From Candidatus Acidiferrales bacterium (lineage in GTDB: Bacteria; Acidobacteriota; Terriglobia; Acidiferrales; UBA7541), in assembly GCA_035934015.1 (NCBI GenBank), contig DASYYH010000011.1, positions 62,001 through 126,000 on the forward strand: 64,000 bases of DNA, written 5' to 3'. Positions 1-64,000 of the stretch are shown here, piece after piece (within the stretch, counting starts at the first letter, position 1; the number at the start of each line of letters is the position of its first letter). The translations under genes and the position numbers were made by a program. The notes beneath the pieces were generated by a model. It did not search any database and had not been told where the DNA came from. It worked only from the letters and a program-made list of their open reading frames with translations.

Positions 1-268
1 TTGGAACCCTGCGCTGAAAATAATTGCCACGTGAAAATTCCTGATATAAGTTCCGTACCGGACTTTTTTCCATCGCGCTTTCGTTTGGTTTGCGCGGCAG
101 CGTCGAACCCAGCTGCTGAGGTTTCTATCAAGCATTCTCCGAAGAGTGCCAAGACTACGACTAGCGGGGCCGGCGCCGCCCCAACCGCCGCCAGTAGCCT
201 GAATGATGGAAGATTCGCGTGCCGGGAATGGCCGCGTGCGAGCAATCGAACAAACAAGGAGAAAAGCA
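1..268. other. Upstream stretch without a supported gene
   Basis: No frame here combines a start codon, a ribosome binding site and a recognisable protein. On the - strand one frame stays open from about 200 to 1 and includes a hydrophobic run (LLAAVGAAPAPLVVVLALF). It could belong to a gene extending out of the window, but I see no start for it and do not call it. Confidence 0.3.
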
Positions 269-787
269 ATGATCGACCGTAGGACGTTTCTGCAGTCAGT
301 AGCCGCCGCGTTCACAGTTGGAGCCGCACGGATCCCTGCCGACGCAGACACTCGCGATAGTCAGAACAAAGCGGAACTACCTGGGGCCAGCCTGAATCAT
401 GTGATGATTCGCGTGCCGGATTTCGAGCAGGCAAAAAGCTTCTACGCGGAGAAGTTCGGCTTCCGCGAGGTTCTTTCTTTCAACGCCGTCGGACGGAAAC
501 CCGCGTTCGCGTATCTGCAGATTTCGCGGAACACGTTTTTGGAATTGCAGCCCGCATCCGGCGAACATCCACCGGGTCTCGGTCACATCGGGCTCGAACT
601 GGGCAACCTCGAAGATGCGGTGAAAATACTTAGGCAGAGCGGCCTAACGGCACAAGATATCCGTGTCAGCCACCAGACCGGCGCGCACATTAGCTCTGTA
701 CAGGCCACGCCGGGAGTAACTTTCGAGCTGCTGGAGTTCCCGCCGGACTCGCTGGTACGCAAAGCGATGAATTCGTGGAACACTTAG
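269..787 (+). CDS. Tat-exported VOC (glyoxalase/dioxygenase-fold) protein
   Basis: A 172-residue protein that begins with a twin-arginine signal (DRRTFLQS followed by a short hydrophobic stretch), so it is probably exported folded. The rest is one vicinal-oxygen-chelate domain. It starts at LNHVMIRVPD (about residue 44), with candidate metal ligands His in LNHV, Glu in FLELQ, His in GLGHIGLEL and Glu in FELLEF. VOC proteins act as lyases, dioxygenases, isomerases or resistance proteins, and nothing here fixes the substrate. The ATG at 269 is chosen because AAGGAG lies at 256-261, seven bases upstream; the frame continues further 5' but without a comparable site. It appears monocistronic, with about 280 bp of repeat-rich DNA before recX. 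Confidence 0.75.
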   Translation: MIDRRTFLQSVAAAFTVGAARIPADADTRDSQNKAELPGASLNHVMIRVPDFEQAKSFYAEKFGFREVLSFNAVGRKPAFAYLQISRNTFLELQPASGEHPPGLGHIGLELGNLEDAVKILRQSGLTAQDIRVSHQTGAHISSVQATPGVTFELLEFPPDSLVRKAMNSWNT

Positions 788-824
788 CGGCATTGCCCAC
801 CGGCTGTAGGTTTTCGCCTTCTCG

Positions 825-838
825 TCACTTGTCACTCG
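825..838 (+). repeat. Two copies of heptamer TCACTNN
   Basis: TCACTTG followed directly by TCACTCG. It is the same unit as the five-copy array at 1019-1053, in the same intergenic gap. Confidence 0.6.
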
Positions 839-851
839 CTTGCCCTGAGTT

Positions 852-874
852 TGCTCGCCTCGGCGAGCCTGTCC
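852..874 (+). repeat. Dispersed palindromic repeat, copy 1
   Basis: A stem of GCTCGCC and GGCGAGC with a two-base loop is followed by CTGTCC. A copy with one mismatch lies at 1861-1883. The right arm GGCGAGCCTGYCC recurs inside alaS at 4865-4877. It resembles a REP-type element. Confidence 0.6.
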
Positions 875-981
875 GTCGGCCGGGCGCGAGGTATTTGCCT
901 TTCTGCAAACGCCCGCTGCCCAAAAAAGTTGCGTGGATTTATTAAAGGACTGCCTTCCTTTCGCGCGTCTTATCCGCCCGT

Positions 982-993
982 CCGCCGTGGCGG
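982..993 (+). repeat. Palindrome CCGCC-GT-GGCGG
   Basis: A short perfect inverted repeat in the gap before recX. Its CCGTGGCG core resembles the palindrome at about 1697-1710 (CTCGCCGTGGCGAG), so it may belong to the same dispersed family. Confidence 0.4.
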
Positions 994-1018
994 GCGCGAT
1001 GGATTCACCTTTTGCTTT

Positions 1019-1053
1019 TCACTCGTCACTTGTCACTCATCACTTATCACTAG
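1019..1053 (+). repeat. Five tandem heptamers TCACTNN upstream of recX
   Basis: The units are TCACTCG, TCACTTG, TCACTCA, TCACTTA and TCACTAG, with no gap between them. The first five bases are invariant and the last two vary. The array ends 12 bp before the recX start, so it lies in the leader or promoter of that gene. A two-copy version sits at 825-838. Confidence 0.8.
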
Positions 1054-1065
1054 TATTCTTCCCTC

Positions 1066-1593
1066 ATGCGCTCCGCTCCTCGCAAATTCTCCACCGAGGC
1101 CGGCCTTTACGCCGCCGCCACTCGCGCATTGATGCGCCGCGCTCATTCCGTGCACGAAATGAAGGAATATCTCGCTCTGCGCGCCGAGGAAAAAGACCAC
1201 GCCGACGCCGTCCTGCAAAAACTCCGCGAATTGAATTATCTCGACGACGCCCGCTATGCCCGCGACTTCGCCCGCGCGCACGCCCAGAATCGTCATCAGG
1301 GCAAATTTCGCATCGCCCGAGAACTCCGCGCGCGCGGCGTGCCCGATCGCCACATCGAAGCCGCGCTCGCTTCCGTTTTCGCCGAAACCGACGAAGCCGC
1401 GCTCGTAAAATCCCGTATCGAGCGCCAGTTGCGGCGCCTCCGCGCCGGGCCGCTCGACGAAAAAAAGTCCGCCTCGCTCTACCGCAGCCTTCTTCGCGCC
1501 GGCTTTTCCTCCGACGTCATCCGCACTCAGCTTCGCCTCGCCTCCCGCGAACCCCTCCCCGATTTCGAAGATCCTTCGGCCTCAGAGACCTAA
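1066..1593 (+). CDS. recX: Regulatory protein RecX
   Basis: A 175-residue, Arg-rich, all-helical protein of normal RecX length. It carries the family pattern of three-helix repeats: a first repeat around ALMRRAHSVHEMKEYLALR, then LRELNYLDDARYARDFARAH, then IARELRARGVPDRHIEAAL. RecX binds RecA filaments and restrains recombinase and SOS activity. In many bacteria recX lies between recA and alaS. Here alaS follows about 600 bp downstream on the same strand, but no recA is next door. The start is the only ATG that gives a full-length product, and it lies just after the TCACTNN heptamer array. I am confident of the family; no direct evidence of regulation is visible. Confidence 0.85.
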   Translation: MRSAPRKFSTEAGLYAAATRALMRRAHSVHEMKEYLALRAEEKDHADAVLQKLRELNYLDDARYARDFARAHAQNRHQGKFRIARELRARGVPDRHIEAALASVFAETDEAALVKSRIERQLRRLRAGPLDEKKSASLYRSLLRAGFSSDVIRTQLRLASREPLPDFEDPSASET

Positions 1594-1860
1594 GCCATAC
1601 ACTTTCTCTCGCAGCATTCTCTGTTCCCGGGCAACTTTCCTGAGAGCGCTGCCCCGCTCTTGAATATGCATTCGCAGGGGCTTGCTCGCCGCCTGCTCGC
1701 CGTGGCGAGTGCCGGGCGAAGTCGAAGGGTCACTCGCGGACCGCTTTGAATTTGCATTCGTAGGGGCGGGGCTTGCCCCGCCCGGGCGACTCTCCGAGTC
1801 GCCTTGTTTCCGTGCGTCGCGTTTCGTTTTTTCTCGCCACTTGCTCGCCGCGCCGCAGCC

Positions 1861-1883
1861 TGCTCGCCTGGGCGAGCCTGTCC
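1861..1883 (+). repeat. Dispersed palindromic repeat, copy 2
   Basis: Matches 852-874 over 23 bases with a single C/G difference in the loop. The arms are GCTCGCC and GGCGAGC. It lies 39 bp before the -35 box of the candidate small RNA at about 1957. Confidence 0.6.
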
Positions 1884-1921
1884 ACCGCAGGCAGGAATCT
1901 GCTTTCCCCGTCCGTTTTCTC

Positions 1922-1950
1922 TTGACTTTCTGTTTATAAAATGGTACACA
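1922..1950 (+). promoter_or_regulatory. Promoter of module A (TTGACT-17-TACACA)
   Basis: The -35 TTGACT is at 1922-1927, followed by an exactly 17-bp spacer that ends in TGG, and the -10-like TACACA is at 1945-1950. The second module at 26107-26135 has the same geometry and the same TGGTACA core (TTGAAA-17-TACAAA). The conservation supports a real promoter although the -10 is weak. Confidence 0.5.
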
Positions 1951-1956
1951 GGATAA

Positions 1957-2000
1957 TGACTCGGGCGTTTTGCCCGGCCAGGCCACCTTCGGGTGGCCGT
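1957..2000 (+). ncRNA. Candidate small structured RNA, module A
   Basis: Just downstream of the promoter are two hairpins. The first is CGGGC-GTTTT-GCCCG at 1962-1976. The second is GGCCACC-TTCG-GGTGGCC at 1981-1998, with a stabilising UUCG loop and a moderately T-rich tail. The architecture, though not the stem sequences, is repeated in module B at about 26142-26215, as compensating change in a structured RNA would give. If the second hairpin does not terminate, this would be the alaS leader. The product is inferred, and no known RNA family was recognised. Confidence 0.4.
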
Positions 2001-2030
2001 TCGTGTTTCTAGGAGGCGAAACAAAAGCGA

Positions 2031-2111
2031 TTCTAATCGCCAGACCTATGAAAAATTAGAAATGAGGCTAACTCACTGAAAACAAAAGGTCGGACTCATT
2101 TCTAATCGCCA
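2031..2111 (+). repeat. Paired 12-mer element TTCTAATCGCCA, copy A
   Basis: TTCTAATCGCCA occurs at 2031-2042 and again at 2100-2111. Between them lie ATTAGAA (an inverted match to the start of the 12-mer) at 2055-2061, then AACTCAC and AAAACAAA. The same order of conserved blocks with similar spacing occurs at 26232-26308. It ends 77 bp before alaS. Confidence 0.75.
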
Positions 2112-2188
2112 GAGAAATGCGTTTTTCTAAATTGAGTTGCGTCTCAAGCCCGTGGAAAAGCTATGATGACACCCGTTAAGGAGCGCGC

Positions 2189-5092
2189 GTGGAAGAACTG
2201 AAGTGGTCGGGAAATAAAATTCGCGAGACGTTCCTGCGATTCTTCGAGGAGCGCGGGCACAAACGCGTCCGCAGCTCTTCCCTCGTCCCTGCCAACGATC
2301 CCACGCTGCTCTTCACCAATGCCGGCATGAATCAGTTCAAGGACGTTTTCCTCGGCCTTGAAAAACGCGATTACAACCGCGCCACCACGTGCCAGAAATG
2401 CGTTCGCGCTGGCGGCAAGCACAACGATCTCGAAAACGTCGGCTTCACCAATCGCCATCACACATTTTTCGAAATGCTCGGCAATTTTTCCTTCGGCGAT
2501 TATTTCAAAAAAGACGCCATCGCCTACGCCTGGGAATTGGTCACCTCGCCCGAATGGTTCGCCATTCCGGTCGACAAGCTTTTTTTCACGGTCTTCGGCG
2601 GCCACGAAAATTTGCAGCCCGATCACGACGCAGCGAAACTCTGGCTCGAAACCGGCGCGCCGAAAGATCGCGTCTACGAAATTCCCGGACTGAAGGAAAA
2701 TTTCTGGGCCATGGGCGACACCGGGCCGTGCGGGCCCTGCAGCGAAATTTTCTACGACATGGGACCTGCCGCTTCCGATCAAGGCCACACAGATTGCAAA
2801 TTTCCCTGCGAGTGCGGCCGCTACGTCGAGATTTGGAATTTGGTTTTCATGCAATTTAATAGAGACGCGTCTGGCACACTCAATCCCCTGCCCAAACCGT
2901 CCGTCGACACCGGCATGGGCCTCGAACGCATGGCCGCGGTAATGCAAGGGGCAATCTCGAATTACGAAACGGATTTGTTTACGCTGCTGATTGATAGGGC
3001 GAAGAAACTTGTGCTATTTCCTGTTGCCCCCGAGGGCAAGATTCGTTCGGTGGAGGATGACCTTCTTCTTGGAGAAATAAAGAAGAGGCTTGATTTTGCC
3101 CGCCGCGGTCGAGAGCGCTCCACAGATCCGTTCCTAAATAATGCAAGCCTCCGTGTTATCGCTGACCACTCGCGGGCCGCTACCTTTCTGATTGCCGATG
3201 GCGTGGTCCCGTCAAATGAGGGGCGTGGCTACGTCCTGCGCAAGATTCTCCGTCGCGGGATACGCCACGGGCGTTTGCAAGGCCAAGAGAATCCGTTTTT
3301 GTATCAGATGGTGTACACCGTCCGCGATTTGATGAAAGACGCATATCCGGAACTCATTGAGTCAGCCGATAGGGTAGCGGAAGTCATTAAGGCAGAGGAG
3401 GAGCAGTTTGACCGCGTGCTCAAGATCGGACTGTCTGCTTGGGAAAAACGCGTCCAGGAATTGGCCCTTGAATCTTTGGCCGAAAATCGAATCTCCGGAT
3501 TCAGTAGCTCTTCGCAAGACAAGATACTTGAGTTCAATAGGAAGGGCCAAGCAAGTGTAATGTTTCCTGGCAAAGATGCTTTCCGCCTCTACGAAACCTA
3601 CGGGCTGCCACTCGACTTTATGGTTGACGCTGCGCGCGACGTCGGCATTCAGCTGGACCTCGAAGGATTCGAGCGGGCTCGGTCTGAGGAACAGGCTCGC
3701 GCTCGCGCCAGTTGGAAAGGCGCGCACAAGGAAGCGGCGAGCCCGGTTTACAGAAAGCTCGCCGACACATTCAAGACCGAGCCGGATTTTTATTTTGGCA
3801 CGACGACCAAAGACTGCCACATCGAAGCCATCGTCACCAAGGCAGGCCAGGTCAACGAACTGAAAGCCGGCGAAGAGGCCGAAATCGTCCTCGATCGCTC
3901 GACGATCTACGCGGAATCCGGCGGACAGGTCGCCGACACCGGCGCATTCTTCGACGACGCGCTTTCGCAGCAAGTCGCCGAAGTGCGCGGCGCGTATTAT
4001 CCCGTCGCGGGCCTCATCGCGCATCGCATCGTCGCCAAAGAAGATCTCGCCGTGGGCGACCGCGTCGCCACCGTCGCCGACGCCGCGCGCCGCGCGCGCG
4101 TGATGCGCAATCACACCGGCACGCATCTGGTGAACGCCGCGCTGCGCAATATTCTTGGCACGCACGTCAAGCAGTCCGGCTCGCTCAACGCGCCCGATCA
4201 TCTGCGCTTCGACTTCAGCCATTTCGCGCAACTCGCACCCGAGGAGTTGCAGGAAATCGAAAATCAGGTGAACGAAGAAATCCTGCGCGACTTGCCGCTG
4301 CAAACGGACATCATGAACATCGACGACGCGCTCGCCTCCGGCGCTCTCGCCTTCTTTGGCGACAAGTATCCGGAGCAAAATGTCCGCGTTGTCACCATCG
4401 CCGACTCCGCCTACCCGCGCGGCTTCTATAGCAAGGAACTTTGCGGCGGGACGCACGTCGCGCGCACCGGCGAAATCGGCGTCTTCAAAATCACGCTCGA
4501 ACAGTCCGTCGCCGCTGGCGTGCGCCGCATTGAAGCGCTCACCGGCGACGCTGCCCTCGCTCAATACCGCTCCGCTCTCGGGACCTTGCGCACACTCGCC
4601 GGAATGCTGAATACCGGCGAAGACCGCGTCCTCGAAGCCGTCGAGAAGCTCGAGCAGGAACGCAAGCAGCTCGAAAAGCAGCTCGAAGGCCTCCGGCGGA
4701 AATCGGCCGTCTCCCAGGTCGATTCGCTTCTGGAGGCCGCACGGATGGTCAAAAACGTCCGCGTAGTCGCCGCCAAGGTCGAAAACGCCGACCGGGAGGC
4801 CCTCCGGCAGCTTGCCGATGGTTTAAGGCAGAAAATGGGCTCCGGAGTGGTCGTTTTGGCCGCTGGCGAGCCTGCCCGCGATGGCGGGGAGAGTAAGGTA
4901 TCTCTTATTACTGCCGTTACGAAAGACTTGACGAACCGGCTCCACGCCGGGAAGATGGTCCAGGAGATCGCCAAGCTCTTGGGGGGCTCCGGCGGGGGTC
5001 GTCCAGACCTGGCCGAAGCTGGGGGCAGGGATGTTGCTGGTATCGAAACAGCCCTTGCGCAAGTCTATCCGCTCGTCGAGCGGCTGGTATAA
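2189..5092 (+). CDS. alaS: Alanyl-tRNA synthetase
   Basis: Charges tRNA-Ala in the cytoplasm. The catalytic domain is at the N-terminus (FFEERGHKRVRSSSLVP, then TNAGMNQFKDVFLG). The editing domain carries zinc-site residues HTGTH at about residue 642 and the Cys of LCGGTH at about 752. A coiled segment near 820-850 leads into the C-Ala domain, which ends in a Gly-rich GGSGGGRPDLAEAGG motif. The start is GTG with AAGGAG five bases upstream. At 967 residues it is longer than the usual 870-890. Extra sequence lies at about residues 271-310, and a repeat-derived insert (EPARDGG) lies near residue 895. From about 2,990 to 3,720 the base composition shifts to more A/T at wobble positions than the flanks, as if this block had a separate history. 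It keeps the recX-alaS gene order found in many bacteria. Confidence 0.95.
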   Translation: MEELKWSGNKIRETFLRFFEERGHKRVRSSSLVPANDPTLLFTNAGMNQFKDVFLGLEKRDYNRATTCQKCVRAGGKHNDLENVGFTNRHHTFFEMLGNFSFGDYFKKDAIAYAWELVTSPEWFAIPVDKLFFTVFGGHENLQPDHDAAKLWLETGAPKDRVYEIPGLKENFWAMGDTGPCGPCSEIFYDMGPAASDQGHTDCKFPCECGRYVEIWNLVFMQFNRDASGTLNPLPKPSVDTGMGLERMAAVMQGAISNYETDLFTLLIDRAKKLVLFPVAPEGKIRSVEDDLLLGEIKKRLDFARRGRERSTDPFLNNASLRVIADHSRAATFLIADGVVPSNEGRGYVLRKILRRGIRHGRLQGQENPFLYQMVYTVRDLMKDAYPELIESADRVAEVIKAEEEQFDRVLKIGLSAWEKRVQELALESLAENRISGFSSSSQDKILEFNRKGQASVMFPGKDAFRLYETYGLPLDFMVDAARDVGIQLDLEGFERARSEEQARARASWKGAHKEAASPVYRKLADTFKTEPDFYFGTTTKDCHIEAIVTKAGQVNELKAGEEAEIVLDRSTIYAESGGQVADTGAFFDDALSQQVAEVRGAYYPVAGLIAHRIVAKEDLAVGDRVATVADAARRARVMRNHTGTHLVNAALRNILGTHVKQSGSLNAPDHLRFDFSHFAQLAPEELQEIENQVNEEILRDLPLQTDIMNIDDALASGALAFFGDKYPEQNVRVVTIADSAYPRGFYSKELCGGTHVARTGEIGVFKITLEQSVAAGVRRIEALTGDAALAQYRSALGTLRTLAGMLNTGEDRVLEAVEKLEQERKQLEKQLEGLRRKSAVSQVDSLLEAARMVKNVRVVAAKVENADREALRQLADGLRQKMGSGVVVLAAGEPARDGGESKVSLITAVTKDLTNRLHAGKMVQEIAKLLGGSGGGRPDLAEAGGRDVAGIETALAQVYPLVERLV
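4865..4888 (+). repeat. Palindromic repeat embedded in the alaS coding sequence
   Basis: GGCGAGCCTGCCC (4865-4877) matches the right arm of the intergenic repeats at 862-874 and 1871-1883 (Y = C here). It overlaps a hairpin CCCGC-GATG-GCGGG at 4875-4888. It encodes the extra residues EPARDGG just before SKVSLITAV, in a loop where AlaRS proteins are normally shorter, and the reading frame is kept. Confidence 0.5.
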
Positions 5093-5188
5093 TTCCATAC
5101 AAGCGCTAGAAACGCGGCCTGCTCTGGCAGGCATGCCGGGAGCCCCTCTTACCCGGCTCGCGGATGTGTCGTTTGTGAGGAAGTGGGA

Positions 5189-5896
5189 ATGTTCTGCCTT
5201 TCCCCAGGAAGTGTCGGGACGCGAGGAGTTCTCCAAACCATCCGTCAGAGGATGGCGATGGGGATTCTTGCCGCGGCCGTTGTGCTTTCACTGGCATCTC
5301 CGGCGGAGGCTCAAATTGCATCTTATGTGGATAGCCACGGGAGATTGATCTACATCAACGCCAATACGCCAAATCGCGTGAAACATCCGGCAGCCAGCGA
5401 CAATGCGATGCCGGTGACGCCGCCTCCGAAGCTCGAAAAAGCGGTGGATGCCGCAGCGGAGCGGAACCATCTGGATCCGGCGCTGGTTCAAGCGGTGATA
5501 CAGACCGAATCGGGCTGGAATCCGTACGCGGTCTCTCCGAAGGGCGCGTTTGGCTTGATGCAGCTCATCCCGTCGACGGCAGAACGTTACGGTGTAGGCA
5601 ACGTGTTTGATCCCGTCCAGAACATCAATGGCGGGACGCACTATTTGCGGGATTTGCTTGACCGTTTTCACGGCGATTTGAAAAAATCGCTCGCGGCTTA
5701 CAATGCAGGCGAGCAAGCCGTGGAACGATTCGGCGGCGTCCCCGCATATAGCGAAACCCGCGCCTACGTCCGCAAAGTGACCAAGACCTACTTCCAGTCC
5801 GGCTCCGGACATTCGCCGACAGGCGAATTCCAGCACCATTTGAGTATCCGTGAAGCGACGGATCGCAGCGGCCGGACCGTTTTCACAAACGAATGA
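5189..5896 (+). CDS. Secreted lytic transglycosylase (SLT/LysM-less, GH23-type)
   Basis: About 235 residues. A signal peptide (MAMGILAAAVVLSLASPAEA, cleavage before QIAS) precedes a short DUF4124-like strand (YVDSHGRLIYINA). The catalytic SLT domain runs from about residue 85 to 195: VIQTESGWNPYAVSP with the catalytic Glu, GAFGLMQLIPSTAERYGV, then AAYNAGEQAV. It cleaves peptidoglycan glycan strands in the periplasm. The ATG at 5189 has GTGAGGAAG just upstream; starting at the ATG at 5252 would give a tighter signal peptide and is a fair alternative. The stop overlaps the start of the amidase gene by four bases (ATGA), so the two cell-wall hydrolases are translationally coupled. Confidence 0.85.
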   Translation: MFCLSPGSVGTRGVLQTIRQRMAMGILAAAVVLSLASPAEAQIASYVDSHGRLIYINANTPNRVKHPAASDNAMPVTPPPKLEKAVDAAAERNHLDPALVQAVIQTESGWNPYAVSPKGAFGLMQLIPSTAERYGVGNVFDPVQNINGGTHYLRDLLDRFHGDLKKSLAAYNAGEQAVERFGGVPAYSETRAYVRKVTKTYFQSGSGHSPTGEFQHHLSIREATDRSGRTVFTNE

Positions 5897-7977
5897 CGCG
5901 CGTGCAGCGAAATCCTTTGACCAAATCGCGCAGGTGGATTTTTTCGGTGGCGCTCGTGTGCGCCGCATCGCTGGCGCTGCTCTCCCCTGCCGCGCGCGGG
6001 CAATCGCTGAATCAGCAGGCCGAAGAACAATTTCAAGAAGCGCAGCAATTGCAGCAATCGCTGGACGCCGAGCCGCAAAATAATCGCACGCTCGCAGATT
6101 ATAAAAAAACTGTCGCCGCGTACCGCAAAGTTTATCTGCTCTCTTCTTCCGCTGGAGCCGTCACGCCCGCGCTGATGTCCGTGGCGCAGCTTTATCACGA
6201 AATGGGCGATCAGTTTGACCATGTTTATTACCAATCGGCTGTGGTCACTTACAAATTCCTGGTCGCGCAATACCCGGGCAGCAAATTCCGCGCGGAAGCG
6301 CTGCTGCAAATTGGCAAAGAAGAAAAAGACGATCTTCATCAGCCGCAGGAAGCCACAGACGCGTTCTCGCAATATTTGAAACAGTTCCCGCATTCGCCGC
6401 AGGCCGCGAACGTGCGCGAACAACTGAGAGAAATTGCCGAGGAACCTGCAGACGCACCGATCGCCGACGCCAGCGTCAAAAACGCGAACCATTTGCCGCA
6501 GCAACCGGCAACCGATAGCGACCCGTCGCTGCAAAGCGAGAAGGTTTCTCAGGGTGATGCAGTGCAAACCGATGCGGATAATTCCACGGCAACTCCCGGC
6601 GGCAATTCCAGCGTGACGCAAATTCGAAGCTGGAATGCAGACGACTACACGCGCGTGGTCGTCGATTTGAACGGGCCCGTGAAGTACGATTCGGCGCGAA
6701 TCAAGAATCCCGACCGGATTTATTTTGATTTGTACAAAGCGCACCTTGGCCACGATCTCAGCGACAAAGAACTGGCGGTGCAGAGTGGTTTTTTGAAATC
6801 GGTTCGCGTGGCGCAGAACAAGGCTGGCGTAGTACGCCTTGTGCTGGACGTGGACAGCATACAGGGCTATTCGGCGTTCCTACTGCCGAATCCGTATCGT
6901 TTGGTGATTGACGTTCATGGCAAGCCCACGGATGTGGCCGCTGTGAATACTGCGCCGGCGTCGGCAATTGGCGCGGGAAGGCTCGCGGGAGATCGCGAGG
7001 CGGCAGCAGCAGCGCCACTCACGCCGCCGGAAAAAATTCAGGCTTTACCGGGCGCGGCCGCCTCAACAGGAGCACCTGCACAGCCTTCGGCGTCTGCCTC
7101 TGCTGCATCGCAACCTGATAACACGACAGGCGCGAGCGAACACAATCTTGCTGCGGTTCCGCTCCTGGCAGCGAAACCCACGCATAGTGGCCAGCGTTCG
7201 CTGACACGCGCACTGGGCTTGAAAATCAACCGCATCGTGATTGATCCGGGCCATGGCGGGCACGACACGGGAACGATCGGGCCGGACGGCTTGATGGAAA
7301 AGAATGTTTGCCTCGACGTCGCGCTGCGGCTGGGAAAATTGATTCAGAAAAAACTCCCCGGTGCGCAGGTCGTATATACGCGAAAGACGGACGTTTTCAT
7401 TCCGCTCGAAGAGCGGACGGCGATTGCCAATCAGGCGCGCGCCGATTTGTTCATTTCCATTCACGCGAATTCCAGCCACGACGAAGCCGCGCGCGGCGTG
7501 GAAACTTACTATCTGAGTTTTACGACCTCCCCGGAGGCGCTGGAGACAGCGTCGCGCGAAAATGCGCTGTCTGATGCGTCGGTCCATCAACTGCAGGATT
7601 TGATTCAGCAGATCGCACGCAATGACAAGATCGAGGAGTCTCACGAACTGGCCACGGATATTCAAGGCTCGCTCACGACGCAGCTCCGGCAAATCAGCAT
7701 GGCGGAACGAAATCGCGGCGTGAAGAAAGCTCCTTTTGTGGTGCTGATCGGCGCGGATATGCCGTCGGTGCTCGCGGAAATTTCTTTCCTCAGCAATCGC
7801 ACGGACGAGCACATGCTGGAGCGGTCCACGCAGCGTGAACGCATTGCGATGGGCATCTTTCGAGGAATTGAAGGCTATCTTTCCAGCCTGAACAGCCTGA
7901 ATTACGACCGGCAAAGGCAGCGGCTCGTGAGCGACACGCAGCCTGCTCCGTCCTCCAGCGTGCGAGACCAGAAGTAA
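5893..7977 (+). CDS. N-acetylmuramoyl-L-alanine amidase with TPR and AMIN domains
   Basis: 694 residues. An N-terminal membrane/signal segment (about 12-36) is followed by helical TPR-like repeats to about 175, a polar linker, an AMIN domain at about 235-330 (RSWNADDYTRVVVDL), an Ala/Pro-rich linker, and the Amidase_3 domain at about 444-665. Zinc ligands are visible in DPGHGGHDTG, the Glu of GLMEKNV and SIHANSSHD; the catalytic Glu is in VLAEISFLSN. It cuts the amide bond between MurNAc and the stem peptide, typically at division septa, where AMIN aids localisation. It overlaps the transglycosylase gene by ATGA. It is longer than AmiC-type proteins because of the TPR region. Confidence 0.9.
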   Translation: MTRVQRNPLTKSRRWIFSVALVCAASLALLSPAARGQSLNQQAEEQFQEAQQLQQSLDAEPQNNRTLADYKKTVAAYRKVYLLSSSAGAVTPALMSVAQLYHEMGDQFDHVYYQSAVVTYKFLVAQYPGSKFRAEALLQIGKEEKDDLHQPQEATDAFSQYLKQFPHSPQAANVREQLREIAEEPADAPIADASVKNANHLPQQPATDSDPSLQSEKVSQGDAVQTDADNSTATPGGNSSVTQIRSWNADDYTRVVVDLNGPVKYDSARIKNPDRIYFDLYKAHLGHDLSDKELAVQSGFLKSVRVAQNKAGVVRLVLDVDSIQGYSAFLLPNPYRLVIDVHGKPTDVAAVNTAPASAIGAGRLAGDREAAAAAPLTPPEKIQALPGAAASTGAPAQPSASASAASQPDNTTGASEHNLAAVPLLAAKPTHSGQRSLTRALGLKINRIVIDPGHGGHDTGTIGPDGLMEKNVCLDVALRLGKLIQKKLPGAQVVYTRKTDVFIPLEERTAIANQARADLFISIHANSSHDEAARGVETYYLSFTTSPEALETASRENALSDASVHQLQDLIQQIARNDKIEESHELATDIQGSLTTQLRQISMAERNRGVKKAPFVVLIGADMPSVLAEISFLSNRTDEHMLERSTQRERIAMGIFRGIEGYLSSLNSLNYDRQRQRLVSDTQPAPSSSVRDQK

Positions 7978-8007
7978 CTTTCTGACGTATAGCGTATAAT
8001 GTGCCTA

Positions 8008-9111
8008 ATGATTACGCGCCAATTTGTCCTCGCTTTTGTTCTGCTCACGGCATCGCTTGGAGCGCCCGCTGCTTTTGCACAAAAGTTTTTGCCGACATCG
8101 GTTTCGAATTGGACGTCGGCAAGTCCGCCAATGGAAGCGACGGCGGCGAACCTGAATCCGATTGCTGGACCGGCAACGGCGGCGCTGCTGGAATACGGCA
8201 TTCAGTCGGCGGAGAGGCAGACCTACACGCAAGGCAAAGCGTCATTCACGGCAACGGTGTATGCGTTTGAGGACGCGGAAGAGGCATATGGCGCGTATTC
8301 ATTTCTGCGGACGCCCGATATGGCGCCGGCGGATCTCACGAACCACGCTTCGATGTCGGATAGCCACGCGCTGGCTCTGACCGGGAATCTGGTGGTGGAA
8401 TTCACGGGCAAAAATTTGCGGCCTCTTCACGGTGAAATGGAGATGCTGGTCGTGGCAGCCAGCGGACACGCGACGTGGGGAGTTTATCCTCCGCTGCCGG
8501 ACCGGCTGCCAAAAGAGGCCATGATTCCGCGAACCGATCGCTTCATTCTTGGGCCCGCGGCGCTCGATCAATTTCTGCCTCTTTCGAGCGGCGACTGGCT
8601 CGGATTTTCCGTGGGAACAGAAGTGGCATTGGCGCGATACAAGATCAGAGGGCGTGAGGCGACGCTTGTCGTAGCCGACTTTCCGACGCCTCAACTCGCC
8701 GAAAGGCAATTGGCGAAGCTCAGCAGCGAATTCAATGTGAACGGATCGAAGCCGGGCAAGTCGCCAATCTACGAGACGAGCGACGGAACGTTTGTGTCAT
8801 TCGTGGTCAGCGCGCCATCGGAGGAATCCGCGGACCGACTGCTGTCGCAAGTGCATCCGGGAATGATTATCACGTGGAACGTACCCGTTCCGAATCCCAA
8901 TGAGCCATCGATGCCGGCGATTGTCGTCGGGACGATTATTGGCACGGGCGAGATTTGCGGGATTTCGCTGCTGGGAGGACTTGTCTTCGCCGGAGTCCGG
9001 CTGCTGACGAAGCGCACTTGGCCCGGAAAGGTATTCGACCGCACGCAGGCGCGCGAAGTGATTCAACTGTCTCTAACAGGCAAACCTATCAATACAAAAG
9101 ACTTGTATTGA
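8008..9111 (+). CDS. Exported DUF6599-like protein of unknown function
   Basis: About 367 residues with a signal peptide (FVLAFVLLTASLGAPAAFA, then QKFLP). The mature part is a two-lobed alpha/beta domain with repeated FxAxVYxFEDAEEAYGAYSFLR-type and VADFPTPQLAERQLAKL-type segments. A single C-terminal membrane segment (near VVGTIIGTGEICGISLL) is followed by a short basic tail. The layout recalls acidobacterial proteins annotated as DUF6599; that match is from memory. An ATG at 7999 is also in frame but lies inside a perfect TATAAT (7995-8000). If that hexamer is the -10, transcription would begin almost exactly at the ATG at 8008 and the mRNA would be leaderless. No good -35 is visible. Function unknown. 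Confidence 0.65.
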   Translation: MITRQFVLAFVLLTASLGAPAAFAQKFLPTSVSNWTSASPPMEATAANLNPIAGPATAALLEYGIQSAERQTYTQGKASFTATVYAFEDAEEAYGAYSFLRTPDMAPADLTNHASMSDSHALALTGNLVVEFTGKNLRPLHGEMEMLVVAASGHATWGVYPPLPDRLPKEAMIPRTDRFILGPAALDQFLPLSSGDWLGFSVGTEVALARYKIRGREATLVVADFPTPQLAERQLAKLSSEFNVNGSKPGKSPIYETSDGTFVSFVVSAPSEESADRLLSQVHPGMIITWNVPVPNPNEPSMPAIVVGTIIGTGEICGISLLGGLVFAGVRLLTKRTWPGKVFDRTQAREVIQLSLTGKPINTKDLY

Positions 9112-9198
9112 CGCAGAAGCTTCTTTGGCCTGTGGCAATCTTCTCTATCTCATTGAAAAGAAAATAGTTATAAAAACTTCGTTTTTGTTCGTTCCCGC

Positions 9199-9227
9199 TT
9201 GACTCAATTTCACAGGTTTCATAAACT
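9199..9227 (+). promoter_or_regulatory. Promoter TTGACT-17-TAAACT
   Basis: The -35 TTGACT is at 9199-9204, with an exact 17-bp spacer and -10 TAAACT at 9222-9227. It predicts a transcript beginning near 9234, which would run into the terminator at 9288-9318. Confidence 0.55.
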
Positions 9228-9233
9228 CCACTC

Positions 9234-9318
9234 TGTAGAAGGGTTTCGGGCCATCCGCGCATTGGCCCCGGAGCTTTTCTCCCCACGAAGGCCCGCCGCA
9301 AGGCGGGCCTTCTGCTTT
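9234..9318 (+). ncRNA. Candidate small RNA of about 85 nt
   Basis: A stand-alone transcription unit in a gene-free stretch. The predicted start lies seven bases after the -10. Hairpin 1 is GGGCCA/TGGCCC at 9248-9253 and 9263-9268. An unpaired CU-rich stretch (9270-9285) follows, and then the terminator hairpin. No start codon with a ribosome binding site lies inside. It is not recognised as a known family. The alternative is that the hairpin is just the terminator of the gene ending at 9111. Confidence 0.45.
9288..9318 (+). terminator. Rho-independent terminator
   Basis: A perfect 10-bp stem AAGGCCCGCC / GGCGGGCCTT with a GCAA tetraloop (9298-9301) is followed by CTGCTTTT. It would terminate the candidate small RNA and any read-through from the gene ending at 9111. 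Confidence 0.75.
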
Positions 9319-9356
9319 TCTGAAAAGTCTTCGCTCTGCTGCTATGAAAAATCATT

Positions 9357-9551
9357 TCACTTGGGAATTTTTGACCCATCAGCAACACAGAGTTTGTTCG
9401 AGTCAGCGAGCACGCCAACTTTGCGGGCTTCCGCAAGCGTCAGGTAGCTAAAAAACTGCGTCGCGAAAAAAGCGCACTGCGCCCCTGAACGAACCGCCTC
9501 GTCAATCACTTCAAATTCGCGCAGGTTGTGAGTATGATGCCGCGGCAGTGT
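9357..9551 (-). pseudogene. Remnant of a protein C-terminus
   Basis: A - strand frame open from a TAA (plus 9552-9554) to a TGA at 9357-9359. Its sequence is protein-like: HNLREFEVIDEAV, then an Ala/Phe-rich segment, then SYLTLAEARKVGVLADS, ending DGSKIPK. No ATG or ribosome binding site is available, so it is either a truncated gene or chance. The family was not recognised. Confidence 0.25.
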
Positions 9552-9587
9552 TTAGAACCATTGTGATATGGAGCATGCGCTAGCGGG

Positions 9588-10100
9588 ATGCCGGTATCCG
9601 TTGCAAATTCGAAAGTGGTTTATAGCGCGCTGAAGGATTGCGGCGTACGGATTGTGTCGGCGCTGCCAGAGACATGGCTTGTGCACTTGATTCGCATGGC
9701 CGATGACGATCCGGAAATGACGCTGATTCGCCTGGCGAAGGAAGAAGAAGGCGTGGGCATTTCCGCCGGCGCACATTTTGCGGGCGTGAAGTCGGCGATG
9801 CTGATGCAGAATCACGGATTTCTGGCGGCGATCAATGGGATCGTTTCGTTCGCGCATCTCTACAAAATTCCGTTGCTGATGCTGATCAGCTACCGCGGCA
9901 CGCACGGGGAACGCGATCCGTGGCAAACGCAGGGCGGAAATGTCACGGAGCCGGTCTTGCGTGCACTGGGAATCCCCTATTCGTTCCTCGATTCTCCAGA
10001 GTCGGCGGCGCGGCGCATCCGGCAAGCGCAGACTCTGGCGGAAAGCAGTTTGCAGCCGGCGGCGCTGCTGCTGATGCGCGATTTGATGTGGGAGGAATAG
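9588..10100 (+). CDS. TPP-dependent decarboxylase, alpha (PYR-domain) subunit, ComD-like
   Basis: 170 residues forming the pyrimidine-binding half of a thiamine-diphosphate enzyme. The segment RLAKEEEGVGISAGAHFAGVKSAM contains the Glu that activates the cofactor, and a conserved MLMQNHGFLAAING stretch follows. The closest remembered families are sulfopyruvate and phosphonopyruvate decarboxylase, in which the two halves may be separate polypeptides. The partner gene starts four bases after this stop. Coenzyme M synthesis is unlikely because no other com genes are near; a 2-oxo acid generated by the neighbouring dehydrogenases is a better guess. The ATG has only a weak upstream GGG. Confidence 0.75.
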   Translation: MPVSVANSKVVYSALKDCGVRIVSALPETWLVHLIRMADDDPEMTLIRLAKEEEGVGISAGAHFAGVKSAMLMQNHGFLAAINGIVSFAHLYKIPLLMLISYRGTHGERDPWQTQGGNVTEPVLRALGIPYSFLDSPESAARRIRQAQTLAESSLQPAALLLMRDLMWEE

Positions 10101-10103
10101 GCG

Positions 10104-10682
10104 ATGCTGCGGCTGGATTGCTTGCGCGCAATTTACCCGGAACTAGAGAAATGCCTGGTCGTTTCGATCATGGGAGCGGTGGCGGCGGAACTGCAGTCGC
10201 TGGGGCACCGCGAGAATTTTTTCTATCTGCAACATGCGATGGGACTGGCGTCGTCCACGGGTCTGGGGCTAGCGCTGGCTGCGCCAAGTCAAAAAGTCAT
10301 CGTCCTCGACGGCGATGGATCGCTGCTGATGAACCTGGGAACGCTGAGTACCCTCGCGCGCTACGCGCCGAAGAACTTGCTGCACATTATTTTCGACAAC
10401 GAAAGCCTGCTTTCCGTGGGCGGATTTCCGACGGCCACTTCGACGGGCGCAGACCTCGAAGGCATTGCGCGCGCCTCAGGAATTCACCGCGCGCAAACGG
10501 CGCGAAGCTGCGACGAGTTTGCCGCGGCGGTACGCCAGGCGCTGGCTGCCAATGAGCTTGCGACGATTATCGCGAAAGTTGAAGCGACAGGCCCGGCGAA
10601 ATACGTCACAGATCTGGCGCTGCTCGAAAATCGATTTCAGTTTGCGCGGTATGCGCGCTCCGCGGCCCGGAGGTCAACGTGA
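10104..10682 (+). CDS. TPP-dependent decarboxylase, beta (PP-domain) subunit, ComE-like
   Basis: 192 residues. This is the diphosphate-binding half of the enzyme encoded just upstream, with the TPP/Mg motif GDGSLLMNLGTLSTLARYAPK followed by NLLHIIFDNES (GDG to the N of FDN). An N-terminal MGAVAAELQSLGH and a HAMGLASSTGLGLALA loop are typical of sulfopyruvate or phosphonopyruvate decarboxylase beta chains. Alpha and beta together would form the active site at their interface and decarboxylate a 2-oxo acid to an aldehyde. The substrate cannot be read from the sequence. Confidence 0.8.
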   Translation: MLRLDCLRAIYPELEKCLVVSIMGAVAAELQSLGHRENFFYLQHAMGLASSTGLGLALAAPSQKVIVLDGDGSLLMNLGTLSTLARYAPKNLLHIIFDNESLLSVGGFPTATSTGADLEGIARASGIHRAQTARSCDEFAAAVRQALAANELATIIAKVEATGPAKYVTDLALLENRFQFARYARSAARRST

Positions 10683-10742
10683 GTTGAGCGCTGGCATCCG
10701 AATACGATTCCATAAATCTCGCAAACAGTTCTGGGGAACCCT

Positions 10743-11519
10743 ATGTCTGACATCCTGCTGGAATTCCTGAAAGCCTTGCACGAAGGGAAATTGCACGTGG
10801 TGGATTTGACCGCGCCGCTCAGCCCGGAAGCTCCCGTGCTGCGGCTGCCTGCGCCATGGACAAATACGCCGAAGTTCAAGATCTGGGAACTCTCGCGCTA
10901 CGATGAGCGCGGGCCGGCGTGGTATTGGAATGCCTTCGAAACCGGCGAGCATACGGGGACGCATTTCGACGCGCCGGTTCACTGGATCAGCGGAAAGGAT
11001 TTGCCGAACAACACGGTGGATCGCATCCCCGTGAAACAATTTGTCGGGCCAGCTTGCGTGATTGACGTAACGCGAGAAGTGCAGAGCAATTCGGATCATC
11101 TGCTGACAGTTGACGGCGTCGAAAAATGGGAAGCCGGGCATGGGCGGATTCCCGCAGGAGCTTGGGTGCTGCTGCGAACGGGCTGGTCGAAGCACACGGA
11201 CGCGGAGCAGTACATTTACGAAAAAGAAGACGGGCCGCATACGCCCGGATGGGCCGCGGAATGCTCGCAATTCCTCGCGCGCGAGCGGGACATTTTGGGC
11301 GTTGGTGTGGAAACCGTGGGAACGGACGCGGGGCAAGCGGCGAAGTTTCAGCCTCCCTTTCCGAACCACTATTTCATGCACGGCAGCGGAAAATTCGGGC
11401 TGGCCGGGCTATGCAATCTGGATCAACTTCCGGCGACGGGAGCGATGGTGATCGCGGCGCCGCTTAAGATCACGGGCGGCTCGGGCAGCCCTGTGCGCGC
11501 GATTGCGATCACTCCGTAA
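10743..11519 (+). CDS. Cyclase-family metal-dependent hydrolase
   Basis: 258 residues with the PF04199 signature HTGTHFDAPVHW (metal-binding His and Asp) at about residue 75, and a second conserved HYFMHG region near the C-terminus. Relatives include kynurenine formamidase, isatin hydrolase and polyketide cyclase-like proteins; most open amide or lactam bonds using Mn or Zn. It follows the decarboxylase pair by 60 bp with a GGGGA ribosome binding site and ends five bases from the stop of the converging M20 gene. The presence of other amide-cleaving genes nearby favours a hydrolytic role on an amide or cyclic substrate. Confidence 0.75.
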   Translation: MSDILLEFLKALHEGKLHVVDLTAPLSPEAPVLRLPAPWTNTPKFKIWELSRYDERGPAWYWNAFETGEHTGTHFDAPVHWISGKDLPNNTVDRIPVKQFVGPACVIDVTREVQSNSDHLLTVDGVEKWEAGHGRIPAGAWVLLRTGWSKHTDAEQYIYEKEDGPHTPGWAAECSQFLARERDILGVGVETVGTDAGQAAKFQPPFPNHYFMHGSGKFGLAGLCNLDQLPATGAMVIAAPLKITGGSGSPVRAIAITP

Positions 11520-11524
11520 CGGCT

Positions 11525-12904
11525 TTATTTTTTCAGCGAGATTCGCGACAGCCGCTGCCACAGCAGAGGCCACGCCTGAAGTCCAACGCGGAAACGCTCG
11601 GGGCGATAGAACTCATTCGGCGCGTGAATATTTTCATCCGCAACACTGAACGAAAAGAAAATCGTGTCGGCGCCGAGCACTTCCCGAAATGTATTGACGA
11701 TCGGAACCGTGCCGCCCATGCCCACGAATTCGGGCGAGAGACCGAAAACATCGCGGAGCGTTTCGGCCGCGGCGCGCACCGCTGGGTTTTCGGGCGAAAT
11801 GCGATAAGCGCCAGCGCCTTCGTGACCTTCTTCAATTGTAAGAGTCACGCCCGTGGGACAACGGCGCTCAAGATGCCGGCGCAGCTTGGCAATCACGTCT
11901 GCCGGGCGTTGATTCGGGACTAAGCGGCAGGTGAGTTTGATGTGAGCTTCGCTCGGGAGGACGGTCTTGCTTCCCGGGCCCTGATAGCCGCCGTGGAAAC
12001 CGTTGACTTCGATTGTCGGGCGATACCATTGGCGCGCAAGCGTGCCGTAACCCGCCTCGCCAAACGCTGAAGGGGCGCCAATCTCCGCGAGATACTTTTT
12101 CTCGTCGAATGCCAGGCGGGCAAGCCCCTGCGACAATGCCGGCTCGATCTCTGCCACGTCATCGTAAAAACCTTCGACGGCAACGCGACCGTTATCGTGC
12201 AGAGAGGCGACAAGTTCCGCAGCCGCGTGCAAAGGATTGGCGATTCCGCCGCCGTGGCGGCCAGAGTGCAAGTCGTGCGCTGGTCCCCGCACAGTGAAAG
12301 AAAGCGAAGCCAGGCCGCGCGAACTCACGTTGATGCTGGGAACTTCCGGACGCCACATGCCGCCATCCGCCGAGAGCACAATGTCGCAGGCGAGTGCGCC
12401 GCGGCGCGCACGGACTAAATCCGGCAGATCAACGCTGCCGATTTCTTCTTCGCTCTCGAAAAGAAAACGCAGATTCACAGGAGGTTCCACGCCTGACGAG
12501 AAGAATGCTTCCGCCGCAAGAATGGGCAGAAGCATGGAGGCTTTGTCGTCGCTGACGCCGCGGCCATAGAGGCGGCCATTGCGTTCCGTGAGCACAAACG
12601 GCGGCGAATCCCACAGGTTAAGCGGATCGGCGGGCTGCACGTCCATGTGGCCATAGATAAGAACAGTCGGAGCGTCCGGAGCGCCATTCCAATGCCCGAA
12701 AACCGCGGGATGCCGCGGCGTCTCCCAGATTTCAACTTCGATCGGACCGGATTTGCGAAGCCGCTTCGCAACCCACTCTGCCGCGCGGCGCACGTCGGCA
12801 AGATGCGCGGGATCCGTGCTCACCGACGGAATCGCAACAAAGTCGGCGAGTTCGCGCAGATATTGGCTTTCATTTTCGGCCAGCGTCTTCAGGACGGCAT
12901 CCAT
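11525..12904 (-). CDS. M20-family metallopeptidase
   Basis: 459 residues starting MDAVLKTLAENE. Di-zinc site motifs are present: YGHMDVQP (first His and the catalytic Asp two residues later), GRGVSDDKA (bridging Asp) and ESEEEIGS (general-base Glu pair). A lid/dimerisation domain lies at about 190-310, and a C-terminal IHAPNEFY supplies the last His. M20 enzymes of the dipeptidase/carboxypeptidase type cleave short peptides or N-acyl amino acids in the cytoplasm. The frame extends 31 codons further 5', but the extension overlaps the neighbouring gene and lacks family similarity. It is the last gene of a - strand run of six. Confidence 0.85.
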   Translation of the reverse strand: MDAVLKTLAENESQYLRELADFVAIPSVSTDPAHLADVRRAAEWVAKRLRKSGPIEVEIWETPRHPAVFGHWNGAPDAPTVLIYGHMDVQPADPLNLWDSPPFVLTERNGRLYGRGVSDDKASMLLPILAAEAFFSSGVEPPVNLRFLFESEEEIGSVDLPDLVRARRGALACDIVLSADGGMWRPEVPSINVSSRGLASLSFTVRGPAHDLHSGRHGGGIANPLHAAAELVASLHDNGRVAVEGFYDDVAEIEPALSQGLARLAFDEKKYLAEIGAPSAFGEAGYGTLARQWYRPTIEVNGFHGGYQGPGSKTVLPSEAHIKLTCRLVPNQRPADVIAKLRRHLERRCPTGVTLTIEEGHEGAGAYRISPENPAVRAAAETLRDVFGLSPEFVGMGGTVPIVNTFREVLGADTIFFSFSVADENIHAPNEFYRPERFRVGLQAWPLLWQRLSRISLKK

Positions 12905-12923
12905 ATTTCGATTTATGCCCGGT

Positions 12924-13880
12924 TCATGCGCCGACGGCCAGGAGAGGATCGGTCTGATTGATGGCCAGAGACGTGACGATGAAAAGAACGACGCCATCGG
13001 CTGGACTGATCGCCGTCTGCAGGACGCGGCCTTCGTAATCTTTGACGCAGCCGAGAGTTTGACCCGCTTTCACTTTTTCATTCACGGCAACAGCCGGATA
13101 CCAGAAGGCTGTGTGGTCGCTGCGCAACCAGAGAAATTTGTCGAGGAGCGTGAAGGGCGCAGGCTCGGGTTCGCCTCCGGGAATCATGCCTAGATGACGC
13201 ATCAGGCGGTTGAGCCCACGCGTGTGATCGGCAACGTGCTCCGGCGTCCAAATTCCCTGCCCTCCGGATTCCGCCAAGATGGAGGGGATGCCGGCACGCG
13301 AAGCGGCGCAAAACGTCGAGCCGGGCGTCTCGCTGCAAACGAGAAAATGAATGCCGAAAACTTTGGCAATTTCGAGCGACACCTGATCGACACGCTCGTT
13401 GCCGGAGCGAAAGAAAATCGTGAAGGGCACGAGCGCTTCGATAAGGTCGCCGCCGTGCAAATCTGCGTAATATGTGGCCTGCGAAATTACATTGCGAAAA
13501 ACCCAGTCAGCGATTTGTTCGGAAGCAGTGCCGTGCGCGTTGCCGGGAAAAACGCGATTGAGATTGCGGCCGTCGAGCGGGCAGATATAGATGGAGCGCG
13601 CGGTGAACGCGGGCATGCTCATCACCGGCACAACGATTACGCGGCCGTGTAAATCGTGCGGCAAAAGAGAACGACCCAATTCGAGCGCGGCAGCGATGCT
13701 GGCGTATTCGGCGGCGTGAACTCCGGCGGTGACAACAAGAGACGGCCCGTCGTGGGCTCCGTTGATGAGCCACATGGGGAGGCGATAGGGCTGGCCCTCC
13801 ACGGGAAATTCGTTCACGCCGTAAACTTTTTCTCCGCGCGCGGCAGAGAGCGCGCCAACTCTCAGCACTGGATCGGGCAT
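12924..13880 (-). CDS. Succinylglutamate desuccinylase/aspartoacylase-family hydrolase
   Basis: 318 residues with the zinc carboxypeptidase-like signature of the AstE/ASPA family: GVHAAEYASI (His and Glu ligands at about 55) and DLHGGD (third His at about 142). A C-terminal biotinyl-lipoyl-like beta domain (VKAGQTLGCVKDYEG) follows. Family members release an acyl group from an amino acid amide, for example N-succinylglutamate or N-acetylaspartate. The gene lies 19 bp upstream of the M20 gene and 9 bp downstream of the SDR gene, so it is part of one transcript. The other ast genes are absent, so arginine catabolism by the AST route is not supported. Confidence 0.8.
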   Translation of the reverse strand: MPDPVLRVGALSAARGEKVYGVNEFPVEGQPYRLPMWLINGAHDGPSLVVTAGVHAAEYASIAAALELGRSLLPHDLHGRVIVVPVMSMPAFTARSIYICPLDGRNLNRVFPGNAHGTASEQIADWVFRNVISQATYYADLHGGDLIEALVPFTIFFRSGNERVDQVSLEIAKVFGIHFLVCSETPGSTFCAASRAGIPSILAESGGQGIWTPEHVADHTRGLNRLMRHLGMIPGGEPEPAPFTLLDKFLWLRSDHTAFWYPAVAVNEKVKAGQTLGCVKDYEGRVLQTAISPADGVVLFIVTSLAINQTDPLLAVGA

Positions 13881-13889
13881 AAATGCTCC

Positions 13890-14657
13890 TTATTTTCCTC
13901 CGTCAATCGCCAGCGTCTGGCCCGTGATCCATCCAGCGTGCTCGCTGGCGAAGAAAAGAACGCCATTGACGATGTCCTGCGGCGAGCCGAGGCGCTTCAA
14001 GGCAATGTTTTCGATTAGGCGGCGCTGCTCCTCTTCGCCATAGGATCGCCATTGTTTTTCCGTCGTCGGGTTGGAGCGAACAAAGCCGGGAGCGATATTG
14101 TTCACAGTGATGCCCCAGGGTCCAAGCTCATGCGCAAGCTGGCGCGTCAGGCCGATTTGTCCTGCTTTGGCAGAAGCATACGCTTGAATGCCGGTGAGGC
14201 TGATGCCAAGCCCAGCGCCGCTGGAAATATTGACGATGCGACCGTAGCGAGCCTCTTTCATCGCCAGTGCAACGGCCTGACTGCAGTAAAAAGCGCCGTC
14301 GAGATTCACGGCGAAGATGGCGCGCCAGTCCGCTTCGGAAATTTCTTCGAGCGGACGGCCAACTTGTCCCAAGACACCGCCTGCGTCATTCACGAGAATA
14401 TCAATGCGGCGGGCAGTTTCGAGAGTCTCCGCGACCATCGCTTGCACCGCGGCGCGATCGCTCACGTCGAGCGCGCGAATTTCCAGCGGAGTTCCCTGCT
14501 CTTTCGCCAGCTTGGCGGTTTCGTCGAGCTCGGCTTTCATAATGTCGCAGGCGACGACCTGAGCGCCGAGGCTCGCCAGATTCAAGGCGATGGCGCGGCC
14601 GAAGCCGTGCGCGGCTCCGGTGACGATTGCGGCTCGATGATCAAAACGAAATTGCAT
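13890..14657 (-). CDS. Short-chain dehydrogenase/reductase
   Basis: 255 residues, a classical SDR. It has the cofactor motif TGAAHGFGRA near the N-terminus, NDAGG in place of the usual NNAGG at about 88, catalytic Ser in NISSGAG, and YASAK with the catalytic Tyr and Lys, and ends in DGGK. Asp in VVACDIMKAE at the end of beta-2 suggests NAD(H) rather than NADP(H) preference. In this cluster it could oxidise a hydroxy intermediate or act on the aldehyde formed by the TPP enzyme; that role is inferred only from context. Confidence 0.85.
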   Translation of the reverse strand: MQFRFDHRAAIVTGAAHGFGRAIALNLASLGAQVVACDIMKAELDETAKLAKEQGTPLEIRALDVSDRAAVQAMVAETLETARRIDILVNDAGGVLGQVGRPLEEISEADWRAIFAVNLDGAFYCSQAVALAMKEARYGRIVNISSGAGLGISLTGIQAYASAKAGQIGLTRQLAHELGPWGITVNNIAPGFVRSNPTTEKQWRSYGEEEQRRLIENIALKRLGSPQDIVNGVLFFASEHAGWITGQTLAIDGGK

Positions 14658-14707
14658 GGCGCGTACTAGCGTTGCAAATGGCAGCCATCCCGCGCAGGAA
14701 GAATATG

Positions 14708-15745
14708 CTAACCGGCCAGCAGAACCAAGTTTTCCAGCTCCTGCGGGCGCTTACCACTCTCGATTTCACGCATAAGCGAAACGAGGCGTTCGATATGCGG
14801 AATGGCGATGCTGGACTTCCGCGCCAGCTTCAGAATCGGGGCGAACTGTGCGTCGCACTCGGTTTTGCGATGGTGAATGGCGATGTCACGCCAGATGCCG
14901 CTGTGCGTCTTTGCCGAGCGGCGATTGAACGCGACCATGGCGTCGAACGACGAATCAATCGCCGCCGCGGAGCCGTTCGGCGCAAATGCAGCCGGATCGT
15001 AGCCATTGAAGCCCATTGGCGTGACGCGTTCAGCGGCAGCCACGGCCATCACTTCGCGCGCCAGAGCTGTGAGCACGGGGCGAGCGCTGCGCGAAGCGAG
15101 GACTTCGACGATGCTCGCAGGAGTAAGCGCGCTGGCGAAAAGTAGCGCGCCGTAGCCCATCTTGCCCCAAAGGTAGCCCCAGATATTGTCTGTGGTGATC
15201 GCCGCAGGCTCGAAAAATTGAAGTGCGCGATGGACGCGAGCGAGCCGCTCTGTGATTTTGCCATCCAGTTCGCCGACGACCACAGCGCCGCGGCCGCCAA
15301 AATGCACGACGCCGGGATCGAGAACGTCAGCGCCGAAATTGATGAAAGCGCCCATGGTGCGTTCGCGGCCAACCGCTTCGGCGATGGCCAGTTCGTTGAA
15401 GCCATTCTGTAGCGATACAACAACGCCATTGGGGGCGAGGTGCGCCAGGAGCTGGTGCGCGGCTGACTCCGTGTGCAGTGCTTTCACGCAAAGAAAAGTT
15501 GTGTCCCAAGCGCCGGAAAGTTCAGCGGGCGTATATGCGGGAAGCATCTGCGTGAAGTTTTCGATCGGGCCAGTGATGGAGAGCCCGCGCCCGCGAATGG
15601 CGCGGACGTGGGCCTCATTCGTATCGACTGCCGTGATGTCAAGACCGGCGCGGCGGAGATACGCGCCGACGGTGCCGCCAATCGCTCCAGCGCCCCAGAT
15701 CAGAATGCGATCGCCCGCGCCGGGTTCGCCGGCGGCTACGGCCAC
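14708..15745 (-). CDS. Ketopantoate reductase-like (ApbA/PanE family) dehydrogenase
   Basis: 345 residues. The N-terminal Rossmann fold begins ILIWGAGAIGGTVGAYL and is followed by TTFLCVKALHT and a SLQNGFNE motif typical of PanE-like enzymes. The C-terminal helical domain carries the conserved Lys of WGKMGYGALL and a KTECD segment. PanE reduces 2-dehydropantoate, but the family is broad and this paralogue sits in a catabolic-looking cluster, so another 2-oxo/2-hydroxy acid is plausible. The GTG start overlaps the end of the creatininase-family gene by ten bases, indicating coupling. Confidence 0.75.
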   Translation of the reverse strand: MAVAAGEPGAGDRILIWGAGAIGGTVGAYLRRAGLDITAVDTNEAHVRAIRGRGLSITGPIENFTQMLPAYTPAELSGAWDTTFLCVKALHTESAAHQLLAHLAPNGVVVSLQNGFNELAIAEAVGRERTMGAFINFGADVLDPGVVHFGGRGAVVVGELDGKITERLARVHRALQFFEPAAITTDNIWGYLWGKMGYGALLFASALTPASIVEVLASRSARPVLTALAREVMAVAAAERVTPMGFNGYDPAAFAPNGSAAAIDSSFDAMVAFNRRSAKTHSGIWRDIAIHHRKTECDAQFAPILKLARKSSIAIPHIERLVSLMREIESGKRPQELENLVLLAG

Positions 15746-16437
15746 GGACCTTCCAGGGCCTCACGCGTCTCTTCGACGCCAGCACGCCACATCTCCAACA
15801 TTTGTTCGTCGGGCTTCTGGTAGACGCCACCGAAATTGCCGTCGCCCAAATACGCGCGCACTCCTGCGGCATCCATCATGCGCATGCGCGCGATGTCGAT
15901 CAACGGCTTCTGATCGCCTGGCAATTTCACGCCGGCGAGCCGCGTCCACGGAAAATTTTCCATCCACGAAGCGTGCGAGCCGACGGAATCTATGGAGTTC
16001 ACGACAGCCCACGTTCTCGGCGCGTTCCACCAGTTGTGCCACTTCACCGTGACGCCGCGATGCTCGTTCATCCATTCCTGCAAAATCGAGCCACCGGGAA
16101 TGTTGCCGCCATGTCCGTTCACGAACATGATGCGCGTGAAGCCGGAGCCGGCGAGGCTCTCGAGAATATCAGCGACGATTCGTTGATAGGTGTCGAGCCG
16201 CAGGCTGACGCTTCCCGGATAATTGCGAAAGTAAGGCGTGATGCCGTAGTTGAGAACGGGAAAGACGGGAACGCCAAGCGGCTCCGCGGCTTCGCAAGCG
16301 ACGCGTTCGGCCAAAATGGCGTCGACGGCGAGGCTCAGATATCCGTGCTGCTCGATGCTGCCCGCGGGCACGACGGCGCGCCCATCCTGCTTTATTTTTT
16401 GTTCGACTTGCATCCAATTCATTTCAGAAATTTTCAT
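15736..16437 (-). CDS. Creatininase-family amidohydrolase
   Basis: About 233 residues. Family motifs are visible: GSIEQHGYLSLAVDA (metal-binding Glu, His and Asp) near residue 30 and VNGHGGN near 115, plus a Glu-rich C-terminal helix. Members open cyclic amides such as creatinine or formylated intermediates. HGYLSLAVD departs from the common HGPHLPLxTD, so the substrate pocket probably differs from true creatininase. The ATG at 16437 starts the family-like sequence; a GTG four codons upstream is possible. It is coupled by overlap to the PanE-like gene. Confidence 0.8.
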   Translation of the reverse strand: MKISEMNWMQVEQKIKQDGRAVVPAGSIEQHGYLSLAVDAILAERVACEAAEPLGVPVFPVLNYGITPYFRNYPGSVSLRLDTYQRIVADILESLAGSGFTRIMFVNGHGGNIPGGSILQEWMNEHRGVTVKWHNWWNAPRTWAVVNSIDSVGSHASWMENFPWTRLAGVKLPGDQKPLIDIARMRMMDAAGVRAYLGDGNFGGVYQKPDEQMLEMWRAGVEETREALEGPWP

Positions 16438-16536
16438 GTGCGCCGCCACGAAACTCTAAGCTACGCGGAATGCTCGCGTCAAGGTTCGCGCCTGCCGCGA
16501 ATGGTTCACGCATTTGTTGGCGCGACGCAACGAAAA

Positions 16537-17805
16537 CTACAGACGCGTCGTTATCGTTTCCAATCCGTGCGTCGCTGGGCCGGTCTCCACGCGCCACAAA
16601 GCGAAGGCGATGAACACGGCCAAGACGGCTATCGCAGTGAACATCCACAAACCGGCGTGATATCCGGCTGCGTTCACTGCGCTCGCCAGCCAATGATCGT
16701 TGGCCCAGCCAATGAGCAGATTGATGACGACGAGGCCGAGCTGCTGCACGGAATCCAGCATGCCATTGGCCAAGCCGAGGCGAGATTTATCGACAACGTA
16801 GACCAGTGCGGGCCACATCACCGCAGGCACCAGAGCAAACGCCACGCCCATCATGGCCAGCGGGATCGCGGGCGCGATTCTCGTATAGCCGAGCATGGGA
16901 AACACAGGAACAATGAGCAGCGAGCCGAACATCATCAGCAAAGAGCGATGGGCGTAGCGGTCGACGAGCAGGCCGAAAATCGGCATCCCGATCAGCGAAA
17001 AAAACGGCTCCATGCCGATCAACAACGATGCGGTCTGCGGCGAAAGGTGCCGCGCTTCGATCAGGAATTTCTGACCGAACGTCTCGAAGGGGAAAATGCA
17101 GCCGTAAAACGTGATGCAGAGCGCGGCAATCAGCCAGAAGGACTTGTCAAAGCGGAAGACTTCGCCGAATGAAATTTCCGTGCCGCGTGCGGCATGTCCG
17201 AGCGTGAATTTCCGCTCGCCGCGCGCGTCGAGAATCCAATACACGGCGGCACCGAGCAGACAAAGTCCTCCGAAGGCAACTCCAAGCAGCAGCGGCCAGC
17301 GCCAATACCTATACGCATCCGGCGCCCAGGCGGGAGAAACCTGCGCAGTCAGCGATCCCAGCCGCGCCGCCGAGCCGCGAAGACCGAACGCAAGGCTCAG
17401 GCCATCGTGCCAAAACCAGCGCGCCACGCCGACGTTGGCCGTAAGCGCGAGCGCTTCGCCGCCCGAACCAACCAGCAGCCGGCCCACAATCATGACGCCC
17501 AGCCGCGGGCTGAGCGCCGTGATGATCAGGCCGATGAAGATGAGCGCGCCGAAAATCGAAAGCGATTTTCGCGTTCCCAGACGATCAATGATGACGCCGC
17601 AAACCAGCATGGCGAGGATGTTGGGTAAGCTGTAAACGGCCTGCAGCGAGCCGATGTCTTTATTCGAAAAATGCAGTTGGCGGCTGAGCAGAGGCGCGAG
17701 CGGCCCAATGTAATCGAACGCGTAATAGCCGCCGTAGCAGGCAATACCGATGACGACGAGGATGATCCAGCGCGACGCAAGCGACGGCGCCGGCTTTTCG
17801 TTCAC
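16537..17805 (-). CDS. Major facilitator superfamily transporter
   Basis: About 422 residues with 12 predicted membrane segments, a central cytoplasmic loop around ARGERKFTLGHAARG, and the MFS motif-A-like DRLGTRKS between TM2 and TM3. It is repeated in weaker form as DRYAHRS between TM8 and TM9. The sequence resembles anion/carboxylate symporters of the ACS or OFA type, but substrate cannot be assigned. The GTG at 17805 is preferred because AAGGAAACAGGC precedes it; an ATG 15 codons upstream has no such site. As the first gene of the - strand run it is the likely uptake carrier for whatever the following five enzymes degrade. Confidence 0.8.
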   Translation of the reverse strand: MNEKPAPSLASRWIILVVIGIACYGGYYAFDYIGPLAPLLSRQLHFSNKDIGSLQAVYSLPNILAMLVCGVIIDRLGTRKSLSIFGALIFIGLIITALSPRLGVMIVGRLLVGSGGEALALTANVGVARWFWHDGLSLAFGLRGSAARLGSLTAQVSPAWAPDAYRYWRWPLLLGVAFGGLCLLGAAVYWILDARGERKFTLGHAARGTEISFGEVFRFDKSFWLIAALCITFYGCIFPFETFGQKFLIEARHLSPQTASLLIGMEPFFSLIGMPIFGLLVDRYAHRSLLMMFGSLLIVPVFPMLGYTRIAPAIPLAMMGVAFALVPAVMWPALVYVVDKSRLGLANGMLDSVQQLGLVVINLLIGWANDHWLASAVNAAGYHAGLWMFTAIAVLAVFIAFALWRVETGPATHGLETITTRL

Positions 17806-17915
17806 GCCTGTTTCCTTATGCGAAGTGGCAGCAAATCGAAAGTTCCGCACATATGCCGCGCTCCAGATGACCTCGACAGCGGCCGAGCAGCTCGCTTACT
17901 TCATTTGCCGCAAAC

Positions 17916-20900
17916 CTATTTGCCTCCACCGCTCGCTTGAGCTGCCGACGGCGGAACAAGTTTGTCGAAAGCAGCGATGTCCGTCGCCTGCAGCTGTTTC
18001 CATTTCGTGAGCTGCACGTCCAACTGCTCATTGAGCACTTTGAAAACTTCGTAGGACTGCGGCGTTGGCCCGGTATCGGCGCTATCGACAGCGTGCTGCA
18101 AAGCAATCATCTTCACGCGGATTTTCACCGGATAATTGTGGATGTCCTCCGGCGCCTGATCTTCCGGCTCGTAAATCGCGTTTTCGATCTCCGCTGCTTT
18201 TTCATCGAGGCTGTGCGCAGCGGCGATGGCGTCGGCTCCGGCGGTCCCCTGCTGGATGACGGCCGCGAGGCGCTGCCGCAGCACGTGAATCCGATTCGCG
18301 GCAACGATCAGATCGTTCAACCGATTGCGAATTCGTAGAACGAGTTCATATTGGCGCGCGAGCTCCGCCGGACTTGTTTTCACTTCGGGGTCCATCTTCA
18401 AGACGAGCGGCTCCGTGAGTGAATTTCCGTTAGCGGTCAAGCGCACGGTGTAGTTGCCCGGCAAAACGAGCGGCGCCTCCGCTGCCCCACCGAGAGCCGG
18501 ATGCGGGCCGGTTGTCAAAGAAGCAGGAGGTTCTGAGCGAAGATCCCACACGTAGCGGTTCATCCCCTTTTTGATCGGCAATGGGCGCGCGGGCTGGCCC
18601 CCACCGAAACCTCCTCCTTCTTCCACTGACGAAGCGGATTTGTGGCTGGTGAAATGGCGGACAACATTCCCATGTGCATCGAGAATATCCATGGTCACTT
18701 CGCCGCTCGGCGCGCTTTGGAAATAGTAATCAATCACGGCTCCATTGGGAGGGTTCTGAGCCACAAGCCCGCCGACCAAGCCAAATCCGCCGCCCCGACG
18801 AACGCGGTAAGCCACTTGTGGCTTGAAAAGATAAACCGAGGACTGCGCAACCTGCGGATCGAGCTGGCGCAAAGGCATAATGTCGTCGAGACTCCAAATG
18901 GCGCGGCCGTGTGTGGCGACAACGAGATCATTGCCGTGAATGATGAGGTCGCGGGCGGAGGTCACCGGCAGATTCAACTGCAGCGATTGCCAATTAGCGC
19001 CGTCATCGAAGGAAACGTAGACTCCCAGCTCTGTCCCGGCGAACAAGAGCCCGCGCCGCACGGGATCTTCGCGCACCGCCCGGACAAATAAGCCATCTGG
19101 AATGCCGTTGGTGATGGAAGTCCACGTCTTGCCATAGTCGGTCGTTTTCCAGATGTAGGGCGTGGAATCGCCGTTCTTGTAGCGGTTGACGGCAACGTAT
19201 GCCGCCCCTGCAACGTGTGGCGAAGCCTCGATCAGGCTCACCTTGCTCCACGCCGGCAGATCCTTGGGCGTAATGTTGTTCCAGTGCGCGCCGCCGTCGC
19301 GCGTGATCCAAACGTAGCCATCATCCGTGCCCGCCCAGATCAGTCCTTTCTGCAACGGTGATTCAACGACAGAAAAAATCACGTCGTAGTATTCGATGGT
19401 CGCGTTGTCGCCGGTGATCGGCCCGCCGGAGCGCACCTGTTTGGATTTGTCGTTGCGCGTCAAATCCGGGCTGATGATTTTCCAGGTTTGGCCGTCGTCG
19501 GTGGATTGGAAGAGCACGTTTCCGGCGTGATAGATGGTGTGCGGATCGAATGGCGAAATGGCGATGGGCTCGGTCCAATTGAAGCGGTACTTGGCGGCGT
19601 CGGCTCCCCAACCATCCACAGAGGTCGGCCATTCGGAAATGTCCTGATCCTGCTCGAGACGCTTATCGAAGCGCTTGATATACGAGGTTTCCTTGTCCGT
19701 GGCGAAGACGATATCTGGATCCACGGGGCTTGGAAAAATGTAAGCGCTTTCGCCGCCGCCGACGGGATAAAAATCATCGGCGGTGATGCCGCCGTGGCGC
19801 GTGCGCGTGGCAATGGAGATGGTCGTATTGTCCTGCTGCGCCGCGTAAACGCGGTAGTCGAACCGGTTGTCCGCTGAGATGTGGTAGAACTGCGCGGTGG
19901 GCTGATTGTAGATCGTGCTCCAGGTTTTCCCCGCGTTCGTCGAAACCGTCGCGCCGCCGTCGTTGCCGATGATCATCCAGGAAGGATTCGTGGGATTGAT
20001 CCATAGAGCGTGATTGTCTCCGTGCGGAACGGACGCCATGCGCTCGAACGTTTTTCCGGCATCGGTCGAGCGAAAAACCTGCATGTCCTGAATGTAAACG
20101 GTGTCGGCATTCTTGGGGTCGACCCAAAGATGCGTGAAATACCACGGCCGCTGTATCAGGTCGTGCCGGCCATTGATGAATTTCCAGCTCTGGCCGCCAT
20201 CTTCGGAGCGATATAGGCCTTTCTGTTCTCCCGTGGCTTCAACAAGCGCGTACACACGGTTCGGATTCCCTGCGGAAACAGCGACGCCGATTTTGCCGAG
20301 CAATCCCTGCGGCCAGCCGGGTCCTCCGAGTTTTTGCCACGTATCGCCGCCGTCAGTTGATTTGTAGAGGCCATCATCGGGCGAGCCGCCGCTCGTGAGA
20401 CTCCACGGGGTTCGCTGCATGGTCCACATGGCGGCATAAATGATTTGCGGATTTGTGGGATCGAAAATGAGATCGGCAGCGCCAGTCGTATCGTTTTTGT
20501 AGAGGACTTTCGTCCATGTTTGTCCGCCGTCGGTGGAGCGAAAAACGCCGCGCTCTGTGTTCGCGCCGTAAACGTGGCCCAGCGCCGCGGCAAAAACGCG
20601 ATTCGGATCGTGCGGATCGACGAGAATTTTCCCGATGTGCCGAGAGTCGGTGAGTCCAATATGCTGCCACGTCTTGCCAGCGTCGGTGGATTTGTAGATG
20701 CCGTCGCCATAGGCCATGTCGCCGCGAGGACACGCTTCACCAGTGCCAACGTAAACGATGTTCGGCTGGGAGTAGGCGACAGCGACGGAGCCGATGGAGA
20801 AAACCGAGCCTTTATTCCACAGCGGTTCCCAGGTCTGGCCAGCGTCCGTCGTTTTCCAAACGCCGCCGCCGACGGAACCCATGTAGTAAGTCAGTGGGTC

Positions 20901-21089
20901 GCCGGGGATGCCCGTGACGGATTCGACCCGGCCTCCGCGAAACGGGCCAATCAATCGCCACTGCATTCCGCTGTAAAGACTCTTGTCGTACGTTTGCGAC
21001 TGCGCCAGCTCAGCATGATTGCCGAAAACAAATACGATTGCCGCACTGAAAAATACGAACAACGCTGCCGGCTTCCATAGTTTTCTCAT
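17916..21089 (-). CDS. Giant secreted VPS10/BNR beta-propeller protein 1
   Basis: 1057 residues. An N-terminal membrane/signal segment (about 8-25) is followed by two beta-propellers built from Asp-box repeats (S/T-x-D-x-G-x-x-W). At least ten boxes are visible, among them KTTDAGQTWEP, KSTDAGKTWQH, RSTDGGQTWTK, KSTDGGDTWQK, RSEDGGQSWKF, QSTDDGQTWKI and TRDGGAHWNN. The C-terminal 300 residues form a beta-sandwich-like region and a helical segment. Such proteins are abundant in Acidobacteriota and are usually annotated as VPS10 domain or glycosyl hydrolase; no glycosidase catalytic residues can be assigned. It is divergent from a paralogue across about 200 bp. Confidence 0.85.
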   Translation of the reverse strand: MRKLWKPAALFVFFSAAIVFVFGNHAELAQSQTYDKSLYSGMQWRLIGPFRGGRVESVTGIPGDPLTYYMGSVGGGVWKTTDAGQTWEPLWNKGSVFSIGSVAVAYSQPNIVYVGTGEACPRGDMAYGDGIYKSTDAGKTWQHIGLTDSRHIGKILVDPHDPNRVFAAALGHVYGANTERGVFRSTDGGQTWTKVLYKNDTTGAADLIFDPTNPQIIYAAMWTMQRTPWSLTSGGSPDDGLYKSTDGGDTWQKLGGPGWPQGLLGKIGVAVSAGNPNRVYALVEATGEQKGLYRSEDGGQSWKFINGRHDLIQRPWYFTHLWVDPKNADTVYIQDMQVFRSTDAGKTFERMASVPHGDNHALWINPTNPSWMIIGNDGGATVSTNAGKTWSTIYNQPTAQFYHISADNRFDYRVYAAQQDNTTISIATRTRHGGITADDFYPVGGGESAYIFPSPVDPDIVFATDKETSYIKRFDKRLEQDQDISEWPTSVDGWGADAAKYRFNWTEPIAISPFDPHTIYHAGNVLFQSTDDGQTWKIISPDLTRNDKSKQVRSGGPITGDNATIEYYDVIFSVVESPLQKGLIWAGTDDGYVWITRDGGAHWNNITPKDLPAWSKVSLIEASPHVAGAAYVAVNRYKNGDSTPYIWKTTDYGKTWTSITNGIPDGLFVRAVREDPVRRGLLFAGTELGVYVSFDDGANWQSLQLNLPVTSARDLIIHGNDLVVATHGRAIWSLDDIMPLRQLDPQVAQSSVYLFKPQVAYRVRRGGGFGLVGGLVAQNPPNGAVIDYYFQSAPSGEVTMDILDAHGNVVRHFTSHKSASSVEEGGGFGGGQPARPLPIKKGMNRYVWDLRSEPPASLTTGPHPALGGAAEAPLVLPGNYTVRLTANGNSLTEPLVLKMDPEVKTSPAELARQYELVLRIRNRLNDLIVAANRIHVLRQRLAAVIQQGTAGADAIAAAHSLDEKAAEIENAIYEPEDQAPEDIHNYPVKIRVKMIALQHAVDSADTGPTPQSYEVFKVLNEQLDVQLTKWKQLQATDIAAFDKLVPPSAAQASGGGK

Positions 21090-21292
21090 GTGTCCCCGTC
21101 CCTTGCCATATCCGGCGTTGCAACCTCGACGGCTTATGAAACGTCAAGCGGGGGACATTCTAGCCGAAGTGAAGAACAACGCCAGAATATTCCGCGCGTC
21201 TCCCGCAGCCTGTGTCGCTGCACATTTGTCTTGCGCATAGAACGCGACGGCTGTAGTTTAGCGGCGATTTTCACTGAGGGTAGGAGGCCAAA

Positions 21293-24200
21293 ATGCGAAA
21301 CGATAGCCGGTTGTCGAAGAATTTGTTCGTCGTAATACTTGCTCTCGCGATTTTTGCGATTTTCGCCGCGGTATGGACCGCACCCGAGATGGCGCAAGGA
21401 CGCCGCGGAGGTCAGGACGCAATGGGCGGTGGAGAGAATGGTCTTGGAGCGCTGCATTTCCGCGCACTCGGGCCGGAGGGCAATCGCGTCGCGTCGATTG
21501 TCGGAGAGCCTGGAAATCCCAGCGTCGTTTACATCGGCGCGGCCGATGGCGGCATCTGGAAAACATCTGATGGCGGCACGAATTGGGCGCCGGTCTTCGA
21601 TCACGAAGACGTTTCCGCAGTCGGCGCGCTGGCGATGGCCCCGTCGAATCACGATGAGATTTGGGCCGGCACAGGCGAGCCCTGGATGATCCGCCCTTAC
21701 TATTCGCTCGGCGATGGAGTCTACAAATCAACGGACGCGGGCCGCAGTTGGCAACACGTGGGCCTCGACGAAACCGGCCGCATCGCGCGCATCATCGTGG
21801 ACCCGCACGATGCCAACACCGCGCTCGTTTGCGCGGTCGGCCAGGCGGTTCGTCCGCAGCATGAGCGTGGAATCTTTCGCACGACCGACGGCGGAAAAAC
21901 GTGGCAGCAGGTTCTCTACGTCAACGACGACACAGGATGCTCGGAGATGGCCATGGATCCGAGCGATTCGAACACGATTTATGCTGGCATGTGGCAAGTG
22001 TCGGTTCATCGCTGGGATTTGGATAGCGGCGGGACGGGCAGCGGCGTCTACGTGAGCCGCGACGGCGGAAACAATTGGACGAAAATCAGCGGCCACGGCC
22101 TGCCAGCCGCGGATCATCCGATCGGAAAAGTCGCCGTAGCCGTCGCGAGAAGCAATCCGAATCGCGTCTACGCGCTGCTGCAGGATACGACGCCGGGACT
22201 TTATCGCTCCGACGACCGCGGGCATTCGTGGACTCTCGTCAATCAGACGCACGTTACGGATGAGCGCTCTCCGTATTACACGCGATTTGCAGTTTCACCC
22301 AGCGATGAAAACCTTCTCTATTTTGTTTCCGTGGCGTTCAGCATGTCGCGCGATGGTGGCAATACGGTATTCATTCCCGGCGGCTTCGGCGGCGGTGCGG
22401 CGGCGCGTGCAGAAACGAGCGGGCCTCCTCCAGCGACGGGTGTCGAATCCGCGGGCGGCGACAATCACGACATCTGGATCGACCCAACGAATGCGAACCG
22501 CATCCTCGTTGCCAATGACGCTGGCGTGAGCATCAGCAACAATCACGGCGCAACATACCAGCGATTCCTCCTGCCGATTTCGCAGGTCTATCACGTCGAG
22601 GCCGACAACGAAATTCCCTACAACGTCATGGGCAATATTCAGGACAAATCCTCCTACCGCGGCCCGAGCCGCACGCTTTCCGGCGGATTTTTTGGCAACG
22701 GAATTACGCTTGGCAATTGGACCGGCGCAGGCGGTTGCGAAGATGGTTTCGCTGTGCCGGATCCCGTGGACGCGAACATCGTATGGTCAGGCTGCGACAA
22801 TGGCCGTATCGACCGCTTCGACGCGCGAACCGGCATGGCCCGTGACGTCACCGCCTGGCCCATCACAAGCTACGGTTGGCCGCCGGCGAAGATGAAATAT
22901 CGCTGGGATTGGGTCACGCCCATCGCCATTTCGCCTCACGACCACAATCGCGTCTACATCGGCGCGCAGGTCGTTTTCATGACGACGGACGGTGGGCAAT
23001 CGTGGAAAGTCATCAGCCCCGATCTCACGGCGAACAACAAAGATCACGAGCAAGACTCTGGCGGAATTTCGTCAGACGATCTCGTGACCTACGACGGCGC
23101 CACAATTTATTCCATCGCCGAATCGCCCGCGAAGGCTGGCGTCATCTGGACCGGCAGCGACGACGGCCAGGTCAACGTCACGCAAGACGGCGGTGCGCAC
23201 TGGACCAACGTCACGAAAAACATTCCCGATCTCCCTGCGTGGGGCACCGTCTGGAGCGTCGAGCCTTCGCATTTCGCCGCGGGCACAGCCTACGTCGCCA
23301 TCAATTTGCAGCATGTCGGAATTTACGACGCGCGCGTCTACGAAACGAACGATTACGGCGCAACGTGGAAACTCATCACCGCGAGCGTCCCGAAGAGCGT
23401 CAATAGCAGCGCGCACATCATCGTCGAAGATCCTGTCCGCAGAGGTATGCTGTTCCTCGGCACGGACAACGCGCTCTATGTCACCTGGGACGACGGCGAT
23501 CACTGGACGCACTTGCGCAATAATCTTCCTCCCGCGCCCGTGTATTGGATGCAAATCCAGAAGACGTTCAACGATCTTGTCATCGGCACGCACGGCCGCG
23601 GCGTCTACATCCTCGACGACATCACTCCGCTGCGCGAATGGGATTCCGCGCAGTCGAAGGATTTTCAGTTGTTCAAGGCGCGGCCCGCGTATCGTTTCCG
23701 CCACACCGACGATGCGCGCGAATCCGACGTTGGCTCGCACGTCGTCGGCGAAAATCCTCCGTATGGCGCGGACATCAATTTCTATCTCAAATCTCCCGCC
23801 AAGGACGTGCAACTGACGTTCACCGGCGCCAACAACGAAACCATCCGCACGCTCAAGGTTGACGGCCACCCCGGCCTGAACCGCGTCTGGTGGGATTTGC
23901 GCTATGAACCGGGCTTGCCCGTGAAGATGCAAACCACTCCGTTCGATGCGCCGTGGGCCGAGCCGCATCACAATTACGCCGCTTACGGAACGCGCATTCC
24001 GCCCGCGGGCCCTGTAGTTGTCCCGGGAACTTACACGGTTCATGTTAAGGCAGGCAGCAACGAAGGCTCAGCGCAGCTCGCCGTCCTTCCCGATCCGCAT
24101 TCGCCCGGCACCGAGCAGTCCATCCGCGCGCAAGTGCAGTTCTCGCGCCAGGTGCTCGACGAAGAAAATCAGGCCGCGGACATGATCAATCATCTCGAGT

Positions 24201-24604
24201 GGACGCGCCGCCAGGTCGAAGACCTCGAAACCGTCCTCAACGCCGACGCGCAAAAGCACGCCGCCGCGATTCAGGCCGCGAAGGATTTCGAAGTCAAAGT
24301 CGTCGCGCTCGAAGGCAAGCTGATCGACGTCCACAATACCGGTCGCAGCGAAGACGCCTTCCGCAATCCCGTGCAGCTCTATGAACGCATCAGTTGGATG
24401 ATTGGCCAGATGGTCGGCACGCCCGGCGGCGGTGGCGGAGGCGGCGATCTCGCGCCCACGGCGCAGCAAATTGCCGTCAACGATGAATTCAAACAGCAGC
24501 TCACCGAAATTCAAGGCGAGTTCAAGCAGTTCGTCGGCCACGACACGCCAGCCTTCAATTCGATGCTCAAGCAAAATCACGTGACCGCATCGATTGAACC
24601 CTAG
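21293..24604 (+). CDS. Giant secreted VPS10/BNR beta-propeller protein 2
   Basis: 1103 residues, a paralogue of the divergently transcribed neighbour. A signal/membrane segment at about 9-33 is followed by Asp-box repeats such as KTSDGGTNWAP, KSTDAGRSWQH, RTTDGGKTWQQ, VSRDGGNNWTK, RSDDRGHSWTL, MTTDGGQSWKV, TQDGGAHWTN and ETNDYGATWKL. A region ending ...YILDDITPLREW is shared with protein 1 (WSLDDIMPLRQL). A C-terminal helical part contains a run of seven glycines near residue 1045. The ribosome binding site is AGGGTAGGAGG before the ATG. The function is unknown; a surface scaffold or peptide/glycan-binding role would fit the fold. Confidence 0.85.
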   Translation: MRNDSRLSKNLFVVILALAIFAIFAAVWTAPEMAQGRRGGQDAMGGGENGLGALHFRALGPEGNRVASIVGEPGNPSVVYIGAADGGIWKTSDGGTNWAPVFDHEDVSAVGALAMAPSNHDEIWAGTGEPWMIRPYYSLGDGVYKSTDAGRSWQHVGLDETGRIARIIVDPHDANTALVCAVGQAVRPQHERGIFRTTDGGKTWQQVLYVNDDTGCSEMAMDPSDSNTIYAGMWQVSVHRWDLDSGGTGSGVYVSRDGGNNWTKISGHGLPAADHPIGKVAVAVARSNPNRVYALLQDTTPGLYRSDDRGHSWTLVNQTHVTDERSPYYTRFAVSPSDENLLYFVSVAFSMSRDGGNTVFIPGGFGGGAAARAETSGPPPATGVESAGGDNHDIWIDPTNANRILVANDAGVSISNNHGATYQRFLLPISQVYHVEADNEIPYNVMGNIQDKSSYRGPSRTLSGGFFGNGITLGNWTGAGGCEDGFAVPDPVDANIVWSGCDNGRIDRFDARTGMARDVTAWPITSYGWPPAKMKYRWDWVTPIAISPHDHNRVYIGAQVVFMTTDGGQSWKVISPDLTANNKDHEQDSGGISSDDLVTYDGATIYSIAESPAKAGVIWTGSDDGQVNVTQDGGAHWTNVTKNIPDLPAWGTVWSVEPSHFAAGTAYVAINLQHVGIYDARVYETNDYGATWKLITASVPKSVNSSAHIIVEDPVRRGMLFLGTDNALYVTWDDGDHWTHLRNNLPPAPVYWMQIQKTFNDLVIGTHGRGVYILDDITPLREWDSAQSKDFQLFKARPAYRFRHTDDARESDVGSHVVGENPPYGADINFYLKSPAKDVQLTFTGANNETIRTLKVDGHPGLNRVWWDLRYEPGLPVKMQTTPFDAPWAEPHHNYAAYGTRIPPAGPVVVPGTYTVHVKAGSNEGSAQLAVLPDPHSPGTEQSIRAQVQFSRQVLDEENQAADMINHLEWTRRQVEDLETVLNADAQKHAAAIQAAKDFEVKVVALEGKLIDVHNTGRSEDAFRNPVQLYERISWMIGQMVGTPGGGGGGGDLAPTAQQIAVNDEFKQQLTEIQGEFKQFVGHDTPAFNSMLKQNHVTASIEP

Positions 24605-24630
24605 CGCCGCTGGCTGAAAAACTCATTCGC

Positions 24631-24670
24631 GTGTCATTCTGAGGAGCCGAAGGCGACGAAGAATCTGCAG
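24631..24670 (+). repeat. Intergenic repeat of the GTCATTCTGAG...GAAGAATCTG type
   Basis: GTGTCATTCTGAGGAGCC followed by GAAGGCGACGAAGAATCTG. From memory, very similar short sequences occur many times between genes in Acidobacteriota and other soil phyla. It is single-copy in this window, so its repeat status rests on prior knowledge. Confidence 0.4.
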
Positions 24671-24795
24671 TTTTCTTTGAATTTCGGCACAAGCCGAGTT
24701 TTCGTTCTGGCCCAAGACGGCAACTCGGAGTGTTTTCACCGAGCTCCTAGGGGCAGTCGCGCGCGGAGGGGACGGTACACGATTCCTATGGAGAC

Positions 24796-24826
24796 TGGAG
24801 CCGAGGGGCGGACCTGAACCGTCGAC
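24796..24826 (-). repeat. Distal attachment-site copy of the tRNA-Thr 3' end
   Basis: 31 bases match the 3' end of tRNA-Thr(CGT) (25936-25966) with two mismatches, in the same orientation. They include the terminal CCA, and the copy keeps the unusual A-C mismatch of the T stem. Upstream of this part the sequence has no D arm or matching acceptor strand, so it is a fragment, not a gene. This is the arrangement left by integration at a tRNA 3' end. Confidence 0.7.
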
Positions 24827-25935
24827 TGCCTAACAATAGGCACTAGACATTATGACGCGAGGGCGAATCTAATGTCACAAGCCGGGTTTTTCTTTGGACC
24901 TGTGGCTGAAGCGTTTCCGCCTAGGTCTGGGGGCGTGCGTTCGCGGCGACCTAGGAGGGACGGATGCCCCTACGGCATCGCTGGCGGACTGCGGGTTCCG
25001 CTCATCGGTACGGAGCGAGTCCTGTGCGGCTACAAGGAGTGGACTGGCCCAGTTGGCATACTTGGCTCGCTGCATGACCCCTCCCGCTGGCGTGAATGCG
25101 AGAGCTCCCGGTCCCACATTAGAGAATACGCTGTACTGGAGCACCTGTTCCTCGGCGAGTCTTTTTTGTCGGGTCATTTCGGCTTCGCTGGCAATGTCTT
25201 GGACTATCGGGATGAGTCCGCGGACGAGTTCTAGAGTATCGGCGGCGATCTCGTCGGAAGAACGCTTCAATGGAGCCGCTCCCTCTGACGCTGGCAGGGA
25301 GTCCATCTCTTTTTCTAAGTCCGTCCACCACATCCTGTCGAATATGGAATCCAGTCTTTTTTGCTCGATAGGTGACCCTAGGTTCTCGTTGATAGAATGA
25401 ATCAGTTTTCGCGTGCCCTCCTTCTCTGCCCTTGTCGCCTGGAACATTCCGAGAGGGTCCTTGACGTCCTGTGGTTCCAAACCGCCTATGAGGTAGGTCC
25501 ATACACGCGCCTGAGTATCACTGGCTTTAGACAGCGCGCCAGCTTCGAAGAGAATCCATTCCGCCGTAAGGTTCTCGGAAGTCAGGCAGACAATTCCAGC
25601 TTTCATGGTGTTTAGAGCCTTAATTATCTCGTCGCGCCATCGGGTTCCCGGGTCGATGTTTGCCGTTGAGATCCATGGCTTGGCGGCAGGGATTATCGTC
25701 GGAAGCAAGTCTTTCAGCGCCTCTGCAACCCTTCTGCTTCGTGGCCCGGACTGGCTAATGAAAACATTGCTTGTTTCTTCCATCGCGTAACTCCAAATGT
25801 AAGGGTCGAAGCAGGATAACACTTTTCACGCGGGAGGGAGTACTCAGCTGCTAAGTTAACGGGATGATTCTCCGCTTGGCATGCACGTAGTTTGCGGCTT
25901 ACAAGCGGCAAATCCCCGCATCGCCAAAGGTTGGA
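24827..25935. mobile_element. 1.1-kb island inserted at tRNA-Thr carrying one TIR gene
   Basis: The segment lies between the 3' end of tRNA-Thr and a direct-repeat copy of that end. It contains one gene, a TIR-domain protein, reading in the same direction as the tRNA. No integrase or transposase frame is present, so the element is either decayed, mobilised in trans, or the result of deletion within a larger island. The bounds are given by the repeats. Confidence 0.6.
24875..25783 (-). CDS. TIR-domain protein, probable NAD-degrading defence effector
   Basis: 302 residues. The N-terminal TIR domain (about 5-145) starts NVFISQSGPRSRRVAEAL and includes PWISTANIDPGTRW. The WILFEAGAL motif places a Glu at about residue 80, where NADase TIR domains have their catalytic Glu. 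A helical region (about 150-215) follows, then a Pro/Arg-rich basic tail that looks degenerate. Bacterial TIR proteins commonly consume NAD during phage defence, with a sensor or a partner protein. No sensor domain, Sir2, SLOG or STING partner lies nearby. The ATG at 25783 is chosen because GGAG lies seven bases upstream; the frame has 13 more codons 5'. It is located between tRNA-derived direct repeats, which suggests acquisition. Activity is inferred. Confidence 0.7.
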   Translation of the reverse strand: MEETSNVFISQSGPRSRRVAEALKDLLPTIIPAAKPWISTANIDPGTRWRDEIIKALNTMKAGIVCLTSENLTAEWILFEAGALSKASDTQARVWTYLIGGLEPQDVKDPLGMFQATRAEKEGTRKLIHSINENLGSPIEQKRLDSIFDRMWWTDLEKEMDSLPASEGAAPLKRSSDEIAADTLELVRGLIPIVQDIASEAEMTRQKRLAEEQVLQYSVFSNVGPGALAFTPAGGVMQRAKYANWASPLLVAAQDSLRTDERNPQSASDAVGASVPPRSPRTHAPRPRRKRFSHRSKEKPGL

Positions 25936-26011
25936 TGGAGCCGCGGGGCGGACTTGAACCGTCGACCTGCCGATTACGAATCGGCTGCTCTACCAACTGA
26001 GCTACCGCGGC
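25936..26011 (-). tRNA. tRNA-Thr(CGT)
   Basis: 76 nt including an encoded CCA. Acceptor GCCGCGG/CCGCGGC, D arm GCTC-AGTTGGTA-GAGC, anticodon stem GCCGA/TCGGC with loop TTCGTAA (anticodon CGT), variable AGGTC, T loop TTCAAGT. The T stem GACGG/CCGCC has one A-C mismatch (positions 50-64). It reads ACG codons. Its 3' end forms the boundary of the TIR island. Confidence 0.95.
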
Positions 26012-26020
26012 CTGTATTTC

Positions 26021-26049
26021 AATTTAGCATCGCCCGCAAAACCGGTCAA
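26021..26049 (-). promoter_or_regulatory. tRNA-Thr promoter (TTGACC-17-TAAATT)
   Basis: On the - strand, TTGACC (plus 26044-26049), an exact 17-bp spacer and TAAATT (plus 26021-26026) end nine bases before the mature 5' end of tRNA-Thr. It is a near-consensus housekeeping promoter. Confidence 0.75.
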
Positions 26050-26106
26050 ACGCTTCGGGAACAGAATTGCGCCCTCTTCCAAGACTCAGCTGCCATCACG
26101 ATCCGA

Positions 26107-26135
26107 TTGAAAATCCGCTGACGATGTGGTACAAA
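26107..26135 (+). promoter_or_regulatory. Promoter of module B (TTGAAA-17-TACAAA)
   Basis: -35 TTGAAA at 26107-26112, exact 17-bp spacer ending TGTGG, -10-like TACAAA at 26130-26135. It shares spacing and the TGGTACA core with the promoter at 1922-1950. Confidence 0.5.
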
Positions 26136-26141
26136 GTCACA

Positions 26142-26216
26142 TGCAGGCTCGCGGTCGAGCCTGCTGAAAAACAGCTGAACGGGAGGCAAGCCGCGGAGAC
26201 GCGGCTTTTTGGTTTT
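26142..26216 (+). ncRNA. Candidate small structured RNA, module B
   Basis: Downstream of the promoter, hairpin 1 is a perfect 9-bp stem GCAGGCTCG/CGAGCCTGC with loop CGGT (26143-26164). An unpaired A-rich segment with GAACGGGAGG is followed by hairpin 2, a strong terminator (26187-26216). The parallel with module A at 1957-2000 in promoter geometry, hairpin order and flanking repeat suggests a family of small RNAs. There is no coding capacity of note. No known RNA family was recognised. Confidence 0.5.
26187..26216 (+). terminator. Rho-independent terminator of module B
   Basis: The 8-bp stem AAGCCGCG/CGCGGCTT with a GAGA loop is followed by TTTGGTTTTT. It ends the predicted small RNA before the paired 12-mer element. 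Confidence 0.8.
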
Positions 26217-26231
26217 TATGAGGCTGAAAAA

Positions 26232-26308
26232 TTCTAATCGCCACACGCCGGAATTAGAATTGCCCGTAACTCACACAAAACAAAGGACCGGCCAATTTCT
26301 AATCGCCA
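26232..26308 (+). repeat. Paired 12-mer element TTCTAATCGCCA, copy B
   Basis: TTCTAATCGCCA at 26232-26243 and 26297-26308 enclose ATTAGAA (26254-26260), AACTCAC and AAAACAAAGG in the same order as copy A (2031-2111). The short block before it (TTTTTATGAGGCTGAAA) also resembles the one before copy A (TTTCTAGGAGGCGAAA). Confidence 0.75.
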
Positions 26309-26385
26309 CATTTCGCGTCTTATTTGCGCATAGACTGATTGCGCAAAAGAGCCTTTGGCGAGCGCAACGGAAGCCTCCAGCCGCC

Positions 26386-27606
26386 CTAGGCAAGGATCGG
26401 AATAATCTCTTCCTGGATCGGTCCGGTGACGCTCGCCTCGCCGTCCCCGACGTACATATTGACTTCGCTGCGCACGCCAAATTCCGGCAAATAAATCCCC
26501 GGCTCGACGGAAAAGCACGTATGCGGAGCGACGCGCCGGTCATCTTTCGTTTCCAGGCCGTCCATGTTCGCGCCGTTGCCGTGAACGTCCTGGCCGATGC
26601 TGTGGCCGGTGCGATGCGTGAAGTATTTCCCGTACCCCGCCTTGCGAATCACTTCGCGGCAGGCGCGATCCACCTCCCATCCGTGAATGCTGCGGCCTGC
26701 GGCCACGGATCGTTTCACAAATTCAATCGCCGCATCGCGCGCGCCGCGCACAATCTGAAATATCTTGGCGTACTTCGCAGGCACAGATGCGCCGAGATAG
26801 CCCATCCACGTGATGTCGTAATAGACGCTGCCCGGCTGATCGACTTTGCCCCAGACGTCGAGCAACAGCAAATCGCCTTCGCGAATCGGCGCGCTGCCCG
26901 TAGCTGGCGGGCCATAATGCGGATTTCCCGCGTTGGCATTTACCGCAACGATCGGCGGTCCATCCGCAAAAACGCCATTCGCGCGAAACTGCGCGGCCAT
27001 CCATTGCTGCAGTTCGTATTCCGTGAGCGATTTCTTTTCGCGCACGAAAGAGCCCGCGCGCCGAAACGCATCCTGCGTGACGGCATCGACAATTTTTGCA
27101 GCCGCTTTGTGCGAGGCAAACTGCTCCGGCGTCCACGCCGCTTCGAATTTCTGCACCAAGTCTGCGGAGCTGACGATTTTCACGCCGAGCTTCCGCACCA
27201 GCTCGATTGTTCCCGCGTCCACCAAACCAATGTAGGGGATGTTGTTCATCGGCGAATATTCCATGGCAATGCTCTTCGCGCCGTGAAGCATTTTCCCGAG
27301 GTTTTTCTGCAGTTCCTCCCAGCCGGAGTATTCGATTTTGCGGCCGGGCAAGCCATCCAGTTGCCCCGCCTCGATGCGGTGAACAAGTTTTCCGGGATTG
27401 CCGCGCGCGGGAATGAAATAAAACCAGCGGCGCGAGGCCATAACCTTGGGATCGAGGCCAAGAATCCGGCCGGCGATGGGATCGCGGTGGTGATGATCGT
27501 AGAAAAGCCAGCCGTCGCATTTCTGATTGCGAAGTTCTGTTTGAATGGCCTTCATGTCAGACATTTGTGCACTCTCTTCTGGCGGAGCCTCCAATGAGGC
27601 GCTCAC
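26386..27606 (-). CDS. M24-family metallopeptidase (Xaa-Pro dipeptidase-like)
   Basis: 406 residues with the pita-bread fold of aminopeptidase P/prolidase. The N-terminal creatinase-like domain runs to about 180. The catalytic domain has metal ligands visible in LLLDVWGKV and YYDITWMG (two Asp), HRTGHSIG (His), FSVEPGIYL (Glu) and RSEVNMYV (Glu). It hydrolyses X-Pro peptides, usually with two Mn ions. The GTG start overlaps the yggU stop by four bases (GTGA), so the gene is the third of a coupled yggS-yggU-peptidase unit. An internal ATG (MSDMKAIQT) 14 codons in is an alternative start. Confidence 0.85.
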   Translation of the reverse strand: MSASLEAPPEESAQMSDMKAIQTELRNQKCDGWLFYDHHHRDPIAGRILGLDPKVMASRRWFYFIPARGNPGKLVHRIEAGQLDGLPGRKIEYSGWEELQKNLGKMLHGAKSIAMEYSPMNNIPYIGLVDAGTIELVRKLGVKIVSSADLVQKFEAAWTPEQFASHKAAAKIVDAVTQDAFRRAGSFVREKKSLTEYELQQWMAAQFRANGVFADGPPIVAVNANAGNPHYGPPATGSAPIREGDLLLLDVWGKVDQPGSVYYDITWMGYLGASVPAKYAKIFQIVRGARDAAIEFVKRSVAAGRSIHGWEVDRACREVIRKAGYGKYFTHRTGHSIGQDVHGNGANMDGLETKDDRRVAPHTCFSVEPGIYLPEFGVRSEVNMYVGDGEASVTGPIQEEIIPILA

Positions 27607-27884
27607 GCCAAAGATTGAATTTGCGCCGCGTTCACGCCGCGAATTTCCACCTGCTTCGTGCGGCTCTTTTCGCCGCGCAGGATTCTAACAGCCGAGGCGG
27701 AGACGTTCAAACGCTCCGCGAGAAAGCGGCGGAGAGCCTCATTTGCGCGGCCATCGGCAGGTGGAGCGGTGAGGTGAATTTTCAATGCGCCTTGAATGTC
27801 ACCGTCGATGCTGTTGCGCCTGGCTCGCGGAACGACGCGAACCGCAAAAACCACGGCGCCGCCGCGCGATGCCACCTCGATCAT
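27603..27884 (-). CDS. yggU: DUF167/YggU-family protein
   Basis: 93 residues of the DUF167 fold: FAVRVVPRARRNSI, KIHLTAPPADGRANEALRRFLAE, then VRILRGEKSRTKQVEI. These small alpha/beta proteins have no settled function and commonly accompany YggS. It is overlapped by four bases at each end with the flanking genes, which is strong evidence of one operon. Confidence 0.85.
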   Translation of the reverse strand: MIEVASRGGAVVFAVRVVPRARRNSIDGDIQGALKIHLTAPPADGRANEALRRFLAERLNVSASAVRILRGEKSRTKQVEIRGVNAAQIQSLA

Positions 27885-28585
27885 TCCGCTTTTCGCTCGC
27901 CGAAAATCGCCGTGCCGATGCGCACTTGCGTCGCGCCCTCTTCGATGGCGATTTCAAAATCGTGGCTCATGCCCATCGAGAGTTCCGGGAACGAGCGGCC
28001 CAGATGCTTTTCGAGGTCGTCGCGCAAACGGCGAAGACGCCGAAAATACGGGCGAACGTCGCGAGGATCCTCGCAAAACGGCGGAATCGTCATCAAGCCA
28101 CGAAGCTGAAGATGCGGCATCTGGACGACAGCTTCAGCAAGGGCGGGCAGATCGGTCTGCGAGACGCCGGATTTCGTTTCTGCGGGATCGAGCTGAACTT
28201 CGATGAGCACGGCAAGCCATTCGTTCGTTTCGCCTGCGGCCTCGTCGAGCTTCAGCGCCAGCGCGGCGTCGCTGACTGAATCGATCCAGTCGAAGAGCCG
28301 CGAGGCCCGCCGCGCCTTATTGCTCTGGAGATGGCCAATCAGGTGCCAGCTCGGCTTCAAATCCACGAGCGCCGGCTGCTTCCCCTCCCACTCCTGCACG
28401 CGATTTTCGCCGAACGCCCTCACCCCCGCCTCATACGCCTCGCGAATCGCTTCCGCGGGCTGCGATTTCGACGCCCCAACGAGCACCACCTCCTCCATAC
28501 GGCGATCAGCGCGCGCCGCGGCGCGTGCTATGTGTTCGCGGATGCGCTCGATATTGGAAGCGATGGAGGATCTCGTCCTGGGCAT
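27881..28585 (-). CDS. yggS: PLP homeostasis protein YggS (YBL036C/PLPBP family)
   Basis: 234 residues, a TIM-barrel PLP carrier without known enzymatic activity. The Lys that binds PLP is in LVGASKSQP (about residue 38). Other family motifs are FGENRVQEW, WHLIGHLQSNK and, near the end, LSMGMSHDFEIAIEEGATQVRIGTAIFG. The ATG at 28585 begins the family-like sequence; the frame runs much further upstream without similarity. It is the first gene of the yggS-yggU-M24 unit and divergent from tmk by 93 bp. Confidence 0.92.
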   Translation of the reverse strand: MPRTRSSIASNIERIREHIARAAARADRRMEEVVLVGASKSQPAEAIREAYEAGVRAFGENRVQEWEGKQPALVDLKPSWHLIGHLQSNKARRASRLFDWIDSVSDAALALKLDEAAGETNEWLAVLIEVQLDPAETKSGVSQTDLPALAEAVVQMPHLQLRGLMTIPPFCEDPRDVRPYFRRLRRLRDDLEKHLGRSFPELSMGMSHDFEIAIEEGATQVRIGTAIFGERKAE

Positions 28586-28678
28586 GGGGCATTCTAGCAT
28601 GAGGAAAACGCGCCTATTTTGGCGACCGCTGGCAAATCTGGCTGAGTTGTCGAATGTGTTAGACTGGGCCGCACTCCG

Positions 28679-29383
28679 ATGGCAGGCCGCGGCAAATTCA
28701 TCGCGCTCGAAGGAATTGACGGCTCCGGCAAGCGCACGCAGATCGATCTGCTCTCGCGCGCTCTGCAGCAGCGCGGCATCGAGCACGTGAAAATGAGTTT
28801 TCCACGCTACGAAGGATTTTTTGGCCGAATGGTGGCGCGCTACTTAAATGGAGAATTCGGCACACTGGCGCAAGTCGATCCTCATTTTTCGGCGCTCCTC
28901 TACGCCGGCGACAGACTCGAACACAAGCAGTTGCTCGAAGAGCATCTGGGCCAGGGGAAAATGATTCTCACTGACCGTTATATTGGGTCGAATTTGGCGC
29001 ACCAAGGCGCGCGCGTGACGAATCGGAAAATGGCGCAGTTCCTGCACTGGCTCGAAAAGCTCGAATACGAAGTTTACGGCCTGCCGCGCGAAGACCTGGT
29101 GATCTATCTGCGAGTTCCGAGTGTTGAGGCGCGGCGGCTCGTTGGGCAAAAGGGCGCGCGGCAGTATACGCGGCGGCGCCATGATTTGCATGAAGCGAGC
29201 CTTCGCCATTTGAAGAACGCGGCGAAGGTTTACGACCGGCTTGCGAAGCGGCGCAACTGGACCGTTGTGGAGTGCACGGAGCGCGGACACGAGTTGCTCT
29301 CGCCGGAGATGATTCACCGCCGCATCCTCGATATTCTGGACGCGCGGATTCTCGCGAGCTTGCGCGATTCCGAGGAGTTCTAA
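28679..29383 (+). CDS. tmk: Thymidylate kinase
   Basis: 234 residues. P-loop ALEGIDGSGKRTQ at about 8-20, DRYIGSNLAHQGAR (the DR motif that contacts dTMP) at about 98, and a LID region rich in Arg (ARQYTRRRHDLHE). It phosphorylates dTMP to dTDP for DNA synthesis. It is somewhat longer than the usual 200-215. The sequence is nearer to the divergent thymidylate-kinase-like type than to E. coli Tmk. The stop and the next start share TAATG with holB, a pairing seen in many bacteria. Confidence 0.9.
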   Translation: MAGRGKFIALEGIDGSGKRTQIDLLSRALQQRGIEHVKMSFPRYEGFFGRMVARYLNGEFGTLAQVDPHFSALLYAGDRLEHKQLLEEHLGQGKMILTDRYIGSNLAHQGARVTNRKMAQFLHWLEKLEYEVYGLPREDLVIYLRVPSVEARRLVGQKGARQYTRRRHDLHEASLRHLKNAAKVYDRLAKRRNWTVVECTERGHELLSPEMIHRRILDILDARILASLRDSEEF

Positions 29384-30483
29384 TGGGTTTCCGCGAATTC
29401 CTGGGCAACGAACGAATCGTCACGGCGCTACAAGCGATGCTGAGGCGCGAGCGCGTTCCGAGCGCGCTCCTTTTCGCCGGCTCGCGCGGAGCCGGCAAAT
29501 TCACGCTGGCGCGAATGTTCGCGCAGGCCGCAAATTGCGAAAGGCTGCGCGACGATTTTTGCGGCGAGTGCACGACCTGCAAACAAATTGCCGGCCTGGC
29601 CGATCCGGCGGCCCTAATCGAGCGCGGGCTGATGGAGCGCGGCGAATCGCCGGACACGGCAACGGTCGAGCGCATGCCGCTGATTCTCGAGACCCATCCG
29701 GACGTATGGGCGATCGTTCCCGATCCGGTGCGGCGGAAAAATCCCGTGGCGCGGCCCATGATTCGCGTGGGGCAGCTTCGCGCCGTGCAGCGTGCAGCCT
29801 ACTTTCATCCTCAGCGGAGGCGGCGCATTTTCATCCTCGATGGCGCGGACACGATGCGCTGGACGGATGCGGACGTTTTTCTGAAAATCCTCGAAGAGCC
29901 CCCGGAAACCGCCACGCTTATCCTCCTCGCACCGCGCGTGGATTCCCTGCTCCCGACGATTCGCTCCCGCTGCCTGACGTTCTGGTTCGCTCCGGTTGCC
30001 ACAGAGAAAATCGAGGAGTTCCTCAAAGAGCGGACGGATTGGAAGGCGGCGGAAAGAAAACTTGCCGCGCAGCTCGCTGACGGCAGTCCGGGCGCCGTAT
30101 TCGGAATCGATCTCGCAGAATCGGCGCGCATTCGGCGGGAAGTCTTGCGGCTGATCGAGGATGCAGCGGCCGGAAGATCCTATCGTGCGATCTTTGCGGC
30201 AACAGCGAGACTGGCGAAAAACGAGTCCGAATCGTTTGAAAACCTGCTGGCCATGTTCTATAGTTTATTAGCAGATCTTCTTGAGCTTTCGCACAGCCCG
30301 AAGAGCTTTGTCCCTCGCAATCCGGATTTGCGGCGCGAGTTGCAGAATTTGACGCACGTTGCAGATGGGCCTTGGATTGCGCGGGCCACAGAAAGCCTCG
30401 ACCGGCTGGAAAGCCGGCTGCGGCGCAATGTGGGAAGACAACTAGGCCTTGACTCCGTAGCTGTGATGCTGGGAACCCGGTAA
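29383..30483 (+). CDS. holB: DNA polymerase III delta-prime subunit
   Basis: 366 residues. It is the clamp-loader subunit delta-prime: AAA+ core with a P-loop-like GSRGAGKFTL, a four-Cys zinc module (CERLRDDFCGECTTC) at about 50-66, sensor region RRIFILDGADTMRWTDADVFLKILEEPP, and an SRC motif (IRSRC). The C-terminal third is the helical collar domain. The ATG at 29383 overlaps the tmk stop (TAATG). Confidence 0.92.
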   Translation: MGFREFLGNERIVTALQAMLRRERVPSALLFAGSRGAGKFTLARMFAQAANCERLRDDFCGECTTCKQIAGLADPAALIERGLMERGESPDTATVERMPLILETHPDVWAIVPDPVRRKNPVARPMIRVGQLRAVQRAAYFHPQRRRRIFILDGADTMRWTDADVFLKILEEPPETATLILLAPRVDSLLPTIRSRCLTFWFAPVATEKIEEFLKERTDWKAAERKLAAQLADGSPGAVFGIDLAESARIRREVLRLIEDAAAGRSYRAIFAATARLAKNESESFENLLAMFYSLLADLLELSHSPKSFVPRNPDLRRELQNLTHVADGPWIARATESLDRLESRLRRNVGRQLGLDSVAVMLGTR

Positions 30484-30586
30484 AGCAGCGGCACAAAAGG
30501 CATTTTGACTTTTTCAAAATTGATCGAAACCTAATCATCATTCGCGTAGTCTTATATTCATTATGGAAAACGAAGGAGTACTCATC

Positions 30587-30949
30587 GTGAACCGCAAGCT
30601 ATTTCGTCCCTCCTTGACCGAGGTAAAGGATCAGTATCCCGCCCGGGGCGGGCATGACGGGGCAGGCCCTGGGCAGCGAAAAAAACCGGCTCCTCCGGAG
30701 CAAACTCACGCAGAAAGTTTCTACTACGTGAAGCAAATGCAGTCGCACACGCCAGTGACAGTCACGCTTACCGACGGTGAACAGCTTCACGGTATCGTGG
30801 AATGGTATGACCGCGAGTGCATCAAGCTGACACGCTTTGGGAGCCCTAATCTGCTCATTTATAAGCACTCAATCAAGTACATCTTCAAGGAAGGCGAAGA
30901 AGCGGCCCACGGAGGAAATGGAAACGGGAACGGACACGACGGGAATTAA
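30587..30949 (+). CDS. hfq: Hfq-like RNA chaperone with extended N- and C-termini
   Basis: About 120 residues. The Sm core spans about 48-102: FYYVKQMQSHTPVTVTLTDGEQLHGIVEWYDREC (Sm1), then LLIYKHSIKYIF, matching the Hfq Sm2 pattern (Y/F)KH. The tail is Gly/Asn-rich with acidic and His residues. The GTG at 30587 is the better start: AAGGAG lies at 30573-30578, eight bases upstream, and the product starts with MNRKLFRPSL. The ATG at 30563 is in frame but would place the ribosome binding site inside the gene. Residues encoded at about 30638-30670 (PARGGHDGAGPG) look repeat-derived. Its role would be pairing of sRNAs and mRNAs. It differs enough from E. coli Hfq that function is inferred. Confidence 0.75.
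   Translation: MNRKLFRPSLTEVKDQYPARGGHDGAGPGQRKKPAPPEQTHAESFYYVKQMQSHTPVTVTLTDGEQLHGIVEWYDRECIKLTRFGSPNLLIYKHSIKYIFKEGEEAAHGGNGNGNGHDGN
30638..30652 (+). repeat. Palindrome embedded in the hfq coding sequence
   Basis: CCCGCC-CGG-GGCGGG, a perfect 6-bp stem, encodes PARG within the N-terminal extension. It resembles the GC-rich palindromes of the intergenic regions and of alaS (4875-4888). Confidence 0.4.
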
Positions 30950-31083
30950 CTTCCCGCAGCCAGATTTCTTATACTGACTTTTGTCCGCCAGTTTCGGGCT
31001 AGGCCTGACGAATGACAGCAGGCCTAGCCAGTTTGGCATTTGCTCTTCGACGGCAGCCCTGCTAAATTCGCTTGGCTAAGCCG

Positions 31084-31836
31084 ATGGCCGAGAAATCGGA
31101 ATCCGCGCGCACAACGATTATTCTCGCCGTCGTGTGCGTCGCCATCGGGACAGTCGCGCTTTCCTACGGCCTGCAAACGCTCACTTCCTTCGAAGTCCGG
31201 CGCTGGGCCTCGGCAAATCCGTACTTGAATCTCACGCCACAGCCTATGCCCTCGACCGCTGTCTCGCCAGCTCAAGAGAAGAATCTTTCCGCTTACGGCG
31301 TGAGCTTTGCCGCAGCATGGAAAGGCATTGCGACGCAGCGGCAGAACGCAGGGAATACGGAATTCGATTTCAAGCAAGGTCCCTTTCTCATTTTTTTCGA
31401 CCCGGACGCGCAGAAGAACATCATCGAAACCATAGAGGACGGCGATCCGCAGCTATTGGACCGTTACAAGGCTGTCTTCGGCGACCCGCTTTTCTCTTCG
31501 GATTACGAACTCTATAGCGCGGTTTATGCGGCATCGCCCGCCGAAGTGACGCCATTCATGTCGCGTGCAAACGTGATTCGAACCAGCACGCTTCTGCAAT
31601 GGAAGCTGGGATTTGGCGCGTATGGAGCGAGCACAATTTTCACCATGCAAACCCAGGCACTGCGCGGATTGCAGTTCGGCGATCCATCGCGCGATCGCGT
31701 GGTCGTCGAGCAACTCTTCGACAACCACAAACGGCAATACAAGCTGCTGTTCACTTCAAAAGCAGGGCCGGGAACGATTCTTCAGGCCGATATCAATTGC
31801 GTCGTCAACTCACTGCATGCAGGGACAACACACTAG
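31084..31836 (+). CDS. Membrane-anchored protein of unknown function
   Basis: About 250 residues. One N-terminal membrane segment (about 8-30, TTIILAVVCVAIGTVALSYG) is followed by an extracytoplasmic domain with no motif I recognise. The domain has several acidic/aromatic stretches (FLIFFDPDAQKNIIETIEDGDPQLL) and a conserved-looking C-terminal segment (LLFTSKAGPGTILQADINC). The ATG at 31084 is preferred over an in-frame TTG at 31072. The neighbours are hfq-like upstream and convergent bshA downstream; they do not hint at a role. Confidence 0.6.
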   Translation: MAEKSESARTTIILAVVCVAIGTVALSYGLQTLTSFEVRRWASANPYLNLTPQPMPSTAVSPAQEKNLSAYGVSFAAAWKGIATQRQNAGNTEFDFKQGPFLIFFDPDAQKNIIETIEDGDPQLLDRYKAVFGDPLFSSDYELYSAVYAASPAEVTPFMSRANVIRTSTLLQWKLGFGAYGASTIFTMQTQALRGLQFGDPSRDRVVVEQLFDNHKRQYKLLFTSKAGPGTILQADINCVVNSLHAGTTH

Positions 31837-31889
31837 TTGCGCCTGCCTTCAGGAAATGAGACGCATATAGCTGATTGCGACGCGCCAGC

Positions 31890-33029
31890 CTAGGCGCTTG
31901 CGGCGGATGAGCTTTCCAGAACTTTGCGGTAGTACTCTTCGTAAAGCGGAATGACATCATTCGAGCAGAATTTCTTGCGCGCATCAATGCGTGCTTGCTG
32001 GCCCATTTCGCGTCCGCGATCGGCACGCGAGAGAATCTGGATGGCATATTTGGCTGCCGCAGCCACGTCTCGCGGAGCGACCAGATAACCATCCACACCA
32101 TGGGTGACGACTTCAGGCACGCCACCCACGTTCGTTGCGATGACGGGAACTTCGCAGGCCATAGCCTCCAGCGCGGCAAGACCGAACGATTCCAGGTCCG
32201 ACGGCAGCAGGAACAAGTCCGCAAGACCGAGAAGATCCTGAACGCCCCCCTGCTTCCCCAAAAAGAAAACTTCCGATCCGAGTTTCTTCTGCCGCACCAG
32301 ATGCTCGACAGCGCCATGGTCCGGGCCGTCGCCGATCAGGACGAGTTTTGCGGGCATCTTTTCGCGCACCAGAGCGAAGATTTCAACGGCATCCGTGACG
32401 CGCTTCACCGGGCGAAAATTCGACAAATGCATCAAAATCGGCTCGCCATCCGGAGCCCATTCGGCGCGCGGACGCTGATCTTTCGGACGGCAATACAAAT
32501 CGCAGTTGACGAAATTGCGAATCGCTTCAATCGGGCGGCGAATGTCGAATTCGCGGATGGTTTCCTGGCGCAGATAATTCGAAATCGCCGTCACGCCGTC
32601 GCTTTGCTCGATGGAAAAACGCGTCACGGGAAGATAGCTGCGATCGCTGCCCACGAGCGTGATGTCCGTCCCATGCAGCGTGGTGATAAAAGGCAGGCGC
32701 CGCGGCGCCATCATCGAGCGCGCCAGAAGGGCGCTTACGGAATGGGGGATGGCGTAGTGAACGTGCAGCAAATCCAATGAGGCTGATTCTGCGACCTCGA
32801 ACATCTTGACCGCCAGCGACAGCGTATACGGCGGATGATCGAACAAAGGATACGAGGTCACTTCGACTTCGTGAAAAGTAATGCGCTCGTTCGTCAAATT
32901 GAGCCGCGTCGGCATTGCGTAACTGATGAAATGAATCTCGTGTCCACGCGCGGCGAGCTCCATGCCGAGTTCCGTGGCGACCACGCCCGAGCCGCCGTAC
33001 GTCGGATAACATGTGATGCCAATTTTCAT
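31890..33029 (-). CDS. bshA: N-acetyl-alpha-D-glucosaminyl L-malate synthase
   Basis: 379 residues, a GT-B glycosyltransferase of family GT4. The N-terminus MKIGITCYPTYGGSGVVATELG is diagnostic for BshA. HVHYAIPHS and TTLHGTDITLVG follow, and the donor site is in SNFRPVKRV and LLPSDLESFGLAALEAMAC (EX7E). It transfers GlcNAc from UDP-GlcNAc to L-malate, the first step of bacillithiol synthesis, a low-molecular-weight thiol system known from Firmicutes and also Acidobacteriota, Bacteroidetes and Deinococcus. bshB and bshC are not in the window. It is divergent from the SDR gene. Confidence 0.92.
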   Translation of the reverse strand: MKIGITCYPTYGGSGVVATELGMELAARGHEIHFISYAMPTRLNLTNERITFHEVEVTSYPLFDHPPYTLSLAVKMFEVAESASLDLLHVHYAIPHSVSALLARSMMAPRRLPFITTLHGTDITLVGSDRSYLPVTRFSIEQSDGVTAISNYLRQETIREFDIRRPIEAIRNFVNCDLYCRPKDQRPRAEWAPDGEPILMHLSNFRPVKRVTDAVEIFALVREKMPAKLVLIGDGPDHGAVEHLVRQKKLGSEVFFLGKQGGVQDLLGLADLFLLPSDLESFGLAALEAMACEVPVIATNVGGVPEVVTHGVDGYLVAPRDVAAAAKYAIQILSRADRGREMGQQARIDARKKFCSNDVIPLYEEYYRKVLESSSAASA

Positions 33030-33125
33030 GAAGGATTCCTGCGCCCTTGCGCGCGTTCAACCGGCGGTGCTAGATTCGCATACTTCCGTCTAGTTCTCCA
33101 TTAGACGCAAGAGGGCATGCCTGCG

Positions 33126-33890
33126 ATGCAACGACTTGCGGGAAAGGCAGCATTCATCACCGGTGGCGGGACGGGCATCGGCCGCGCGTGCGCGTTGCTG
33201 TTTGCCGCGGAGGGAGCGAAGGTGGCGATTGCCGCCCGCCGGCGCGAACGTCTGGATGCTACGGAGAAAGAGATTATGGCTTCCGGCGGAGAAGCTCTGG
33301 CGATCGAGTGCGACATCACGAACCGAGCATCGGTGGAACGATCGCTGGTAGAGGCTGAAAAGCGATTCGGCAAATTGAGCATCATCGTCAACAATGCGGG
33401 CGCGGTCCACGTCGGCTCCGCGGAAGAAACATCGGATGAAGACTGGCAGCGCGTGATTTCCACAAATCTGACGGGCACATTTCTCGTTTCGCGCGCGGCA
33501 GTGGCGGCGTTGCGGCGAGCCGGCGGTGGATCGATTGTCAATATCGGCTCGTATTTGGGACTCGTTGGCCTGCCCCAGCGCGCGGCCTATGCGGCATCCA
33601 AAGGCGGCGTCACGATGCTCACAAAAGCAATGGCGCTCGATCACGCGAACGAGAATATTCGTGTAAACTGCATTTGTCCGGCGTTGGTCGAAACGGAATT
33701 GGCGCGCGGCGCATGGGAGCGGATGCCCGACCCTGCTGCATATCGTAAGTTTCGCGAATCGCAAATTCCCATCGGCCGGATTGGACGCCCGGAGGACGTA
33801 GCGCAACTCGCCCTTTTTCTTGTGTCGGACGAATCCTCGTGGATGACGGGAGTTGCGCTGCCTTTGGACGGCGGCGCGACCGCTGCTTGA
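33126..33890 (+). CDS. Short-chain dehydrogenase/reductase
   Basis: About 254 residues with complete classical SDR motifs: TGGGTGIGRA at the N-terminus, NNAGAVHVG at about 88, a catalytic Ser in NIGSYLGLVG, YAASK with Tyr and Lys, and a C-terminal DGGATAA. The Arg-rich AARRRERLD after beta-2 suggests NADP(H). The ATG at 33126 is 10 bases after AAGAGGG; an ATG at 33117 is too close to that site. It is not in an operon with recognisable pathway genes, so the substrate is unknown. Confidence 0.85.
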   Translation: MQRLAGKAAFITGGGTGIGRACALLFAAEGAKVAIAARRRERLDATEKEIMASGGEALAIECDITNRASVERSLVEAEKRFGKLSIIVNNAGAVHVGSAEETSDEDWQRVISTNLTGTFLVSRAAVAALRRAGGGSIVNIGSYLGLVGLPQRAAYAASKGGVTMLTKAMALDHANENIRVNCICPALVETELARGAWERMPDPAAYRKFRESQIPIGRIGRPEDVAQLALFLVSDESSWMTGVALPLDGGATAA

Positions 33891-33963
33891 CCGCAGCCTG
33901 AAGAATGCTGCACGGCATTTTTTCATTTCACTTACCTGCGCCCGACGACGCTAGGAGAAGGAA

Positions 33964-33989
33964 GCAGCGATAAGCCCAGCCATCGCTGC
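33964..33989 (+). terminator. Hairpin downstream of the SDR gene
   Basis: An 8-bp stem GCAGCGAT/ATCGCTGC with a 10-base loop, 74 bp after the SDR stop. The following GCGCTTTACTTCCC is only weakly T-rich, so termination is uncertain. Confidence 0.3.
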
Positions 33990-34036
33990 GCGCTTTACTT
34001 CCCTTTCCAGATTGGCTAAGTTCAGCACAGACGATC

Positions 34037-35353
34037 ATGGATTTACTCGCTTCAGGAAAAGACCTGCTTTTCACGCTGGTGCTGAAGGTCGGCTTCTCGG
34101 CATCGCTGGGAGCGTTACTGGTGCGGTTCGCGCGGTTTCGCCGCGTGCTATTCACGGAGACGCGCGATTCGGACCAGAAGGTTCTGCTCCTGCTTTTCTT
34201 GACGCCGCCACTCGCGCTGGGCGTTGTTCTCCGCATGGTTGGCTATCGATTTTTCGATTTGACGCTGTCCGGTTCGTTCTTGATGGGATTGGTTGGCGGC
34301 CGAATCGTCGGATTGCTGGGTGGCTCTCTGCTCAGCTTGCCTGCGTTCGGGAATCACGAATGGATTGCCACGCCATTGGCGGCTCTGGTTGGATTGATTG
34401 CCGGATCGATCCGCCACTTCATGCCCAACAAAGAAGACGTCTGGCATTTCGGCCCGTTCCTTTTCCTCAACATTCCCAAATCGCTCTGGCGGCTGGCGCG
34501 CCGCGGACAAATCAACTGGGCCATGTTGCCGCTTGGCGTGTGCATTCTCCTGGAGTTCGGCCGCTATGCGCTAGCGCGCGCAGTTCCGGCGAGGTGGATG
34601 TACACGCTGCCCTATCCGAAATGGCCGTGGCTGTTCCTGATTGTTTTGGCCACGGTGATGAGCGTGGCGATGCCGGTGAAAATCTGGAACAACACACGCA
34701 TCGAAATGAATCTCGAGCAAAATCAGCAATTGCTGCTGAAGGCCCGCATGGACGCGCTTTCGCGGCAAATCAATCCGCATTTTCTTTTCAACACGCTGAA
34801 TACCGTTTCATCCCTGGTGCGCTATGACCCGGATATGGCGCGCATCGTCGTGTTGAAGCTTTCGAATATTCTGCGGCGGTTATTGCGCAAGCATGAGACG
34901 TTCGTGCCGTTGCGCGACGAACTCGATTTCATAGACGACTATTTGGATATCGAGGTGGCGCGCTTTGGCCGCGACAAATTGCAATTCTTCAAGGAAATCG
35001 AAGAGAGCACGCTGGATGCGTTCGTTCCCAGCATGCTGCTTCAGCCGATCATCGAGAATGCCATCCGGCACGGCTTGGCGCCGAAACTCGAAGGCGGCGA
35101 AATTTGGCTGCGTGCGCGCATGAACGAAGGCCATCTGGCCATCGAAATCGATGACAACGGAATGGGCATTCCTTCCGAACGCCTGGCGCAGATCTACAGC
35201 GAAGGCATTGGCATCAGCAACGTGCGCGAACGGCTGCGTTTGCTTTACGGCGATCAATTCCGCATGGACATTCAGAGCCAGGAAGGCACGGGCACGCAAA
35301 TCCGCATTGAGATTCCGGAACTGGTTTCTTCCATCACGGAAGCAGTAACGTAA
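34037..35353 (+). CDS. LytS/YehU-type sensor histidine kinase
   Basis: 438 residues. The N-terminal half has about six membrane segments (to about residue 225). A short coiled stretch is followed by the His_kinase domain (PF06580) with the phospho-acceptor His in SRQINPHFLFNTLNTVS at about 260. The ATPase domain contains the N box IIENAIRHGL and the G box EIDDNGMGIPS. LytS-type kinases normally pair with a LytTR response regulator; none is adjacent, so it is an orphan here. A separate promoter is likely given the 146-bp gap. Confidence 0.88.
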   Translation: MDLLASGKDLLFTLVLKVGFSASLGALLVRFARFRRVLFTETRDSDQKVLLLLFLTPPLALGVVLRMVGYRFFDLTLSGSFLMGLVGGRIVGLLGGSLLSLPAFGNHEWIATPLAALVGLIAGSIRHFMPNKEDVWHFGPFLFLNIPKSLWRLARRGQINWAMLPLGVCILLEFGRYALARAVPARWMYTLPYPKWPWLFLIVLATVMSVAMPVKIWNNTRIEMNLEQNQQLLLKARMDALSRQINPHFLFNTLNTVSSLVRYDPDMARIVVLKLSNILRRLLRKHETFVPLRDELDFIDDYLDIEVARFGRDKLQFFKEIEESTLDAFVPSMLLQPIIENAIRHGLAPKLEGGEIWLRARMNEGHLAIEIDDNGMGIPSERLAQIYSEGIGISNVRERLRLLYGDQFRMDIQSQEGTGTQIRIEIPELVSSITEAVT

Positions 35354-35428
35354 CTTGGGCACGGCGAACACCGCTGCATTCTGCTCTGCTATACTCACTA
35401 ATTCGGAGATGAGCAACGGACTTTCCTG

Positions 35429-36043
35429 ATGCCGAGCAAGAAAAAATCGGGCAAAGCGCGCATCGTGGCGCGCGCCGAATTGCCAACGCAGTACGGCAAG
35501 TTCACGATCGTCGGGATCGAAGGTGCGAAGCCCGAGGAAAGCGCCGTTGCCTTGCAGCATGGCCAAGTGAGGCGAGGAGATGCGCCGCTAGTGCGCATCC
35601 ATTCGCAATGCCTGACCGGCGATGTGTTTCATTCCGAGCGCTGCGATTGCCGCGCACAACTCGAGATGGCTTTGCGACAAACCAGCCGCGCGCGGTGCGG
35701 CATCGTGATTTACCTGCCGCAGGAAGGCCGCGGAATCGGGCTGATGAACAAACTGAAGGCCTATGAACTGCAGGATCGCGGCATGGATACAGTGGAAGCG
35801 AATCGCAAGCTCGGATTCGAAGCGGACCACCGCGACTATCAGTTCTGCGCTGAAGCGCTTAAATTGCTCGGCGTTCGTGCCGTGCGGTTGATGTCGAACA
35901 ATCCTGATAAGGCTCAGCAGCTCGAAAGCGCAGGCGTGCGCGTGATCGAACGTGTTCCCTGCCAGCCTCCGACGACACACCGCTCGCGGCGTTATCTACT
36001 GACAAAGAAAACGAAGCTCGGACATTTATTGGAAGGAATTTAG
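35429..36043 (+). CDS. ribA: GTP cyclohydrolase II
   Basis: 204 residues, stand-alone and not fused to RibB. Three zinc Cys occur in HSQCLTGDVFHSERCDC. The catalytic region is YLPQEGRGIGLMNKLKAYELQ, followed by DTVEANRKLGFEADHRDY and a C-terminal NNPDKAQQLESAGVRV. It converts GTP to 2,5-diamino-6-ribosylamino-4(3H)-pyrimidinone phosphate, the first step of riboflavin synthesis. The extra Lys-rich N-terminus (about 10 residues) is of unknown meaning. No other rib gene is near. Confidence 0.93.
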   Translation: MPSKKKSGKARIVARAELPTQYGKFTIVGIEGAKPEESAVALQHGQVRRGDAPLVRIHSQCLTGDVFHSERCDCRAQLEMALRQTSRARCGIVIYLPQEGRGIGLMNKLKAYELQDRGMDTVEANRKLGFEADHRDYQFCAEALKLLGVRAVRLMSNNPDKAQQLESAGVRVIERVPCQPPTTHRSRRYLLTKKTKLGHLLEGI

Positions 36044-36074
36044 CAGAGGCAGCGAAGTTCCCGCTCCGGAGAAT

Positions 36075-36296
36075 TCATCCGCCGCCAACAAAGTGGACGA
36101 TTTCGTAGTTGTCTCCAGCGCAGACTGCAGTTCCCTGCCATTGTGCGCGCGCCAAAATATCGCGATTCCGCTCAATAGCCACGCGCTCGCCAATCCCCAG
36201 ATGACCAAGAAGCGCGGCGACCGTAAGCCCCGAAGGAACCTCGCGCGCCTCACCATTAATCGTCACATTGATTGCAGCGTTCGTTGTGCTGCTCAC
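36075..36296 (-). CDS. thiS: Sulfur carrier protein ThiS
   Basis: 73 residues with a ubiquitin-like beta-grasp fold: INVTINGEAREVPSGLTVAALLGHL at the N-terminus and the required di-glycine C-terminus (HFVGGG). It is thiocarboxylated on the last Gly and gives sulfur to ThiG for the thiazole of thiamine. No thiG, thiF or thiH is next to it. Its start overlaps the stop of the upstream gene by four bases, so it is coupled to a protein of unknown function. Confidence 0.85.
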   Translation of the reverse strand: MSSTTNAAINVTINGEAREVPSGLTVAALLGHLGIGERVAIERNRDILARAQWQGTAVCAGDNYEIVHFVGGG

Positions 36297-36907
36297 GATT
36301 TTGACTCCGAAGAAGAGGGTTTGCTGCGCGAGCGCAGCGCGTATCGAACTTCGCCGCTGCCGCTGCCTGCCTCCGCGCGAATCATCAGTTCGACGCGCGG
36401 TCCGGCGAGTGGCGGAATCGCGAATTGCAAGCGCGCAATCCCGTCATTGCCAGTGTTTGCCACGGCGCCGGCGTCCTGCTCTGAGCCCGAAAGCTTTGCC
36501 TCGACTTTAGCGTTTGAGATCGGCTGGCTGTCGCCGCGCCGCAAAACTTCCACTTCCAACGACGCCTGGCCGCGGGCCAGCCACGCATTTCCATTCCGCA
36601 AGCGAACCAGAATCGCATCGGTGAAGGGGCGCGCCGTGTCGCTGGAAGTTGCGGGAGCCGCGATCTGGCCGCTCTCGATGGCTTCGATGATCGCGCGGTG
36701 CTGGTCCTCGACGCGGTTGCGGATGGCCTCCTCGGAAGTGCGCGAACCGTCGGACAAATCGCAATAATCGGAAAGCTGGCGGTGAAGGACGCGCCCGCGG
36801 TGATAGACAACCGTCTCGATCATGCAGGCCGGCTGGCCGTGATCCTCCGTCTGCACGTGGAAAACGCCTGCCGCAACCTTCACATCCGAATTGAATCCCA
36901 AAGTCAT
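36293..36907 (-). CDS. Uncharacterised protein coupled to thiS
   Basis: 204 residues. The N-terminal part (VKVAAGVFHVQTEDHG, then IETVVYHRGRVLHRQLSDY) looks like a small beta domain. A helix with EEAIRNRVEDQHRAIIEAIESG follows, and then an Ig-like or carboxypeptidase-regulatory-like segment (ASLEVEVLRRGDSQPISNAKVEAKL). I do not recognise the family. The ATG at 36907 is chosen as it begins the coherent sequence; the frame continues antisense through nuoA. It is divergent from the nuo operon with about 100 bp between the starts, so their promoters face each other. Confidence 0.6.
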   Translation of the reverse strand: MTLGFNSDVKVAAGVFHVQTEDHGQPACMIETVVYHRGRVLHRQLSDYCDLSDGSRTSEEAIRNRVEDQHRAIIEAIESGQIAAPATSSDTARPFTDAILVRLRNGNAWLARGQASLEVEVLRRGDSQPISNAKVEAKLSGSEQDAGAVANTGNDGIARLQFAIPPLAGPRVELMIRAEAGSGSGEVRYALRSRSKPSSSESKS

Positions 36908-36965
36908 GTTATCGCCCGCCGTTTTATATACCACCGGAAACTGCAAAAAAAATTTGCATCGGCAT

Positions 36966-36994
36966 TTGACCAGAACGTGCCCACTCGTTATTAT
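36966..36994 (+). promoter_or_regulatory. Promoter of the nuo operon (TTGACC-17-TATTAT)
   Basis: -35 TTGACC at 36966-36971, exact 17-bp spacer, -10 TATTAT at 36989-36994. The predicted start (about 37001) is only about nine bases before the nuoA ATG, leaving no room for a normal ribosome binding site. Confidence 0.65.
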
Positions 36995-37009
36995 ATCAGC
37001 GCACGGAAA

Positions 37010-37378
37010 ATGAACGGAAGCTACCTCGACGCCTACGCTCCTTTGCTGCTCATGTTCCTGCTGGCCGCAGGACTGGCAGGCGTGCTTATTATTGCTTCTT
37101 CTGTTGTTGGACGCCACCTCAAGTCTCGCGCGAAGGACCAGCCCTACGAATGCGGAATTCGCCCGACCGGCGATGCACGCGAGCCTTTCCCCGTGCATTT
37201 CTATATGGTGGCTATGATTTTCATCCTGTTCGATATCGAAGCGATCTTCCTGTACCCCTGGGCGATCGTTTTCAAACAATTAAACCTTTTCGGATTTGTT
37301 GAGATGCTCTTGTATATTGTCATTTTGGTGGTCGGCTATATATATCTCTGGAAAAAGGGCGCGCTGGAATGGAAATAG
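37010..37378 (+). CDS. nuoA: NADH-quinone oxidoreductase subunit A
   Basis: 122 residues, three membrane helices, with the conserved Y-E-C-G-I loop (KDQPYECGIRPTG) after TM1 and FDIEAIFLYPWA before TM3. It is part of the membrane arm near the quinone site of complex I. It is the first gene of an 11-gene operon running to nuoN. The ATG lacks a Shine-Dalgarno sequence and lies just after the predicted transcription start. Confidence 0.93.
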   Translation: MNGSYLDAYAPLLLMFLLAAGLAGVLIIASSVVGRHLKSRAKDQPYECGIRPTGDAREPFPVHFYMVAMIFILFDIEAIFLYPWAIVFKQLNLFGFVEMLLYIVILVVGYIYLWKKGALEWK

Positions 37379-37426
37379 CCTGCGGATAGTTCGGCGGGCC
37401 GGTTCGCCGGAATCGGAATTATAAGC

Positions 37427-37903
37427 GTGGGAGCCGAGCAACAAGACATCCCGCTGGCAGTACGCAAACTGAAGGAACGGGACCCCAATGGGGTCGCCGA
37501 GGTAATCTCTTTTCGTGGTGAAACGACAGTCGTTTTGCCGCGAAACCGTCTGCTCAACCTCGCCGAACTGCTCAAGTCCGACCCCGAACTGGATTTTGCT
37601 TTTCTTTCAGATATGACCGCGGTAGACCGTTTCCCCATTGAGCCGCGCTTTGAAGTCAATTATCACTTGACCAGCCTGACTCATCGCCAGCGCCTGCGCC
37701 TTCAAGTGCGCGTGACCACGAAAGACGCATCTGTGCCGAGCGTCACCGGAATCTGGCCTACGGCAAACTGGCATGAGCGCGAAGTCTGGGATTTGATGGG
37801 TGTGCGCTTCGAAGGCCATCCGAATTTGACGCGCATTCTCATGCCCGACGATTGGGAAGGCCATCCGCATCGCAAGGATTATCCCGTGGAGGGTTATCGC
37901 TGA
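37427..37903 (+). CDS. nuoC: NADH-quinone oxidoreductase subunit C
   Basis: 158 residues. It has the family signature in WHEREVWDLMGVRFEGHPNLTRILMPDDWEGHPHRKDYP. It is a peripheral-arm subunit. It follows nuoA directly; in most bacteria nuoB lies between them, and here the 48-bp gap contains only a small palindrome (about 37392-37410). The GTG start has no clear ribosome binding site. The TGA stop overlaps the nuoD start (TGATG). Confidence 0.92.
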   Translation: MGAEQQDIPLAVRKLKERDPNGVAEVISFRGETTVVLPRNRLLNLAELLKSDPELDFAFLSDMTAVDRFPIEPRFEVNYHLTSLTHRQRLRLQVRVTTKDASVPSVTGIWPTANWHEREVWDLMGVRFEGHPNLTRILMPDDWEGHPHRKDYPVEGYR

Positions 37904-39102
37904 TGTCGACCACTGTGCAAACCGCCAGCGGCGAAGCGAAAACGATGGTCCTCAATATGGGCCCGCAGCATCCTTCGACCCACGGCGTCCTGCGCGTGAT
38001 TCTCGAGCTCGATGGCGAAATCGTGATCAAGGCCGAGCCAGTGATCGGCTATCTGCACACGGGAATCGAGAAAAACTGCGAAAAGCTCACCTATTCGCAG
38101 TGCATTCCGCTCACCGACCGTATCGACTATCTCGCGAACCTTTCGAACAATCTCGGGTATTGCCTCGCGGTCGAAAAGCTGGCGGACATCGAGGTTCCGA
38201 AGCGCGCGCAGTATATACGCGTTCTGCTAACAGAAATAACGCGCATCGCCTCACATCTGGTCTGGCTCGGGACGCATGCGATTGATTTGGGCGCGATGAG
38301 CGTCTTCCTTTATTGCTTCCGTGAGCGCGAAGAAATCCTCAAGATCCTTGAGGCGATTTCCGGCCAGCGTATGATGACGAGCTACTTTCGCATCGGTGGC
38401 TTGGCGCTCGAACCGCCGCCGGGATATCTCGATTGGATTTCCAAATTTCTCGACACTTTTCCAGGCCACTTGGCAGAATACGAAGACCTGCTGACCGAAA
38501 ATCCGATTTGGAAGCTGCGCACGCAGGGCGTGGGCGTGCTCAAGCTCGATGACGCCATCGCCATGGCCGTCTCCGGACCTTCGTTGCGCGGCAGCGGCAG
38601 CGATTACGATATCCGCAAATACTTCCCGTATTCAAGCTACGAGGATTTCGACTTTAAGGTGCAAACGCAGACGGCCGGCGATGTTTACGCGCGCTATCTG
38701 GTGCGCCTCGGCGAGATGCGCGAAAGCGTGAAAATTTGCCGCCAGGCGATCCAGAAAATTCCGCCGCAGGGTCCTTTCCGCGCGGAGGTACGCGGTCTTG
38801 TGCCGCCTTCGCGCGAGGAAATGAAAACTTCGATTGAGGGCCTGATTTACCACTTCAAGATTTGGACGGAAGGCATTACTCCCGCGCCTGGCCAGGTTTA
38901 TCAAGCCATCGAATCGCCGCGCGGCGAGCTTGGATTTTTCGTTTGCAGCGATGGCTCGAACCGGCCATATCGCGTGAAGGTGCGCGCACCTTCGTTCGTC
39001 AATCTGCAGGCGCTGCCCCATCTCGTGGTCGGCAAGCTGATCGCCGACGTGGTCGCGAGCATCGGCACAATCGATATCGTTCTCGGAGAAGTCGACCGCT
39101 AA
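37903..39102 (+). CDS. nuoD: NADH-quinone oxidoreductase subunit D
   Basis: 399 residues of the 49-kDa subunit. NMGPQHPSTHGVLR (quinone-pocket His) is near the N-terminus, then EPVIGYLHTGIEK and, near residue 330, SPRGELGFFVCSDG. It forms the quinone-binding cavity together with NuoB. It overlaps nuoC and the nuoEF fusion at both ends (TGATG, TAATG). Normal length and no missing motif. Confidence 0.95.
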   Translation: MSTTVQTASGEAKTMVLNMGPQHPSTHGVLRVILELDGEIVIKAEPVIGYLHTGIEKNCEKLTYSQCIPLTDRIDYLANLSNNLGYCLAVEKLADIEVPKRAQYIRVLLTEITRIASHLVWLGTHAIDLGAMSVFLYCFREREEILKILEAISGQRMMTSYFRIGGLALEPPPGYLDWISKFLDTFPGHLAEYEDLLTENPIWKLRTQGVGVLKLDDAIAMAVSGPSLRGSGSDYDIRKYFPYSSYEDFDFKVQTQTAGDVYARYLVRLGEMRESVKICRQAIQKIPPQGPFRAEVRGLVPPSREEMKTSIEGLIYHFKIWTEGITPAPGQVYQAIESPRGELGFFVCSDGSNRPYRVKVRAPSFVNLQALPHLVVGKLIADVVASIGTIDIVLGEVDR

Positions 39103-40916
39103 TGCAGTTGTCCGCTCAACTCGACGCGAAGTTTCAGCAGCTCGTCAGCCGCTATCCGGTGAAGCGTTCGGCCGTGATTCCGATGATGATGTATGCGCAG
39201 GACGAATACGGCCATCTGAGCGATGAAATCCTCGGCGAAATTGCGCAGCGCCTGGGTATGAACATGACTGAAGTGACGGAAACGCTCGCGTACTATTCGA
39301 TGCTGCGGCGCAAGCCCGCGGGGAAATTCCATGTGCAGGTCTGCACGAATATCTCCTGCCAATTGCGCGGCGGGTTTGAAATCATGGCGCACGTCGAAAA
39401 GCGGCTGGGCATCGGCAATCGCCAGACGACTCCCAACGGCATTTTTTCTCTCGAAGAAGTCGAGTGCATCGGAGCCTGCTCCGGCGCGCCGGCCATGCAG
39501 GTGAATTATGATTTTTATGAAGACCTGACGCCGTCGAAGGTTGACGCCATTCTCGACCAGTTCGCCGCCGGACGGAAGCCGGCGCCGGTTCCCGTGATTT
39601 CCGGCGCGCTGCACGAACCGCATCCGGCGGAAATTCGCGTCATCAGCCAGCGTTTCGGCATCCGCGATTCCCGCACACGGAAAGTCTACGAACAGAACGA
39701 AGGCTATGCGGCGCTGAAGAAGGCGCTGAAAGAAATGACCTCCGAGCAGATCATCGACGAAGTAAAGAAGTCGAATCTGCGCGGACGCGGCGGGGCTGGC
39801 TTCCCTACGGGCATGAAATGGGCGTTCGTTCCCAAGAATTCGCCGAAGCCGAAGTACGTCGTCGCCAATGCCGATGAAAGCGAGCCGGGTACGAGCAAGG
39901 ACCGTCCGCTGATGGAAATGGATCCGCATGCCTTGATCGAGGGCATGGTCATTGCCGGCAAAGCAATCGGCTCGCATCAAGGCTATATTTACGTCCGCGG
40001 GGAATATCGCTACATTTTGGACATCGTCGATGAGGCCGTCGAAGAGGCCTACAAAGCGGGCTACCTCGGCAAGAATATTCTGGGCACGGGATTTGATTTC
40101 GAAGTTTGCACGCACACCGGCGCGGGCGCCTACGAATGCGGTGAGGAAACCGCTTTGCTCGATTCGCTCGAGGGCAAGCGCGGCTACCCGCGCATCAAGC
40201 CGCCTTTCCCTGCCACGGCGGGCTTATATCAGTGCCCTACGGTCGTCAACAACGTGGAAACGCTTAGCACGGTGCCGCTGATCATCCGCAAAGGCGGCGA
40301 CTGGTATTCCGCGCTGGGCGTTCCGAAGAATGGCGGCACCAGACTCTATTCGATTTCCGGGCACGTCAATAATCCTGGCATCTACGAGTTGCCGCTGGGA
40401 TTCAATTTGAACCGCATCATCAACGAAGTCGCGGGTGGAATCGCCAATGGGCGAAAACTGAAAGCTGTGATTCCCGGCGGAAGTTCCTGTCCGCTGCTGT
40501 CCGCAGATGAATGCGATGTGGCCATGGACTATGATTCTGTCGCGAAAATCGGCTCGATGCTTGGCTCGGGCGGCCTTGTCGTGATTGATGATCAGACCTG
40601 CATGGTGGATGTCGCGCGCCGCATTATGCATTTCTACGCGCACGAATCCTGCGGCTGGTGCATCCCGTGTCGTGAAGGCACGGCCTGGCTGCGCAAAATG
40701 CTCGACCGCTTTCATGAGGGAGCCGGGCGGACGGAAGACATTCCACTGATCGACGAAGTCTCCGAGAACATGCTCGGCAAGACGCATTGTGCGTTAGGCG
40801 ACGCAGCTGCTCTGCCGACAATGAGCATCGTGCGCAAGTGGCGCAACGAATTTGAGGATCACCTGAAGGGCAAATGTCCGTATAGGCCGGCGGATGTGCT
40901 GGCAATGTCCCACTAA
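39102..40916 (+). CDS. nuoEF: Fused NADH-quinone oxidoreductase subunits E and F
   Basis: 604 residues in one uninterrupted frame. Residues 1-165 are NuoE, with a [2Fe-2S] set CTNISC ... CIGAC. After a Pro-rich linker (about 165-190), NuoF occupies the rest. Its motifs are the FMN/NADH site RGRGGAGFPTGMKW and ANADESEPGTSKDR, and the N3 [4Fe-4S] ligands in ESCGWCIPCREGT with the last Cys in THCALGD. Together these oxidise NADH and pass electrons to NuoG. Fusion guarantees 1:1 stoichiometry; E and F are usually separate genes. Confidence 0.94.
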   Translation: MQLSAQLDAKFQQLVSRYPVKRSAVIPMMMYAQDEYGHLSDEILGEIAQRLGMNMTEVTETLAYYSMLRRKPAGKFHVQVCTNISCQLRGGFEIMAHVEKRLGIGNRQTTPNGIFSLEEVECIGACSGAPAMQVNYDFYEDLTPSKVDAILDQFAAGRKPAPVPVISGALHEPHPAEIRVISQRFGIRDSRTRKVYEQNEGYAALKKALKEMTSEQIIDEVKKSNLRGRGGAGFPTGMKWAFVPKNSPKPKYVVANADESEPGTSKDRPLMEMDPHALIEGMVIAGKAIGSHQGYIYVRGEYRYILDIVDEAVEEAYKAGYLGKNILGTGFDFEVCTHTGAGAYECGEETALLDSLEGKRGYPRIKPPFPATAGLYQCPTVVNNVETLSTVPLIIRKGGDWYSALGVPKNGGTRLYSISGHVNNPGIYELPLGFNLNRIINEVAGGIANGRKLKAVIPGGSSCPLLSADECDVAMDYDSVAKIGSMLGSGGLVVIDDQTCMVDVARRIMHFYAHESCGWCIPCREGTAWLRKMLDRFHEGAGRTEDIPLIDEVSENMLGKTHCALGDAAALPTMSIVRKWRNEFEDHLKGKCPYRPADVLAMSH

Positions 40917-40946
40917 GGACACGGAAAACAGGGTTTTGAAAAAGCT

Positions 40947-43232
40947 ATGGCGGAAACGCAAACACAAACGATCTCATTCACGCTGAACGGCCAGAAGCTC
41001 ACGGTGCCTAAGGGGACGCTGGTCATCGAGGCGGCCAAGCAAGCCGGCATTGAAATCCCGTCGTTCTGCTATTACCCGGGCCTTGCGCTTCAGGCCGCTT
41101 GCCGCATGTGTCTCGTGGAAGTCGAAAAACAACGCAAGATGGCGCCGGCCTGCACGCTCGTCGCTGAAGATGGCATGGTCGTCCATGCCGATACGCCCGC
41201 GGTGCACAAAGCGCGCAAAGACATGCTCGAATTCGTCCTCACGAATCATCCGCTCGATTGCCCGGTCTGCGACAAAGGCGGCGAGTGCGAATTGCAGGAC
41301 ATGACCTTCACCTACGGGATCGATTACAGTCGCTTCGTCGAGGAAAAGCTGCACTACCCCGAGGAGAAATGGTCGCCAATCGTTTATTACGACGCGCCAC
41401 GCTGCATTCTTTGCTTCCGCTGCGTGCGCGTCTGCGACGAAGGCATGGACGTGAAAGCGCTCGGCGTGGGAGCACGCGGCGTGAAATCGGTCATTATTCC
41501 CAACGATTCCGGCCAGCTTGCCTGCGAAGAATGCGGCGCATGCATTGATATTTGCCCCGTCGGCGCGCTCACCAGCGGAACTTATCGCTATCAGACGCGG
41601 CCGTGGGAAATGAAATACTTCGGCACGACGTGCGCACATTGCTCGAATGGCTGCAAGACGACTCTTTCGATCCGCAATAACGAGATCCTGCGCGCGAACA
41701 ATCGCGACCATTCGGGCGTCAATGGCGAATTTCTCTGCGCCAAGGGTCGCTTCGGACACGATTTCACGTTCCATGCCGAGCGCATCCGCCAGCCTCTGGT
41801 TCGCAAGAACGGCACGCTTGAACCAGCGAGTTGGGAAGACGCCATCGAGGAAATCGCCCGGCGGTTGAAGCAAGTGCATGATGCACACGGCGGCCCGTCC
41901 ATCGGCGTCATCGGCTCAAACCATACGACCAACGAGGAGAATTACCTGCTCAATCGCTTCGCACGCGCGGCGCTGGGCACGAATCACGTCGATCACCACC
42001 GCACGGCGGATTACGTCGGCCTCGCCACGGCGCTCGGCGCGAAAGCCAAAGATTCGATGGCCACCATGGCGCAGATCGAAACTGCCGGTGCGATTGTGCT
42101 GATTGGCAATGACGCCACTCAGCAAAATCCTTTGGTCGCCTGGCAGATTCGCACCGCCGTTCGCCATCACGGCACGCGCGTTTACATCATCCACGGTGGG
42201 CCACTCAAGCTTCAGCGGCAGGCGACGAGTTTTGTCCAGGTTGCTCCAAATGCGGAAGGCAAGGCCGTCCGCTGGCTCGCTACCGGAAGCGGCGATCTCG
42301 ATGCGGACACCGCGAAGAAGCTCGGCGAATTGAAAGACGCGCTCGGCAAAGAGAAAGACGTTGTCATCCTCTTCGGCACCGGAATTCGCGGCTCGGCGGT
42401 CCGCGATCTGGTGAAATTCGGCTCGAACCTCCCCGGCCAGACGCGCTATATGGCACTCGGCGATTACGCGAATTCCCGCGGCGCTGCGGACATGGGTCTT
42501 TTCCCTGACCGCTTGCCGGGCTACGCTCCACTTTCAGACTCCGCCGAACGCGCGCGCTTTGGCAAACTCTGGGGCAAGGAAATTCCTGCGAGTGCAGGAA
42601 TGAATGCGCGGCAAATGATGCAGGCTGCGCTCGATGGCAAACTCAAGGCTCTTTACATCGTCGGCGCGAATCCGGTAAAAACTTTTGCCGTGAAAGCGCC
42701 CGATAAACTTTCCGGCGTTGATCTGCTTGTCGTGCAGGATATGTTCATGACCGAGACGGCGCAGCGCGCCGACGTCATTCTGCCTGCGGCGTCAACCTAT
42801 GAAAAGGACGGCACGCTGACGAATACGGCCGGTGAAATCCAGATGGTGCGCCGCGCGGTCGATGCCCAGGGCCCGCGCAGCGATTTTGATTTGCTGCGGA
42901 TTTTGATTCACCAGCTTGCGCAGCTTGGCTTGGGCGCGGGAATCAAGCATCGCACACCCGAAGCGGTGCTTGAGGAAATTCGGCAAAACGTCCGCGGCTA
43001 TGATGTTTCCGTCGCGGGCTTGCTGACCGGCGGTTCGGAGCAAGTGACCTGCGCTCCCGCTGCGGCAGACAGCTCCTACGATGTGGCCGCGGATTTGGTT
43101 TTTTCATCGCGGGATGATTTGTTTACGAGTGGGACCCTGGGACGCTACTGTTCGAAGCTCAATTCATGCGAGGAATCCAAGGAAAAGCCGTGGAGTTCGT
43201 CACCCAGCATCCAGTCCTGGTGGTATCGTTAA
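40947..43232 (+). CDS. nuoG: NADH-quinone oxidoreductase subunit G
   Basis: 761 residues. The N-terminal ferredoxin domain has the [2Fe-2S] Cys pattern SFCYYPGLALQAACRMC. The His-containing N5 ligands are HPLDCPVCDKGGECELQ, and the N4 cluster Cys lie in CILCFRC and CEECGACIDICPVG. The molybdopterin-oxidoreductase-like remainder starts with CAHCSNGCKTTLSI, an extra Cys set (N7-like, C-x2-C-x3-C...C). The last about 14 codons overlap nuoH. The C-terminal residues after SKLNS look non-conserved. Confidence 0.93.
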   Translation: MAETQTQTISFTLNGQKLTVPKGTLVIEAAKQAGIEIPSFCYYPGLALQAACRMCLVEVEKQRKMAPACTLVAEDGMVVHADTPAVHKARKDMLEFVLTNHPLDCPVCDKGGECELQDMTFTYGIDYSRFVEEKLHYPEEKWSPIVYYDAPRCILCFRCVRVCDEGMDVKALGVGARGVKSVIIPNDSGQLACEECGACIDICPVGALTSGTYRYQTRPWEMKYFGTTCAHCSNGCKTTLSIRNNEILRANNRDHSGVNGEFLCAKGRFGHDFTFHAERIRQPLVRKNGTLEPASWEDAIEEIARRLKQVHDAHGGPSIGVIGSNHTTNEENYLLNRFARAALGTNHVDHHRTADYVGLATALGAKAKDSMATMAQIETAGAIVLIGNDATQQNPLVAWQIRTAVRHHGTRVYIIHGGPLKLQRQATSFVQVAPNAEGKAVRWLATGSGDLDADTAKKLGELKDALGKEKDVVILFGTGIRGSAVRDLVKFGSNLPGQTRYMALGDYANSRGAADMGLFPDRLPGYAPLSDSAERARFGKLWGKEIPASAGMNARQMMQAALDGKLKALYIVGANPVKTFAVKAPDKLSGVDLLVVQDMFMTETAQRADVILPAASTYEKDGTLTNTAGEIQMVRRAVDAQGPRSDFDLLRILIHQLAQLGLGAGIKHRTPEAVLEEIRQNVRGYDVSVAGLLTGGSEQVTCAPAAADSSYDVAADLVFSSRDDLFTSGTLGRYCSKLNSCEESKEKPWSSSPSIQSWWYR

Positions 43233-44431
43233 TTAAAATTGCCATCGCGCTTTTTGTCGTGATGACGGCGCTCGCCTATCTCACGTGGTTCGAGCGCAAG
43301 GTCGTCGCTCGCATTCAGTCGCGCTGGGGCCCCTACTGGGTTGGCCCACACGGATTGCTCCAGCCACTCGCCGATGGCGTCAAGTTCCTGTTCAAGGAAG
43401 ACATTGTCCCGCCGATGGTGGACAAGGTCGCCTATGTCCTCGCGCCGTTTCTCGCGCTGGCCATCGCGCTGACCACGCTCGCCCTGATTCCCATCGGTCC
43501 GGCGACCATCAACGTTCTCGGCCAGCCGACGCAACTCGTCATTTCGCACAGCAATATCGCGCTGATTCTGCTTTTCGCCATCAGCTCCATCGGCATTTAC
43601 GCCGTGGTGCTCGCCGGATGGTCATCGAACAGCAAATATCCGCTCATGGGCGGACTGCGCAGCTCCGCACAGATGATCAGCTATGAGGTTTCGCTGACGC
43701 TTTCCGTCGTCGGCGTGCTGCTTCTTGCCGGCTCGTTTGATTTTTATGACATCGTCGGCCATCAAGCCGGGCATTGGGTCCATTTCATTCCGCGCTGGGA
43801 GATCATTCCGCAATTCTTCGGGTTCATCTGTTATCTGACCGCCGCGATCGCAGAAACCAATCGCGTTCCGTTCGATTTGCCCGAGGCGGAGACGGAGCTC
43901 GTTGCTGGCTTTCACACCGAATACTCGAGCTTCAAGTTCGCCATGTTTTTCATGGCCGAATACGGAAACATGATCACGGTTTCGTGCCTGGCGACGCTGC
44001 TTTTCTTGGGCGGCTGGCTTTCTCCGTTTTCATCGAATCTTGAACCCGGGAGTTTCTGGCGCTGGCAGCTTTATCTTCCCGCTGCAGGTTTGTTCATCGG
44101 CGGCATTGCCATGATTGTCGGCGGCCTGCGCAGCGTGCAGTGGAACGCCAAGGCGGTCTTCCCCGTCCTCGGTATCGTCTGCATCGGTGCAGGCTATCTG
44201 TGCACGCTGACGGGCGCGGCGCATCCTGTCGCCGAAGTGATTCAGGGGCCATTCTGGTTCCTGACGAAGGTTTTCTTGCTTCTCTTTTTTTACGTCTGGG
44301 CGCGCGGCACGCTTCCCCGCTTCCGTTATGACCAGCTCATGTCTTTCGGCTGGAAATTTCTGCTGCCACTGTCGCTGGTGAATCTTGTGGTGACGAGCCT
44401 TGTCGTCGTGCTGCTGAGGAGCCACGGATGA
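43190..44431 (+). CDS. nuoH: NADH-quinone oxidoreductase subunit H
   Basis: About 413 residues with eight or so membrane helices. Conserved segments include WFERKVVARIQSRWGP after TM1, FLFKEDIVP, and the acidic loop AETNRVPFDLPEAETELVAGFHTEYSS that lines the quinone channel. The GTG at 43190 is favoured: AAGGA lies just upstream, whereas the ATG at 43166 has no such site. Either way the gene overlaps nuoG (43 or 67 bases). It is longer than E. coli NuoH (325) through C-terminal helices. Confidence 0.92.
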   Translation: MEFVTQHPVLVVSLIKIAIALFVVMTALAYLTWFERKVVARIQSRWGPYWVGPHGLLQPLADGVKFLFKEDIVPPMVDKVAYVLAPFLALAIALTTLALIPIGPATINVLGQPTQLVISHSNIALILLFAISSIGIYAVVLAGWSSNSKYPLMGGLRSSAQMISYEVSLTLSVVGVLLLAGSFDFYDIVGHQAGHWVHFIPRWEIIPQFFGFICYLTAAIAETNRVPFDLPEAETELVAGFHTEYSSFKFAMFFMAEYGNMITVSCLATLLFLGGWLSPFSSNLEPGSFWRWQLYLPAAGLFIGGIAMIVGGLRSVQWNAKAVFPVLGIVCIGAGYLCTLTGAAHPVAEVIQGPFWFLTKVFLLLFFYVWARGTLPRFRYDQLMSFGWKFLLPLSLVNLVVTSLVVVLLRSHG

Positions 44432-44943
44432 GCGTGCCGCTGCTGGTGTTCATTGCTTGCGGGGCGTTCGCCATTCTCGGCGCGCTGGGGCTGATTTTTG
44501 CGCGCGAGCCGGTTCATAGCGCCTTATCGCTCATCCTGGTGATGATCGCGCTTGCTGTTCTCTATCTTTTGCTCGGCGCGGCGTTCATTGCCGCCGTACA
44601 AATTCTCGTCTATGGCGGCGCGATCATGGTCCTGTTCGTTTTTGTGATCATGCTGCTCAATGCGGGAGAAGAAGTCCGCACAAATTTGAGCCATTTGGCG
44701 CGCTGGGCCGGAATACCGCTCGCGATTTTCTTTCTCCTCGAGGTCGCCTATTCCCTGTTCCGCGAATACGGCTCTCGCGCGGCCATGGCTGGCGGAGGCA
44801 ATGCCGCTGCGCCGGTTCCCGTCAGCACGACGGAGCTTTCGCTGAAGCTGTTCACCGATTTCGTGCTGCCGTTTGAATTGACGTCGATTCTGATTCTCAT
44901 CGCTGTGCTTGGCGCGATTGTGCTCGCCAAGAAGGAGTCTTAG
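44428..44943 (+). CDS. nuoJ: NADH-quinone oxidoreductase subunit J
   Basis: 171 residues with five membrane helices. [23 protein letters not shown] is the family hallmark (TM3 with the pi-bulge). A Gly/Ala-rich loop at about 108-125 separates the last helices. It overlaps nuoH by ATGA. nuoI, which normally sits between nuoH and nuoJ, is missing. Confidence 0.92.
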
Positions 44944-44945
44944 CG

Positions 44946-45248
44946 ATGGTGCCGATTTCGTACTACATCATTTTGAGCGCTGTCCTTTTCGGCCTGGGCG
45001 TCATCGGCTTTGTTTTCAAGCGCAATATCATCACGATTTTCATGTCCATCGAGCTGATGCTCAACGCCGTAAATCTGGCCTTCGTGGCTTTCAGCCGCGA
45101 ATTCAATCAACTCGATGGCCTCGTGTTTGTTTTTTTCGTGATTGTGGTGGCCGCGGCGGAGGCGGCCGTCGGTCTCGCGATTGTCATGGTCATTGCGCGC
45201 AATCGCAAGTCGCTGAACGTGGAAGACGTGAATTTATTGAAATTCTAG
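44946..45248 (+). CDS. nuoK: NADH-quinone oxidoreductase subunit K
   Basis: 100 residues, three helices, exact normal length. [16 protein letters not shown] carries the conserved membrane Glu and [18 protein letters not shown] the second Glu used in proton transfer. It is spaced two bases after nuoJ. Confidence 0.94.
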
Positions 45249-45273
45249 GTTTCGCTAAGGCGCGTTAGGAAGA

Positions 45274-47232
45274 ATGTTCATACTCGATCATCTCTGGATC
45301 ATCATGGCCCTGCCGCTGGCCGGCTCCATGCTGACGCTCCTCGCCGGTCGCCATTGGCCGAAGAAGCTCGTGAATTTGTCGAGCGTCGGCTTCCCTGTGC
45401 TGGCCTTCCTCTCGTATTGCGAACTGGCGCGTGAATTCGCGGCGCTCGCTCCGTCGCAGATTCCGTGGATCAAGGACTATTTCACGTGGATGACCGCTGG
45501 GCCTTTCCGCGTGGATTTCGCTCTGCAAGTTGACCAGCTCACCATCGTCATGCTCGGCGTCGTCACGTTTGTGGGCATGCTGATTCACATCTACTCCATC
45601 GGCTACATGGCGCACGAAGAGGGCTACTACCGATTCTTTGCCGAGATGAACCTCTTCATGTTCTTCATGCTGACGCTGGTGATGGGTGCGAACCTCGTGC
45701 TCATGTTTGTCGGCTGGGAGGGCGTTGGCCTTTGCAGCTACTTGCTGATCAGTTTCTTCTTTACGAAGAAATCCGCTGCGGATGCCGGTAAAAAAGCGTT
45801 CATCACCACGCGCATCGGCGACTTCGGTTTCACCATCGGCATTTTGATGGCGTTTTGGCTTTTCCGCGCCGTGGACTACCACACGATGTTTGCGACGGCG
45901 GCGAATATGCAGCCCGAAGGTCTGCATCAATGGGGCGCATTGACGGCCATTTGCTTGCTGCTTCTCGCCGGCGCCGTCGGCAAATCCGCGCAGCTTCCGC
46001 TCTATGTCTGGCTGCCGGATGCGATGGAAGGCCCCACGCCTGTCAGCGCCTTAATTCACGCCGCGACGATGGTGACCGCTGGCGTCTACATGGTGGCGCG
46101 CATGAATCCGCTTTTCAGCCGCGCACCGGCCGCGATGCTGGCTGTGGCCATCATTGGAGCAGCCACGGCATTTTACGCAGCGACGATTGGCCTGGCACAA
46201 AACGACATCAAAAAAGTCCTCGCCTATTCCACGATCTCGCAGCTCGGCTACATGTTCCTGGCCTGTGGCGTGGGCGCCTACGCGGCGGCCATTTTCCACT
46301 TGATGACCCACGCGTTTTTCAAGGCCCTGCTCTTCCTAGCTGCGGGCAGCGTGATTCACGCGATGGGCGGCGAACAGGACATGTGGCGCATGGGCGGCCT
46401 GCGCAAGAAAATCCCGTGGACTTACGCCACCATGCTGGCCGCGACGCTGGCCATCGCCGGCGCACCGCTTTTTGCGGGCTTTTTCAGCAAAGACGAAATT
46501 CTCTTCGACGCCTATTCCGGCCCGAACGCGAACATCATTCTCTACGCGCTCGGGCTTGCCGGCGCGCTGATCACCGCGTGCTATATGTTCCGGCTGATTT
46601 TCCTGACCTTCCACGGCAAGCCGCGCTTCGATGAGCATCACGTTCACGTACACGAATCGCCGAAGGTCATGCTCGTGCCGCTCGTGATTCTTGGCGTTCT
46701 TTCGATTGTGGGCGGCTGGTTCGCGCTTCCGGTCTATTGGGGCGGCAAGGATTATTTCAAGGGCTTCCTGGATCCAGTATTCAATTCGTCGCAGCAATTG
46801 ATGTTGCAGGCACACCCGGGATGGACAGAACCGGCGCAGTCGCTTGAATTCCAGATGGCCGCCATTGCCGTAGCCGTGGCGCTGATCGGATTTTTCATCG
46901 CGTTCTATCTCTACATCATGAAGCCCGGCGCGCCGAAGAAACTGGCGCAATCCATGCGCCCGCTTTATCAGCTTCTCTCGCATAAATATTACGTTGATGA
47001 AATTTATGGCGCGCTCATCATCGGCCCGATCGTCTGGCTGTCGCGCAACGTGCTCTGGAAAATTATCGATGTTGGCCTGATTGACGGCACAGTGAACGGC
47101 GCGGCGTTCCTCTCGCGCGAGACCGGCAGCGGCCTGCGCCACTTCCAGAGCGGCAATGCGCGCAGCTATGCAACCTGGGTGGTCGTTGGTGCTGTGGCAG
47201 TCACTGTGTTCTTTGTTTGGATGGTGAGATAG
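45274..47232 (+). CDS. nuoL: NADH-quinone oxidoreductase subunit L
   Basis: 652 residues, an antiporter-like proton-pumping subunit with about 16 helices and the C-terminal lateral helix. Key residues are the Glu in FVGWEGVGLCSYLLI (TM5), Lys in VGKSAQLPLYVWLPDAMEGPTPVSALIHAATMV (TM7), and a His-rich loop (DEHHVHVHESPK) before the lateral helix. It is the distal end of the membrane arm. The RNA is read continuously from nuoK with a 25-bp gap. Confidence 0.95.
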   Translation: MFILDHLWIIMALPLAGSMLTLLAGRHWPKKLVNLSSVGFPVLAFLSYCELAREFAALAPSQIPWIKDYFTWMTAGPFRVDFALQVDQLTIVMLGVVTFVGMLIHIYSIGYMAHEEGYYRFFAEMNLFMFFMLTLVMGANLVLMFVGWEGVGLCSYLLISFFFTKKSAADAGKKAFITTRIGDFGFTIGILMAFWLFRAVDYHTMFATAANMQPEGLHQWGALTAICLLLLAGAVGKSAQLPLYVWLPDAMEGPTPVSALIHAATMVTAGVYMVARMNPLFSRAPAAMLAVAIIGAATAFYAATIGLAQNDIKKVLAYSTISQLGYMFLACGVGAYAAAIFHLMTHAFFKALLFLAAGSVIHAMGGEQDMWRMGGLRKKIPWTYATMLAATLAIAGAPLFAGFFSKDEILFDAYSGPNANIILYALGLAGALITACYMFRLIFLTFHGKPRFDEHHVHVHESPKVMLVPLVILGVLSIVGGWFALPVYWGGKDYFKGFLDPVFNSSQQLMLQAHPGWTEPAQSLEFQMAAIAVAVALIGFFIAFYLYIMKPGAPKKLAQSMRPLYQLLSHKYYVDEIYGALIIGPIVWLSRNVLWKIIDVGLIDGTVNGAAFLSRETGSGLRHFQSGNARSYATWVVVGAVAVTVFFVWMVR

Positions 47233-47233
47233 C

Positions 47234-48853
47234 GTGATGAACCAGAGTTACTTGCTGACTGTATTGACGTTCTTCCCCTTGCTCGGGACGTTCGCGCTGC
47301 TTTTGCTCAAAGGCGACGACCACGTTTGGATCCGGCGCCTGGCTTTGGTCACGTCCGTCGTCGAGTTCATCCTTTCGCTGCTCCTCCTGCGCGGCTTCGA
47401 CCTGACGACGAGCGCGTATCAATTTGCGGAATTTTACGACTGGATTCCCAGCATTCACGTTCACTATCACATGGGAATCGATGGCATTAGCCTGTTCCTC
47501 GTCCTTCTCACCACGTTCCTCACGCCGCTCGCTGTGCTCTGCTCCTGGACGAGCATCCACGAGCACGTGAAGGAATTCTTCGCCATGGTTCTGGTTCTGG
47601 AGATGGGCATGGTCGGCGTCTTCTGCTCGCTCGATCTTTTCCTCTTCTTCCTCTTTTGGGAAGTCATGCTCATTCCAATGTATTTCCTCATTGGCATCTG
47701 GGGTCACGGGCGGAAAATTTACGCCGCGCTGAAATTCATTCTGTACACGATGTTTGGCTCGATTTTGATGCTCGTCGCCATCTTGTGGCTCTATCATCTC
47801 AGCAGCGCCGCGGGAAATTCGACTTTCGATCTACCGATCATTCAGCAAATGCTGTCTTCCGGCACGATAACCCTGTCCCGCGCAGCAGAGATGCTGCTTT
47901 TCCTCGCGTTTCTGTTGGCCTTTGCGATCAAAGTGCCGCTGTTCCCGTTGCACACATGGCTGCCTGATGCTCATACGGAAGCGCCCACAGCCGGATCCGT
48001 AATTCTGGCGGGCGTTCTCCTGAAAATGGGCACGTACGGCATGCTGCGCTTCTGTCTGCCGCTTTTCCCCGAGGCGTCGCATCGCGCGGCTCCGGTTGTG
48101 GCCACGCTGGCAATCATCGGCATCATCTACGCGGCGCTCGTCGCCATGGTGCAGAAAGACCTGAAACGCCTCGTCGCTTACACTTCCGTCAGCCACTTGG
48201 GCTTTGTCGTCCTCGGCATTTTCGTCTTCAATCCGACAGCCATGGAAGGCGCGATCTACCAGATGCTGAACCACGGCGTTTCGACCGGCGTCCTCTTCCT
48301 CGTCTGCGGCATGCTCTACGACCGCCGTCACACCTACGAAATGAGCGAGTACGGCGGGCTGGCCAAGCCCATGCCGATTCTTTGCGCGTTCTTTCTTTTC
48401 GCGTGCCTTTCTTCGTTGGCGCTTCCCATGCTCAACGGTTTCGTCGGCGAATTTATGATTTTGATCGGCGTTTTTGACGCGCGCCATTTCGCGTGGGCGT
48501 CCTGGGCGGCCACCGGCGCGATCCTCTCGGCAGTGTATTTGCTATGGGCCTATCAGCGCGTGGCGCTGGAAAAAGTCACTGTGCAGAAAAACGAAAATCT
48601 GCCCGATGCTTCCGGCCGCGAACGATTGATTCTGATCGTCGCCTCGCTCGTGATTTTGTTCATGGGCATTTTCTCGCCGCTCTTCACGCATCGCATGGAC
48701 GCCACCACGAATGACCTGCTCGAGCAAGTCAATGCCCGCAAAGGCTATGACGTCCAGAAGCGCCCGGCTTCTCCTGGCATTCAGCCGGCCTTGCCCAGCG
48801 CTCATCAACTGGCCATGCGCACCGTCACCTTAGAAAGGCGGACTCAGCCGTAA
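47234..48853 (+). CDS. nuoM: NADH-quinone oxidoreductase subunit M
   Basis: 539 residues with about 14 helices. Conserved Glu in FLFFLFWEVMLIPMYFLIG (TM5) and Lys in FAIKVPLFPLHTWLPDAHTEAPTAGSVILAG (TM7) mark a proton channel. The start is GTG at 47234 or the adjacent ATG at 47237. The C-terminal tail after TM14 is Pro/Arg-rich and variable. The ATG of nuoN overlaps its stop (TAATG). Confidence 0.95.
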   Translation: MMNQSYLLTVLTFFPLLGTFALLLLKGDDHVWIRRLALVTSVVEFILSLLLLRGFDLTTSAYQFAEFYDWIPSIHVHYHMGIDGISLFLVLLTTFLTPLAVLCSWTSIHEHVKEFFAMVLVLEMGMVGVFCSLDLFLFFLFWEVMLIPMYFLIGIWGHGRKIYAALKFILYTMFGSILMLVAILWLYHLSSAAGNSTFDLPIIQQMLSSGTITLSRAAEMLLFLAFLLAFAIKVPLFPLHTWLPDAHTEAPTAGSVILAGVLLKMGTYGMLRFCLPLFPEASHRAAPVVATLAIIGIIYAALVAMVQKDLKRLVAYTSVSHLGFVVLGIFVFNPTAMEGAIYQMLNHGVSTGVLFLVCGMLYDRRHTYEMSEYGGLAKPMPILCAFFLFACLSSLALPMLNGFVGEFMILIGVFDARHFAWASWAATGAILSAVYLLWAYQRVALEKVTVQKNENLPDASGRERLILIVASLVILFMGIFSPLFTHRMDATTNDLLEQVNARKGYDVQKRPASPGIQPALPSAHQLAMRTVTLERRTQP

Positions 48854-50295
48854 TGTTTCCTCCGGTCCAAGATCTTTACCGGCTCGCGCCCGAAATTGTC
48901 CTTTGCGTTTTCGGCATGCTCATCATGCTCATCGATCCGTTTGTCGCCGAAGGGCGCAAGCGCTCGATGGGCTGGCTCGGCCTGGCCGGCACGGTGGCTG
49001 CGCTCATTTCACTGCGCTGGGCGTGGCAGAACGCGGGTCCGGCGTATTCCGGCTTGCTGCGCTTCGATATGTTCAGCCTGTTCGTACATTGCATCGTCAT
49101 CGGCGTGGCGGCGCTGGGAATTCTCGGCTCGTTCGATTATCTGGATCGCGAAAACATTCAGCGCGGCGAATTCTACGCTTTGATTTTATTTGCCACCGCA
49201 GGCATGGGCATTCTCGCGGGTGCCAATGAACTGGTCACCGCATTCGTCGGCCTGGAAATGAGTTCGATTTCCACGTACATTCTCGCTGGCTTTCGCCGCA
49301 ACGCGCTGAAATCCAACGAAGCCTCGCTGAAATATTTTCTACTCGGCTCGTTCGCCACGGCTTTTTTCTTGTACGGCATCGCGCTCACGTATGGCGCCAC
49401 GCGCAGCACGCGTTTCGATGTCGTCAGCCAAGCCATCGCCGGCCACGGCGCGGGCGCTCTTCTGATTCTCGGCCTCGGTTTGATCTTCATCGGCTTGGCG
49501 TTCAAAGTGGTCGCCGCGCCTTTTCAGGTTTATGGCCCGGATGTTTATGAAGGCGCGCCCACGCCGGTCACTGCGATTCTGGCTTGCGGCCCGAAGGCCG
49601 CCGCATTCGCCGTGATGCTGCGCATCTTCTATAGCGCCTTCAGCGGCACGTCGCATATCTGGTTCTGGGCCATTTGGGTTTCTGCGGTGCTTTCAATGTG
49701 CATCGGAAATTTCGCGGCCATCGTGCAATCCAATGTGAAGCGCATGCTGGCTTATTCGTCCATCGCGCACGCGGGCTATATTCTGGTGGCGTTTGTCGCA
49801 GCCACGGAACTCGGCTCGGCTGCGGTGCTCTTCTATCTGGCGGGCTACGCTGCGATGACGCTGGGCGCATTCCTTATCGTTGCGCATATCGGCGGCGCGG
49901 GCGAGCGAAGGCTGGATGTCACGGACTACGCCGGCCTCGGCACAAAGCAGCCTTGGGTCGCTGCGTGCTTCTCGCTGTTCTTGCTTTCGCTGCTTGGATT
50001 GCCGGCGACTGCCGGCTTCCTCGGCAAGTTCTACGCTTTCTCTGCAGCTCTCGATAGCCGCGTCGTTTGGTTGGTAATCATCGCCGGCCTCAATAGCGTG
50101 GTGGGCGGGTATTACTATCTCAAGGTCATCGTCGCCATGTACTTTTGGGAGCCTAACAAGGAATTTTCTCCCGTCCCTGTGCGGATGCCCATGTTCATCG
50201 CTCTGCTGCTGGCGTCTCTCGGCACGCTTTATCTCGGCATCCTGCCCAATCGCGTCATGGAGTGGGCTCTCGCCTCCGCGCGCTCACTGCACTAA
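48853..50295 (+). CDS. nuoN: NADH-quinone oxidoreductase subunit N
   Basis: 480 residues, the third antiporter-like subunit. FVGLEMSSISTYILAGF has the TM5 Glu and FKVVAAPFQVYGPDVYEGAPTPVTAILA the TM7 Lys region. It is the last gene of the operon. Downstream, the converging atp genes start (in terms of ends) 148 bp away; no strong + strand terminator was seen in that gap. Confidence 0.94.
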   Translation: MFPPVQDLYRLAPEIVLCVFGMLIMLIDPFVAEGRKRSMGWLGLAGTVAALISLRWAWQNAGPAYSGLLRFDMFSLFVHCIVIGVAALGILGSFDYLDRENIQRGEFYALILFATAGMGILAGANELVTAFVGLEMSSISTYILAGFRRNALKSNEASLKYFLLGSFATAFFLYGIALTYGATRSTRFDVVSQAIAGHGAGALLILGLGLIFIGLAFKVVAAPFQVYGPDVYEGAPTPVTAILACGPKAAAFAVMLRIFYSAFSGTSHIWFWAIWVSAVLSMCIGNFAAIVQSNVKRMLAYSSIAHAGYILVAFVAATELGSAAVLFYLAGYAAMTLGAFLIVAHIGGAGERRLDVTDYAGLGTKQPWVAACFSLFLLSLLGLPATAGFLGKFYAFSAALDSRVVWLVIIAGLNSVVGGYYYLKVIVAMYFWEPNKEFSPVPVRMPMFIALLLASLGTLYLGILPNRVMEWALASARSLH

Positions 50296-50365
50296 GCGAC
50301 GCAGCTAGCTTCTTCAGCCAGTTCTTTTTTGCCACCGATTCATTCGCGAACGAAATTCGTCCGCA

Positions 50366-50403
50366 AACAAAAAGTCCGGAAGCCTGCGCTGGCAAGCTTC
50401 CGG
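50366..50403 (-). terminator. Rho-independent terminator after atpE
   Basis: On the - strand a stem CCGGAAGC/GCTTCCGG (plus 50376-50383 and 50396-50403) is followed by CTTTTTGTTTG. It ends the - strand run about 40-77 bp after the atpE stop. Confidence 0.7.
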
Positions 50404-50442
50404 GCCTTGGAATTTCTGCTATGGGACTGCCCTTTATCCGAA

Positions 50443-50766
50443 CTACTTGATAAGAACGATGACCAGCGCGTAGAGCGTCAGCGACTCGATGAGCGCCACG
50501 CCGATCAGGAACGCGATGCGGATGGGACCGCTCGCTCCCGGATTCCGCGCCGTACCCTCGCACGCCGCCGCCGTGGCTTTTCCCTGGCCCATGCCGCAAC
50601 CCGCCGCCGCGATGCCCAGTCCAATTGCCGCCGCCACGTCCACCCAGTCGATTCCCTTGCTCACTGCTTCGCCTGCTGTTTGCGCAAACGTCGCCGGTGC
50701 GGCAACCAGCGCGGCCACAAATGCCGTCGTCAGCGCCAGCAAAAACCATACCGCTTTCTTCGTCAT
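50443..50766 (-). CDS. atpE: ATP synthase F0 subunit c, with N-terminal signal-like extension
   Basis: 107 residues. A signal-peptide-like segment (KKAVWFLLALTTAFVAALVAAPATFAQ) precedes the usual two-helix hairpin. The polar loop is EGTARNPGA. The ion-binding Glu is in GVALIESLTLYALVIVLI, with Gln in GCGMGQG on helix 1. Gln plus Glu-Ser is the partial pattern of sodium-binding c-rings, though the Pro seen before GQG in Ilyobacter is a Cys here. It forms the rotor ring. It is the last gene of the run atpZ-atpI-atpB-atpE; F1 genes do not follow. Confidence 0.93.
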   Translation of the reverse strand: MTKKAVWFLLALTTAFVAALVAAPATFAQTAGEAVSKGIDWVDVAAAIGLGIAAAGCGMGQGKATAAACEGTARNPGASGPIRIAFLIGVALIESLTLYALVIVLIK

Positions 50767-50855
50767 TCTTTTCTCCTCATCTATGAATTGGCCGTCAGGA
50801 GGTGGTTCCCGGACACCGAGCAGCCGGGCTCACGCTGGCAGCGCATCATGCCGGA

Positions 50856-51671
50856 TTAGTGTTCTTCCGATACCGCCAGGCCCAGATAGACAATCGCAAG
50901 GACCGTAAAAATAAATGCCTGCAAAACAGCTTCAAAAACGTGAAAGATAATCAGCGCGAATGGAATGCCCACAGGCACAATTCCGGAAATGTAGCCCGCC
51001 GGATTCCAATGTCCTAAAAAGAGGAACAGAGCCACGGTCAATCCAAGGAAAGCGACATAAATCAGTTCGCCGACCATCATGTTGGCCCAAAGTCGAACCG
51101 TCAGCGATAGCATACGCGCGAAATGGCTGAACGTTTCAATGATAACCATGAGCGGAGATAGCGGCTTCACAGGCCCCATTAGCGTCTTGCCGTAACCGAT
51201 GGCTCCATGATGGCGGAATCCGAAATAATTGTAATAAAGGAATACAACCACCGACAGTCCCAGGGGGACAGTCACCTCCGCGGTCGGCGACATAAAACCG
51301 GGAATCACCGCAGCCAAATTGCAAATCAGAATGAACATGCCGATGGCCCCGAGCAGCGGAAGATGTCGCTCAGCGCCGTGTCCGACGATGTCATCCACCA
51401 AATCCTTCACGCCCACGCCCATCGGGTTTGTAACGAAAAATTCCATGCACTGTTGCGTGTCGCCGGGGGCTTCCACCGAAAGCCGCGCCCTGAGCCAGAG
51501 GAAAAAAACGATGGCAAACAAAAATACAATCAGCTCCATCGCAAAAAAATTCGGAATCGGATATTCCGTGCTGGCGGGATGGATATGCAACAACGCGAAG
51601 AGCGCCAGCGCCGGCTTGGCCAGCGCCCAGTTTACGAGCTTCGTTACACCTAAGACCTGCTCCTCGCCCAT
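50856..51671 (-). CDS. atpB: ATP synthase F0 subunit a
   Basis: 271 residues with five to six helices. The essential stator Arg is in MLSLTVRLWANMMVGE, and the last helices contain FHVFEAVLQAFIFTVLAIVYLGLAVSEEH. With the c ring it forms the ion channel. It is placed 90 bp before atpE and 49 bp after atpI. Length and motifs are normal. Confidence 0.94.
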   Translation of the reverse strand: MGEEQVLGVTKLVNWALAKPALALFALLHIHPASTEYPIPNFFAMELIVFLFAIVFFLWLRARLSVEAPGDTQQCMEFFVTNPMGVGVKDLVDDIVGHGAERHLPLLGAIGMFILICNLAAVIPGFMSPTAEVTVPLGLSVVVFLYYNYFGFRHHGAIGYGKTLMGPVKPLSPLMVIIETFSHFARMLSLTVRLWANMMVGELIYVAFLGLTVALFLFLGHWNPAGYISGIVPVGIPFALIIFHVFEAVLQAFIFTVLAIVYLGLAVSEEH

Positions 51672-51719
51672 GAATCTCCTAAGGCCGCTACCACAGGGAA
51701 TTTACTTCGCCAGCCGCAA

Positions 51720-52139
51720 TCAGAGCGCGTTCCAGCGATGATCGCCGTGCGCCAGTTCATACAGCAGCTCAATCACAATCGCCGGCACCACTGCGACGGC
51801 GCCGCACAGAAACGCAATGACCGGCAACCGCAACCAAGCAAGAATAACATACGCAGTAACCAGCAGCAATACGAGCCGCCCGAAGAATTTCGCGTGAACG
51901 CTCCGCGGGACGCGCACGTGCTCCGCTCCAGCCTGCGCGATTCCCAGTTGCATCAGCGCCGCCGCACCCTGTCGGAGCCAACGATAATTCACCCAGCACA
52001 GTGCTGTGCCGGTCGCCACCGACGCGCCCGCGCGCACTCCCCAGCCCGCTACCCCGCCGAGCGTCATCAGTCCTCCGAGGATGAGGATCAAGCGCCCGAT
52101 ACGCTGCTCAATCGCCAGGGATTTCGCCTCATCCTCCAT
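51720..52139 (-). CDS. atpI: AtpI-like membrane protein
   Basis: 139 residues with four membrane helices (two around 18-50 and two around 88-128) and a cytoplasmic basic loop between the pairs. Position directly before atpB and the pattern WVNYRWLRQGA fit subunit I, a factor linked to c-ring assembly or Mg supply. Sequence conservation in this family is low, so the identification leans on context. It overlaps atpZ by 11 bases. Confidence 0.7.
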   Translation of the reverse strand: MEDEAKSLAIEQRIGRLILILGGLMTLGGVAGWGVRAGASVATGTALCWVNYRWLRQGAAALMQLGIAQAGAEHVRVPRSVHAKFFGRLVLLLVTAYVILAWLRLPVIAFLCGAVAVVPAIVIELLYELAHGDHRWNAL

Positions 52140-52374
52140 TTTTCTTTTCCGCGGCGCTCGCCAGTTTCAGCACCTCGCGCAATCCGACGCCGAATCCCAA
52201 AAACCCCATAACGATCATGAAAATGAATTTCGTGTGCAGCCAGTAATCCAGCAAATAGCCGATCCCGCCTCCGGCAAAAACAGGCACGACAAGCGCGAAA
52301 GGAATCTGCATCGCGATAGCGAATTGCTTTGCGGCATTGCCAACCCCTTTGCCGCGCGAATCGGGATCCATCAC
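52129..52374 (-). CDS. atpZ: AtpZ/AtpI-family small membrane protein
   Basis: 81 residues with two helices separated by a GYLLDYWLHTK loop and ending in a hydrophilic Lys-rich tail. GGGIGYLLDYWL and GFLGFGVGLREV match the short AtpZ/AtpI family found upstream of atp genes, proposed to act in cation supply or assembly. It starts 19 bp after the mog stop, so the ATP synthase genes may be co-transcribed with the molybdenum cofactor genes. Confidence 0.75.
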   Translation of the reverse strand: MMDPDSRGKGVGNAAKQFAIAMQIPFALVVPVFAGGGIGYLLDYWLHTKFIFMIVMGFLGFGVGLREVLKLASAAEKKNGG

Positions 52375-52393
52375 TTAGTTCTCGCCACCGGAT

Positions 52394-52870
52394 CTAGTCA
52401 TGCCGCGCGCCATGCAGCACGGATATCGCATGTGGAATCAAATCGGCGATAGCGTCAAGCGATTCCGCTGCACCGCGCGGACTACCCGGCAAATTCACAA
52501 TCAGCGTCGCGCCGCGAATCCCCGCAATCGAACGCGAAAGCAGCGCACGAGCCGTTTTCTCGTGGCCCGCTTGCCGCATCCGTTCGGCCAGCCCCGGCAC
52601 TTGCCGGCTGACGACGCTCACCGTGGCCTCTGGCGTCACGTCTCGCGGGCCAAGTCCTGTCCCGCCCGTCGTCAGGATCAAATCCGTTTTTCCGGAATCG
52701 GCCAGGGCTATAAGCTGGCCGCGAATCTGCGCCTCTTCGTCCGCCACGAGAGCCGTCGAAACCACTTCCCATCCCGCCTCGCGGCAGCGCTCCGCCACCG
52801 CCTTGCCGGAACCGTCTTCGCGATGTCCCGCAACCACCGAATCGCTGATTGTGATAATGGAAACGCGCAT
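52394..52870 (-). CDS. mog: Molybdopterin adenylyltransferase (MogA/MoaB family)
   Basis: 158 residues. ITISDSVVAGHREDGSG at the N-terminus, LILTTGGTGLGPRDVTPEAT (substrate-binding GGTG) at about 70, and VNLPGSPRGAAESLDAI near the end. It adenylates molybdopterin before metal insertion by MoeA. The ATG at 52870 starts the conserved sequence; 17 more codons are open upstream. moeA and moaC are on the same strand. Confidence 0.9.
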   Translation of the reverse strand: MRVSIITISDSVVAGHREDGSGKAVAERCREAGWEVVSTALVADEEAQIRGQLIALADSGKTDLILTTGGTGLGPRDVTPEATVSVVSRQVPGLAERMRQAGHEKTARALLSRSIAGIRGATLIVNLPGSPRGAAESLDAIADLIPHAISVLHGARHD

Positions 52871-52946
52871 TTGGATGTTGCGCCGGATTACCCGTGATGA
52901 CCCGCGCGATCCGGGCCGCAAAGAATTGTGTGCCCGCCGTAATTCG

Positions 52947-53681
52947 CTATCCTTGCGGAAGCTCCTGCTGGCTCTCGTCCATCAGGCGCAACGCCTCCAT
53001 CAGCAAGCCGGTCGTCGATCGCTCGATGGTCGTTCGCGATGGCGAAACGCTGAAATCAATTTCGAATTCTCCGGCCGGCCACCGCACTGCTTCATAAACC
53101 GCCGGCTCGCCCTCGAGGGCGCCCATCTTGGCGTCCTGGCACTGGCCGGACGCAAAATAAATCTCGCAAGTATTCCCGCCGCTGCGGACGTTAAGCTTGC
53201 AGGTCTTCTGCCCCATTTCGATGGACTGCATCAGGTCGAGCATGCTCATTTCTTCCAGACGGCCTTGGATCACGCCCGGCCGCGCAGAAGATTTCTGCAG
53301 TTTTTCCAGCTGCAGCCGGTCAATGACCTTTTTCGCCCTTCGCACCAATTCGCCTATGAAAAAAGGCTTGATGATGAAGTCTTCCACGCCGTCCACCAGC
53401 GGCCGCAGCTTCTCCTCGATGTCGCTGCGATTGGCCAGGAAAATGAAGGAAATCGGCTTCGACGCGAAGCGCGCACGCAGCTTCTCGTAAAGCTGCCGCC
53501 CGTCGGACCCCGGCATGCGGTAATCGCAAATCACCATGTCAGGAGCTTCGTCAACGATCTTCATCAGCGCGTCGGCGCCGTCCGCTGCGGCCTGCACGTC
53601 GCAATGCCCTTCCAGCCCTTTGGCCATCAGCTCGAGCACGAGCGGATTGTCGTCAACGACGAGAACTCGAACGCCTTTCAT
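52947..53681 (-). CDS. Response regulator with C-terminal DUF4388 domain
   Basis: 244 residues. The receiver domain (1-120) has acidic pair DD at 10-11, phospho-acceptor Asp53 in VICDYRMPGSD and Lys in FIIKPFF. After a helical linker, a DUF4388 (PATAN-like) domain covers about 140-225 (GRLEEMSMLDLMQSIEMGQKT, then CEIYFASGQCQDAKMGALEGEPAVYEAV). Such proteins are thought to signal through protein contacts, often in motility or gliding circuits, not through DNA. It is embedded between moaC (4-bp overlap) and mog, an unexpected place for a signalling protein. Confidence 0.88.
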   Translation of the reverse strand: MKGVRVLVVDDNPLVLELMAKGLEGHCDVQAAADGADALMKIVDEAPDMVICDYRMPGSDGRQLYEKLRARFASKPISFIFLANRSDIEEKLRPLVDGVEDFIIKPFFIGELVRRAKKVIDRLQLEKLQKSSARPGVIQGRLEEMSMLDLMQSIEMGQKTCKLNVRSGGNTCEIYFASGQCQDAKMGALEGEPAVYEAVRWPAGEFEIDFSVSPSRTTIERSTTGLLMEALRLMDESQQELPQG

Positions 53682-54172
53682 GATCGTCCGCGTGCGGAGC
53701 CGGGCCTCACGTAGTGGCCGCTCCGGCCTCCCGCCTTCTCCATGAGATAAATTTCCGAAATTTCCATCGCGCGGTCCAAGGCCTTGCACATGTCGTAAAT
53801 CGTCAGCGCCGCCACGGTCGTTGCCGTCAGCGCCTCCATCTCCACGCCCGTGGGACCCGTCGCCGTCACGCGCGACACGATCTCGATTCCATTCTGACAC
53901 AGCTTGGCGGCAACATCTATGTGCGTTAGCAAGAGCGGGTGACAAAGAGGAATCAGCTCCGAAGTGCGCTTCGCCGCAGCGATTCCCGCGATTCGCGCGA
54001 TTTCCAGCGGATTCCCTTTCGGGGTATTCATTTTGCGCACTTTCGCCAGCGCGCCCGCCGCAATGCGCACAAACCCTCGCGCTACGGCCGTGCGCTCCGT
54101 GGCGTTTTTTGCGGTCACGTCCACCATGCGAACTCGGCCGCGCGAATCGAAATGCGACAGCGAGCGCTTCAT
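53678..54172 (-). CDS. moaC: Cyclic pyranopterin monophosphate synthase
   Basis: 164 residues. Family motifs: MVDVTAKNATERTAVARG, then AKRTSELIPLCHPL and GVEMEALTATTVAALTIYDMCKALD, with KAGGRSGHY at the end supplying catalytic Lys. It acts after MoaA in the first stage of molybdenum cofactor synthesis. The ATG lies 18 bp after the moeA stop, and the stop overlaps the next gene by four bases. Confidence 0.93.
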   Translation of the reverse strand: MKRSLSHFDSRGRVRMVDVTAKNATERTAVARGFVRIAAGALAKVRKMNTPKGNPLEIARIAGIAAAKRTSELIPLCHPLLLTHIDVAAKLCQNGIEIVSRVTATGPTGVEMEALTATTVAALTIYDMCKALDRAMEISEIYLMEKAGGRSGHYVRPGSARGRS

Positions 54173-54190
54173 CGTTCTCTTTCCATATCT

Positions 54191-55411
54191 CTACAATAGC
54201 CCGCGGCGCGGCAGCACGTCCACCAGATCGCCTGTGGCCAGCCGGCGCTTCTCTTGATGTACGACCAGAAAGCAATTCCCGCGTCCAAGCGTCGCGATGT
54301 CGCCTGAGCCTTGCCACGGCAATTGGGAGACGGCAGCCTCGCCATTGCGCCACTCGATCTTTGCAGGCAGGAAATGCGTCAGCGGCGCTTTTTCGTCCAC
54401 GGCCTTTTCCAGTCTTGCCTTCATGAATGGCAGCGGGCGCGCGTCTGCTCCGCACAGGATATCGATCGCCGCCGTGGCGAACAATTCGAATGTCACCATC
54501 GTCGAAACGGGATTGCCCGGCAGCGCAAAAAACGGTTTCTTGCGGCAAACTCCAAAGGCCGCCGGCCTTCCAGGCCGTATGGCCACGCCATCAAACGCAA
54601 ATTCCGCGCCCAGCTCGCGCAGCACTTCTTCAACCAGATCGTACTTCCCCATCGAAATTCCGCCGCTCAGAATCAGTGCGTCTTCCTCGAGCCCGCGCTC
54701 GCACATTGCGCGCAATTCTCCCGCGCGGTCCGGCGCATTCCCGAGCAACACCGGCTCTCCACCGGCCAGCCGCGTCTGCGCAGCAAGCGACGCGCCATTG
54801 CTATTGCGAATCTCCAGCGGCCCTGGCCGCGCGCTCACCGGCACAATTTCGTTTCCTGTCGAAAGAATTGCAATTCGTGGAACGCGATAAACGGCCAATT
54901 CACTTCGCCCCACCTGCGCCGCGAGCGACGTTTCCGCGTATCCCATTCGCGTCTGTGCACGCAGCAGAACGTCGCCGGCCCGCGATTCCGATGCCGCTGC
55001 CACGAAGTTCATTCCCGCGCTGGCAGCCATCTCCATGACGACTTCATCCGCAGCCGCTCCTTGCCGCGTGTGTTCCACCATCACGACAGCGTCCGCGCCG
55101 CGAGGCACCGCCGCGCCGGTCATAATCTGAACACATTCGCCCGCGCAGACCGCGCGCGCAAAGTTTCCGCCGGCCTGAACTTCGCCGATTACGCGCAGCT
55201 TCGTGCCGGGGTTCGTGCAGTCCGCAGCACACACCGCAAATCCGTCGCGTGTCGCGCGGTCAAACGGCGGATAATTGCGGTCCGCGACGACCTCTTCGGC
55301 CAGCACTCGGCCCAGCGCATTTTCCAGTTGGATGGTTTCCGTTGTCGGGACGCGGCGGAGGCCGCTGACAACGTCAATGACCTTCTTGCGTGCGTCCGCG
55401 AACGACAGCAT
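54191..55411 (-). CDS. moeA: Molybdopterin molybdenumtransferase
   Basis: 406 residues with four-domain MoeA layout: PPFDRATRDGFAV and IMTGAAVPRGADAVVMVEH at the N-terminus, ILSTGNEIVP and LSGGISMGKYDLVEEVL in the MoCF-like domain, and KKPFFALPGNPVSTMVTFELF. It inserts molybdate into adenylated molybdopterin. It starts six bases after the purA stop. Other moa genes (A, D, E) are not in the window. Confidence 0.94.
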   Translation of the reverse strand: MLSFADARKKVIDVVSGLRRVPTTETIQLENALGRVLAEEVVADRNYPPFDRATRDGFAVCAADCTNPGTKLRVIGEVQAGGNFARAVCAGECVQIMTGAAVPRGADAVVMVEHTRQGAAADEVVMEMAASAGMNFVAAASESRAGDVLLRAQTRMGYAETSLAAQVGRSELAVYRVPRIAILSTGNEIVPVSARPGPLEIRNSNGASLAAQTRLAGGEPVLLGNAPDRAGELRAMCERGLEEDALILSGGISMGKYDLVEEVLRELGAEFAFDGVAIRPGRPAAFGVCRKKPFFALPGNPVSTMVTFELFATAAIDILCGADARPLPFMKARLEKAVDEKAPLTHFLPAKIEWRNGEAAVSQLPWQGSGDIATLGRGNCFLVVHQEKRRLATGDLVDVLPRRGLL

Positions 55412-55417
55412 AGCTCT

Positions 55418-56719
55418 TCACAACCAGCCGGCGAGCTTCGTTCCGCGAGGAACAATCGTGGCATCGCGCTCCGGCCCTGTCGAAATCATTCCGATCTCGA
55501 CTCTCAGCGCATCCGCGATGAATTTCAGATAGTCGCGCGCCGCCTCGGGAAGCTCTTCCGCTTGCCGAATGTGATCCGTGCGTTTCTGCCACCCGCGAAC
55601 GGTTTTGTATTCCGGCGTCACTTCCGCCAGAATTTCCACTTCCGCGGGCATTTCCGTGAGTTTCGATCCCTTATAACGATATCCGACGCAAACCCGAATT
55701 TCTTTTTGCGTGTCAAACACATCGAGCTTCGTCACCACAAGCGAATCCACGCCGTTGAGCTGAACCGCGTACTGCAGCATCACGAGATCGAGCCATCCGC
55801 ATCGCCGTGGCCGTCCCGTCACCGCGCCATATTCATTTCCGCGGTCGCGCACTGCCTGCGCATCGAGATCCGGCATCTCCGTCGGAAATGGCCCGCCGCC
55901 GACGCGCGTCGTGTACGCCTTCGTCACGCCGATCACCGCAGTCATGAGCTTCGGCGCAAATCCCAGCCCTGTGCATGCCCCGCCCGATGTCGCGCTCGAC
56001 GACGTGACGTACGGATACGTTCCGTGGTCAATGTCCAGCATCGTCCCCTGCGCACCCTCGAACAGAATCGACTCGCCGTTTTTCAGCGCGCGATTCACCA
56101 GCTCGGAAGTATCCACCACGTAACCGCGAATTCGTTCCGCCAGGTCCCGGTATTTCTCGAGAATGCCTTTCGTATCCAGAGCCGAATCGTACGCCGCTCT
56201 GCTGTACGCGTCTTTTTCTTCGATATCCCGTTCGAGCTTGCGCTCGAATCGCTCCGCATCCATCAAATCGCAGACGCGCAAGCCCCGCCGCGCCATCTTG
56301 TCCTCATACGCCGGCCCGATGCCCCGCGACGTCGTCCCAATCCGATGCGGCCCTCGCGCCGCTTCTGAGGATTTTTCGAGTTCGCGATGAAAGGGAAAAA
56401 TCAGATGCGCGCGATTGCTAAGGAAGAGCCGCCCATTTACTTCCACTCCGCCATTTTTCAGGCTGTCGAGCTCCGCTTCCAGCGCCGCCGGATCGACCAC
56501 CACTCCCGCGCCGATGATCGCCTTTTTCCCCGGCCGCAGAATTCCGCACGGAATCAGTTGCAGAACAAATCGCTGGCCATTGATGATGACCGTGTGGCCT
56601 GCGTTGTGTCCGCCGCCATAGCGCGCGCTGTAATCGAACGAATTGGCCAGATAATCGACAACCTTGCCTTTGCCTTCGTCGCCCCACTGCGCGCCAACGA
56701 TCGCGATCGCCTTCGCCAC
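55418..56719 (-). CDS. purA: Adenylosuccinate synthetase
   Basis: 433 residues. GTP-binding loop VGAQWGDEGKGKVVDYLA with catalytic Asp near residue 13, GGHNAGHT at 38-45, then SRGIGPAYEDKMARRGLRV, FEGAQGTMLDIDHGTYPYVTSS, and near the end KLDVFDTQKEIRVCVGY. It converts IMP and aspartate to adenylosuccinate. Full length, with all motifs present. Confidence 0.96.
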   Translation of the reverse strand: MAKAIAIVGAQWGDEGKGKVVDYLANSFDYSARYGGGHNAGHTVIINGQRFVLQLIPCGILRPGKKAIIGAGVVVDPAALEAELDSLKNGGVEVNGRLFLSNRAHLIFPFHRELEKSSEAARGPHRIGTTSRGIGPAYEDKMARRGLRVCDLMDAERFERKLERDIEEKDAYSRAAYDSALDTKGILEKYRDLAERIRGYVVDTSELVNRALKNGESILFEGAQGTMLDIDHGTYPYVTSSSATSGGACTGLGFAPKLMTAVIGVTKAYTTRVGGGPFPTEMPDLDAQAVRDRGNEYGAVTGRPRRCGWLDLVMLQYAVQLNGVDSLVVTKLDVFDTQKEIRVCVGYRYKGSKLTEMPAEVEILAEVTPEYKTVRGWQKRTDHIRQAEELPEAARDYLKFIADALRVEIGMISTGPERDATIVPRGTKLAGWL

Positions 56720-56914
56720 GCTCTCCCGCCTTCTCCTCTGTCCTCAGTCCACTGCCCAGCCGCACTCTGCCCGCGTCAATCTTCCTCGGAAAATATTTCG
56801 GAAGGATTACAGGCAGCGTAGACTCATCATCCTACGCTGGACTTGCAGGGATGGCAAGGAATTCATCGCGCCATTCCTTTTCCGGGATGTGCGTGGAGAA
56901 AATTCCAGGTTAAT

Positions 56915-57253
56915 CTATTGCGCTACGTGCCGTTCGATCACCTTGTCGATCTGCCCCTTGGGTACCGCGCCGACAACTTGATCCACAACCTGCCCGCCCT
57001 TGAAAATCAAGAGTGCTGGGATTCCGCGAATATTGAACTTTCCCGGCGTATTCATATTCTCGTCGACGTTCATCTTGACGACTTTCAGCTTCCCGGCGCG
57101 CTCCGTGGCAATCGCGTCAACGGTCGGCGAAAGCGCACGGCACGGGCCGCACCATTCCGCCCAGAAATCCACCATCACGGGCTGCGTCTTGCTTGCATCC
57201 AGGACCTCCGACTGGAAACTCGCATCGCTCACCGCTGCAATATTTTGTGACAT
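56915..57253 (-). CDS. trxA: Thioredoxin
   Basis: 112 residues, one thioredoxin fold, active site FWAEWCGPCRA, cis-Pro in IRGIPALLIFKGG. A cytoplasmic disulfide reductant with no signal peptide. The 195-bp gap before purA includes hairpin-like GC-poor DNA, so purA may have its own promoter. It lies 46 bp downstream of glgA on the same strand. Confidence 0.95.
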   Translation of the reverse strand: MSQNIAAVSDASFQSEVLDASKTQPVMVDFWAEWCGPCRALSPTVDAIATERAGKLKVVKMNVDENMNTPGKFNIRGIPALLIFKGGQVVDQVVGAVPKGQIDKVIERHVAQ

Positions 57254-57299
57254 TATCTCCCTCGTTTTTTATTCCGCGCGAACCCGCAATCGTTCCGCG

Positions 57300-58769
57300 C
57301 TAAAGATTAGATGACGCTGCCGCTATTTGGACTCTAGCCTGCCGCGCGGCATCATACAGCTTAACGTACTCGGCTGCCGAAGTTTTCCACGAAAAATCCT
57401 TCGCCATTCCGTTCATTTGAATCGTGCGCCACTGTTTCACATCGCGATACGCGGCGACAGCCTCCCGCACACATCCGAGAAGCGCCGCGCCTTCATACGC
57501 CTCGAACTTGAAGCCCGTTCCTTTGCCGGTGCGGGGGTCATAGGATTCCACCGTGTCATCCAGGCCCCCTGTCGCGCGAACCACGGGCACCGTGCCGTAG
57601 CGCAAGCTGTAAATCTGATTCAACCCGCAAGGCTCGTAGCGCGACGGCATTAGAAACAGGTCCGCGCCGGCCTCGATCTTGTGCGCTATGGTGTTATCGT
57701 ATGCAATCTTCACTCCCACGCGCGCCGGATATTTCCTGGCCAGCTCCTGGAACAGCTTCTCGTATTTCGCATCGCCGTTGCCCAGAGCCACAATGGCCAG
57801 GTTTTCCTTCATCAGCTCCGCGGCTGCCTGCGCGATGAGGTCAAATCCTTTTTGGTCCACGAATCGCGACACAATCCCGAAGACTGGCCGCTCCGCGTTT
57901 TCCGCGGGCAAATGAAACGCCGCCAGCAAATCCTTCTTGCACAGCCGCTTTCCGTCCATCACCTTCGCCGAATATGTGGCGGCGATATTCGTATCCGTCT
58001 CCGGGCTCCACGCCGCATAATCCACGCCGTTCAAAATTCCCATCACGCGATTGCCGCGCGAACGGATCACGCCTTCGAGTCCGCAGCCGAATTCCGCCGT
58101 CTGCATCTCCTGCGCGTATTTCCGGCTCACCGTCGTGATGTAATCGGAATAGACGAGCGCACCCTTCAGAAAATTCACTTTGCCGTAGTATTCCAGAGCA
58201 TCCATGCGGAAAAGATCTTCCGGCAATCCGGCCAGCGCCAGCGTCGTGCGCGGGAATAATCCCTGATACCCCAGATTGTGTACGGTAAAAATCACCGGCA
58301 AGTGATTCACCGCCGCGTCATGCGCGTAAATCGTGCGCAGGCAAACAGGAACCAGCGCAGCCTGCCAGTCGTGGCAATGCATCACGTCCGGCATCCATAT
58401 CTGCTTGGCGAATTCGATCGCCGCGCGGCTCAATTCCGCAAAACGCTGCGGATTGTCGGGATAATCGCCGCTCTGGTCGCCGTAAAGTTTTTCGCGGTCG
58501 AAATATCCGGGATCATTGACAAAATAATAGCGCACGCCTTCAAACGTGCCCGCCTCGGCAATCGCCGGGAAACGCATCCGCTGGCCCAACGGAATGCTCA
58601 AGCTCGGCAATACAGTTCGCGACGCCTGGTTTCCGCGATAGCGCGGCAGCAGCACGGCGATTTGGTGTCCCATCGCCACCAGCGAACGCGGCAGCGCCTC
58701 GACGACATCCGCCAGCCCGCCCGTCTTCGAAAACGGCAACCCCTCCGGCGATACAAACAGTATCTTCAT
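57300..58769 (-). CDS. glgA: Glycogen synthase (ADP-glucose type)
   Basis: 489 residues, GT5 family GT-B fold. KTGGLADVVEALPRSL at 16-31 holds the ADP-glucose phosphate-binding KTGGL; HCHDWQAALVP and GLEGVIRSRGNRVMGILNGVDYAAWSPETD follow, and PSRYEPCGLNQIYSLRYGTVPVVRATGGL is the donor-site C-terminal motif. It builds alpha-1,4-glucan. Normal length. No other glg genes are adjacent. Confidence 0.95.
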   Translation of the reverse strand: MKILFVSPEGLPFSKTGGLADVVEALPRSLVAMGHQIAVLLPRYRGNQASRTVLPSLSIPLGQRMRFPAIAEAGTFEGVRYYFVNDPGYFDREKLYGDQSGDYPDNPQRFAELSRAAIEFAKQIWMPDVMHCHDWQAALVPVCLRTIYAHDAAVNHLPVIFTVHNLGYQGLFPRTTLALAGLPEDLFRMDALEYYGKVNFLKGALVYSDYITTVSRKYAQEMQTAEFGCGLEGVIRSRGNRVMGILNGVDYAAWSPETDTNIAATYSAKVMDGKRLCKKDLLAAFHLPAENAERPVFGIVSRFVDQKGFDLIAQAAAELMKENLAIVALGNGDAKYEKLFQELARKYPARVGVKIAYDNTIAHKIEAGADLFLMPSRYEPCGLNQIYSLRYGTVPVVRATGGLDDTVESYDPRTGKGTGFKFEAYEGAALLGCVREAVAAYRDVKQWRTIQMNGMAKDFSWKTSAAEYVKLYDAARQARVQIAAASSNL

Positions 58770-58835
58770 CGCGCCCCACTCAAATTATACACGCTTAACA
58801 CCATACGAGTCGCTCAGCCACGATCTGGCGCGCGA

Positions 58836-59114
58836 TCACTCTTTGTCACTTCTAAAGACTGAGGGATAGCTTTCGCTCAGGAAACTCACAATCGAATCTT
58901 TTTCAATTAGATGTCCAATGATGAACGAATCGAGCGCGCTTATCCCAAGGCTGACGAGCGGTGTAGTGGCGACAGATAGTCCATTTGACACCACAAAACG
59001 TAGAACTTTACCCGACGTGCTATTGAGTGCCTGCCGAACTCGGGAATTCAGGCCGGTTAGACGCTTCTTACCATGCGTAATTAGCATAGCCGAATTCATG
59101 TTAACGAGGACCAA
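58836..59114 (-). CDS. Small AT-rich hypothetical protein, possible C-terminal remnant
   Basis: 92 residues. The second half (LSVATTPLVSLGISALDSFIIGHLIEKDSIVSFLSESYPSVF) resembles the C-terminal ends of larger proteins often seen in genomic islands, which finish A-x-D-x-F-ϕ-ϕ plus an aromatic tail; this comparison is from memory. The region is clearly richer in A/T than glgA and rsmA on either side. No good ribosome binding site precedes the ATG. It may be a truncated import. Confidence 0.35.
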   Translation of the reverse strand: MVLVNMNSAMLITHGKKRLTGLNSRVRQALNSTSGKVLRFVVSNGLSVATTPLVSLGISALDSFIIGHLIEKDSIVSFLSESYPSVFRSDKE

Positions 59115-59153
59115 AATCTGAAATCACCCGAAAGCTGCTAAAATTCGCTCCTC

Positions 59154-59945
59154 ATGTCTCGTCAAAAGCTCGGCCAACATTTCCTTCACAATTCCGCGTG
59201 GCGCGCTCGTATCGCCGAGATGCTGCCTGCCGCGCGCGATGTTTCCTGGCTCGAAATCGGCCCCGGCCACGGCGAGATGACGGAAATCCTTGCGCAGCGC
59301 GCCAATCGCCTGATCGCCATCGAGACAGACGCGGCCCTCGCACAACAACTCCGCGAACGCGCTTCGCAATGGGTCAATGTGGAGATTGTCGAAGCCGATG
59401 TGCTCACTGTCGACTTACACGCACTCACGCAGCAACGCTTCCGCGTTTATGGCAACTTGCCCTACTACATCACCTCGCCGATTCTCCGCCATTTGTTCGC
59501 CTGCGCGGATCAAATCGAGTCGATTCACGTTGTCGTGCAATGGGAAGTTGCGCAGCGCATCGTCGCCCGTCCGCATACTCGCGACTATGGTTATCTCTCC
59601 GCGCTCTGCCAGTATTATGCTCGTCCGGAAATTGCTTTGCGCATTCCTCCCGGCGCGTTTTCTCCTCCTCCAAAGGTGTTTTCGGCATTGCTCGCCATGC
59701 CTCTGCCCGGCCATCGCGCCTCATTGCACATTGCCGACGACGCTGCTTTCTTGAACTTCTTGCAGCAGTGCTACGCGCAAAAACGCAAAACTCTCCGCAA
59801 TAATCTCAAGGCAACTGATTCGGACGAAGCATTGGGGAAGGTTTTCGGCGCGGCGGGATTGAGTGCACACTCCCGCGCGGAAGAATTGACTCTCGCTCAG
59901 TTTGCAGATTTATTCGCGCGGCTGCGCGAACCAAAAGCGCGCTAA
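59154..59945 (+). CDS. rsmA: 16S rRNA dimethyladenosine transferase
   Basis: 263 residues. KLGQHFLHNSAW at the N-terminus, SAM-binding LEIGPGHGEMTEIL, acidic IAIETDAALA, and the catalytic NLPYYITSPIL, followed by a C-terminal RNA-binding domain with RKTLRNNLK. It dimethylates two adenines near the 3' end of 16S rRNA. It overlaps the convergent phosphodiesterase gene by four bases at its stop. Confidence 0.95.
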   Translation: MSRQKLGQHFLHNSAWRARIAEMLPAARDVSWLEIGPGHGEMTEILAQRANRLIAIETDAALAQQLRERASQWVNVEIVEADVLTVDLHALTQQRFRVYGNLPYYITSPILRHLFACADQIESIHVVVQWEVAQRIVARPHTRDYGYLSALCQYYARPEIALRIPPGAFSPPPKVFSALLAMPLPGHRASLHIADDAAFLNFLQQCYAQKRKTLRNNLKATDSDEALGKVFGAAGLSAHSRAEELTLAQFADLFARLREPKAR

Positions 59946-60679
59946 TCCTCTTTGAAGCAATCCGCGATCGCCAGGCCCAGTCTGTCGGGATAATTCGTCA
60001 TGATTCCATTCACGTCCGCGGAAATCAGTTCGCACATCCGCTTTGGATCGTCGACCGTCCATGTGGCAATTTGCAGATCCGCCGCATGCGCCGCGGCCAC
60101 AAGTTCCGGCGTCACAAGGTCCGCGCGCGGCAAAATTTGACGCACTCCGATCCGTTGTGCTTTTTCGATGGCATCCGTCATCGGCGGCTCATAGAGAAAT
60201 CCCGTCAGCAGCGTTGTGTCGAGCCTGCGGACGTTGTCGAGAAACGTTGCGTCGAAAGAAATAATTACAGCTCGCGCCGTTTCGTTCGCGGCGCGCAATG
60301 CGCTCACTAGAGCGTGATGCACTCCCCATGCGTCTTCGATCTTCACTTCCAGATACGCAACAACGTCCACATCCCGCGCAAACATTAATACTTCTTCAAT
60401 TGACGGAATGCGTTCTCCCGCGAATTGCTTTCCGTACCACGAGCCGGCATCCAGCTCGCGCAGTTCTGCGAGAGTCAGCTCGCGGACAAGCCCTTTGCCG
60501 TCCGTTGTGCGATCCACTGTCGGATCGTGCATGGCCACAAATCGTGCGTCGTGCGAAAGCCGCAAATCGGTTTCGATGAAAGCGGCGCCGAGTTCCACGG
60601 CGCGGCGAAACGAAGCGATGGTATTTTCCGGCGCGTGGCCCGGCGCACCGCGATGACCAATCACCCAGGGGCGTCTCAT
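59942..60679 (-). CDS. Glycerophosphodiester phosphodiesterase
   Basis: 245 residues of the GDPD TIM barrel: VIGHRGAPGHAPENTIASF with the first catalytic His, FIETDLRLSHDARFVAMHDPTVDRTTDGKG with the metal-binding Glu/Asp and second His, then YLEVKIED. It hydrolyses deacylated phospholipids to glycerol-3-phosphate and an alcohol. There is no signal peptide, so it is the cytosolic UgpQ-like type. The ATG at 60679 starts the conserved sequence; a longer frame upstream has no family match. Confidence 0.9.
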   Translation of the reverse strand: MRRPWVIGHRGAPGHAPENTIASFRRAVELGAAFIETDLRLSHDARFVAMHDPTVDRTTDGKGLVRELTLAELRELDAGSWYGKQFAGERIPSIEEVLMFARDVDVVAYLEVKIEDAWGVHHALVSALRAANETARAVIISFDATFLDNVRRLDTTLLTGFLYEPPMTDAIEKAQRIGVRQILPRADLVTPELVAAAHAADLQIATWTVDDPKRMCELISADVNGIMTNYPDRLGLAIADCFKED

Positions 60680-60920
60680 CAGGGGTATCGTAGCAGAATC
60701 TTCAATTCGACCTGCAGTCAATGCTGGATGGTGTGTGCAAGAGGCATCAGTTGTCGCAAATTTGTGTACGAGAATGTGCAAATCTTCGGACAAAGCCACC
60801 GCAACCGGCTGTGCAGAGAAATGGTAAAATGCTGATATATAAGCACATAGCAGGCCACATAGTACCGTGCCTCCTGGCCGCAGAATTGCCCTTTGCCACT
60901 GTGGTCACTCAGGCGAGGCT

Positions 60921-61277
60921 ATGGCCCTATTTATCGTTTTGATTGTGGGTTTGGTGGTGGGGCAGACATGGTGGGATTGGCGCGAGACGCAGCGCAAGTC
61001 CGCGCTACCGCAGTGGATCGGCGGCCTGGCGCTGGCAGGGATGGTCGCTGCGGTGGTCACTGGCCTGGGCTCCATGGGTTCCGTCCTCTATCAGCATGCC
61101 CTCAGCGAACTGCAAGGGCCGTCGTCATCGGCATTCTTCTGGCCTGAGGCGGGATTCCTCGTCTGTGGGCTCGCTGTTGTGGTCATTGCCACTCGCAAGA
61201 AGAGTGTGCGGACCCTCCTGTTCGTTGCTGCGATATTGGCCCTGGCGCTGTGGCTGGGCATGACGCTGTACTCGTAA
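60921..61277 (+). CDS. Small integral membrane protein of unknown function
   Basis: About 118 residues with four hydrophobic segments (about 1-14, 29-52, 70-87 and 94-116) and little between them. No motif recognised. The ATG at 60921 follows AGGCGAGG. An upstream in-frame GTG at 60867 would add 18 residues (with CHCGH) and is possible. The 241-bp gap before it is otherwise empty apart from an AT-rich stretch (about 60825-60850) that may hold a promoter. Confidence 0.5.
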   Translation: MALFIVLIVGLVVGQTWWDWRETQRKSALPQWIGGLALAGMVAAVVTGLGSMGSVLYQHALSELQGPSSSAFFWPEAGFLVCGLAVVVIATRKKSVRTLLFVAAILALALWLGMTLYS

Positions 61278-61357
61278 TTCCATCCTTTCGCGCGAGATTC
61301 TCCAGCGATTCCCTCTCTGCGTTCCATTTTCGCTTGGCAATTGCGTGAAAAAGCCGC

Positions 61358-62776
61358 TTAGAATTTCGTGACTTCGGTGAAATGGAAATCGCGGACTTTC
61401 ATCGCGGGCACGACCATGTCGAATGACTCTTCCCCGGACGCGCGCACGGAAGGGCCGAGCATTTCAACGTTCGAAAGCATTTCGATAATGCTCTGATTGA
61501 AGCGGAAATTCCGCACCGCGCCAGTGACGCGGCCATTCTCGACCAGAAATGTGCCATCGCGCGTCATGCCCGTCAAAACTTTCTGATAGGGATCCACTTC
61601 GCGGATGTACCACAAGCGCGTGATGAGAAGTCCTCGCTCGGTCGAACGAACCATTTCCTCCGCTGGCGTGTTGCCGCCGGCGAAAACAAGGTTAAACGGA
61701 GCCTCGCCATCTTCCGTCGGCAATGAAAACCCGTGGCCGGTGGGCTGAGCCTTCATTTTTTTCGCCGTCGCCCGCGAATAGACGAGATTTTTCGGAATAC
61801 CCTTTTCGACCAGCGTGACTTTCTTTCGCGGAACGCCTTCGCCGTCAAAGGGAGGGCCGAGTTGCAGCGGGTGATAGACGTCGTCCCAAATGGAAATGTT
61901 TTCGCCGAATAGTTTTTTGCCCATGCGGCCCGTGAAACAGGAACGCTGGTCGGCGACGCACGTGCCGGCAAAGTCGTAGAACAGGAATCCCACGAGATCG
62001 AGAACGGCCGGAGGTTCCAGGATCGCCGTATATCGTCCCGGCGGAATCTCCCGCGGCGAACGCGACGCGGCGCATTTTTCGCTGGCACGCTGCGCCAGCG
62101 CTTCCGAATCGATATCGCCGACGCGGGCGGATGTGGCCTTGGCCCAGCCGGAAGAATCTTTTTCCAGCATGGTCACGGAAAATTCCGCGCGCGTGTCTTC
62201 GTAAAATTCGAAAAGCCCGCGCGAGTTTGCCAGAGCGATTTCCGAGAGGCCGGTGGAAAAAATCCCCGCCGTTGTTTGCTTGTTCTTGTCCGACATCTGG
62301 CAGACGCGCGCCACGGCGCGAGCGCGGTCCGCGGGCGTCGCATTGGCGGTGGCTTCGATGAAGCGATTCACTTTTTGAATTTTCTGCGAGCCGAGGATGG
62401 GCAGCAAATCGGGATTGCGCGGCTGAACGCGGGCGAGATCCAAAGCGGCGCGAGCGACGCGGCGCAAAGACTCATCGTCGGTTTTGTTTGTGGAGGCGCG
62501 AGCCGTGCGGCCGTCCACCACGGCGCGAACGGAAATGGTGAGGCCCTGTTCCGCGACATTTTGATGAATGGTGTTATTGGCGAAGCGCGTGAGCGCGCTG
62601 GTCACGGCGGTGACGTCGACTTCGGTTTCATCGGCCTCGCTGAACTTGATGATTTTTTCCGTGATGCGGTGAAGCGCCGAGGCGCCGAGGCGATGGCCGG
62701 CGGCGCTGATGTGGCCGGCGCGGCGGCTCTTCGCCGAAGCACGATGCGCAGTTCGCGATTTCTTTTTCTTGCTCAT
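61358..62776 (-). CDS. TldD/PmbA-family protein, TldE-like
   Basis: 472 residues with a basic N-terminal extension (KKKKSRTAHRASAKSRRA, about 1-30) before the PmbA-like domain. TldE/PmbA partners lack the metal-binding HExxxH, and none is visible here. C-terminal conserved segments are GLLITRLWYIREVDPYQKVLTGMTRDGTFLVENG. With TldD it forms a heteromeric peptidase that processes peptides such as microcin B17 or CcdA. It overlaps tldD by four bases (ATGA). Confidence 0.85.
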   Translation of the reverse strand: MSKKKKSRTAHRASAKSRRAGHISAAGHRLGASALHRITEKIIKFSEADETEVDVTAVTSALTRFANNTIHQNVAEQGLTISVRAVVDGRTARASTNKTDDESLRRVARAALDLARVQPRNPDLLPILGSQKIQKVNRFIEATANATPADRARAVARVCQMSDKNKQTTAGIFSTGLSEIALANSRGLFEFYEDTRAEFSVTMLEKDSSGWAKATSARVGDIDSEALAQRASEKCAASRSPREIPPGRYTAILEPPAVLDLVGFLFYDFAGTCVADQRSCFTGRMGKKLFGENISIWDDVYHPLQLGPPFDGEGVPRKKVTLVEKGIPKNLVYSRATAKKMKAQPTGHGFSLPTEDGEAPFNLVFAGGNTPAEEMVRSTERGLLITRLWYIREVDPYQKVLTGMTRDGTFLVENGRVTGAVRNFRFNQSIIEMLSNVEMLGPSVRASGEESFDMVVPAMKVRDFHFTEVTKF

Positions 62777-64000
62777 GACTTTGATGATGCGACTCCCACT
62801 TTCACATTACGGAAACGCGCCGGCGCGGCGCCGTGACCTGTACCCATAGTCTGCATGGGCTGGCCTTTGCCGCAATTCGGCGTGCCCCAGAGCGTCCAGT
62901 AATCCCGCGAGCAAATCGCATCGCAACTGTTCCAGAATTCCGTGGTGATGCCGCTGTAGCTCGGCGTTTTAATCATGCGGCCGCGCTTGCCATTTTTGAT
63001 TTCCCAGCCGATTTCGGTGGAGAACTGAAAATGATAGCGGCGATCATCAATGGACCAGGAGCGATTCGTTTCCATGTAAATCCCATCGTCGGTGTCGGCG
63101 ATGAGGTCTTCGAATTTGCGGTCGCCGGGAAGAATGCTGATGTTGGTCATGCGGATAATCGGCAAGCGGTTCCAACTTTCCGTGCGCATAGTGCCATTGG
63201 AGCGCGGCTGGCCGATGGCCGCGGCGGTTTCACGATTTGTCAGATAGCCGGTGAAAAGGCCGCTGGAAATAATCGGAGTGCACTGCGCGGGAACGCCTTC
63301 GTCGTCGTAAGCGAAAGTGCCGAGGCCAGGGCCGTGCGCGAGACGCGCATCGGCGACGACGTTGACGATGTCCGAACCATAGCGCAGAGAATTCAGTTTT
63401 TCTAAAGTGAGGAAGCTCATGCCGGCGAAATTCGCTTCCATGCCGAGGACGCGATCGAGTTCGATGGGATGGCCGATGGATTCGTGAATCTGCAAACCGA
63501 GCTGCGAGCTATCGAGAATGATGGTGCGCTTCCCTTCCGGGCACGGAGCGGCGCTGTGCAACGCGACGCATTCTTCAGCGATGCGCGGCGCGTGGCGGAC
63601 AAGATCGAGTTCTTCAATTAATTCGTAGCCGCGGAGCATGTGCTGGCCGCCAAAACTATTCGGATACGAACGCTTTTGAATTTCTTCTCCGGCAAAACTG
63701 GTGGCGACGATTCCTGCGCCCGATTGCATTTTCACCTGATGAATTGCGGAACCAATGCTGGAGACAAAAAGTTGGTCGATTCTACGAAATGACATGGAGC
63801 CTTCGGCGAGCGTCACACCCTTCACTTTGCGCATTTCCGCGTCGGCCGCGAGGAGCACGCCGATTTGCGTTTCGATGGGAATGCGAAATGGATCTTTGAT
63901 GAAGGGGTTCTGCCACGTGTCGACGCAGGGCTGCTCGGGAGCCATGACCACGTCGTGGCGCTTGGCGAGAGCCGATGCTTTGGCGATGGCCACGGCTTGG
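62773..64000 (-). CDS. tldD: Metalloprotease TldD, 5' end outside the window
   Basis: At least 406 residues, open to the window edge, so the N-terminus is missing; TldD is usually about 480. The zinc motif HESIGHPIELDRVLGMEANFAG (HExxxH) lies mid-protein. C-terminal sequences such as SYSGITTEFWNSCDAICSRDYW and CGKGQPMQTMGTGHGAAPARFRNV contain the downstream Cys and Gly-rich segments expected in TldD. It is the catalytic partner of the TldE-like protein encoded next. A GTG at 63993 could be mistaken for a start, but the frame continues past it. Confidence 0.9.
   Translation of the reverse strand, partial: QAVAIAKASALAKRHDVVMAPEQPCVDTWQNPFIKDPFRIPIETQIGVLLAADAEMRKVKGVTLAEGSMSFRRIDQLFVSSIGSAIHQVKMQSGAGIVATSFAGEEIQKRSYPNSFGGQHMLRGYELIEELDLVRHAPRIAEECVALHSAAPCPEGKRTIILDSSQLGLQIHESIGHPIELDRVLGMEANFAGMSFLTLEKLNSLRYGSDIVNVVADARLAHGPGLGTFAYDDEGVPAQCTPIISSGLFTGYLTNRETAAAIGQPRSNGTMRTESWNRLPIIRMTNISILPGDRKFEDLIADTDDGIYMETNRSWSIDDRRYHFQFSTEIGWEIKNGKRGRMIKTPSYSGITTEFWNSCDAICSRDYWTLWGTPNCGKGQPMQTMGTGHGAAPARFRNVKVGVASSKS

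Follow-up and report, generated by a model that had tools for sequence, protein, structure and literature searches.

A very probable small RNA gene with its own promoter and terminator, conserved at one location in an order of Acidobacteriota

A compact unit downstream of a DUF6599 gene

The window, by which we mean the whole 64,000-nucleotide stretch analyzed, carries on its plus strand a gene for a DUF6599 protein (7999 to 9111; Pfam PF20244, E = 7.9e-23), followed on the same strand by a compact unit. The unit begins with a −35 box, TTGACT (9199 to 9204), and a −10 box, TAAACT (9222 to 9227), separated by 17 nt, exactly the promoter that an earlier sequence-only reading had claimed. The predicted product is a small RNA (sRNA) of about 86 nt (9234 to 9319), its 5′ end placed from the promoter and its 3′ end from the terminator. 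Most of it is taken up by hairpin 1 (9237 to 9280), which is supported by fold and covariation; the sequence-only reading had seen a smaller hairpin at this position, and it is actually large, with 44 nt, 17 pairs and one bulge. Its loop spans 9254 to 9262, and the loop together with its closing bases contains the segment CCGCGCATTGGC (9255 to 9266). The foot of the hairpin and the linker proper (9281 to 9286) form a C-rich stretch, UCUCCCCAC (9278 to 9286), which we take to be similar to an anti-Shine-Dalgarno (anti-SD) sequence. The terminator stem-loop, GAAGGCCCGCC-GCAA-GGCGGGCCTTC (9287 to 9312), has the GNRA-type loop (GCAA) noticed earlier on a stem of 11 bp, not 10, and is followed by the U tract TGCTTTT (9313 to 9319).

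The segment from 9233 to 9318 folds with −49.2 kcal/mol (z = −4.8), a value reached by none of 200 shuffles. Promoter-like and terminator-like patterns as such are at chance level in the surrounding 3 kb (2 promoter-like sites versus 1.3 [standard deviation, 1.1] in shuffles; 3 terminator-like sites versus 4.1 [2.7]), and the case for the gene therefore rests on structure and conservation. The description of the surroundings as gene-free needs a small correction in their downstream part. There, 9390 to 9506 on the minus strand is similar to the 3′-terminal part of a pyridine nucleotide-disulfide oxidoreductase-like gene (tblastn against a 600-base stretch, E = 4e-5; named by eye), apparently a remnant. 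The gene is intact beside the sRNA in the closest same-genus relative, G003 (locus L003, 1826 to 3214), and about 1.5 kb of the G003 sequence is missing from the window.

Conservation, structure and distribution

A BLASTN search with 9060 to 9587 gave matches in 11 of 61 genomes, the window's own included. In three genomes of the same genus (G001, G002 and G004) it begins at 9192, just 5′ of the −35 box, and ends at 9319 or 9320; in G003 it extends from 9060 to 9493 and covers the flanks too; and in six more distant genomes it starts between 9239 and 9250 and ends between 9313 and 9332. Two extra short matches fell outside the unit, in G003 and G004. All 11 loci examined first, including the window, contain CCGCGCATTGGC. 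Global alignment of 36 copies to the window gave mean identities of 70% for the RNA, 58% for the preceding 40 nt, 49% for the upstream flank and 45% for the downstream flank. The window's own genome has a single copy, and on this ground we rejected a repeat or mobile element.

The sequence-only reading had suggested an Infernal search with homologues, and searches of this kind recovered the unit. A first covariance model (R1, 10 copies) found matches in 33 of 89 genomes of the family, in 10 of 13 genera, one of which (G033) we judged to be chance, and in 38 of 299 genomes of the class at E ≤ 0.01, the weakest again judged to be chance. A second model (R2, 36 copies) gave matches at E ≤ 0.001 in 55 of the 399 genomes scanned from the class. 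Among these, 37 genomes contain one strong copy each, at E ≤ 5.6e-10, and all other matches have E-values of at least 1.7e-5; since R2 necessarily recovers the copies it was built from, the informative part is the gap between these two values. In these scans Infernal was run with its stricter filters, at the cost of weak matches. The 37 genomes belong to the window's family (f1; 32 genomes) and to two sister families (f2, 1; f3, 4), all within one order. Among 396 genomes drawn evenly from the phylum, the window's own was the only one with a strong match, and eight others had E-values of 1.7e-5 to 7.4e-5. A pattern scan of named genome contigs returned 25 stretches, of which 16 show every element of the unit by eye and the other 9 are chance matches. 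The 16 are labeled Candidatus Acidiferrales (8), Acidobacteria or Acidobacteriota (3), Terriglobia (3), Acidipila sp. (1) and “Bacillota” (1); the last label is probably wrong, because this copy equals that of G024, a genome of the same genus as G013.

The set of 37 excludes the weak matches outside the order, the G033 match (E = 0.003, on a contig other than that of its DUF6599 gene) and a second, weak match in G111. We considered a wider spread beyond the order, where matches have E-values of at least 1.7e-5, and rejected it after inspecting six loci (L072, L378, L379, L381, L382 and L384). No DUF6599 gene lies near any of the six (best E = 0.45), and in most of them the alignment runs through the terminator and hairpin 1 is mismatched, cut short or passed over. 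By eye, the L382 match is the end of a 5S rRNA. L378 (G519, from another class) consists of tandem repeats that carry a hairpin with CGCGCAUA at the loop position and a GC-rich terminator-like hairpin, and lacks such a promoter. L072 (G115, from another family of the class; match at 950 to 1047, minus strand) has a promoter, a hairpin, a C-rich CACTCCCCC linker and a terminator, but neither the CGCGCA loop nor an upstream DUF6599 gene; it is perhaps an analogous sRNA.

All 37 copies have a promoter of the form TTGACN-17/18-TANACT directly 5′ of the hairpin. The −35 box is TTGACT in 25, TTGACA in 10 and TTGACG in 2 copies, and the −10 box is TAGACT in 32, TAAACT in 3 and TACACT in 2; these counts lean towards the consensus, because the best hexamer pair in the stretch 5′ of the RNA was picked for each copy. 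The distance from the promoter to GAGGA is 6 nt in many copies and somewhat larger in others. The pattern TTGACT-17-TAGACT occurs 29 times in the genomes of 21 relatives, compared with 2 occurrences of a reversed control. Three of the 29 are the sRNA promoter, and others precede a cobalamin riboswitch and LexA-like and CarD-like genes (by eye), so the pattern looks like a general promoter type. The riboswitch preceded by this promoter lies at L181 (G000, contig C20) and L179 (G003).

In the 36-copy alignment, 91.9% of the cells in paired positions can pair (99.0% in the terminator helix, helix 5), and 21 of 25 pairs have changed on both sides. Such two-sided changes number 98 cells versus 27 in shuffles, and the covariation score is 0.437 versus 0.225, neither reached by any of 500 shuffles; sliding the partner by one to three columns lowers the score to 0.118 or less. 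These figures lean towards the model to which the alignment was fitted. RNAalifold's own prediction on the same alignment contains 16 pairs, 14 of them with two-sided changes. A first MAFFT alignment of 10 copies gave no support (2 of 25 pairs changed on both sides; covariation term, +0.29). The loop core CGCGCA is intact in 35 of the 36 copies, the exception being CUCGCA at L065, and the loop reads CCGCGCAUU in most. Many f1 copies have the form GAGGA...loop...UCCCCUC; the f3 copies have a reduced outer stem and retain the loop AACCGCGCACU, a GGCCC stem and CUUUCCCC.

Promoter, hairpin and terminator are thus conserved as one unit in 37 genomes between unconserved flanks, and we found the noncoding, covarying structure expected of a stand-alone bacterial sRNA gene. 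This bears out the earlier proposal of an independent sRNA of about 85 nt, and we are highly confident that the unit is an independent conserved RNA gene. Since matched changes are found in the stems and next to none in the loop, the sRNA is likely a regulator.

Very probably, this gene with its own promoter and terminator occupies the same location within the order. In all 32 loci found with the model (the window included; two are near-identical), a DUF6599 gene ends 121 to 171 nt 5′ of the RNA match on the same strand. Within 1.5 kb downstream, the largest group of homologous genes covers 7 of the 32 loci, all of one genus, and in G003 the next gene is convergent. At three loci of the sister families f2 and f3 (L071, L084 and L086), a tRNA gene lies about 42 to 67 nt 3′ of the match on the same strand. 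We also searched 30 genomes, picked mostly for having no RNA match, and 24 have DUF6599. A scan of 22 of these loci (the other two end at a contig edge) revealed the RNA in five (G034 and G111 of f1; G038, G041 and G042 of f3) and its absence in 17, all in f1, including all eight tested in g5 and all four in g12. Some genera, then, either lost the RNA or never acquired it, and kept DUF6599. DUF6599 occurs in 142 of 297 genomes of the phylum, and our search of the open-licence literature found no paper on it.

Proposed function, Hfq and competing explanations

What might the RNA do? Our preferred reading, to which we give a probability of roughly 55%, is that of a stand-alone regulatory RNA of about 86 nt that pairs in trans through its loop. 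As read from the conserved sequence, transcription would be driven by an ordinary (vegetative-type) promoter, with a predicted start at the base of hairpin 1, some 7 nt past the −10 box, and an end at the GC-rich terminator. Hairpin 1 would then display the near-invariant loop CCGCGCAUU on its covarying stems, with the C-rich anti-SD-like stretch next to it. We hypothesize that contact is made by the loop, through pairing with mRNA sites of the UGCGCGG type; the C-rich stretch may assist at ribosome-binding sites. The family would be specific to the order, inherited vertically behind the DUF6599 gene, and in the window's own family it would do without canonical Hfq. The sequences themselves show the conserved gene anatomy, the structure and the constant loop; the transcript, the pairing in trans and the part played by the C-rich stretch are inferred. 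On balance we consider base pairing the probable mechanism.

We searched for targets with the loop complement, AATGCGCGG, as a 9-nt seed, comparing 95 of the 96 sites of the window's own genome (97 records, two duplicated; the omitted site is the complement of the RNA itself) with 100 of the 119 sites of G001. Among these, eight gene pairs share a site at the same position, three of them antisense, and all eight lie in protein-coding sequence that is 72 to 92% identical, so that the shared sites need no RNA to explain them. The only two sense sites near a start are at about +30 of a HipA-like and about +45 of a RodZ-like gene (named by eye). Within the own genome, a rough codon-based score placed 11 of 95 site records close to a credible start; two records joined the set afterwards. 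AATGCGCGG is 2 to 4 times commoner than a reversed control in all five same-genus genomes (96 versus 43 in the window's own), an excess that may be mere codon bias. When loop and linker were paired with 12 gene starts of the window (24 tests), the lowest energies were those of the loop with a TPP_C gene (10104) and an SDR gene (14657), each reached by none of 200 simple shuffles. The loop paired with the starts of DUF6599 and of an Hfq-like gene no better than shuffles did.

This Hfq-like gene (30563 to 30949) had been cited in favor of an sRNA in the window. It passes the Pfam Hfq cutoff (41.2 versus 27 bits) and that of Pfam Hfq_1, and stays below the NCBIfam Hfq cutoff (36.7 versus 61.7 bits); we class its product as a diverged Hfq-like protein. 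None of 28 f1 genomes, many of them incomplete, yielded canonical Hfq, and 23 of the 28 have a weak, partial Hfq-like match (best E = 1.9e-10, in the window's own genome). The Pfam-level match thus holds, and as an argument for an sRNA it carries little weight, given the divergence of the protein and the lack of canonical Hfq in these 28 genomes, which also gives no backing for placing the RNA among Hfq-dependent sRNAs. Canonical Hfq (E ≤ 1e-21) is present in 16 of 18 class genomes of other families, again with many incomplete genomes, and in 4 of the 5 RNA-carrying genomes of the two sister families. On one contig with the sRNA, the Hfq-like gene lies about 2.2 to 2.4 kb away in G006 and G018, 5.6 to 7 kb away in G013, G014, G026 and G037, and 21 kb away in the window. 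A more ambitious version of the preferred reading, in which a core sRNA of the order keeps one fixed loop for a conserved set of mRNAs and, in a family that has lost canonical Hfq, uses the diverged Hfq-like protein of the same region or no Hfq at all, seems doubtful to us.

Among the alternatives, the one that survives best, although we think it unlikely, is a protein-binding RNA whose loop is bound by an RNA-binding protein, such as the diverged Hfq-like one, which the RNA would carry or titrate, with no pairing seed. A near-invariant loop on covarying stems is equally expected for a protein site, the AATGCGCGG comparison between the window's own genome (G000) and G001 yielded no conserved mRNA target, and the Hfq-like gene shares a contig with the sRNA in several genomes. 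Known sponge RNAs repeat their binding site, unlike this RNA with its single loop copy.

Less probable still is that the unit belongs chiefly to the DUF6599 transcript, as its 3′ end and terminator, and that the promoter yields an incidental or secondary short RNA, as in sRNAs of the 3′-UTR type. The constant spacing behind DUF6599 on the same strand is what this predicts. However, the promoter is conserved, conservation starts there and not at the stop codon, and a terminator requires no invariant loop in a separate hairpin. DUF6599 also occurs without the RNA, both in the 17 of 22 scanned loci (in genomes mostly chosen for lacking a match) and across the phylum, where nearly half of the genomes sampled have it, against a strong match to the RNA in 1 of 396.

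A cis-acting leader (riboswitch or attenuator) of a downstream gene would share the order of promoter, structured domain and terminator; we regard it as very improbable, since no downstream gene is constant across the loci, the next gene in G003 is convergent, and anti-terminator pairing is absent from the minimum-energy folds of 10 copies. A short protein-coding gene is scarcely credible: open reading frames of 82 amino acids (plus strand, from 9199, starting with TTG and spanning the unit) and 115 amino acids (minus strand, 9089 to 9436) do cross the unit, a point against the earlier statement that it encodes no plausible peptide, but that statement otherwise stands, as the frame from the first TTGG of the RNA varies from 6 to 75 codons, is missing in 5 of 37 copies and diverges in sequence, and the changes in the stems are compensatory pairs.

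Known RNA families and further observations

No Rfam 15 family was a credible match among the hits for the window region (E ≤ 10) or for 12 homologue loci (E ≤ 5). The top scores for the window copy, all far under the gathering scores, were rnk_pseudo (RF01772; 22.4 of 55), BjrC174 (RF02355; 21.2 of 45) and CC0196 (RF01519; 18.9 of 35), and they arose largely from the GC-rich terminator. Among the closest in design is mmgR/suhB (RF00519, alpha-r8) of alphaproteobacteria, described in PMC7143759 as a trans-encoded RNA of about 77 nt with stem-loops and an anti-SD motif predicted to target; MmgR, which requires Hfq, folds into three stem-loops and carries its anti-SD in the loop of the first. 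Our sRNA differs from it in that its first loop is CCGCGCAUU. RF00519 gave a subthreshold score in 1 of the 12 homologue loci (25.6 versus 41 bits, E = 0.27) and none for the window copy at E ≤ 10. The candidate noncoding RNAs Acido-1 (RF01686) and Acido-Lenti-1 (RF01687), reported in PMC2864571, resemble the sRNA in being noncoding RNA candidates of Acidobacteria, and neither matched the window region (E ≤ 10) or the 12 loci (E ≤ 5).

Acidobacteria are a phylum common in soil. Only four distinct annotated sRNAs are given for them in the table of a 2022 review (PMC9029176), and we found no description of the present sRNA in the passages retrieved from the open-licence PMC main texts on small or noncoding RNA of Acidobacteria and on Acidiferrales. 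Relative to Rfam 15 and to that literature, the sRNA constitutes a new, well-supported, single-copy family. Its promoter is defined, its structure covaries, and its loop indicates where contact is likely to be made. It is also a natural test of how sRNAs persist once Hfq has been replaced, because canonical Hfq occurs in most sister-family carriers and in none of the f1 genomes searched.

One further sequence caught our attention in G005, where four copies (L192, L198, L200 and L201) of a TTGACTTCT...CTAGACT promoter precede a shared sequence around CCAGTAGCCATTC that has the look of a noncoding repeat or a mobile element.
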